DNA of 34,426 nucleotides from Polaribacter sejongensis (GTDB lineage Bacteria > Bacteroidota > Bacteroidia > Flavobacteriales > Flavobacteriaceae): NCBI GenBank assembly GCA_949545755.1, contig CATITK010000006.1:1-34426 (forward strand). The letters are read 5' to 3'. This document shows positions 1 through 34,426 of the stretch, piece after piece. A model generated the notes under the pieces. That model was not told where the DNA came from. It saw only the letters and a list, made by a program, of their open reading frames with translations, and made no database searches. The translations under genes were made by a program, and so were the position numbers. Position 1 is the first letter of the stretch. Each line of letters opens with the position of its first letter.

Positions 1-312
1 TAAAGGAATCACTGCAATAGATATATCAGAAGTTTTTACATATCTTTGCAGCATTATTCCGTTAACTACATGATGTAGTGTTCCATCTCCACCAATCGAA
101 ATAATATTTCTAAAACCTTGTTGAATTGCAATATCAACCAATTTAATTTCGTGTTTAGAAAACTGTGTAAAAGCAAAAGAAAAGGATATTTTCTTATTGT
201 TTAATAATTGTTGAATTTTCCTCCATTGTTTAGAAAAATTCCGATTTCCCGCAATAGGATTTACAATTATAAACCAAGAATATTTTATAGGGGATTTGTA
301 GGTTTGAGACAT
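1..312 (-). CDS. Diacylglycerol/lipid kinase family protein (N-terminal part, cut by window edge)
   Basis: About 104 residues from an ATG at 312 read leftwards off the window. The segment contains IIVNPIAGN near residue 20 and IGGDGTLHHVVNGI near residue 80. These match the phosphate-binding start and the GGDGT nucleotide-binding signature of the diacylglycerol kinase catalytic domain (DAGK_cat, YegS/BmrU-type lipid kinases, related to NAD kinase). Such enzymes phosphorylate diacylglycerol or related lipids at the inner membrane face. The C-terminal lipid-binding half lies outside the window, so substrate cannot be discussed. The gene is divergent from rnr across 160 bp; a weak promoter-like CTAAATTA (TAATTTAG on the minus strand) sits at 334-341. 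Confidence 0.85.
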   Translation of the reverse strand, partial: MSQTYKSPIKYSWFIIVNPIAGNRNFSKQWRKIQQLLNNKKISFSFAFTQFSKHEIKLVDIAIQQGFRNIISIGGDGTLHHVVNGIMLQRYVKTSDISIAVIPL

Positions 313-472
313 AAGCAAAATAAATAATAATAAACTAAATTACAATAATAGATTGATAACTTTTTTTAATAAACAATCTTAATAAATAATTGTAATTTGC
401 AAATAATGTAATCTAGAGAATCCCGCCTTTTGTGTGATGTATTCTAAATACATAAAATTAACAAACAGATTA

Positions 473-2749
473 ATGACAAAAAAGAAAAAAAAAATATATA
501 AAAAGAAAGGGAATGTTGTAAAAGACCTAACCAAAAATATATTTAGAGTTTTAAAAGAAGACAATGAAAAGTCTTTTAATTACAAACAAATTGCTGAAAA
601 AATAAAAATTGCTGATACAGATGGTAAAAACCAAATCATAAAGAAATTAGCAGAATTAACCGCAACCAAAGAAATAAAAGAAATAGAAAGAGGAAAATTT
701 CAAATAAATATAGATAAAAAATATTCTATTGGAATATTAGATGTAACCTCTACTGGTAACGGATATTTTGTTACAGACGATTATGAAGATGACATCTTTA
801 TTCCAAACATTAATCTTGGAAAAGGAATGCATAATGATACTGTAAAAGCGTATGTATATAAAAGAAGAAACGGAAAGAAATACGAGGCAGATGTTGTAGA
901 AATATTAGCACGTGCAAAGACAGAGTTCGTTGGTGTTTTACAAAAAAATAAAAACAAGAATTTTGGTTTTGTTATAGCAGATAATAATAAAATGTATGCA
1001 GATATTTTTGTTTCTGAAAACAAAATGAACGGTGCTGAAGATGGAGACAAGGTACAAGCAAAAATTATAGATTGGCCAAAAAACTCTAAAAATCCGTTTG
1101 GAAAAATTAGTACAGTTCTTGGTAGACCAGGAGACCATAATACTGAAATGCATTCAATTTTATTAGAATATGATTTGCCTTTTGAATTTGAAAAAGAGAT
1201 AGAAGCAGCAGCAGAAAAATTACCAATAGAAATTACCAAAGAAGAAATTTCTAAGCGTAGAGACATGCGTAAAGATTTAACTTTTACTATTGATCCAAAA
1301 GATGCAAAAGATTTTGATGATGCACTTTCTTTTACAAAATTAGAAAACGGTAATTATGAAATAGGAATTCATATTGCAGATGTTTCGCATTATTTAGCAC
1401 CAAAAACAATTTTAGATGACGAAGCTTACAAAAGAGCAACCTCAGTATATCTAGTCGACAGAGTTGTACCGATGTTGCCAGAAATGCTCTCAAATGGTGT
1501 TTGTTCTTTAAGACCAAAAGAAGAGAAATTAACTTTTTCTGCTGTGTTTGAACTCAATGAAAAAGCACAAATTATAAGTGAATGGTTTGGTAGAACAGTT
1601 ACGTATTCAGATCAACGTTTTGCTTATGAAGAGGCACAATATTTAATAGAAGAGAATCAGGAGTCAACAGTAAATAAACAAGACAATTCTAAGTCTATCA
1701 ATTATTTTCAGGCAGGAAAAGCTGAGTTAAAATGTAAGATTCCTGCAGATATCTCAATTACAGATTCTGCGTATGAAGTAGCTCCAGAAATTGTAGAAGC
1801 AACATTAAAATTAGATATTTTGGCTAAAATTCTTCGCAAAAAACGAATGAAAGATGGCGCAATTTCTTTTGATAGAGTAGAGGTAAAATTCAACTTAGAC
1901 GAAGCAGCAAACCCTGTTGGTGTCTTTTTTAAAGAATCTAAAGATGCTAATAAACTTATTGAAGAGTTTATGTTGCTTGCAAACAGAAAAGTGGCAGAAT
2001 TTATTGGTTTTTCTAAAGGAAAAGCAACAAATAAAACATTTATTTACAGAGTTCACGACGAACCAAACGTAGATAAATTAGCTTCTTTACAAAATATGAT
2101 TCACAAATTTGGCTACAAAATTAATACAGCTACAAAAGAAACGACTTCAGAATCTTTAAATCAGCTATTAAGTGATGTGCATGGAAAAGCAGAAGCAAAC
2201 ATGATTGAAACATTAACAATCAGAACCATGTCTAAGGCAGTATACACAACTCAAAACATTGGTCATTACGGATTGGCTTTTGACTATTACAGCCATTTTA
2301 CATCACCAATAAGACGTTATCCCGATGTGATGACACACCGATTGCTACAGCATTATTTAGATGGCGGAGACACGCCCAAATCAGATAAATACGAAGAAAA
2401 AAGCAAACATGCATCCAAGAGGGAAGAATTAGCTTCAAAAGCAGAACGGTCGTCTATTAAATACATGCAAGTTAAATACATGCAAGACCACAAAGAGGCC
2501 TTTTTTGAAGGAGTAATCACAGGGGTTACAGAGTGGGGAATTTATGTAGAGATCTCTAGTAACAAATGTGAAGGAATGGTTCGAATCAGAGACATCAAAA
2601 GTGATTATTATGTTTTTGATGAAAAGCAATACGCTATTGTTGGGCAATCAACAAAAAAGAAATATCAATTGGGTGACGACGTCAAAATTCAAGTTAAAAA
2701 AGCGGATTTAGAAAGGAAACATCTAGATTTTAATTTGATAGAAGACTAA
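473..2749 (+). CDS. rnr: Ribonuclease R (3'-5' exoribonuclease)
   Basis: 758 residues, usual for RNase R. It degrades structured RNA processively 3'-5' and takes part in mRNA decay and rRNA quality control in the cytoplasm. Visible order: basic Lys-rich N-terminus, winged-helix/OB-like segment, cold-shock domains (about residues 75-210), RNB catalytic domain with the acidic signature DPKDAKDFDDA at 274-284 (Asp cluster binding Mg2+), and a C-terminal S1 domain from about residue 675. SPIRRYPDVMTHR, typical of the family, is present in the RNB part. I chose the ATG at 473 over a GTG at 434 because MTKKKKK fits the family start and the extra 13 residues look like leader. A run of ten A (485-494) lies in codons 5-8. 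GTAATTTGC at 390-398 is a possible promoter. The gene is probably monocistronic or weakly linked to the next gene 87 bp away. Confidence 0.95.
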   Translation: MTKKKKKIYKKKGNVVKDLTKNIFRVLKEDNEKSFNYKQIAEKIKIADTDGKNQIIKKLAELTATKEIKEIERGKFQINIDKKYSIGILDVTSTGNGYFVTDDYEDDIFIPNINLGKGMHNDTVKAYVYKRRNGKKYEADVVEILARAKTEFVGVLQKNKNKNFGFVIADNNKMYADIFVSENKMNGAEDGDKVQAKIIDWPKNSKNPFGKISTVLGRPGDHNTEMHSILLEYDLPFEFEKEIEAAAEKLPIEITKEEISKRRDMRKDLTFTIDPKDAKDFDDALSFTKLENGNYEIGIHIADVSHYLAPKTILDDEAYKRATSVYLVDRVVPMLPEMLSNGVCSLRPKEEKLTFSAVFELNEKAQIISEWFGRTVTYSDQRFAYEEAQYLIEENQESTVNKQDNSKSINYFQAGKAELKCKIPADISITDSAYEVAPEIVEATLKLDILAKILRKKRMKDGAISFDRVEVKFNLDEAANPVGVFFKESKDANKLIEEFMLLANRKVAEFIGFSKGKATNKTFIYRVHDEPNVDKLASLQNMIHKFGYKINTATKETTSESLNQLLSDVHGKAEANMIETLTIRTMSKAVYTTQNIGHYGLAFDYYSHFTSPIRRYPDVMTHRLLQHYLDGGDTPKSDKYEEKSKHASKREELASKAERSSIKYMQVKYMQDHKEAFFEGVITGVTEWGIYVEISSNKCEGMVRIRDIKSDYYVFDEKQYAIVGQSTKKKYQLGDDVKIQVKKADLERKHLDFNLIED

Positions 2750-2836
2750 ATATTCTTGGTTTTTTTATTTAAATAAAAATAAAAAAAATAGTATTATATT
2801 GTTCCTGTTGAATCAAGTTGTTAAAAAAAAGTAAAA

Positions 2837-3529
2837 ATGAAAAAAAAGACAATATTTATTTGCGCGCTAATGTTCAGTTATGTGTTCTCTGCACAAACAG
2901 TCGTAACAAAGAACTTAGGAGATTATAGTGCTCTAAAAGTTTTTAACGGAATTGCAGTAGAATTGATTAAATCAGATGTGCAAAGACTAGAAATTACAGG
3001 AGAAAAGTCTGAAAGGGTAAAAATTAAGAATGTAAATAATATCTTAAAATTATCGTTGCCTTTTTCATTAAAACCAGAAAATAATGCGGCAAATGGACAG
3101 GTTTTAATAAAAGTATTTTACAATACAAACATTGATATTATTGATGCGAATGAAGGAGCAACAATTACCAGCAAGAATTTTAATCAAGATGTCTTAGAAG
3201 TAAATTCACAAGAAAAATCTTTTATAAATATCACTTCCAAAGTTCGTTATTTAAAAGTCAGAGCTTCCTCTGGCGGAATTGTAAAGCTGACTGGTACAAC
3301 AGAAAACCAAGAAGTAAATGTAGATTTATATGGAGTTTACAAAGGTTTTGCGATGAAAGTATCAGGGAATTCTGACGTATTTGCCGGTACAGGAGCAAAA
3401 GCAGAAGTTTATGCAGGAGACACCCTAAGTGCAAAAGTGAACTTCGGAGGTTCTATATTTTATAAGGGAACTCCAAAGCTTCTAAAAAATAAAACAGTAA
3501 TCGGAGGTATTATTCAGAAAAGAAATTAG
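2837..3529 (+). CDS. Secreted GIN-domain (DUF2807-type) protein
   Basis: 230 residues with a cleavable signal peptide (residues 1-19, FSA|QT). The rest is a repetitive beta-rich sequence beginning DYSALKVFNGIAVELIKSD and continuing with alternating short strands and Gly/Ala turns. This is the pattern of the putative auto-transporter adhesin head GIN domain (DUF2807), a right-handed beta-helix-like fold common in Bacteroidota cell-envelope proteins. Molecular function is not known for the family; adhesion is only a suggestion carried by the family name. The mature protein is probably periplasmic or surface exposed, since there is no lipobox and no membrane segment. It follows rnr by 87 bp and precedes tatA by 64 bp; tatA has its own promoter element. 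Confidence 0.82.
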   Translation: MKKKTIFICALMFSYVFSAQTVVTKNLGDYSALKVFNGIAVELIKSDVQRLEITGEKSERVKIKNVNNILKLSLPFSLKPENNAANGQVLIKVFYNTNIDIIDANEGATITSKNFNQDVLEVNSQEKSFINITSKVRYLKVRASSGGIVKLTGTTENQEVNVDLYGVYKGFAMKVSGNSDVFAGTGAKAEVYAGDTLSAKVNFGGSIFYKGTPKLLKNKTVIGGIIQKRN

Positions 3530-3565
3530 TAGTCACCAAAAATGAAGGAATACTAACCTTTTTTG

Positions 3566-3573
3566 TATCTTTG
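3566..3573 (+). promoter_or_regulatory. Promoter -7 element (TATCTTTG) of first tatA
   Basis: TATCTTTG matches the Bacteroidota -7 consensus TAnnTTTG exactly and ends 20 bp before the tatA ATG. No convincing -33 TTTG is seen upstream. Confidence 0.6.
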
Positions 3574-3593
3574 TTGTATTAAAAAATTAAAAA

Positions 3594-3785
3594 ATGAATA
3601 GTTTAGCTGTATATTTTGTGATGATTGGAGGAATGCAAATAGCCATAATTGTTGTGGTCGTTTTACTTTTTTTTGGAGGTAAAAAAATACCAGAACTAAT
3701 GAAAGGTTTAGGAAGTGGAATTAAAGAATTTAAAAATGCAGCAAAAGAAGAAGACAATGAGGAAAAAAGAGAAGAAAAAAAGTAA
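3594..3785 (+). CDS. tatA: Sec-independent (twin-arginine) translocase subunit TatA/E
   Basis: 63 residues. One membrane helix (about residues 14-27, [14 protein letters not shown]) is followed by the TatA hinge and amphipathic helix [20 protein letters not shown] and a charged Glu/Lys tail. TatA oligomerises around TatBC to form the pore through which folded, twin-arginine proteins cross the inner membrane. The hinge FGGKKIPEL is the usual TatA signature. No tatB or tatC is adjacent, which is common in Bacteroidota where the subunits are scattered. A second TatA-like gene lies at 18094-18375. The gene has its own TATCTTTG promoter and ends just before a strong hairpin terminator. Confidence 0.92.
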
Positions 3786-3813
3786 AATTTATTTATAACA
3801 CCTATACCAAAAG

Positions 3814-3844
3814 AAAACCCGAAACTGAATTAGTTTCGGGTTTT
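3814..3844. terminator. Bidirectional rho-independent terminator
   Basis: A perfect 13-bp stem (AAAACCCGAAACT, 3814-3826, with AGTTTCGGGTTTT, 3832-3844) with a 5-nt loop GAATT. A-tracts and T-tracts flank a GC core on both strands. It lies between tatA (+) and the SPFH gene (-), so it can end both transcripts. Confidence 0.9.
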
Positions 3845-3864
3845 GTTATTAATTTATTTAAATT

Positions 3865-4785
3865 TTATGAATCTAACTTTTTAGGTTTTGTTTTTTTCAT
3901 AGCCTCTCCAACTTGATTCGTAGCTGCAAAGCTTGCTACCATGTCATTTAACATTGAACTTGCCGCATTTGGGTTATTTGGTAGTAAAATTAAATTACTG
4001 TTTGTATCTGACCCAATAGACTGCAAAGTATCATAATGTTGCGTAATTACAATTAAAGCAGATGCTTCTTGACTATTAATTCCAGCACGGTTCAAAACCT
4101 CTACACTTTCTTCTAATCCTCGTGCAATTTCTCGTCGTTGATCTGCAATACCTTTACCTTGTAAGCGTTTGCTTTCTGCTTCTGCTTTAGCGCGTTCTAC
4201 AATTAAAATACGTTGTGCATCTCCTTCATATTGTGCCGCTGTTTTTTCTCTATCTGCAGCATTAATTCTATTCATTGCTTCTTTTACTTGCGCATCTGGG
4301 TCAATGTCTGTTACTAGCGTTTTTATAATATCATAACCATAGGTCATCATTGCTTCGTTCAATTCTGATTTTACGGCAATTGCAACATCATCTTTCTTTA
4401 CAAAAACATCGTCCAATTTCATTTTTGGAACTTCCGCTCTTACAACGTCAAATACGTAGGAGGTAATTTGGTCATGGGGATAATCTAATTTATAAAAGGC
4501 GTCATATACCTTGTCATAAATAACTTTGTATTGAACAGATACCTTTAATTTTACAAAAACATCATCTAGTGTTTTTGTTTCAATGATAACATCTAATTGT
4601 TGAATTTTTAGACTTAACCTTCCGGCAACTTTATCTATCAAAGGAATTTTTAAATGTAATCCAGATTGTCTAATGATGTTAAATTTCCCAAAGCGCTCTA
4701 ATATAGCGGCAGTTTGTTGCTTGACAGTGAATAAGGAAGCAAAAAGGATAAGTATAATAAGTACAATGATAATAATTGGAAACAT
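3865..4785 (-). CDS. SPFH/Band 7 (stomatin/slipin-like) membrane protein
   Basis: 306 residues. An N-terminal hydrophobic helix (residues 2-21) is followed by the SPFH/Band 7 domain, starting at VKQQTAAILERFGKFN and including GLHLKIPLIDKV. An Ala/Glu-rich helical stretch follows (AQYEGDAQRILIVERAKAEA). This order is that of stomatin-like proteins, which form large membrane-associated oligomers and organise membrane microdomains, often linked to FtsH or NfeD-type partners. No NfeD gene is adjacent, so the partner is not shown here. A near-consensus promoter TATCTTTA precedes the gene, and the shared hairpin at 3814-3844 follows it. Confidence 0.9.
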   Translation of the reverse strand: MFPIIIIVLIILILFASLFTVKQQTAAILERFGKFNIIRQSGLHLKIPLIDKVAGRLSLKIQQLDVIIETKTLDDVFVKLKVSVQYKVIYDKVYDAFYKLDYPHDQITSYVFDVVRAEVPKMKLDDVFVKKDDVAIAVKSELNEAMMTYGYDIIKTLVTDIDPDAQVKEAMNRINAADREKTAAQYEGDAQRILIVERAKAEAESKRLQGKGIADQRREIARGLEESVEVLNRAGINSQEASALIVITQHYDTLQSIGSDTNSNLILLPNNPNAASSMLNDMVASFAATNQVGEAMKKTKPKKLDS

Positions 4786-4820
4786 AGTCTTTTGTTTTTG
4801 ATGTTAAAATCGATTTATTG

Positions 4821-4828
4821 TAAAGATA
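4821..4828 (-). promoter_or_regulatory. Promoter -7-like element of the SPFH gene
   Basis: The minus strand reads TATCTTTA, one mismatch from TAnnTTTG, 35 bp before the SPFH start. It separates this gene from the upstream gltX unit. Confidence 0.4.
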
Positions 4829-4889
4829 CTAAATTTTAGGAATTAATTATTAGGGACAAGTTCAAAAAAAAGATTTTTTTTAATGGGGA

Positions 4890-5426
4890 TTACGCTTTTG
4901 TTTTAAAAAAGTTTTGACGTTTTTTATTATACTTAACCCATTTTTTATATAGTTTTTCTGAAAGCAATCCTTTCATGGATGTATCTAGTTTTTCTTTTTC
5001 TAATTTCAGTGTTTCAGAAATTGGTTTTAGATCCTCATTCATTTTTTTTATAACTTTCAGTTGTTCAGAAAAATCTCCGCTTTTAAGAGCTTTTTTCTGA
5101 AAACCTTCAACCATATCTTTCGTGCTTCTTAGTAAAAAACTATTAATTCTAGTAATGTCTTTAATAGACTTATTGTAATCCGTTACTATTTTATAAAATT
5201 TATCCCCTTGTTTAGATTTTAATTTTATACCCGACTTCTTTGCTGCTTTTTCTGTTTCGTAGACTATAATTCCTACATGTTTTCTTACATCAAAATTAGG
5301 TTTTGGAGCTCTCTGAGGAGCTTGTACTGTCTGCCTTTGTTGTTGTCTTTGCCCGTTTCCGTAGCCATACTGAGCATGAACAGTAAATGCACTACCCAAA
5401 ACTAAAAAAAAGATTATATTTTTCAT
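4890..5426 (-). CDS. Small secreted helical protein of unknown function
   Basis: 178 residues with a signal peptide (1-18, VHA|QYG). A Gln/Gly/Pro-rich linker follows (about 19-45), then a Lys/Glu-rich, mainly helical body. I do not recognise a named family with confidence. The size, the export signal and the helical, charged body loosely resemble small periplasmic Spy/CpxP-type proteins, but no LTxxQ motif is visible, so no function is assigned. The start codon lies 2 bp after the gltX stop, so it is almost certainly co-transcribed with gltX, which is an odd partner for an envelope protein. The SPFH gene downstream has its own promoter-like element. Confidence 0.75.
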   Translation of the reverse strand: MKNIIFFLVLGSAFTVHAQYGYGNGQRQQQRQTVQAPQRAPKPNFDVRKHVGIIVYETEKAAKKSGIKLKSKQGDKFYKIVTDYNKSIKDITRINSFLLRSTKDMVEGFQKKALKSGDFSEQLKVIKKMNEDLKPISETLKLEKEKLDTSMKGLLSEKLYKKWVKYNKKRQNFFKTKA

Positions 5427-5428
5427 AA

Positions 5429-6949
5429 TTATAGTTTTGCGATAGCGTTTTCAAGTCTTTTAATACACGATTCCTTTCCGATTAGTTCTATGATGTCAAA
5501 TAAATGAGGTCCTTTTAAGGCACCAACCAAAGAGAGCCTAAGGGGCTGCATTACTTTACCAAAACCAATTTCTTTATCAGTAATCCATTTTTTAATTTCC
5601 TTCTCAGTGTTTTCTGATGAAAAATCTTGAATTGTTTCAAGAAGACAAATTAACTCATTCATTAATTCAGGGGTTCCTTCCTTCCAATTCTTTTTACTGG
5701 CTTTTGCGTCGTATTCTTGTGGATTCTCAAAAAAGAAAGAAGACAATTCCCAAAAGTCTTTTATAAAAACAGCTCTTTCCTTGATTGAAGAAACTACTTT
5801 TAAAATAAAATCTTTACTTTGATAAATCCCCTTTTCTTCAAGAATTGGAATGTATAAATCTGTTAGTTCCGAATTCTCTTTTGTTTGCATGTATTGTTGA
5901 TTAAACCAACTTGCTTTTTCAGGACTAAATTTTGCTCCAGATTTACTAACACGTTTTAATTTAAAAGAGCTTATTAATTCCTCTAAAGAGAAAAGCTCTT
6001 GTTCAGTCCCGGGGTTCCAGCCCAAGAAAGCAAGCATATTTATAAACCCATCAGCAAAATAACCGTCCTCTTTGTAGCCGGGAGAAAGGTCGCCAGATAT
6101 TTCGTTTGTATAGGCTAAAGGAAACACAGGAAACCCTAATTTATCCCCATCACGTTTGCTTAATTTCCCCTTTCCTATGGGTTTTAAGATTAAGGGTAAA
6201 TGGGCAAATTTAGGAGCGTCCCACCCAAAAGCTTTGTACAGCAATATGTGCAAAGGCATTGACGGTAACCATTCTTCACCACGAATTACATGGCTAATTT
6301 CCATCAAATGATCATCCACAATATTTGCTAAATGATACGTTGGCATTCCGTCTCCTTTAAATAGAATTTTATCGTCCAGCGTATTGGTGTCTATCGTTAT
6401 GTTTCCCCGGATTTCGTCTTCCATTCGTAAGATTTCGTCTTGAGGAGTTTTAAAACGGATGACATAATTTTCGCCAGCTTTCATTTTCGTTTCTACTTCT
6501 TCGTCACTCAAAACTAATGAATTTACCAAACGTCCTTTTTCCCTATTATGCCAATTATAAATAAAGTTTTTCCCTTTTGCTTCGTGCCCCTTTCTTTCAG
6601 CATCCAATTGCTCTGAAGTGTCAAAGGCATAGTATGCCCAACCTGTTTCAACTAATAATGTTGCATGTTTTTTGTAAATTTCTTTGCGTTCAGATTGTCT
6701 GTAAGGACCTAATTTTTCATTCCTTCCAGGGCCTTCGTCAAAAGGAATGTTACACCATGCTAAAGCATCTATTATATATTGTTCTGCATTTGCAACATAA
6801 CGAGTTTGGTCTGTGTCTTCTATTCTCAGGACAAAAGTCCCGTTGTGTTTTTTAGCAAATAAATAATTGTATAAAGCAGTTCTTACACCACCAATATGTA
6901 GAGGTCCTGTAGGACTTGGCGCAAAGCGAACACGAACATTAGATTCCAT
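5429..6949 (-). CDS. gltX: Glutamyl-tRNA synthetase
   Basis: 506 residues, normal for bacterial GluRS. It charges tRNA-Glu with glutamate in the cytoplasm. The class I signatures are present: the HIGH-type motif PSPTGPLHIGG at residues 11-21 and the KMSKS-type motif KLSKRD near residue 260. DDHLMEISHVIRGEEWLPS, characteristic of GluRS, also appears. The reading frame stays open upstream to 7084, but I chose the ATG at 6949. The protein MESNVRVRFAPSPTGP then begins at the usual place, and a perfect TATCTTTG promoter at 6972-6979 would otherwise lie inside the gene. The 178-residue secreted protein follows at 2 bp. Confidence 0.97.
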   Translation of the reverse strand: MESNVRVRFAPSPTGPLHIGGVRTALYNYLFAKKHNGTFVLRIEDTDQTRYVANAEQYIIDALAWCNIPFDEGPGRNEKLGPYRQSERKEIYKKHATLLVETGWAYYAFDTSEQLDAERKGHEAKGKNFIYNWHNREKGRLVNSLVLSDEEVETKMKAGENYVIRFKTPQDEILRMEDEIRGNITIDTNTLDDKILFKGDGMPTYHLANIVDDHLMEISHVIRGEEWLPSMPLHILLYKAFGWDAPKFAHLPLILKPIGKGKLSKRDGDKLGFPVFPLAYTNEISGDLSPGYKEDGYFADGFINMLAFLGWNPGTEQELFSLEELISSFKLKRVSKSGAKFSPEKASWFNQQYMQTKENSELTDLYIPILEEKGIYQSKDFILKVVSSIKERAVFIKDFWELSSFFFENPQEYDAKASKKNWKEGTPELMNELICLLETIQDFSSENTEKEIKKWITDKEIGFGKVMQPLRLSLVGALKGPHLFDIIELIGKESCIKRLENAIAKL

Positions 6950-6971
6950 TTTTTCTGTTTTTGTGAAGTTG

Positions 6972-6979
6972 CAAAGATA
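6972..6979 (-). promoter_or_regulatory. Promoter -7 element (TATCTTTG) of gltX
   Basis: The minus strand reads TATCTTTGC, an exact TAnnTTTG match ending 22 bp before the ATG at 6949. It decides the start in favour of 6949. Confidence 0.65.
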
Positions 6980-7189
6980 GTTTTTAATGAAAAACCCTGC
7001 CATGAATTCGCTAATTATTAAACTTTTTTCGTTCTTGCGCAAGGAGAAATCAAAAAAACATAAAAATTGAGTACATTCGTTCAAAGAAAACAGGGGCAGC
7101 AGCCGTCTAATTTTTTTAATAATTTTAAAAACTTGTTAAAAGCGTTTTAACGATTATTTGGTTTTGGATTAATGTAAAACAGTATTTTT

Positions 7190-10100
7190 ATGGTTAATGG
7201 ATTTAAAAATATAGAACAAAAATTACATCAATTTACACGCAAGTACTACACAAGTGAATTGATAAAAGGAACTATTTTATTTCTTTCTTTAGGCTGTTTG
7301 TATTTTTTCTTCACCCTTTTTTTAGAATATTTTTTATGGCTCAAAACCACAGCAAGAACCCTTTTGTTTTGGTTCTTTTTAGGGGTTGAATTGTTTTTAC
7401 TGATTCGCTTTATCGTTCTTCCTGTTTTTAAGTTGATTGGTTTACGAGCTGGAATTACGGCGGTTCATTCTTCCAAGATTATTGGGCGCCATTTTCCTGA
7501 GGTACAAGATAAATTACTCAATGTTTTACAGCTTAAACAAAACGCAAATAAGTCCGATTTATTAGCGGCAAGTATTGATCAAAAAGCACATGAATTACAG
7601 TCAGTTCCGTTTGTGAAAGCGGTTGACTTCACACAGAACAAAAAGTTTTTAAAGTATGCCATAATTCCAGTTTTAATTTTGTTGGTCACCCTTTTTTCTG
7701 GAAACAGACAGGTGTTTACATCAAGTCTCGAGCGAATTGTTAATCATCGAACTAGCTATATTCCGCCAGCACCATTTTCATTTTCTTTAAAAGAAAAGAA
7801 ATTACAAGTTATTCAAGGAAAATCTATTACTGTTTTTATTGGTGTAAAAGGAAAAGTATTGCCTGTTGAGGCAAAAATTCATTTTGAAAATCAACATTAT
7901 TATCTACAAAACTCAAGTAATGCAACTTTTTCATATACGTTTTTGGATGTTAAAAAAACAGTTGATTTCTATGTGGAAGCAAATGGAGTTCAATCTCAAA
8001 AATACCAAATTGAAGTATTAAAGACACCTACAATTAATAACATTTCATTGGGTCTCAACTATCCAAGTTATATTGGTAAAAGAAATGAAAGAATTCAAAA
8101 CGCTGGAAATATTGTGGTTCCAGAAGGTACAAAAGTTACCTGGAATGTTTTTGCAAGTCAAACTGACTCTGTGGCTTTTACTAACAATGGAAAGCGCGTT
8201 TTTTTTGAACCGACATCCATTAATAATTTTATTTTTTCAAAAAAAATAAACACACCAATTGATTATCAGATTTCTTCCTCCAATACAAATTTAAGTAATT
8301 TTGAGAATTTACATTTTTCAGTGTCTGTTGTTAAAGATGAAGCCCCATTAATTTCTGTTCAATCTAATATTGACAGTATTTCTCGAGGAACAGCAGTGTT
8401 TGCTGGCCAGGTTTCTGATGATTATGGAATCAAGAAATTGCAACTTGTTTATTATGTTGACACCACCCCACAACTTCAAAACATTCTCGATTTAGAAATT
8501 ACGAATGAAAATATTCAAACTTTTTATTACGAATTCCCTGGTGGTTTATCAATTGAAAAAGGAGTTAATTATAATTTGTTTTTCCAAGTTTTTGATAACG
8601 ATGGTGTTCATGGAAGTAAAAAGTCAAAGAGTAAAATTTTCAATTATCGGAAACAAACGGAAGAAGAATTAGAGCAAGAACTTTTGCAAGAGCAAAGAAA
8701 TACCATCAATAATATCGAGAATTCTATTCAGAAACAACAACAGCAACGTAAAAAATTAGAAGAGGTTCAAAAGGATTTGCAGGTAAAGAAGAAGATTAAT
8801 TGGAACGATCAGAAGAAAATCAAAAAGTTTGTAAAACGTCAGAATCAATATCATAAAATGATGCAACGTCAAACAGAAAAGTTGCAAGAAAACCTAGAAG
8901 AGAAGGTATCAGTAAACGAGCAAATTCAACAAAAAAAAGAAGTATTAAAAAGACGAATAGCTGAACTTAACAAGTTAGAAAAACAACAAAAGTTGTTGGC
9001 TGAGATTCAGAAAATTGCGGAGAAACTCAACAAGGAAGATTTATTAAAAAAAGCCAAAGAGTTAGCGCAACAAAACCAACAACAGGAGAGAAGCCTAACC
9101 CGTATTTTAGAGTTGACAAAACGTTTTTATGTTGAGCAAAAAGCAATGCAAATTGCCAATAAAATTGAAAAGTTATCCCAAAAACAAGAGCGTTTAGCTC
9201 AAAATGAAGCCAATGATGCAATCGCTCAAAAAGAGATTTTAAAATCCTTTGAAGAAATTAAAGAGGAATTAAAGGAGCTTAACAAGGACAATGAGAATTT
9301 AAAAGAACCCATGGGGCTCCCTGATGTGGAAAAGGAACAAGAAGAGATTGATGCGGAATTAAAAAGTTTTGAAGACAACCTTTTTAGAGATCGTTCAGCT
9401 GCTGCAAAAAAGAACCAGAAAAATTCATCAAAAAAGATGAAAGAGATGAGTGTAAAAATGCAAAAAGAAATGCTTGAGATGGAAGGAGAGTCCATGGAAG
9501 AGAACGTGGACGACCTTCGAAAAATCCTAGAAAATTTACTTATTTTTTCATTTAAGCAAGAGCAATTAATGAATAAATTTGATGAGACTTCAACTTCTCA
9601 TCCGGATTTTGGTAATGACCTAAAGTTCCAAAATCAGTTAAAAACGTATTTTGAACATATAGACGATAGCCTTTATGTGTTGTCCCTAAGGTTGCCTAAA
9701 ATTTCTGTTAAGATCAAAGATGATTTATCTACAACGCATTATAACTTAGCGCTGTCACTTGATAATTTTTCAGAAAATAATTTTTCAAAAGGGATTTCAA
9801 ATCAACGGTATGTCATGACTGCGGTTAATGATTTGGCTGATTATTTAAGCAACATTTTAAGCGATATGAAAAATTCAATGTCAATGAATAAAGGTAAAGG
9901 GAAAAAAGAGAAGGGTAGTGGTTTTAGCTTACCTGATTTGATTAAGAAGCAAGGTGATTTGTCCGAGAAGATGAAAGAAGGTTTAAAAAAAGAGGGCAAG
10001 TCTGGAGAAGAAAAAGATGGTGAAAAGGATGGGAAAGGAAATAAATTAGGCAAACAAGGTAAGAAACCAGGAGAAGGTGGAGTGAAAGCAAAGAAGGGCA

Positions 10101-10543
10101 CAGGTGAATCTAACGATAATTCAGATGCAGATATCTATGAAATATATAAAGAGCAAAGTCTGTTAAGACAAGAATTACAAAAACAAATTAGTCAGTCTGA
10201 AGCTGAAGGTAATGGTACAAATTCAGCAGTAAAAAGAGCGTTGAAAAAGATGGAAGATTTAGAAAATGAAATTTTAGAAAAAGGACATAATCTTGGCACA
10301 TTACAAAAAATGAATGCCCTTAACTATGAATTACTAAAATTAAGTCAAGCCGTTTTAGAGCAGGGTAAAGATAACAAGCGAAAATCAAATACCAACTTTA
10401 AAGTACTGCAAAAGAGAAATATTAAAGTAATCGAGTTCAAAAAGCAGTTTTTCAATCAAACAGAAATATTAAACAGACAATCATTACCTTTGCAGCAAAA
10501 TTATAAAAATAAAGTCAGAGCATATTTTTCTGACATTAAGTAA
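7190..10543 (+). CDS. DUF4175-type large membrane-anchored coiled-coil protein
   Basis: 1117 residues. Three hydrophobic helices lie near the N-terminus (about 25-47, 56-78 and 153-170). A long beta-rich, probably periplasmic region follows (about 175-485), then an extended Gln/Glu/Lys coiled coil (about 490-700). Next come a helical region and a Lys/Gly-rich low-complexity segment (about 897-973). The architecture and position match the DUF4175 proteins of Bacteroidota. Function is unknown; some databases call members ATPase-like, but I see no Walker A motif. The large extracytoplasmic part suggests an envelope role, which is inference. It starts a tight (+) run with ybeY (9 bp gap) and mnmG. 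Upstream there is a small palindrome GTTAAAA-GCG-TTTTAAC at 7135-7151. Confidence 0.82.
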   Translation: MVNGFKNIEQKLHQFTRKYYTSELIKGTILFLSLGCLYFFFTLFLEYFLWLKTTARTLLFWFFLGVELFLLIRFIVLPVFKLIGLRAGITAVHSSKIIGRHFPEVQDKLLNVLQLKQNANKSDLLAASIDQKAHELQSVPFVKAVDFTQNKKFLKYAIIPVLILLVTLFSGNRQVFTSSLERIVNHRTSYIPPAPFSFSLKEKKLQVIQGKSITVFIGVKGKVLPVEAKIHFENQHYYLQNSSNATFSYTFLDVKKTVDFYVEANGVQSQKYQIEVLKTPTINNISLGLNYPSYIGKRNERIQNAGNIVVPEGTKVTWNVFASQTDSVAFTNNGKRVFFEPTSINNFIFSKKINTPIDYQISSSNTNLSNFENLHFSVSVVKDEAPLISVQSNIDSISRGTAVFAGQVSDDYGIKKLQLVYYVDTTPQLQNILDLEITNENIQTFYYEFPGGLSIEKGVNYNLFFQVFDNDGVHGSKKSKSKIFNYRKQTEEELEQELLQEQRNTINNIENSIQKQQQQRKKLEEVQKDLQVKKKINWNDQKKIKKFVKRQNQYHKMMQRQTEKLQENLEEKVSVNEQIQQKKEVLKRRIAELNKLEKQQKLLAEIQKIAEKLNKEDLLKKAKELAQQNQQQERSLTRILELTKRFYVEQKAMQIANKIEKLSQKQERLAQNEANDAIAQKEILKSFEEIKEELKELNKDNENLKEPMGLPDVEKEQEEIDAELKSFEDNLFRDRSAAAKKNQKNSSKKMKEMSVKMQKEMLEMEGESMEENVDDLRKILENLLIFSFKQEQLMNKFDETSTSHPDFGNDLKFQNQLKTYFEHIDDSLYVLSLRLPKISVKIKDDLSTTHYNLALSLDNFSENNFSKGISNQRYVMTAVNDLADYLSNILSDMKNSMSMNKGKGKKEKGSGFSLPDLIKKQGDLSEKMKEGLKKEGKSGEEKDGEKDGKGNKLGKQGKKPGEGGVKAKKGTGESNDNSDADIYEIYKEQSLLRQELQKQISQSEAEGNGTNSAVKRALKKMEDLENEILEKGHNLGTLQKMNALNYELLKLSQAVLEQGKDNKRKSNTNFKVLQKRNIKVIEFKKQFFNQTEILNRQSLPLQQNYKNKVRAYFSDIK

Positions 10544-10552
10544 ATACAAAGT

Positions 10553-10966
10553 ATGATTACATTCAATTATGAAACATCATTTCAAATTGATAATGAATCC
10601 CTTTTGGAAGATTGGGTCTCAGCCGTTGTTTTAGCACAAGGGTTTGAGCTTGGTGATATCAGCTATGTTTTTTGTGATGATGATTATCTGCACAAGTTAA
10701 ATGTAGAATTTTTACAGCATGATACCCTAACCGATATCATTAGTTTTGATACTACTTTAGGGAAGGTCATTAGTGGAGATATTTTTATTTCTGTAGAAAG
10801 AGTCATTGATAATGCGTTAGATTATAAGGTCCCTTTTATCGAAGAGTTTCATCGGGTACTGATTCATGGTGTATTACATTTTATGGGTTATACAGATAAG
10901 TCTGATGCAGATAAAAAGGAAATGAGAATCGCTGAAGACAAGGCAATTCTTATGATAAGTAAATGA
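10553..10966 (+). CDS. ybeY: Endoribonuclease YbeY / rRNA maturation factor
   Basis: 137 residues, the usual size. YbeY is a metal-dependent endoribonuclease involved in 16S rRNA 3'-end maturation and 70S quality control. The conserved EFHRVLIHGVLHFMGYTDKS gives two of the three canonical metal ligands, His105 and His109. The third position, His in E. coli (GYDH), aligns here with Asp115 (GYTD). DTLTDIISFDT, the N-terminal family signature, is also present. Such an Asp replacement is, as I recall, usual in Bacteroidota orthologues. The gene sits 9 bp after the DUF4175 gene and 45 bp before mnmG. Confidence 0.93.
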   Translation: MITFNYETSFQIDNESLLEDWVSAVVLAQGFELGDISYVFCDDDYLHKLNVEFLQHDTLTDIISFDTTLGKVISGDIFISVERVIDNALDYKVPFIEEFHRVLIHGVLHFMGYTDKSDADKKEMRIAEDKAILMISK

Positions 10967-10987
10967 CAGTCAGTTTAATAACTAATA

Positions 10988-11003
10988 AGTTTCACGTGGA
11001 ACG
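10988..11003. other. parS-like palindrome upstream of mnmG
   Basis: AGTTTCACGTGGAACG matches 14 of 16 positions of the reverse complement of the B. subtilis-type parS (TGTTTCACGTGGAACA), missing only the two outermost bases. It lies 8 bp before the mnmG start. ParB/Spo0J binds such sites to load onto origin-proximal DNA for chromosome segregation; ParA and ParB are not encoded in this window. Confidence 0.65.
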
Positions 11004-11011
11004 GTAATATA

Positions 11012-12889
11012 ATGAGTTTATTTTCAACAACATATGATGTAATTGTAGTAGGAGGAGGGCATGCGGGAAGCGAAGCCGCTGCAGCTGCTGCAAACATGGG
11101 CGCGCACACCTTATTAATTACAATGAATTTGCAGAATATTGCTCAGATGAGTTGCAATCCAGCAATGGGAGGAATCGCAAAAGGACAAATTGTACGAGAG
11201 ATTGATGCGTTGGGTGGCTATAGTGGAATCGTTACTGATAAAACAGCAATCCAGTTTAAGATGTTGAATAAGTCAAAAGGACCTGCAATGTGGAGTCCAA
11301 GAGTTCAGTCTGATAGAATGCAGTTTGCAGATTGTTGGAGAACCATGCTAGAGGAGACAGCCAATGTTGACTTTTATCAAGATGCTGTAAATGATTTATT
11401 GTTCGATAAGAATGTGATCATTGGGGTCAAAACAGCACTAGGCTTAGAGATAAAAGCAAAGACAGTTATCATCACAGCAGGTACTTTTTTAAATGGTTTG
11501 ATTCACATAGGTGATAAAAGCTTTGGTGGAGGTAGGGCTGGAGAAGGAGCTTCGACAGGAATTACAGAGAGTTTGGTTTCAAAGGGTTTTGAGTCAGGTA
11601 GAATGAAAACAGGAACACCGCCAAGAGTTGATGGTCGTTCTTTAGATTATTCTAAAATGATAGAACAACCTGGAGATGAAATTACTGAGAAATTTTCTTA
11701 TTTGCCAACTACTAAATCATTGCAAAAACAACGTTCCTGCTATTTGACTTATACTAATCTTGCTGTCCATGATTTGCTCCGTGAGGGTTTCGATAGGTCC
11801 CCAATGTTTAATGGTAGAATTAAATCTACAGGTCCTAGGTATTGTCCTTCTGTGGAGGACAAGATAGATCGTTTTGCGACCAAGGATAGGCATCAAATTT
11901 TTGTCGAGCCAGAAGGTTGGACAACAGTTGAGATGTATGTAAATGGATTTTCAACTTCACTTCCAGAAGATATTCAAGACAAAGCAATTAGAGCAGTTGC
12001 TGGATTTGAAAACGTAAAGTTTTTAAGATATGGATATGCTATAGAGTATGATTATTTCCCTCCTACACAGCTTACTCATTCCTTAGAAACAAAGTTAATC
12101 AAAAACTTGTTTTTTGCAGGCCAAATTAATGGTACTACTGGATATGAAGAAGCTGCCGCACAAGGATTAATGGCAGGAGTAAATGCTGCCTTAAAGACCC
12201 AGAAAAAAGATCCTTTTATCCTAAAAAGAAATGAAGCTTACATTGGTGTTTTGATTGATGATCTAATTACAAAAGGAACAGAAGAGCCCTATCGAATGTT
12301 TACTTCCAGGGCAGAGTATAGAACTTTGTTAAGACAAGACAATGCCGATTTAAGATTAACACCATTAGGTTTTGAATTAGGTTTAGCGTCTAAAGAAAGG
12401 ATGGATCGTGTGTTAGAAAAGCAATCTAAAGCAGACTTGTTAATTAAATTTTTACAAGAGACGAGTGTCAAGCAAGAAGAGATAAACCCTATTTTAGAAG
12501 CAAAGAATTTAGCATTGATTCATCAATCGATGAAGCTTTATAAAATTGCTGCAAGACCTCAATTAGAGTTTTCTGACTTTAAAAACATAAAAAAATTGAC
12601 GGCTTTTCTTGCAGCCAATTTTATTGATAAAGAGGTCATTGAGCAAGCTGTAATCCATTTAAAATATTCCGGTTACATTGAGAAGGAAAAGAACAATGCT
12701 GATAAACTAAATAGGCTTGAAAACGTTAAGATCCCTTCTAGATTTAACTATCAAAAAGTAAAGTCCCTTTCTTTCGAGGCCAGAGAAAAGTTGAGTAAAA
12801 TTCAACCAATTTCAATTTCCCAAGCGAGTAGAATTAGTGGTGTTTCTCCGAGTGATATTTCTGTCCTTTTAGTTTATATGGGAAGATAG
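11012..12889 (+). CDS. mnmG: tRNA uridine-5-carboxymethylaminomethyl modification enzyme MnmG (GidA)
   Basis: 625 residues, typical length. MnmG, an FAD enzyme, works with MnmE to make cmnm5U34 at the wobble position of tRNAs, using NADH, glycine and methylene-THF. Visible are the Rossmann FAD motif VVGGGHAGSEAA (12-23), the family signature CNPAMGGIAKGQIVREIDAL near residue 48, the second signature GPRYCPSVEDKI, and the C-terminal ISGVSPSDISVLLVYMGR region that contacts MnmE/tRNA. Only 45 bp separate it from ybeY, and that gap holds a parS-like palindrome ending 8 bp before the ATG. A second palindrome follows the gene. In many bacteria gidA lies near the chromosome origin and parAB, which agrees with those sites. 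Confidence 0.97.
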   Translation: MSLFSTTYDVIVVGGGHAGSEAAAAAANMGAHTLLITMNLQNIAQMSCNPAMGGIAKGQIVREIDALGGYSGIVTDKTAIQFKMLNKSKGPAMWSPRVQSDRMQFADCWRTMLEETANVDFYQDAVNDLLFDKNVIIGVKTALGLEIKAKTVIITAGTFLNGLIHIGDKSFGGGRAGEGASTGITESLVSKGFESGRMKTGTPPRVDGRSLDYSKMIEQPGDEITEKFSYLPTTKSLQKQRSCYLTYTNLAVHDLLREGFDRSPMFNGRIKSTGPRYCPSVEDKIDRFATKDRHQIFVEPEGWTTVEMYVNGFSTSLPEDIQDKAIRAVAGFENVKFLRYGYAIEYDYFPPTQLTHSLETKLIKNLFFAGQINGTTGYEEAAAQGLMAGVNAALKTQKKDPFILKRNEAYIGVLIDDLITKGTEEPYRMFTSRAEYRTLLRQDNADLRLTPLGFELGLASKERMDRVLEKQSKADLLIKFLQETSVKQEEINPILEAKNLALIHQSMKLYKIAARPQLEFSDFKNIKKLTAFLAANFIDKEVIEQAVIHLKYSGYIEKEKNNADKLNRLENVKIPSRFNYQKVKSLSFEAREKLSKIQPISISQASRISGVSPSDISVLLVYMGR

Positions 12890-12908
12890 TTGTTTGTATT
12901 TTCTAAGA

Positions 12909-12924
12909 TGTTCCACGAGGAACA
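12909..12924. other. Second parS-like palindrome, downstream of mnmG
   Basis: TGTTCCACGAGGAACA differs at one position (T to A in the centre) from the perfect palindrome TGTTCCACGTGGAACA, a parS-type sequence. It lies between mnmG and the methyltransferase gene, 11 bp before the latter's ATG and about 1.92 kb from the first site. Confidence 0.6.
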
Positions 12925-12935
12925 ATTCAAAATAA

Positions 12936-13793
12936 ATGAAAAAAGAAAAAGATTTTTATCAAAATTTGAAACCTTTTTTAAGGTGTATAGATGCTTCGGT
13001 TTCTAAAGAAGTTTATCAAGTAATGATAAATAAAGAGTACGAAATGTTAGTTACAAATCCAGTTCCTGAAAACCTAGCCGATTACTACAAAAGTGAAGCT
13101 TATATTTCCCACACAGATTCTAAAAAAACACTTTTAGATAAAGTATACCAATTTGTAAAAAACATCACATTAAAGAAAAAATTAAAACTTGTAAACTCCT
13201 TCAGTACCCTTTCGAAAAATATTTTAGATGTGGGTGCAGGAACTGGTGATTTTCTAAAAGTTTGTCAAAATGATTCATGGAAGGTTTTTGGGGTTGAACC
13301 AAGTTTAGTTGCTAGAAAAATTGCGAAAGGTAAAGATGTTTTTTTAACAGCGGAACTCCTGAAAGTAGAAAACAGAAAATTTGATATTATTACACTTTGG
13401 CATGTTTTAGAACACGTTGAAAAATTATCTGAATCTATTTTAAAATTTAAAGAGTTGCTTTCTGATGAGGGTAGATTAATAATTGCGGTTCCTAATTATA
13501 AAAGTGATGATGCAAAATATTATAAAGAGTTTTGGGCTGCCTTTGATGTTCCAAGACATCTCTGGCATTTTTCTCAAAGTGCCATTCACAAAATTTTCTC
13601 TAAAGAGAAGATGGTTGTAGAAAAAATAATACCAATGAAATTTGACGCTTATTATGTTTCTCTTTTAAGTGAAAAATATAAGACAGGAAAAATGAATTTG
13701 ATGAGCGCCTTTTATCGAGGGTTTATTTCAAATTTTAAAGCGAGAACAACTACGGAGTATTCTTCTTTAATCTATGTGCTAAAAAAGTATTAA
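12936..13793 (+). CDS. Class I SAM-dependent methyltransferase
   Basis: 285 residues. The SAM-binding motif I ILDVGAGTGDF is near residue 96-106, followed by the acidic end of the next strand (VFGVEPS) and the post-motif LWHVLEHVEK typical of Methyltransf_23/UbiE-like enzymes. WHFSQSAIHKIF is also family-typical. The N-terminal 90 residues precede the SAM domain and contain LADYYKSEAYISHTDSKKTL, seen in a group of Bacteroidota methyltransferases next to mnmG. The substrate is not shown by the sequence. It follows mnmG by 46 bp, with the second parS-like palindrome in the gap, and ends before a strong bidirectional terminator at 13860-13897. Confidence 0.85.
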   Translation: MKKEKDFYQNLKPFLRCIDASVSKEVYQVMINKEYEMLVTNPVPENLADYYKSEAYISHTDSKKTLLDKVYQFVKNITLKKKLKLVNSFSTLSKNILDVGAGTGDFLKVCQNDSWKVFGVEPSLVARKIAKGKDVFLTAELLKVENRKFDIITLWHVLEHVEKLSESILKFKELLSDEGRLIIAVPNYKSDDAKYYKEFWAAFDVPRHLWHFSQSAIHKIFSKEKMVVEKIIPMKFDAYYVSLLSEKYKTGKMNLMSAFYRGFISNFKARTTTEYSSLIYVLKKY

Positions 13794-13859
13794 AAACAGT
13801 TTTAAGCTACTGTAAGTCTGTTTTCACATTCTTGGCCTTGCCTGATGTTCAGGAAAACA

Positions 13860-13897
13860 ATAAAACCCCTTAAAACATCTATTTTAAGGGGTTTTAT
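13860..13897. terminator. Bidirectional rho-independent terminator
   Basis: A perfect 16-bp stem (ATAAAACCCCTTAAAA, 13860-13875, with TTTTAAGGGGTTTTAT, 13882-13897) and a 6-nt loop CATCTA. It lies between the convergent methyltransferase (+) and DoxX-like (-) genes and has T-tracts for both directions. Confidence 0.9.
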
Positions 13898-13935
13898 TAT
13901 AGAAAATAATTATTAATAATTATTTATCATCAATT

Positions 13936-14334
13936 TTAATTATTTAGTAAGTACACTCCCAAAAGAGTAATAATAAAATAGACGGCCAAAGACATTGCTC
14001 CTGCATAATCTTTTGCCAAACGCTGACCAATAAGCAAGAAAATTAAAGTAATCGCAGAAAGCGTTACTCCTAATAAGGCAATTTCTTTTGTTTCTGAAGT
14101 ATAAATTTGATAGACCCCAATCAGCATTAAAATACCTGCAATAATTTCTATAATTAAAATAATGCTTAAGAGTAGTGGTACACTATTTTTAAAAGGAGTG
14201 TTTTTAAAATGATCTTTAATAAAATTTAAATTTCCTTTCCAGTCCAAAATTTTGTCTATTCCAGATTGTATAAATGTAACAATTAAAAAAAGTAAAATTA
14301 ATACTTCTGTTGGGTTATTGGATAATAATTTCAT
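13936..14334 (-). CDS. DoxX-family-like inner membrane protein
   Basis: 132 residues with four predicted membrane helices (about 9-24, 54-75, 85-105 and 113-130). The order and the phrase FIQSGIDKILDWKG after helix 1 fit the small DoxX/DoxD-like family of Bacteroidota. Biochemical role is uncertain for the family; some members are linked to quinone or redox functions. The frame is open further upstream to a TTG at 14349, but the first ATG is at 14334 and gives the ordinary start MKLLSNNPTEV. It is 143 bp downstream of the hydroxyacid dehydrogenase gene, so linkage to that operon is uncertain. Confidence 0.8.
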   Translation of the reverse strand: MKLLSNNPTEVLILLFLIVTFIQSGIDKILDWKGNLNFIKDHFKNTPFKNSVPLLLSIILIIEIIAGILMLIGVYQIYTSETKEIALLGVTLSAITLIFLLIGQRLAKDYAGAMSLAVYFIITLLGVYLLNN

Positions 14335-14492
14335 TTTATGGTTTTTCAAATTAATTTTTTATTTGCAACTGTCTCTGATGCTGAAAATACTGTTCCTTTG
14401 TGTTTTATAATATTGAGTTAAAGCTTCTTTAAAGTAGTGTTCGATATGCTCTTTCAAATTTTTTAGTACAAAACTGAAGACTCAAATTAGTA

Positions 14493-15434
14493 TCACTTAC
14501 CAAAGGTTGTTTTGATTTTATCAACGATTGTTTGCGCTAATCTTTCTTTACTTTCTATGGTCCAACCAGCAACATGGGGAGATAAAAGCACTTTTTCAGA
14601 TTTGATTAAATATTGAAAAGCTTCGGGCATTTTATCCTTAGAAAAAAGATTTTCGAAAGATGCTTTTTCATATTCCAAAACATCCAATCCTGCTCCTAAA
14701 ATTTTACCAGATTTTAAACCAGAAACCAAATCATTTGTCACAACAGATTTCCCGCGAGCAGTATTTATCAACCAAAAATTCTTTTTAAAGGCATTGATAA
14801 ATTTAGTATTTATCATATTCTGAGTACGTAAAGTTTGTGGAGTGTGTAAGCTTAATACCTCTGTCTTTTCTTGTAATTCTGATAAAGAGACTTGCTTACA
14901 ATTCTCATCACCAACGTTTGGTTTGATGTCATAACACAACACTTGAACATCAAAACCACGTAGTTTTTTAGCGAAAGACTTCCCCATATTTCCATAACCA
15001 ATTAAGCCAATAATACTTCCGTCGAGTTCAATACCACGATTTTCTTCACGCAACCATTTTCCATTTCTAACTTCTTTATCGGCTTTATTTAGCTTGTTAA
15101 AAAGAGATAGTAACATTCCTAAAGAGTGTTCTCCAACGGCGTTTCTGTTTCCTTCAGGAGCGGCAATTAATTGGATGTTGTTCGCAACAGCATATTCACA
15201 ATCGATATTTTCTAGACCAGCTCCAACTCTTCCTATAAACTTTAAACGAGTCGCTTTGTCTAGGAAAGATTTGTCTATAGAAAAACGACTTCTGATGATG
15301 AAACCGTCATACAGATGAATCTTATTTTCAATTTCAGATTTTGAGGAAGTGTAGTCTTCATCATTTTGATACCCCAACTCACAGAGTTGATTGAGTAAAA
15401 GAGGGTGGTTTGTATCTAAATGGAGTATTTTCAT
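14493..15434 (-). CDS. D-isomer-specific 2-hydroxyacid dehydrogenase, NAD-dependent
   Basis: 313 residues, normal for the family. These enzymes reversibly oxidise D-2-hydroxyacids to 2-oxoacids with NAD. The substrate domain (1-95 and about 280-313) flanks the Rossmann domain, with GLIGYGNMGKSFAKKL as its dinucleotide motif. Expected catalytic positions are visible: Arg in NTARGKSVV, Glu in GLDVLEYE, and His in LLSPHVAGWT. It resembles phosphoglycerate dehydrogenase-like (SerA/GhrB group) proteins but lacks an ACT domain, so the exact substrate is open. It lies 26 bp after panB and is likely co-transcribed with it. Confidence 0.88.
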   Translation of the reverse strand: MKILHLDTNHPLLLNQLCELGYQNDEDYTSSKSEIENKIHLYDGFIIRSRFSIDKSFLDKATRLKFIGRVGAGLENIDCEYAVANNIQLIAAPEGNRNAVGEHSLGMLLSLFNKLNKADKEVRNGKWLREENRGIELDGSIIGLIGYGNMGKSFAKKLRGFDVQVLCYDIKPNVGDENCKQVSLSELQEKTEVLSLHTPQTLRTQNMINTKFINAFKKNFWLINTARGKSVVTNDLVSGLKSGKILGAGLDVLEYEKASFENLFSKDKMPEAFQYLIKSEKVLLSPHVAGWTIESKERLAQTIVDKIKTTFGK

Positions 15435-15460
15435 TTTAGCGTTTGTAAATCTCTAGACTT

Positions 15461-16279
15461 TTAATACTGTTCTTTTTCATTAGGGAAATCGCCGCTTTTT
15501 ACGTTTTCTATATAAGCTTCAAAAGCACCCGTCATATCTTTATATAAGTCTAAATATCTTCTTAAAAAACGGGGCTGAAATTCATGTGTCATTCCAATCA
15601 TATCATGGGTAACTAACACTTGTCCATCCACGCCATTTCCGGCACCAATTCCTATTACAGGAATTGTTAAAGCCTCAGCAATTTTTTGAGCTAATTTTGC
15701 AGGTACTTTTTCTAAAACCAATGCAAAACAACCAATTCTTTCGAGCAGTAGTGCGTCTTCCATAAGTTTTTCTGCTTCTTGCTCCTCTTTTGCTCTTACG
15801 GTATAGGTTCCAAATTTATAGATAGATTGTGGCGTTAAACCTAAATGACCCATCACTGGAATTCCCGCATTCAAAATCCGTTTAATAGACTCTTTAATTT
15901 CTTTTCCACCTTCTAATTTTATAGAGTGCCCACCGCTCTCTTTCATAATTCTTATTGCAGAACGCAACGCTTCTTTTGGGTCAGATTGGTAACTTCCAAA
16001 AGGTAAATCTACCACGACCAAACACCTGTCTATTCCTTTGACAACCGAGCTTGCATGGTAAATCATCTGATCTAATGTAATTGGCAACGTAGTTTCATTA
16101 CCTGCCATCACATTGGAGGCAGAGTCTCCTACTAAGAGGACATCAATACCAGCTCCATCTAAAATTTTTGCCATGGTAAAATCATAGGCAGTTAACATGG
16201 AAATTTTCTCTCCATGCTTCTTCATATCTACCAGAGATTTTACAGTAACTTTTTTATATTCTTTTTTTGATGCTGACAT
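15461..16279 (-). CDS. panB: 3-methyl-2-oxobutanoate hydroxymethyltransferase
   Basis: 272 residues, typical length. PanB transfers a hydroxymethyl group from 5,10-methylene-THF to 2-oxoisovalerate to make ketopantoate, the first committed step towards pantothenate and CoA. Signature parts are visible: [20 protein letters not shown] at 26-45, [20 protein letters not shown] (metal-binding Asp), [27 protein letters not shown], and LVLEKVPA with the catalytic Glu. [16 protein letters not shown] near the end is also typical. A promoter-like TACATTTA (minus strand, 16303-16310) lies 23 bp upstream. The 2-hydroxyacid dehydrogenase follows at 26 bp. Confidence 0.97.
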
Positions 16280-16440
16280 CTTTTTTATTTTTTAGTATCT
16301 TGTAAATGTAATAAATATCATCTGATATAAGACAAGTTAATTTTTCGTTAATCTTAAATGAATGAAAATTATCAACTGTTTTTTTTGATTATTTTTATAC
16401 TTGCAAAAACTGCAAAACTTTTAATAAAAAAAAATAGTCT

Positions 16441-16448
16441 TATATTTG
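16441..16448 (+). promoter_or_regulatory. Promoter -7 element (TATATTTG) of the ECF sigma gene
   Basis: TATATTTG matches TAnnTTTG and ends 15 bp before the ATG at 16464. It supports that ATG over the upstream TTG at 16446, which lies inside the element. Confidence 0.5.
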
Positions 16449-16463
16449 GTTATTATTTTAAGA

Positions 16464-17030
16464 ATGGCAGAAGAAAAACTTTTATTGAATGTAGACAAAT
16501 GGATAGATAATTATGCAGATTATATGTATAATTATGCAATTGTACGTGTAAACGATAGTGACCTAGCAAAAGACTTAGTTCAAGATACTTTTTTTGCGGG
16601 TCTAAAATCAGCAAAAAATTTTCAAGGGAAGTCTACAGAAAGAACTTGGTTGATTTCTATTTTAAAAAGAAAAATAATAGATCATTACAGAAAAATAAAT
16701 TCTAAAAAAGGACAAGCTGAAGTTCGAATGAATTTTTATGATGATGGAGAAAATGAAGGAAATTGGTTAGAAGAAAGAGTGCCTCAAAGTTGGGAAAACC
16801 AATCGGAAAAATCAGTTGAAAATGATGAGTTAAAAAAGCAGTTAAGCTCTTGTATAGAGGCTTTACCTGAAAAATACGCCATGGTTTTTAGAATGAAAAC
16901 AATACAAGAATTTGAGACAGAAGAAATTTGTAAGGAGTTAGACATTACTTCGTCAAATTTATGGGTAATTATTCATAGAGCTAGAACACAGCTTAGAAAA
17001 TGCATGGAAGATAACTGGTTTAATAATTAA
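16464..17030 (+). CDS. ECF-type sigma-70 family RNA polymerase sigma factor
   Basis: 188 residues. Region 2 is seen in YADYMYNYAIVRVNDSDLAK through AWL-like TWLISILKRKIIDHYRK. A variable linker follows, then region 4 with LSSCIEALPEKYAMVFRMKT and the helix-turn-helix EICKELDITSSNLWVIIHRA. It would direct RNA polymerase to a set of stress or envelope promoters. The ATG at 16464 is chosen because the longer frame to 16446 uses TTG and overlaps the promoter element. Only 3 bp separate it from the next gene, which carries a zinc anti-sigma signature, so they are very likely a regulator pair. A terminator at 17314 ends the unit. The target regulon is not visible. Confidence 0.92.
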   Translation: MAEEKLLLNVDKWIDNYADYMYNYAIVRVNDSDLAKDLVQDTFFAGLKSAKNFQGKSTERTWLISILKRKIIDHYRKINSKKGQAEVRMNFYDDGENEGNWLEERVPQSWENQSEKSVENDELKKQLSSCIEALPEKYAMVFRMKTIQEFETEEICKELDITSSNLWVIIHRARTQLRKCMEDNWFNN

Positions 17031-17033
17031 GAA

Positions 17034-17294
17034 ATGTTTAAAAATTTAAGAATTACTTGCGATGAAGCTACAATGATTTGTGACAAAAGTCAGTATGGAG
17101 CTTCTACTTTATTAAATAGGTTAAAATTAAATATTCATTTTATTGGATGTAAAAAGTGCATTTTATACACAAAACAAAATGTAAAGTTAACAGACCTTTA
17201 TAAAGGATATTCTCATAGTTGTAAAGGCGAAAAACATACCCTATCATCAGAAGACAAAGAGGCTTTAAAAAAAACTTTTAAACTAAAGAGCTAA
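17034..17294 (+). CDS. Candidate soluble zinc-binding (ZAS-like) anti-sigma factor
   Basis: 86 residues with no signal peptide or membrane segment. His35-x3-Cys39-x2-Cys42 (HFIGCKKC) is the core signature of zinc-associated anti-sigma domains, and Cys9 lies 26 residues before the His. As I recall, the same 26-residue spacing separates Cys11 and His37 in RsrA, the cytoplasmic redox-sensing anti-sigma of Streptomyces (ligands His37, Cys41, Cys44). Further Cys residues are at 16 and 63. The start is 3 bp after the sigma gene stop, which is the normal place for an anti-sigma gene. Role as a direct, perhaps redox-responsive, inhibitor of the sigma factor is inference. Some flavobacterial relatives appear to carry unrelated automatic names. 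Confidence 0.7.
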   Translation: MFKNLRITCDEATMICDKSQYGASTLLNRLKLNIHFIGCKKCILYTKQNVKLTDLYKGYSHSCKGEKHTLSSEDKEALKKTFKLKS

Positions 17295-17313
17295 ACAAGA
17301 TAGACTTATTATT

Positions 17314-17345
17314 AAAACGGAACTTAAGAATTTAAGTTCCGTTTT
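17314..17345 (+). terminator. Rho-independent terminator of the sigma/anti-sigma unit
   Basis: A 14-bp perfect stem (AAAACGGAACTTAA, 17314-17327, with TTAAGTTCCGTTTT, 17332-17345), a 4-nt loop GAAT, and a following T-run. It lies 19 bp after the anti-sigma candidate stop. Confidence 0.9.
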
Positions 17346-17349
17346 TTTG

Positions 17350-17357
17350 TACTTTTG
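17350..17357 (+). promoter_or_regulatory. Possible promoter -7 element of the O-methyltransferase gene
   Basis: TACTTTTG fits TAnnTTTG and lies at the end of the preceding terminator. It would leave a leader of about 85 nt before the ATG at 17450. No other good candidate is seen in the gap. Confidence 0.35.
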
Positions 17358-17449
17358 ATTCTCATAAGAAAAACAATACAATTGAATTTAGAGAGTTAAT
17401 AACGTCTAACGATCTAGTAAATTCTAAAGAACCAAACATTTTTATTAGA

Positions 17450-18091
17450 ATGCATTTTTTACCAGAAGAAATAGATAATTACGTTGTAGCTCATTCACAA
17501 GAAGAGCCAAAGATATTACAAGAGTTAACCAAAGAAACATGGCAAAAAGTATTGAACCCCAGGATGTTAAGTGGTGCTTTTCAGGGTAGGCTATTGTCTA
17601 TGATTTCAAAATTAATGCAACCAGAAAATATTTTAGAGATAGGCACTTATACTGGTTATTCTGCTTTGTGTTTAGCGGAAGGGATTTCTTCTGAAGGAAA
17701 AATAATAACCATAGATAAAAATGAAGAATTAGAAACGCTTCAAAATAAATTCTTTGAGAAATCTGGTTTTAGAGATCAAATTCAGCAATTTGTTGGGAAT
17801 GCCTCTGAAATAATACCGACCATAGATAAAAAGTTCGATTTGGTTTTTATAGATGCGGACAAGTCAAACTACATTAATTACTTTCATTTAATCATTGATA
17901 AAATGAATTCGGGCGGAATTATTTTATCTGACAATGTTCTTTGGAGCGGTAAAGTTATAGAAGAATTAGACCCAAAAGATACCGATACAAAAGTGCTTTT
18001 AGAATACAATAAGTTAATGAATGAAGATGCGAGAGTAGAAACCGTTTTACTGCCAATTAGAGATGGTTTGACGATTAGTCGAGTAAAATAA
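17450..18091 (+). CDS. SAM-dependent O-methyltransferase (CCoAOMT-like)
   Basis: 213 residues, the usual size for bacterial members of Methyltransf_3/COG4122. N-terminal helices are followed by the SAM motif ILEIGTYTGYSALCLAEG (61-78), IITIDKNEE for the ribose-binding acid, and FDLVFIDADKSNYINYF, which carries the catalytic metal-binding Asp residues of caffeoyl-CoA O-methyltransferase-like enzymes. LSDNVLWSGKV follows as in the family. Physiological substrate in flavobacteria is not known; a catechol-like compound is the family expectation. It converges on the second tatA gene with only 2 bp between the stop codons and no terminator in between. Confidence 0.9.
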   Translation: MHFLPEEIDNYVVAHSQEEPKILQELTKETWQKVLNPRMLSGAFQGRLLSMISKLMQPENILEIGTYTGYSALCLAEGISSEGKIITIDKNEELETLQNKFFEKSGFRDQIQQFVGNASEIIPTIDKKFDLVFIDADKSNYINYFHLIIDKMNSGGIILSDNVLWSGKVIEELDPKDTDTKVLLEYNKLMNEDARVETVLLPIRDGLTISRVK

Positions 18092-18093
18092 AA

Positions 18094-18375
18094 TTACATG
18101 TTCCTTTTTATAGGACCTGTTAAGTCATCAATACTATCTTTTACAGCACTAATTTCTTTGTTGATGTCTTTGGTGATGTCTGTATCAATAGAATGCTTCT
18201 CTGAACTATCTTTTATTTCTCTTTTAATATCATTTGTAGCATCTTTTATTTGGCGCATCCCTTTGCCGAGTCCTCTCGCAATTTCAGGAATTTTATCTGC
18301 ACCAAAAACCATTACCACAATCAACATGATAATCATAATTTCTGGTCCACTAATAAATAAAAGTAGTGTATACAT
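18094..18375 (-). CDS. Second TatA/B-like twin-arginine translocase subunit
   Basis: 93 residues. A short N-terminal segment ends SGPEI, then comes a membrane helix (about 12-25). The hinge FGADKIPEIARGLGKGMRQI follows, with a long charged amphipathic tail. It is recognisably TatA/TatB/Hcf106 family but differs from the FGGKKIPEL type of the gene at 3594. The longer tail could mean a TatB-like role, though Bacteroidota often lack a clear TatB. It starts 13 bp after the mutS stop, with an exact TATCTTTG promoter element in that gap only 4 nt before its ATG, so its transcript may be leaderless. It may also be read through from mutS. Confidence 0.9.
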   Translation of the reverse strand: MYTLLLFISGPEIMIIMLIVVMVFGADKIPEIARGLGKGMRQIKDATNDIKREIKDSSEKHSIDTDITKDINKEISAVKDSIDDLTGPIKRNM

Positions 18376-18379
18376 ATTG

Positions 18380-18387
18380 CAAAGATA
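18380..18387 (-). promoter_or_regulatory. Promoter -7 element (TATCTTTG) abutting the second tatA start
   Basis: The minus strand reads TATCTTTGC between the mutS stop and the tatA-like ATG. Only 4 nt separate the element from the ATG at 18375, compared with 15-24 nt at gltX, serS, ribF, the sigma gene and the first tatA. Confidence 0.5.
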
Positions 18388-18388
18388 A

Positions 18389-20998
18389 TTACTTTTTAAT
18401 CAACATTCGTTTAATCTCGTTCAATTTCATTAGCGCTTCAATTGGCGTTAATGTATCAATATTAGTCGCTAGAATTTCTTCTTTGATATTCTCTAATAAA
18501 GGATCGTCTAACTGAAAAAAGCTCAGTTGCATTTCTTCTTCTTGGGTCTGCTTTAAGGCTTCTTTAACGGCTTTACTTTTGTTGTTTTTTTCTAATTTTT
18601 CAAGTATTTTGTTCGCTCTATGAATGACCATACTTGGCATACCAGCTAATTTTGCTACATGAATTCCAAAACTATGATTAGAGCCTCCAGAAACTAATTT
18701 ACGCAAGAAAATAATGGTGTCTTTCAATTCTTTTACAGAGACATTAAAGTTTTTAATGCGTTCAAAAGTAGTCGTCATTTCATTCAATTCATGGTAATGC
18801 GTGGCAAACAAGGTTTTTGCTTTGGTTGGATGTTCATGTAAGAATTCAGTAATTGCCCAAGCAATAGAAATCCCATCATACGTTGAGGTTCCTCTTCCAA
18901 TTTCATCTAACAAAATCAAACTTCTATCAGAAACATTATTTAAGATAGAGGCCGTTTCATTCATTTCTACCATAAAAGTAGATTCTCCCATAGAAATGTT
19001 ATCACTTGCGCCAACTCGTGTAAAAATCTTATCTACAAGACCTATTCTAGCGTGCTGAGCAGGGACATAACTCCCCATTTGGGCTAATAATACGATGAGT
19101 GCTGTTTGACGTAAAATAGCAGATTTACCAGACATGTTTGGTCCAGTAATCATAATTATTTGTTGCTGATTTCTATTGAGCACCACATCATTTGCAATAT
19201 AATCTTCACCAATTGGTAATTGTTTTTCAATTACAGGATGCCGCCCATTTTTAATTTCCAAATCGGTAGATTCATCCATAATTGGACGCACATAATTGTG
19301 GTCTATCGCTAAAACCGAAAAAGACAATAAACAGTCAATTTTTGCTATAATTTTTGCATTTTCTTGTACAATTTCTACAAATTGTAGAATATATTGTAAT
19401 AATTTAGAAAATATTTCTTGTTCTAATTTCTGAATTTTTTCTTCCGCACCTAAAATTTTGGTTTCGTATTCTTTTAATTCTTCAGTAATATAACGCTCAG
19501 CACTTACTAGAGTTTGTTTGCGGATCCATTCTTCTGGCACTTTGTCTTTATGCGTATTTCTTACTTCAATATAATATCCAAAAACGTTGTTAAACGAAAT
19601 TTTTAAACTTGAGATTCCTGTACGTTCCGTCTCACGTGCCAACATATCGTCTAAATACTGTTTTCCAGTGTTAGAAATTGTGCGTAAATCGTCTAGTTCT
19701 TGATGAACCCCCGTTGCAATTGCATTTCCTTTATGAATATTTACTGGGGCGTCATCAAATAAAGTTTCAGCTATTTTAGCTATCAAATCTGTACAGGAAT
19801 GCAGTTGACTTCCGAGTCCTGTTACGGTGCTATTTTTACTTTTTTCTGCGGATGATTTTATAGGTAATATGGCTTTTAAAGAATCTTTTAATAAGACAAT
19901 TTCTCTCGGCGAAGCTTTCCCTGTTGCAACTTTAGAAATCAACCGTTCTAAATCGGAAATTTGTCTTATCTGATAGGTTACTGTCTGAGAAAAATCATCT
20001 GAATCTATAAAAAACTTGACTAATTTATGGCGCTTTTTAATGGCATCAATATTTTTTAAAGGAAGTGCTAACCAGCGTTTTAATAATCTTCCACCCATTG
20101 GTGAAATGGTTTTGTCAATAACACCTAAAAGAGTTACCGCATTCACAGAATTTGGATTGTAAAGTTCCAAATTCCTGACGGTAAAGCGATCCATCCAAAC
20201 ATAATTATCTTCCGAAATTCTACGAATGGCTTGTATATGTTTTAGTTCATTGTGTTGCGTTTCTGATAAATAATACAACACGGCACCAGCAGCAATAATT
20301 CCGTTTTTAACCTCTTCAATTCCGAAACCTTTTAAGGTTTTTACTTCAAAATGATTTTGTAACGTTTCGATTGCGTACTCTTTTTGAAAAACCCAATCGT
20401 CGAGATAAAAGGTATAATATCTGTTTTCAAAAAGGGCTAAAAATTCCTGTTTATTTTGTTTTTGGACTAAAACTTCGCTCGGATTAAAATTTTGCAATAA
20501 CTTATCGATGTATTCCGCATTTCCTTGTGCTACCAAATATTCCCCGGTAGAAATATCTAAAAAAGAGATACCGAGTTGTTTTTTGTCAAAATGAACAGCC
20601 GCTAAAAAGTTGTTTGTTTTGCTTTTTAAAACCTCATCATTTAGAGAAACCCCTGGCGTAATTAATTCTGTAACCCCACGTTTTACAATAGTTTTTGTCA
20701 TTTTTGGATCTTCTAACTGATCACAAATGGCAACGCGCATTCCTGCTTTTACTAGTTTTGGTAAATAGGTATTTAAAGAATGGTGTGGAAAACCCGCCAA
20801 CGCAGTTTCTGTTTCACTTCCTGCCCCTCGTTTTGTTAATGTAATTCCTAAAACTCCTGCCGCTTTTTTAGCGTCTTCTCCAAAAGTTTCATAGAAATCT
20901 CCTACACGAAAAAGCAACATTGCATCAGGATACTTTGTCTTGATTGCATTGTATTGTTTCATTAAAGGAGTTACTTTTTTAGCGGTAGATTTTGCCAA
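18389..20998 (-). CDS. mutS: DNA mismatch repair protein MutS
   Basis: 869 residues, normal for MutS1. It recognises mismatches and small loops in DNA and recruits MutL. The mismatch-wedge motif is [11 protein letters not shown] (Phe35, Glu37). Walker [16 protein letters not shown] is near residue 615, and STFMVEMNE and the Walker [17 protein letters not shown] follow, with ATHYHEL. The start is a TTG at 20998: a stop codon lies just upstream in frame and the first ATG is at codon 13, while [17 protein letters not shown] fits the orthologue N-terminus. A promoter-like TATCTTAG (minus, 21026-21033) lies 27 bp upstream. The tatA-like gene follows after 13 bp. Confidence 0.96.
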
Positions 20999-21025
20999 GC
21001 CTTAGAAAATTTTCAATTCGTTTTG

Positions 21026-21033
21026 CTAAGATA
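21026..21033 (-). promoter_or_regulatory. Promoter -7-like element of mutS
   Basis: The minus strand reads TATCTTAG, one mismatch from TAnnTTTG, 27 bp before the TTG start at 20998. Confidence 0.35.
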
Positions 21034-21096
21034 GAAAATATAGTTGTTAGTGTTTCCTTTTTAGTTATTTGTTAAACTACCAATAATAAAAAATCA

Positions 21097-21124
21097 TTAA
21101 AAAAGTTAGCAGAAACTTTTTTAA
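21097..21124 (-). terminator. Possible terminator of the Big_2-DM13/barrel operon
   Basis: An 11-bp perfect stem TTAAAAAAGTT/AACTTTTTTAA with loop AGCAGA (plus-strand reading). It lies 60 bp downstream of the barrel gene, and T-rich sequence follows on the minus strand. The stem is nearly all AT, so this is weak. Confidence 0.35.
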
Positions 21125-21184
21125 CACTCCTTCTAGCGCACATTAATAAACTCATTTTAGCTGTTTTGAGTATATATATAAAGG

Positions 21185-22048
21185 CTATTTTATGTCTATA
21201 AAAAGACCTACAGAATGACTTGGAGCAGCGGCAATAATTCTTCCGCTGATAGCGCTTCCATACTCGTAAGAAAGGCCTATTTTTTTATTGATATAATAAG
21301 CGAATCCAAGACCAAGATTGGTATATTCTATATTATTTGCAAAAAGACTTCCATTGCTGTTTTCATCTAATAAAGAGCCATTTTTTGTAGATTTTAAAAT
21401 ATTGAGTTTCCCAATAATCCAGAGTTTATCAAAAAAATGTAAACCAATTTCGCCTCCAAAGTTTATTTCATCAGAAAAGCCTTTGGTTCTGTGATTATAG
21501 CCAATAGATGTTTTACCAAAAGCAGAAAGTTTACCAAGCTTAAAAGGAATACCTAAATCTACTTGTAATTTTTGGTTAAATTCACCGTCTCCACTTTGAA
21601 GTAGTGCAGCTGAACTTCCTCCAGAAGTTTCTCCTGTTGGTAACCCTAATTTTAAAGAGGTTGAAAGCGCTAAATAATTGTTTTTCAAAATTCCGTATCT
21701 AATACCAATGTCTGTATCTCCAAAAGAATTTAAAGCAGCTCCATTATTAATAATATTTCCTCGTACTTTGGATACTACGTTGTTTTGAGTATTTCTAGTA
21801 AAAAAAGGAACATAAGCAATTAAATCTATTTTATCTGTAACTCCGTATTCTCCGTAAAAACTAAAATTAAGAGTATTTCTCGTCGTATTTTCAACAATTT
21901 CTCCTGAAGCTATATAGTGTTGGTCTGTTGTTAAAGACCACGCAGAGAGTTTATAATAACCCTTTCCTTTCCCTTTAGACCATTGGGCGGTCAAGGTAGT
22001 TGTGAAAATTAAAGAAAAAAAGAGGATATATTTAGTAATCTTTGTCAT
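21185..22048 (-). CDS. Outer-membrane beta-barrel protein (MetA-phenol/transporter-like)
   Basis: 287 residues with a signal peptide (1-21, LTA|QWS). The rest is a series of alternating amphipathic strands with Tyr/Phe ends and Gly/Asn turns. The chain ends in strand SVGLFIDIK, as expected of an outer-membrane barrel. The pattern KIDLIAYVPFF ... GDTDIGIRYGIL ... LKLGLPTGE resembles the 'putative MetA-pathway of phenol degradation' outer-membrane channel family (PF13557-like). Transported substrate cannot be told. It begins 12 bp after the stop of the Big_2-DM13 lipoprotein gene, so the two are almost surely one operon and may act together at the outer membrane. Confidence 0.75.
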   Translation of the reverse strand: MTKITKYILFFSLIFTTTLTAQWSKGKGKGYYKLSAWSLTTDQHYIASGEIVENTTRNTLNFSFYGEYGVTDKIDLIAYVPFFTRNTQNNVVSKVRGNIINNGAALNSFGDTDIGIRYGILKNNYLALSTSLKLGLPTGETSGGSSAALLQSGDGEFNQKLQVDLGIPFKLGKLSAFGKTSIGYNHRTKGFSDEINFGGEIGLHFFDKLWIIGKLNILKSTKNGSLLDENSNGSLFANNIEYTNLGLGFAYYINKKIGLSYEYGSAISGRIIAAAPSHSVGLFIDIK

Positions 22049-22060
22049 TAGATATACGTT

Positions 22061-23533
22061 TTAGTTTAATTCGGCTTTACCCATAATAAAGTTTCCAAAA
22101 GATCTACATGTAATAACCACATGGCTATAAGTATTAATATCAATATTATCTAAAGCTATTGTAATCAAAGCATTTGAAGTTATTTTGCCATTTGTTGTTA
22201 CATGATAATCGCTACTGTCATTTTGATTTCTGTTTGGGTTATTTGTTAAGTAAACATGAGTATCAGGCGCTGTGCTATTAAAATTGGCAATTGTCATCAT
22301 TGTGCTTGTTAAGGTTACTTTACCTTTTACACTATAAGAAATCGTTTCTAATGTGCCAGATTTCGAATCGTCTCCTTTAATTTCTAGATTAGTAGTGGCC
22401 ATTATTGTTTTTCCGCCTTCTACTGTTGTAGCGGTTATCGTCGTATCTCCAGCAGCAATGGCAGTTACGAAACCATTGGAAGTTATCGTTGCAACTGACA
22501 CGTCTGAAGAGCTCCACGTTATTGGAGTTGTTCCTTCAAAATTCACAGTATATTGACGAGTGTCACCAATGTTTACACTTGAAATTTCATTAATAGAAAG
22601 TGTATTGTTAGAAGTAGTTACTGTTGTTGGTAGAGATGTTATTGTTGTTCCATTTTCTATAGTAGTCGCCGTAATTTCTGTGCTCCCAGGGCTTATTACG
22701 GTTATTAAACCGCTGTTGCTAATCGTTGCAATTGCGGTGTTGGAACTTTCCCAATGAATGGTATTACTTGTGTTTTCTTCTCCATTTTCATCAAAATAAG
22801 AATATTCATATTGATGTGTTTTTCCAATTTTTAAATTTGCTACTAATGGATTGTTAATTCGAATGACAGAAATTTTTTGATCTACTTTTATCGTAAAAGT
22901 TGTTGCAATAGAATTTGTTGCTGTTTTTACTTTAATTTCTGATGTTCCCTTACTTTTTCCAGTGATTTCACCGGTATTGCTAATGCTTGCAATCTCTGGG
23001 GCAGTACTTTCCCATACTAATGAAACCGTATTATCTTGGTTGCCTGCGTTGTTAAAATAGGTTGTTTTAAAAGTAAATTTTTCATCTATTGATAAATTTT
23101 TTATAGGGTTTGTTACTGTTAAAACTTCGGCAGAGGTTATTGTAATTGTGGCAACTTCTTTCGTTATCTTAGTGTTTTCTCCATTCGGATTGTCATTGGT
23201 GGCGGATACAGAAATTGTGGCTTCTCCGGAGTTTACGGCAGTTGCTAATCCTTGGTTATTAATTGTTATTACAGAAGGCTTTGAGCTTTCCCAAGTTATT
23301 AATTCTTTTTTTACTTCTCCAACATCGTTAAGGTATTTTATCGAATAGACTTCCGAAAAGTCATAGCTTTCTGAAATTGTTAATTCAGATGGAATAGGTA
23401 CGCCTGAATTCTTTTCAACAATAGTAATAGAAGGCTCTTGATAATCATTTATAATGTCATCATCAATGTTACAGGATGTAAAAAACACCACAAAACAAAA
23501 GCTTAAAAGAGAAAAAAGAGAAAAGTTTTTCAT
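22061..23533 (-). CDS. Surface lipoprotein with Big_2 repeats and C-terminal DM13-like domain
   Basis: 490 residues from the ATG at 23533; a longer frame to 23557 uses TTG and would spoil the signal peptide. The N-terminus has a lipobox FFTSC, so it is a lipoprotein. Four Big_2 (bacterial Ig-like) repeats are visible through their ends: SVITINNQGLATAVNSGEAT, EIASISNTGEITGKSKGTSE, AIATISNSGLITVISPGSTE and SVATITSNGFVTAIAAGDTT. The last 99 residues (about 392-490) look like a DM13 domain: NFNSTAPDTHVYLT, then HVVITCRSFGNFIMGKAEL with the conserved Cys at 476. DM13 domains have been proposed to take part in redox or electron transfer. It is upstream of, and linked to, the barrel gene. Confidence 0.82.
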   Translation of the reverse strand: MKNFSLFSLLSFCFVVFFTSCNIDDDIINDYQEPSITIVEKNSGVPIPSELTISESYDFSEVYSIKYLNDVGEVKKELITWESSKPSVITINNQGLATAVNSGEATISVSATNDNPNGENTKITKEVATITITSAEVLTVTNPIKNLSIDEKFTFKTTYFNNAGNQDNTVSLVWESTAPEIASISNTGEITGKSKGTSEIKVKTATNSIATTFTIKVDQKISVIRINNPLVANLKIGKTHQYEYSYFDENGEENTSNTIHWESSNTAIATISNSGLITVISPGSTEITATTIENGTTITSLPTTVTTSNNTLSINEISSVNIGDTRQYTVNFEGTTPITWSSSDVSVATITSNGFVTAIAAGDTTITATTVEGGKTIMATTNLEIKGDDSKSGTLETISYSVKGKVTLTSTMMTIANFNSTAPDTHVYLTNNPNRNQNDSSDYHVTTNGKITSNALITIALDNIDINTYSHVVITCRSFGNFIMGKAELN

Positions 23534-23638
23534 AATTTCTAGAGATTGTCTTTTCAAAGTCGATAAAATCTAACGAACCTTACAGTTTGAAAACGTATTT
23601 TAGCCAAACAAAAAACCCAATACAAGCCTATTTAGAAT

Positions 23639-24172
23639 ATGAGAAAACTTAAAAACAACGAACTGGGTAGAATTACCGTTGATGAATTTAAAACGACCCA
23701 AAAAACGCCTTTAATTGTTGTTTTGGATAATATTAGAAGTTTAAATAATATTGGTGCTGTTTTTAGAACTTCGGATGCTTTTTTGATAGAAAAAATTTAT
23801 TTGTGTGGTATTTGTGCTACACCGCCAAACAAAGACATTCATAAGACAGCTCTTGGCGCTACCGCCTCTGTAGATTGGGAATATGTTGAAGATACGCTTA
23901 CCCTTGTTAAAAAATTGAAAGCAGAAAAGGTTCAAATATTGGCGATAGAACAAGCAGAAAACAGCACAAAATTAAATGCTTTTTTTCCAAAGAAAGATGA
24001 AAAGTACGCGATTGTAATGGGAAATGAAGTAAAAGGCGTGCAGCAAGAAGTGGTAAATGCTGCTGATTTGTGTGTTGAAATTCCGCAATTAGGTACCAAA
24101 CATTCCTTAAATATTGCTGTAACAACGGGTGTTGTCATTTGGGATTTGTTTGTAAAGATGAAGAATTTATAA
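23639..24172 (+). CDS. SpoU/TrmH-family RNA 2'-O-methyltransferase
   Basis: 177 residues, a minimal SPOUT knot enzyme without an N-terminal substrate-binding extension. Motif 1 NNIGAVFRTSDAF is at 36-48, motif 2 VMGNEVKGVQQEV near 130, and motif 3 IPQLGTKHSLNIAVTTGVV near 150. These form the SAM-binding trefoil knot and the catalytic Arg of 2'-O-ribose methyltransferases acting on tRNA or rRNA. The target nucleotide cannot be read from the sequence. It is divergent from the Big_2-DM13 lipoprotein gene (105 bp between the starts) and convergent with mgtE. Confidence 0.9.
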   Translation: MRKLKNNELGRITVDEFKTTQKTPLIVVLDNIRSLNNIGAVFRTSDAFLIEKIYLCGICATPPNKDIHKTALGATASVDWEYVEDTLTLVKKLKAEKVQILAIEQAENSTKLNAFFPKKDEKYAIVMGNEVKGVQQEVVNAADLCVEIPQLGTKHSLNIAVTTGVVIWDLFVKMKNL

Positions 24173-24250
24173 GGTTTTGCAATTTGTTAGCGAACCAGTT
24201 TCTCCTTGATTCAAACCAATAGCGTAAAGTAGGAAATAGCTTCAAATAAA

Positions 24251-25600
24251 TTAAATTCCCAAAATCATTTTTGCAATCATAAAATAAATTAAGATTCCAA
24301 AAATATCATTGCTTGTGGTGATAAAAGGACCCGTTGCAATTGCGGGGTCGATGCCTCTTTTGTTTAAAAATAAAGGAACAAAAGTACCAATCAAACCAGC
24401 GACAATTATGACAATAACTAGAGAAACCGAAATTGCCATAGCAGTGTTTATACTGCCTTTTGTTACCCAGATAAAAAGAAAAAGAAAAACAGCAAGAATG
24501 GCACCGTTTAAACTTGCTAGAAGCATCTCTTTTATAAGGCGGCTATTGATACTTCCTTTTACATCATCATTTGCCAAACCTTGAACAATAATTGCGGAAG
24601 ACTGAACGCCCACATTACCTGCCATTGCAGCAATTAAAGGTGTAAAAAAGAATAACAGTGTATATTTTGAAAACACATCTTGAAAACGTTCCATAATTAA
24701 AAAAGCGCCAATTCCTCCAATTAACCCTAAAAATAACCAAGGTAAACGAGCTCTTGTAAGTTCCAAAATACTATCATCAGAATCTACATCTTGCGTTAAA
24801 CCTGCTGCCAATTGGTAATCTTTATCCGCCTCTTCTTTTAAAACATCTACAATATCATCAATCGTAATTCTCCCCACTAAAACGTTGTTATCATCTACAA
24901 CAGGGATTGCCTCTAAATCGTATTTAGCCATTATTTTAGCAACCTCTTCATCGTCTTCAGATACATTTACGGCATCTACTTTTGCTTTAGAAATATCCGA
25001 GATTTTTTGATCTGATTTGGCAATAATTAAATCTTTTAAAGACAAACGCCCTACCAATTTATCTTCTTTGTCTACGACATAAATAGAATGCACTCTGGTC
25101 ACTTCTTTGGCCTGCCCTCGAATTCTACGCATACAACCAGCAACGGTCCATGTTTCATAGACTTTTACCAATTCTTTTGCCATTAAAGAACCTGCAGTTT
25201 CGTCTTCATAGGAAAGTAATTCTTTAATGTCTGCGGCTAAATCATCATCTTCTAAAGCAGAAATTACGCGCTTTTGGCGTTCTTCAGAAAGTTCACCAAT
25301 GATATCTGCGGCATCATCAGAATCCATTTCTTCAACTTCTTCTGCAATTTCTTTTGCAGATAAGTTCTCTAAAATTTTCTCTCGAATATCTTCGTCTAAT
25401 TCCATGAGAATTTCAGACGTTTTCTCACTATCTAAAAGTTTGATGATGTAGATCGCATCCTCAAAATTAACTTCGTCTAAAACTTCCGCAATATCAGCAT
25501 AATGAACCTCTTCAAATAAGGATGCAATTGCTCGGTCATCTTTAGAATCTATGAGTTTGGATAGGTTTTCTAGAAATTTTTCTGTGATTTCAAATGCCAT
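24251..25600 (-). CDS. mgtE: Magnesium transporter MgtE
   Basis: 449 residues, normal for MgtE. An acidic N-terminal helical domain (about 1-130) is followed by two CBS domains, ending [11 protein letters not shown] and [15 protein letters not shown] connecting helix and five membrane helices follow (about 275-449, from [15 protein letters not shown]). The channel imports Mg2+, with the N and CBS domains closing it when cytoplasmic Mg2+ is high. [20 protein letters not shown] carries the pore motif. The start overlaps the 3' end of rsmA by 11 bp, indicating translational coupling within the TPR-DUF4286-rsmA-mgtE unit. Confidence 0.95.
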
Positions 25601-26393
25601 TTTCTCCGATTTTTTTGGTCAATTCTATAAATTCATTTACAGATAGTTGTTCTGGTCTTTTCGCAAAGATAGGCGCTTCTTTTAAAGAATCCGAAAGATT
25701 GAAAGACTTTAAGCTTGAGCGTAACATTTTTCTTCGCTGATTAAAAGCGGTTTTTACCACTCTAAAAAATAATTTTTCATCAACAGGAAGCGAAAAATCT
25801 TTTTTCCTGATGAGTCTAATTACACCAGAATCTACTTTTGGAGGGGGGTTAAAAACGTTGGGAGGAACGGTAAACAAATACGTAACATCAAAAAATGCTT
25901 GTGTTAAAACAGATAAGATTCCATAGACTTTAGAACCTTCTTTTTCTGCAATTCTTTTGGCGACTTCTTTTTGAAACATGCCTGCAAATTCTGGCACAAA
26001 TGCTCTGTTTTCGATGGCCTTAAAAACAATTTGAGTAGAAATATTATAAGGGAAATTACCAATAATTGCTACTTGCTTTTTATTGAAAAGGGTTTGTATG
26101 TTGTGCTTTAAAAAATCGCCTTCTAAAATCGTAAAATGTTCTTGAGAGGTGTCTAATTTAATATGTTCTAATGGAAAAGTATCTTTTAAATAGGCCACAG
26201 ATTCTCGGTCTAACTCCATCACCGTAATCTTCGCTTTTTTTGGCAATAAGTATTTTGTTAAAACGCCCATTCCAGGGCCAATTTCTAAAATATCTTCATA
26301 TCCGTTTCCCGTTAAAGCATCTGCAATATCTTTTGCAATGCTTTCATCCGTTAAAAAGTGTTGACCTAAATGTTTTTTTGCTTTAACTGACAT
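25590..26393 (-). CDS. rsmA: 16S rRNA (adenine1518/1519-N6)-dimethyltransferase
   Basis: 267 residues, typical for RsmA/KsgA. It dimethylates two adjacent adenines in the 3' hairpin of 16S rRNA late in 30S assembly. [16 protein letters not shown] opens the protein, the SAM motif [11 protein letters not shown] is at 36-46, and the catalytic NFPYNIST lies near residue 112. [14 protein letters not shown] and [13 protein letters not shown] are typical C-terminal signatures. The ATG lies 2 bp after the DUF4286 stop, and its end overlaps mgtE by 11 bp. Confidence 0.96.
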
Positions 26394-26395
26394 CT

Positions 26396-26725
26396 CTAAT
26401 TACTCGTATTTGTGGGGTAAAACTCTTTTATCAACTTTAATTCCGTTCTAAAAGTTAACATTTTATCACTAAATTTTTTATTACTTTCTCCGCGCAATTT
26501 TTCTGCTTCATTTGCGTAATAATCGTCTAAATCTTCTCTTGTATTTGCAGTATATTGTATGGAGTAGGTCTTTCCTCCCATTTCTTCTTCTACTAAAACT
26601 TCTGTGAGTTTTGCAGAGAGAAACCTTCCTGTATTTAGTACGTCTAAAATATGAGATTCCATCCAAGTAAGCCATTCATTATGAACAGCTTCATCAATAT
26701 TGATCGTTACGTTGTATATGTACAT
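26396..26725 (-). CDS. DUF4286 family protein
   Basis: 109 residues. [19 protein letters not shown], then [16 protein letters not shown] and the pattern [20 protein letters not shown], matches the small ferredoxin-fold-like DUF4286 family of Bacteroidota. The function is unknown. The frame is open upstream to 26800, but those 25 residues overlap AT-rich spacer and the family starts with MYIYN, so I use the ATG at 26725. The gene is almost contiguous with rsmA (2 bp gap) and lies 78 bp after the TPR gene. Confidence 0.85.
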
Positions 26726-26803
26726 ATTGGTTGTTAGTTTATGATCATTAGTTGTAGGTAAAAGTTTTTTTAGGGGGTGATTGAAACCAAAAACAAGCAA
26801 TAA

Positions 26804-28573
26804 CTAAATTTCGTCTCCTCTGATTGTTCTGTATTTTTTCCGGGCATCTACCAAATAAATACTGGAAGAATGTTCAAAAATAATCTTTTGATAGTATTCT
26901 GATGCTTTTTCTGGACTTTTTAAATGATTTTTGTACAATTCTGCTAATTCATAATAGGCATCATCAATTAAAATACCTGTTGGATTTAACGAGATTACTT
27001 TTTCAAAATTAATAATTGCAGCTTCATATTGGTTTATTTTGAGGAACAGTTTTGCTTGTTTAAAAAGGGCTTCATCTTCAATAGGCTGCCCTTTGAAATT
27101 TTTATTGATAACACTCAAAGTGTCAATGGCTTGTTGTGTTTTGTTCTGAAAAGATAATAGTGCTGCTTTGGAATATTGTATCAACCCAGAAGGAATCTCA
27201 TCTACAGGTTCATTGTCTGTTATGATTAAAAACAAGGCTAGCGCATCATTAGCAATCAATTGTGTCGTAGCACTTTTTAGCACTTTTAATTGTGCTTTCG
27301 CCCAAGGAAAATCGCCTTTAAAGTAACTTGTTTGTGCCACTTTAAAACGCGCTTGTTGCCCTAGTTCATGGTTTTTAAGTTGGGTTTGAATTTGAGAAAA
27401 ATACCGTAAGGCCTTGTTGTACTTTCCTATGAAAACTAAAATATCTCCTAACTTTAATTTTATCCTTGCTTTATCAAATTTTGAGTGAGAAAAAACCAAT
27501 GCCTTTTCTAAAACATCTTTGGCTTCATAAGGCTTGTTTAGATGAAACGTTAAAAAATCAGCGTAAGCTACCTGTAGTTTTATCGTTAGTTTATTTTTAC
27601 CAAATTCGTTAAATAATGATTGAAACAATTTTTCTGTTTCAGGGATATTATTGGTAGCACTAATTTTTGTAAGGAATAAAAAAGCCTCAATTTTCTCTTC
27701 CTTTAAGGTTGTTTTTTGCGTGATAAAAGAGAAACATTCTTTCGAGGTAGTATAATCTTTATTTTCAAAAGCTATTTTCCCTAAGCTATAAATAGCACTC
27801 AAATCTGTTGGATTTCTTTGATACAATGCTTTTTCTTGTACCAACGCTTTTTGGTAGCTTTTTTGTTGCGTAAACAACCAGCTTAACAAGACGTTCCAAA
27901 CATCTTTTGGGTTACTCGCAGATTTTCTTAACAGTGTTTTTCTGAAGATGATATTGGCTTCATTTTCTGCATTATCAGTAATATATTTACTCGTATATCT
28001 TTGAACGATATTTAAATTTCCTTCTTTTTTATCTACCAGTTCAACATAGGATTCAAACATTTTTCTAAGCGCGCCTTTTTCTCCATAAATCTGTGCAATT
28101 TGAAAACTATAATTAGCATTTTCATTTTTTGCCATTACTTTTTCATAAGCTAAAATAGCTTTGTCTAAAAGGCTGTAGTTTTTAAAAATAAGCCCTATTG
28201 TTCCGCCATAGGTGCTTCTCTTGTCAATAGATGCCAATGCGAAATCATAATTCTTCTTAGCCAATTCCATGCGTTGTTGTCGCTCATAATTATAGCCTAA
28301 ATAGACATATAAATAACTTTGATGTGGATTTTTCTTCAATTTAGATTTTAATAGCTTTTCGGCCTCTAAAAATTGTTGAGTCTCTTGATAGCAAGAAATT
28401 AATCGGCTTAAATAAGTCGTATTAAATGTGCTCTTGGAATATAATTTTTTAAAAACTTCTGTTGCTTTTTTATAGTCCCCTTCTCTATAGTAGCTTTCTC
28501 CCAATAAATAATCATTTTGAGCGTAGCTAAAGCTAGTAATCGTAAGAAAAATAAGCAAACAAAGTTTTTTCAT
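26804..28573 (-). CDS. Exported tetratricopeptide-repeat protein
   Basis: 589 residues with a signal peptide (1-18, SYA|QND). TPR-like helix pairs run through most of the length. Examples are LLGESYYREGDYKKATEVF near the start, YVYLGYNYERQQRMELAKKN, AIYSLGKIAFENKDYTTSKE, and ALFKQAKLFLKINQYEAAI towards the end. The last repeat, DDAYYELAELYKNHLKSPEK, resembles those in BamD/YbgF-type periplasmic proteins. TPR arrays bind partner proteins; the partner is unknown. An exact TATCTTTG promoter is only 6 nt upstream of the ATG. It probably leads the operon with DUF4286, rsmA and mgtE. Confidence 0.85.
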   Translation of the reverse strand: MKKLCLLIFLTITSFSYAQNDYLLGESYYREGDYKKATEVFKKLYSKSTFNTTYLSRLISCYQETQQFLEAEKLLKSKLKKNPHQSYLYVYLGYNYERQQRMELAKKNYDFALASIDKRSTYGGTIGLIFKNYSLLDKAILAYEKVMAKNENANYSFQIAQIYGEKGALRKMFESYVELVDKKEGNLNIVQRYTSKYITDNAENEANIIFRKTLLRKSASNPKDVWNVLLSWLFTQQKSYQKALVQEKALYQRNPTDLSAIYSLGKIAFENKDYTTSKECFSFITQKTTLKEEKIEAFLFLTKISATNNIPETEKLFQSLFNEFGKNKLTIKLQVAYADFLTFHLNKPYEAKDVLEKALVFSHSKFDKARIKLKLGDILVFIGKYNKALRYFSQIQTQLKNHELGQQARFKVAQTSYFKGDFPWAKAQLKVLKSATTQLIANDALALFLIITDNEPVDEIPSGLIQYSKAALLSFQNKTQQAIDTLSVINKNFKGQPIEDEALFKQAKLFLKINQYEAAIINFEKVISLNPTGILIDDAYYELAELYKNHLKSPEKASEYYQKIIFEHSSSIYLVDARKKYRTIRGDEI

Positions 28574-28579
28574 CTAATT

Positions 28580-28587
28580 CAAAGATA
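28580..28587 (-). promoter_or_regulatory. Promoter -7 element (TATCTTTG) abutting the TPR gene start
   Basis: The minus strand reads TATCTTTG, with only 6 nt to the ATG at 28573. A leaderless or nearly leaderless transcript is implied if this element is used. Confidence 0.5.
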
Positions 28588-28650
28588 AGTAAGAAAAAGT
28601 TTAAAATATTATTAAATCTATCAATTTTGAGCGGTTCCTTTGAAAGGTTC

Positions 28651-28666
28651 TGGCACAAAAATTGAC
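28651..28666 (+). promoter_or_regulatory. Sigma-54-like (-24/-12) promoter
   Basis: CTGGCAC-AAAAA-TTGAC: TGGCAC at 28651-28656 and TTG at 28662-28664 with the correct 5-nt spacer. The -24 GG to -12 step is 12 bp. The consensus TTGC is TTGA here. A transcript would start near 28677, about 18 nt before the small ORF at 28695. Confidence 0.5.
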
Positions 28667-28694
28667 TACACTATAAGTGAACTAACAAATTAAG

Positions 28695-28841
28695 ATGATG
28701 AGAGATTTTAAAAACCAATACGAAATTGCAAAACACAATTCAAAATTTTTTATGAAAAACGGACAAATTAGTGCTTATTTGAAGGCGCTTTTAATAATGA
28801 ATAAATACAAAAGACTAATGGTCGTTGTTGTTGCTAATTAA
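28695..28841 (+). CDS. Small 48-residue protein of unknown function
   Basis: An ORF too short for ordinary ORF calling: ATGATG at 28695, stop at 28839-28841. The product MMRDFKNQYEIAKHNSKFF..., with a helix-forming Lys-rich middle (GQISAYLKALLIMNKYKRL) and a hydrophobic end MVVVVAN, has no signal peptide. I do not recognise a characterised family. Small proteins of this appearance seem to recur in Flavobacteriaceae, but I cannot check that here. Support comes from a well-spaced sigma-54-like promoter ending about 30 bp upstream and from isolation between two minus-strand operons, where no other gene accounts for this sequence. A weak hairpin (28855-28863 with 28872-28880) follows the stop. 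Confidence 0.6.
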   Translation: MMRDFKNQYEIAKHNSKFFMKNGQISAYLKALLIMNKYKRLMVVVVAN

Positions 28842-28854
28842 TTTTAGTTGATGT

Positions 28855-28880
28855 TTTTTGGTAAAATGATCTACCAAAAA
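28855..28880. terminator. Weak hairpin after the small ORF
   Basis: TTTTTGGTA pairs with TACCAAAAA over 9 bp with an 8-nt loop. It lies 14 bp after the small ORF stop and 18 bp beyond the serS stop, but no clean T-run follows on either strand. Confidence 0.3.
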
Positions 28881-28897
28881 CCAACAATAAAAAAGGA

Positions 28898-30172
28898 TTA
28901 ACCAATAAAATCAAACCCACAATAAGGTACTAATACTTCTGGTATTTTAATTCCTTCTTTTGTTTGATAATTTTCTAAGATTCCAGCTAAAACCCTCGGT
29001 AAAGCTAAAGAACTTCCATTTAAGGTGTGCGCCAATTCGCTATTTCCTTCCTTGTTTTTAAAACGAAGTTTCAACCTATTTGCTTGAAATGTTTCAAAAT
29101 TTGAGGCAGAACTAATTTCTAACCATCGGTCTTGTCCTGCAGAAAATAATTCAAAGTCGAAAGTTAATGCAGCCGTAAAACCAGTGTCTCCACCACATAA
29201 GCGTAAAATTCTATAAGGCAACTTTAATTCTCTTAAAATATCTTTAATGTGTTCTACCATGCCGTTTAAAGCAGCATAAGAAGTCTCAGGATGTTCAATT
29301 CTTACAATCTCTACTTTGTCAAATTGATGCAACCTATTTAAACCACGAACATGGGCGCCATAGCTGCCTGCTTCTCTTCTAAAACAAGGTGTATATCCCG
29401 TAACTTTTATGGGGAAGTCTGCTTCGTGCATTAAATTGCCACGAAACATATTTGTAATTGGAATTTCTGCAGTAGGAATCAAGTACAAATCGTCTTCCGT
29501 ACAATGATACATTTGCCCATCTTTATCTGGCAATTGACCTGTAGCGGTTGCAGAAGCTTCATTTACTAAATGTGGAACTTGCACTTCAGTATACCCAGCT
29601 TTTGTGTTTTTATCTAAAAAATAATTGATTAATGCACGTTGTAATTTTGCACCTTTTCCTTTATAAACAGGAAAACCAGCACCCGTAATTTTGTTTCCTA
29701 ATTCAAAATCGATGATGTCATATTTCTTTGCTAGTTCCCAATGAGGAAGTGCGTTTTCTCCCAAATTAGGAACCAGTCCTTCTTTAAAAATTTGCTCATT
29801 ATCTTCTTCAGAGGTTCCAGCATTTACCGAAGTATGAGGAATGTTTGGAATTTGAAACAATAAGGTTTGTAATTCGTATGCATACTCCTGTAATTTTTCT
29901 GCAAGCGCTTTCGATTTTTCTTTTAACTGACCTGTCTTTTCTTTTAATAATGTTGCTTTTTGTGCTTTTCCAGATTTAAAGAAAGCGCCAATTTCTTTAG
30001 ACATTTTATTAGACTCAGACAATGTATTGTCTAGCTGAACTTGCGTTCCTCTTCGATTTTCATCAGCAGTTAAAACTTGTTCAATGATACGTTCAGCATT
30101 CGCAAAATTACGTTTTGCTAATCCTTGTAAAACAGCTTCTTTGTGATCTCTAATAAATTGTACTTGTAACAT
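28898..30172 (-). CDS. serS: Seryl-tRNA synthetase
   Basis: 424 residues, typical. It charges serine onto tRNA-Ser and, in most bacteria, tRNA-Sec. The N-terminal arm is a long antiparallel coiled coil (about 25-105), which reaches the tRNA variable arm. The class II core shows YLIPTAEIPITNMF (TAE serine-binding loop), motif 2 in CFRREAGSYGAHVRGLNRLH, and motif 3 in ISSASNFETFQANRLKLRFK. The exact promoter element TATCTTTG lies 21 nt upstream. Confidence 0.97.
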   Translation of the reverse strand: MLQVQFIRDHKEAVLQGLAKRNFANAERIIEQVLTADENRRGTQVQLDNTLSESNKMSKEIGAFFKSGKAQKATLLKEKTGQLKEKSKALAEKLQEYAYELQTLLFQIPNIPHTSVNAGTSEEDNEQIFKEGLVPNLGENALPHWELAKKYDIIDFELGNKITGAGFPVYKGKGAKLQRALINYFLDKNTKAGYTEVQVPHLVNEASATATGQLPDKDGQMYHCTEDDLYLIPTAEIPITNMFRGNLMHEADFPIKVTGYTPCFRREAGSYGAHVRGLNRLHQFDKVEIVRIEHPETSYAALNGMVEHIKDILRELKLPYRILRLCGGDTGFTAALTFDFELFSAGQDRWLEISSASNFETFQANRLKLRFKNKEGNSELAHTLNGSSLALPRVLAGILENYQTKEGIKIPEVLVPYCGFDFIG

Positions 30173-30193
30173 TGGTCTAGAAATTTAGAAATG

Positions 30194-30201
30194 CAAAGAT
30201 A
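30194..30201 (-). promoter_or_regulatory. Promoter -7 element (TATCTTTG) of serS
   Basis: The minus strand reads TATATCTTTGC, an exact TAnnTTTG match ending 21 nt before the serS ATG at 30172. Confidence 0.6.
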
Positions 30202-30292
30202 TAATTTGTGTTTTTGATTTGCCCTTAAATCAATAATAAATAATTCAATCACATCAGAGGTATCCTAAAAACAATAAATATGCTGTTTTTTT

Positions 30293-30387
30293 GGGCGTTA
30301 CCACAAGGGTCAGGCTTTTCGTTTCAAGTCCTCGTTCGTTCCTCTCTGTGGGCTTTTTACTGCAATCCTTAACGCGTATTGCAATCC
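30293..30387. repeat. Structured intergenic repeat, degenerate copy
   Basis: A GC-richer block in an otherwise AT-rich gap between ribF and serS. GCGTTA (30295-30300) pairs with TAACGC (30370-30375), and the next CCACA (30301-30305) pairs with TGTGG (30347-30351). TGCAATCC is repeated directly at 30361-30368 and 30380-30387. The layout (GGGCGTTACC...CAAGGGTCAGGCTTTTCG...CCTTAACGC) resembles a dispersed palindromic repeat I recall from flavobacterial intergenic regions. Only one copy is in this window, so the repeat nature rests on that resemblance. Confidence 0.5.
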
Positions 30388-30452
30388 TAAAAAAGGAAGT
30401 TTTTATTCAAATGATACCAGGTTACAACAAGTGAGTTGTTCCTTTTGAGGAA

Positions 30453-31391
30453 TTAAAAAAGGGGAGTACTTTCAATATAATCTCGTGCAATTTTTTCATC
30501 CTTCTTCAATTGAATAATTAACAGATCAACCGTCTCAAATTTCTTTTCATCACGTAAAAAGTAAAGCAGTTCTATGGTCAATTTTTGATGGTATAGGTCT
30601 TGATTAAAATCAAAAAAATGAACTTCAATCGTTTGATGATTACCATTCACAGTTGGTCTGTTTCCAATGTTCATCATTCCAAAAACGACCGAATTTTCAA
30701 GGGTTGATTTTACAACATAAACCCCCGTTTTAGGAATCAGTTTATAACTCTCTTTTATATCAATATTTGCTGTAGGGTAGCCAATTTTTCCGCCTAATTT
30801 TTTTCCGTTAACAACCCTGCCTATTAGCATAAAATGATACCCCAAATAACTGTTGGCAGTGTTCAAATTTCCTGTTGCTAAAGCGCGTCTAATTTTAGTA
30901 GAACTGACAGAAACATCATCAATATCTTGCGCTGGAATTTCTTCCACCGTAAAATCATATAAATGACTGTATTCGGTTAGTTGAACAATATTTCCTTCTC
31001 TATTTTTACCAAAATGATGATCATAACCAATAATTAATTTAGAAATATTCAGTTGATTTACTAAAAAATCACGAACAAATTCTAGCGCCGTCATTCTAGA
31101 AAAATCTTTGCTAAAAGGATGAATTACTAAATAATCCAAACCTGTTTTTTCTAAAAGGTTTGCACGTTCATCAATGGTATTGATCAATGCAATAGAAGCT
31201 TCTTTCTGAAGCACCATTCTTGGATGCGGAAAAAAAGTAAGTAACACGGACTTTCTTTTTGCTTTTTTTGCTTCTAAAACTAATTTTTCAATAATTTTTT
31301 GATGCCCAAAATGTACCCCATCAAAAGTACCAATGGTGACAAAAGTTTTTTCGTTTGTAGAAAAATTAACAATGTTTTCAATTACTTTCAA
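30453..31391 (-). CDS. ribF: Bifunctional riboflavin kinase / FAD synthetase
   Basis: 312 residues, typical. It phosphorylates riboflavin to FMN and adenylates FMN to FAD. The N-terminal nucleotidyltransferase motif is GTFDGVHFGHQKI (21-33, HxGH-type), with GYDHHFGKNREGN further on and SSTKIRRAL (second ATP motif). The C-terminal kinase part has GKKLGGKIGYPTANI near residue 200. The start must be the TTG at 31391: an in-frame stop lies just upstream, and the first ATG is after the HxGH motif at codon 59. An exact TACATTTG promoter element lies 24 nt upstream. No FMN riboswitch is seen. The gene is divergent from the TonB receptor gene. Confidence 0.95.
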   Translation of the reverse strand: MKVIENIVNFSTNEKTFVTIGTFDGVHFGHQKIIEKLVLEAKKAKRKSVLLTFFPHPRMVLQKEASIALINTIDERANLLEKTGLDYLVIHPFSKDFSRMTALEFVRDFLVNQLNISKLIIGYDHHFGKNREGNIVQLTEYSHLYDFTVEEIPAQDIDDVSVSSTKIRRALATGNLNTANSYLGYHFMLIGRVVNGKKLGGKIGYPTANIDIKESYKLIPKTGVYVVKSTLENSVVFGMMNIGNRPTVNGNHQTIEVHFFDFNQDLYHQKLTIELLYFLRDEKKFETVDLLIIQLKKDEKIARDYIESTPLF

Positions 31392-31415
31392 GAATGGAAA
31401 AATTAATTAGAAGTA

Positions 31416-31423
31416 CAAATGTA
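31416..31423 (-). promoter_or_regulatory. Promoter -7 element (TACATTTG) of ribF
   Basis: The minus strand reads TACATTTG, matching TAnnTTTG, and ends 24 nt before the TTG start at 31391. Confidence 0.5.
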
Positions 31424-31588
31424 CAATAACTAATGTTTTTTTTTGATATCACAAAGCGGGATTTTTAGACTATTGATATCATAAAAATTTTAACTAAATT
31501 TTGGCAAAAATTTAAAATATAATGTTAAATATTATTTTATTCAAAAAAAATTGTACTTTGCAAGTGATTAACTTAACCCCTATAAATT

Positions 31589-34261
31589 ATGATAAAAAAG
31601 ATTTTACTTCTTGGGCTTATAGCTTTTAGTAGTGTTGCAATGGTTGCTCAAACGATCGTTACAGGAACAGTTACAGACCTAAAGAAAGGTGATACGCTTC
31701 CAGGAGCAAATATAAAAATTTCTAGAAAAGCAGTAGGAACAACGACAGACTTTGATGGGAACTTTGTATTAAATGTCGCTGACAAGCCACCCTTTACCAT
31801 TGAAATTTCTGTATTAGGATTCAAAACAGAAAAAGTCGAAATTTTAAATAACAACCAAAAACTAGATATTGGTTTAACTGAAAACGAAACCTCTCTAGAT
31901 GAGATTGTCGTTTCTGCTTCTAGAACTCCAGAACGAATTATGGAATCTCCAGTATCTATTGAACGAATGGACACGAGAGCTATAAAAAATACTTCTGCAC
32001 CTTCTTTTTATGATGGTTTAGAAAATTTAAAAGGAGTAGATGTAAACACCAACAGTTTAACATTTAAATCTGTAAACACGCGTGGTTTTGCAACCTTTTC
32101 AAATACCCGTTTTATGCAATTGGTAGACGGTATGGACAATGCTGCACCTGGATTGAACTTTGCTATTGGTAATTTACTAGGAATGTCTGAATTAGACGTA
32201 AAAACAGTAGAATTATTGCCAGGAGCCTCTTCTGCGTTGTACGGAGCAAATGCCTTTAATGGGATTTTGTTTATGACCAGTAAAAGTCCTTTTGACGATC
32301 AAGGAATTAGTTTTTCTTACAAACAAGGAATTACAAGTCAAGAAGCAGCTGGAGATAATAATTTTCATGACGTAAACATAAGAATGGCCTATGCCTTTTC
32401 TGATAAGTTTGCAGCAAAAGCAACCTTATCCTATTTAGAAGGAACAGATTGGTATGCAACTGACGATAGAAATACAGACGGAGACGAGTATATTTCTGGA
32501 GACAGAAGTTCTGATCCAAACTATAATGGTGTGAATGTTTTCGGAGATGTTGCTTCTACAGATTTAGGAGGTGCAATCGGTGAAGTTAGTAGAACTGGAT
32601 ACGATGAAAAAGATTTAATCGATTACGGAGTTAAAAGTATAAAATTTGGCACCTCATTAAATTACCGCCCTTTTGGTGATGATCGTTTGGAAGTTATCTG
32701 GAATTCAAAAATAGGTACTGGTGACACACAATACTTAGGTGGACAGAAATATAGTATCAAAAACTTTTACTTAGACCAACACAGACTGGAGGTTAAAGGG
32801 AAAAACTTTTTTGTAAGAGGATATACGACTAGAGAAAACGCAGGAGATTCTTACAATACATTATTTGCCGCATTAAATATTAACAGAGCATGGAAATCTG
32901 ATGAAGATTGGTTTCGTCAATATGCAGCTGCTTATTTAGGAGCGATTCCTGGGGTTGACGCAAGTTCTCATGCAGCAGCAAGAGCTGTTGCAGATACTGG
33001 AAGGTTCTTGCCCGGTAGCACTGAATTTGAAACTGCTTTTAATACGGTAATTTCTGATCCAGATTTAAAAACAGGCGCAAAGTTTAGAGATGAAACAAAA
33101 TTATACCATGCAGACGGGAATTACAATTTTCGAGATGTAGTAGATTTTGCAGAAATTCAAGTAGGAGGTTCTTACAGAAGATATGCTTTAAATTCTTTTG
33201 GAAATATTTTTACAGATGGACCTGCTAATGGCGCAATAAATTATGATGAATACGGTGTATATACGCAAGCACAAAAGAGTTTTCTTGATGAAGACCGTTT
33301 AAAAGTAACCGCTTCTATCCGTTATGACAAAGCTCAAAATTTTGAAGGTAATTTTTCTCCAAGAGTTTCATTTGCATTCGCAGGAGGAGAAAATAAAAAC
33401 AATAATTTTAGAGCCTCTTTTCAAACAGGTTTTAGAAATCCAACAACGCAAGATCAATATATTGGTTTAGATGTAGGGAGTGCTATCTTATTAGGGGGTG
33501 TTGAAGACAATTTAGATAGATTCACAACAACTTTTGTAGATAATGATGATGGAAATACTTACACTGTAACTGGTAGAGATGCTTATGAAAATTCGTATAC
33601 TGTTGCAAGTGGAGGTACGGTAAAAGCGGATGTATCTTTGGTGAAACCAGAAAAAGTAACCGCTTACGAAATAGGGTATAGAGGTTTGGTAAAAGCAGGA
33701 ACGAAAAGAGTAACGTTAGATGTAAGTGTGTATTACAATCAATATGAAGATTTTATTGCAAATAGAAATGTAATTGTACCTTACAATTTAACAGGTGGTT
33801 TTAAAATCTTTCAATTGTATTCGAATACCTCAACAGATATTAATTCTTATGGAGCCACTGCTGGTTTGAATACAAAAATATTGAAAGGGTTCGATTTAGG
33901 ATTAAATTATACCTATGCTGAATTTGAGTTTGACCAAGCATCAGATCCCGATTTTGAAGCAGGTTTCAACACACCAGCACACAAAGTAAAATTACAGTTT
34001 GGTAAAACCAATTTATTTAAAAATTTCGGTTTTAACTTCAATGCAAGATGGCAAGATAAATACAGATGGGAATCTACTTTCGTAGACGGTACGATAAACG
34101 CGAGGACAGTTTTAGACGCTCAAATAAATTATTCGGTACCAAGTATGAAGTCTGTATTTAAATTAGGAGGCGCTAACTTATCAGGTAAAGAATATTTAAG
34201 TGCTCCAGGTGTGGGTGCAATAGGTTCTCAGTACTACCTTTCTTGGACAATTAATAACTAA
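31589..34261 (+). CDS. TonB-dependent outer-membrane receptor with CarboxypepD_reg-like domain
   Basis: 890 residues. Signal peptide 1-20 (MVA|QTI); CarboxypepD_reg-like beta-sandwich about 22-105 (VTGTVTDLKKGDTLPGANIK); plug domain about 115-235 (LDEIVVSASRTPERIMESPV, then NTRGFATFSNTRFMQLVDGM, LLPGASSALYGANAFNGILF); then a large beta-barrel ending in a strand SQYYLSWTINN. It imports a ligand across the outer membrane using TonB-ExbBD energy. No susD follows; instead a lipoprotein starts 18 bp downstream, so it is not a classic SusCD pair. The ligand is unknown. GTACTTTG at 31553-31560 is a possible, imperfect promoter element in the 197-bp divergent gap with ribF. Confidence 0.93.
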   Translation: MIKKILLLGLIAFSSVAMVAQTIVTGTVTDLKKGDTLPGANIKISRKAVGTTTDFDGNFVLNVADKPPFTIEISVLGFKTEKVEILNNNQKLDIGLTENETSLDEIVVSASRTPERIMESPVSIERMDTRAIKNTSAPSFYDGLENLKGVDVNTNSLTFKSVNTRGFATFSNTRFMQLVDGMDNAAPGLNFAIGNLLGMSELDVKTVELLPGASSALYGANAFNGILFMTSKSPFDDQGISFSYKQGITSQEAAGDNNFHDVNIRMAYAFSDKFAAKATLSYLEGTDWYATDDRNTDGDEYISGDRSSDPNYNGVNVFGDVASTDLGGAIGEVSRTGYDEKDLIDYGVKSIKFGTSLNYRPFGDDRLEVIWNSKIGTGDTQYLGGQKYSIKNFYLDQHRLEVKGKNFFVRGYTTRENAGDSYNTLFAALNINRAWKSDEDWFRQYAAAYLGAIPGVDASSHAAARAVADTGRFLPGSTEFETAFNTVISDPDLKTGAKFRDETKLYHADGNYNFRDVVDFAEIQVGGSYRRYALNSFGNIFTDGPANGAINYDEYGVYTQAQKSFLDEDRLKVTASIRYDKAQNFEGNFSPRVSFAFAGGENKNNNFRASFQTGFRNPTTQDQYIGLDVGSAILLGGVEDNLDRFTTTFVDNDDGNTYTVTGRDAYENSYTVASGGTVKADVSLVKPEKVTAYEIGYRGLVKAGTKRVTLDVSVYYNQYEDFIANRNVIVPYNLTGGFKIFQLYSNTSTDINSYGATAGLNTKILKGFDLGLNYTYAEFEFDQASDPDFEAGFNTPAHKVKLQFGKTNLFKNFGFNFNARWQDKYRWESTFVDGTINARTVLDAQINYSVPSMKSVFKLGGANLSGKEYLSAPGVGAIGSQYYLSWTINN

Positions 34262-34279
34262 TATAAACAAAGACATTTT

Positions 34280-34426
34280 ATGAAAAATTATAAATATATA
34301 GGATTGTTACTTTTGTCATTTAGCGTTGCGTCTTGTGATGTAAACAACGAATTAGATAAAATAACGGACCCAGTTCAGGCAGAGGTAGCATTAAATACCA
34401 ATGGATTAGATTTCTCTAGTTACATA
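34280..34426 (+). CDS. Outer-membrane lipoprotein, probably SGNH/GDSL hydrolase (N-terminal part, cut by window edge)
   Basis: 49 residues to the window end. A lipoprotein signal peptide ends in VASC, with the modified Cys at 19. A short acidic linker follows (DVNNELDKI), then VALNTNGLDFSSYI. The pattern 'DFSxY' soon after the lipobox recalls flavobacterial outer-membrane SGNH/GDSL lipases encoded after TonB receptors, in which the catalytic block (GNSLTAG-type) would come next. The window ends before that block, so the hydrolase call is inference. It lies 18 bp after the TonB receptor stop and is clearly in the same operon. Confidence 0.6.
   Translation, partial: MKNYKYIGLLLLSFSVASCDVNNELDKITDPVQAEVALNTNGLDFSSYI

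Follow-up and report, generated by a model that had tools for sequence, protein, structure and literature searches.

A small basic two-helix protein gene of Polaribacter sejongensis and its probable sigma-54 promoter, with relatives across Bacteroidia

The window analysed here, a whole stretch of 34,426 nt from Polaribacter sejongensis, quite probably contains a real gene of an undescribed family, with a sigma-54 box that travels with the gene and a product that would be stress-inducible. Sequence comparison gives this sigma-54 reading, jointly with the existence of a family of basic helical-hairpin proteins of 44–52 residues in Bacteroidia, a good probability. No description of the small-protein family was found in the open full-text literature searched. 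The gene and the features around it are listed in Table 1.

A sequence-only reading of this DNA had placed a sigma-54-like promoter with -24/-12 geometry before a 48-codon ORF, in a gap of more than 300 bp between minus-strand neighbours. The box is present as TGGCACAAAAATTG, the sole exact match to TGGCAC-N5-TTG in the whole window, and the gap measures 324 bp. If one mismatch is allowed, four sites in the window fit the pattern where chance would give 5.2; taken by itself within one window the box is therefore not significant, and its statistical weight comes from the comparison with relatives. The ORF translates from 28695 as claimed (48 codons plus stop), but its start has to be moved: the extra ATG at 28695 is absent from most relatives, and the alignment with homologues puts the start at 28698, the second ATG, which gives 47 residues. 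Start sites, both for this holoenzyme and for the second one discussed below, follow from spacing rules, by which transcription from the box would be expected to begin near 28676–28677.

Table 1. Features of the small-gene locus in the window.
Feature	Position	Strand	Basis or remark
TPR-repeat protein, 589 aa, divergent neighbour	26804..28573	-	Pfam; present in 78/80 loci
Gap between flanking minus-strand genes	28574-28897	.	324 bp; ORF alone in gap
AT-rich block TTTAAAATATTATTAAA (relatives approximately GTTAAATTTTTATTAAA)	28600..28616	.	column conservation -49 to -34 from box
ECF-type promoter position	28641..28667	+	decayed in window: TGAAAG-N17-GACT, 3 mismatches
Putative sigma-54 -24/-12 box TGGCAC-N5-TTG	28651..28664	+	exact match; conserved in relatives
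Small basic two-helix protein ORF, 47 codons + stop	28698..28841	+	homologues, alignment, structure model
Hairpin between ORF and serS	28847..28888	+	-12.1 kcal/mol, z -3.2; without T-run of classical terminator
Seryl-tRNA synthetase serS, convergent neighbour	28898..30172	-	Pfam; present in 79/80 loci

Homologues of the ORF were retrieved by query search in 31 of the 36 genomes of the genus, the window's own counted, and in none of 23 genomes from other families of the order. A first profile of 16 rows matched 22 of 397 genomes of the window's family; one match interrupted by stops (L132) was dropped, which left 21 genomes in 13 genera and 376 genomes with no homologue by this profile. Among named genomes, a scan located 105 places that encode the protein, and 80 were kept. 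They are assigned to Polaribacter, Tenacibaculum and Lutibacter, to unclassified flavobacteria and to at least two 'Flavobacterium sp.' assemblies; Polaribacter sp. isolate AH-578-A01 is the nearest (98% identical). Altogether, 129 family loci were reduced to 115 distinct ones by removing duplicates, and L112, a copy of the window, was left out; counts over these loci refer to loci related by descent, not to independent events. Two matches that we judged to be chance ones in longer frames (L261 and L263) were also dropped. Two genomes of the same genus, G008 and G018, have neither the gene nor the box at the corresponding place. Thirty serS loci elsewhere were checked for a hidden homologue: box and ORF occurred together only in L222, already a known homologue, a search of 900 nt in each of the other 29 gave no box, and a repeat with the profile returned L222 alone, besides a 22-residue chance match in L231 (E 0.007).

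The reading frame is conserved in the way expected of a protein. Median dN/dS was 0.21 (3,034 pairs with dS 0.1–1.5, from 108 ORFs of 141 nt), and variability at codon positions 1, 2 and 3 was 0.60, 0.42 and 1.14 bits of entropy. Judged by these substitution patterns, the small ORF is a protein-coding gene under purifying selection.

The box is kept with the gene throughout the window's family. The 70 nt ahead of the homologous ORF contain a strict pattern, TGGCA[CT]-N5-TTG, in 105 of the 115 distinct loci and a slightly looser one in 106, with a TTG-to-ATG distance of 31–36 nt in 104 of these 106. In 80 of the loci (L032–L111), 483 further ORFs with a length of 100 aa or more served as a control, and none was preceded by either pattern; base shuffles of the 115 upstream regions produced the looser box in 0 of 11,500 cases. 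With one representative per group of less than 70% identity, the strict box was still found in 22 of 26. At three loci (L121, L124 and L130) serS is not adjacent to the small gene, yet the box is retained. Sigma-54 promoters in general have the consensus TGGCAC-N5-TTGC; the box shares their sequence, geometry and distance to the gene and differs in the base after TTG, which is C in general and mostly T here (88% of 106 aligned near loci), where it also serves the -10 element GTCT of a second promoter.

Ten of the 115 near loci fail the strict box; L026–L028 have neither promoter half, and L013, L125–L128 and L131 have the ECF half only. In L026, L027 and L028, which belong to the same genus, the ORF is kept, both promoter halves are lost and a shared AACAACGA-N3-AACCCC stands before the ATG instead. 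The gene for sigma-54, rpoN, was detected in the window's own genome (E 1.8e-51) and in 54 of 56 genomes searched, the two misses being genomes 57% and 67% complete. The missing boxes are not explained by a missing rpoN: all ten genomes whose locus fails the strict box (G007, G010, G013, G014, G026, G083, G203, G295, G310 and G387) have rpoN, and sigma-54 control is thus not obligatory for the gene.

Genome-wide, TTTGGCAC-N5-TTG occurred at 52 sites against three for the reversed control in eight genomes, and the strict pattern was hardly enriched in five other genomes (22 against 15 in the control). The protease gene lon is also preceded by a sigma-54 box in one relative (L188). Two recurrent arrangements were observed among the other sites. 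In L175, L178, L179, L183, L186 and L187, two strict boxes about 650 bp apart lie beside a lipoprotein-like gene with YDLWYVDYH, and only the first of each pair directly precedes an ORF. In L173, L288, L290 and L294, from several genera, a box precedes a lipoprotein-like gene that has CGTYQ or CGSYQ close to its start; this box is TTTGGCACAAATATTG in two of the four and a close variant in the others.

Relatives at the level of the class were found by protein profile alone, so the box before them is an independent test. A wider profile run on 395 class genomes gave 28 hits, of which 24, from 24 genomes, lie outside the family. Three hits (L285–L287), none of them boxed, were discarded in our judgement as chance stretches in longer frames, and 21 plausible relatives remain, spanning six families (f20, f24, f48, f67, f76 and f89), with 13 of the 21 from a single genus. 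The strict box precedes 15 of them and the looser one 19, at 30–40 nt before the ATG, and five of the six families are boxed. In four relatives (L252, L278, L283 and L284) TGG replaces TTG at the right spacing; the two without any box, L258 and L259, come from one family. As a control, 132 other ORFs from these 21 loci, each 80 aa or longer, were examined, and none was preceded by the strict or the looser box. Neighbourhoods differ between families: the TPR gene and serS flank the gene in the window's family, and a nadD-like motif or other genes lie nearby elsewhere. The nadD-like motif occurs within the 3-kb locus in 14 of the 21 relatives (L253, L255, L260, L262, L274–L277 and L279–L284), and its vicinity is perhaps the ancestral place of the gene. 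Sequence comparison thus places the box with the gene in differing neighbourhoods. Conservation of the frame and of the box upstream of it, which the sequence-only reading had left to be checked, was found in both cases, and its claim of a sigma-54 promoter ahead of a short protein gene is supported by sequence comparison and by the rpoN of the same genome.

In one class-level relative, L252, the gene immediately upstream encodes a response regulator that contains a sigma-54 activator domain (PF00158, E 1.2e-70, Pfam). The protein could accordingly be imagined as a feedback modulator of sigma-54 transcription that binds an enhancer-binding protein or the RNA polymerase–sigma-54 complex and damps or sharpens the response, by analogy with PspA, which acts on PspF in such a feedback manner. 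The co-occurrence of gene and box in several families is in keeping with this idea, but the adjacency at L252 is a single one, the neighbours differ between families, and no activator turned up when the 3-kb loci of the 21 class-level relatives were scanned for a motif. That scan proves nothing for the remaining loci, because it also missed the activator that Pfam detects in L252. We consider a modulator of this kind unlikely.

AlphaFold2, run with 39 sequences, confidently predicts the product to be a two-helix hairpin, with helices at residues 2–21 and 24–46 (mean pLDDT 95, pTM 0.71). The median pI of 115 members is 9.6, and nine members of one remote genus reach 10.0–11.7. The window protein has no match to any Pfam, NCBIfam or PHROGs model. 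No solved structure proved convincingly related: the best sequence match in the PDB (E 0.00029) covers 12 residues of a kinesin light chain, and no single stretch passed by itself, while a fold search of the PDB, which was uninformative, gave 166 matches, none at E ≤ 0.001. No phage or plasmid origin was found in PHROGs, among phages or among plasmids, the last queried with one class-level relative.

DUF6435 (PF20027), which we take to be the Lacal_2735-like small proteins, likewise comprises short Bacteroidota proteins of unassigned function. Of the 28 members of A4, eight match PF20027 weakly (best E 0.001), and the lengths are similar. A place for the protein within DUF6435, as a divergent member, is nevertheless very unlikely, and we rejected the assignment: the window protein has no PF20027 match, profile comparison indicates no relationship to the family described here (1–2% probability, against 90% for relatives from genus g264), no sigma-54 box precedes any of the 28 DUF6435 ORFs resolved from 30 loci (L313 and L324 left out), and the genome that contains the window carries a distinct DUF6435 gene on a different contig.

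In most near relatives the sigma-54 box lies inside a second promoter-like element, which the sequence-only reading had overlooked. TGTAAC-N17-GTCT with at most one mismatch was found in 94 of the 115 loci, against 17 of 11,500 shuffles. The box lies inside it in 88 loci, and the offset from TGTAAC to TGGCAC is exactly 10 nt in all 88; 18 further loci have the sigma-54 half only, six the ECF half only and three neither. In L125–L128 and L131 the 17-nt spacing is intact despite the loss of TGGCAC. At the window itself the ECF position carries three mismatches, and therefore only the sigma-54 half is intact. With its -35 TGTAAC and -10 GTCT 17 nt apart, the element resembles ECF promoters of the TGTAAC/CGTC type, presumably Bacillus SigX-like; it differs in having T rather than C before GTCT and in a spacer that contains the sigma-54 box. 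For Flavobacterium psychrophilum, SM6 is reported as an ECF-type motif with CGT as its -10 box (PMC9723704). In most of the near relatives the sigma-54 box sits within the ECF-type -35/-10 element and shares its G (TTGTCT), and since the nested promoters share this G, the two holoenzymes could start from nearly the same base.

Genome-wide, TGTAAC-N17-GTCTW had 89 sites against 28 in the control over eight genomes, and in G083, which has the ECF half only at this gene, the ECF pattern hardly exceeded the control, with 11 against nine. In six genomes searched with both patterns, an ECF site falls on five of the 36 sigma-54 sites; the five come from five different genomes, and all are at the small-protein gene. 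By eye, TGTAAC...GTCT is absent at the listed sigma-54 sites of other genes, and we rejected it as a general part of sigma-54 promoters. The 30 loci with the ECF pattern that we looked through by eye include genes for ABC transporters and for exported proteins or small membrane proteins, and at two of the 30 (L199 and L213) the site precedes a gene resembling an ECF sigma factor. Small membrane-type proteins of 52–56 aa follow TGTAAC-N16-CGTCT sites in L200, L203 and L210.

The constant offset in 88 of 115 loci and the six loci with the ECF half only could also be read to mean that TGGCAC-N5-TTG is no sigma-54 site at all but belongs to the spacer of an ECF promoter and owes its conservation to something else. 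We regard this as extremely doubtful, as 18 of the 115 loci keep the box without the ECF half, and a search of 100 nt at each of the 19 boxed class-level relatives gave no TGTAAC-N16-18-GTC.

A stable hairpin is predicted between the ORF and serS, with no terminator-like site found there. This hairpin (z -3.2), a short unit behind a conserved promoter and a sigma-54 promoter of F. psychrophilum that also serves a putative regulatory RNA (PMC9723704) could suggest a regulatory RNA with an incidental ORF, but that is hardly credible given that third codon positions vary most, that dN/dS is low, that protein profiles retrieved the relatives in other families, and that Rfam returned no family, its two matches being far below gathering scores and on the other strand. 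The AT-rich block upstream of the box could belong to the promoter of the divergently transcribed TPR gene or be bound by an activator of the small gene; it is indistinct in several divergent or moved copies.

The sigma-54 regulon of F. psychrophilum is among the closest comparisons (PMC9723704). There, sigma-54 promoters precede groES-groEL, lon, dnaK, grpE, htpG, clpB and gliding genes, and motif SM4, which corresponds to the sigma-54 regulon, also includes envelope genes (PMC9723704). The likeness lies in -24/-12 promoters in a flavobacterium and in one operon with two promoters of different sigma type; in that operon, remFG-sprCDBF, the two start sites are 94 bp apart, whereas the promoters are nested in the near relatives studied here (PMC9723704). 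The printed selection in Table 2A of that report names no such small protein, though it has entries of unknown function (PMC9723704).

The product is most likely a microprotein of the cytosol, induced by stress within the sigma-54 response of Bacteroidota. An enhancer-binding protein would switch the gene on as part of the flavobacterial sigma-54 response to protein-quality and envelope stress, and in many species an ECF sigma factor would provide a second input, which would have been lost in the window. The product would stay in the cytosol, perhaps pairing into a four-helix bundle, and, given its small size and hairpin fold, might act by binding a larger partner; we hold these steps less firmly. 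The role of the protein is judged here from its charge and its company. Its charge makes the ribosome or other RNA–protein machinery our tentative first guess for the partner. Feedback on sigma-54 or RNA polymerase comes second, at a low probability, and a role as adaptor of a protease or chaperone is ranked alongside it.

A box-bearing small gene across families would provide a clean reporter of the sigma-54 pathway and a candidate effector or regulator, in a phylum in which, from the literature found, sigma-54 seems little studied. The nested promoter, at one spacing in 88 loci and with single halves elsewhere, is a natural series for two holoenzymes sharing a site. A broader picture, to which we give a rather low probability, is of a microprotein widespread in Bacteroidia as a standing output, possibly a feedback regulator, of the sigma-54 response; in one clade it would be driven by a nested sigma-54/ECF promoter, where two unrelated holoenzymes would contend for one stretch of DNA and initiate at almost the same position. 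If true, the gene would read two stress pathways through one site.
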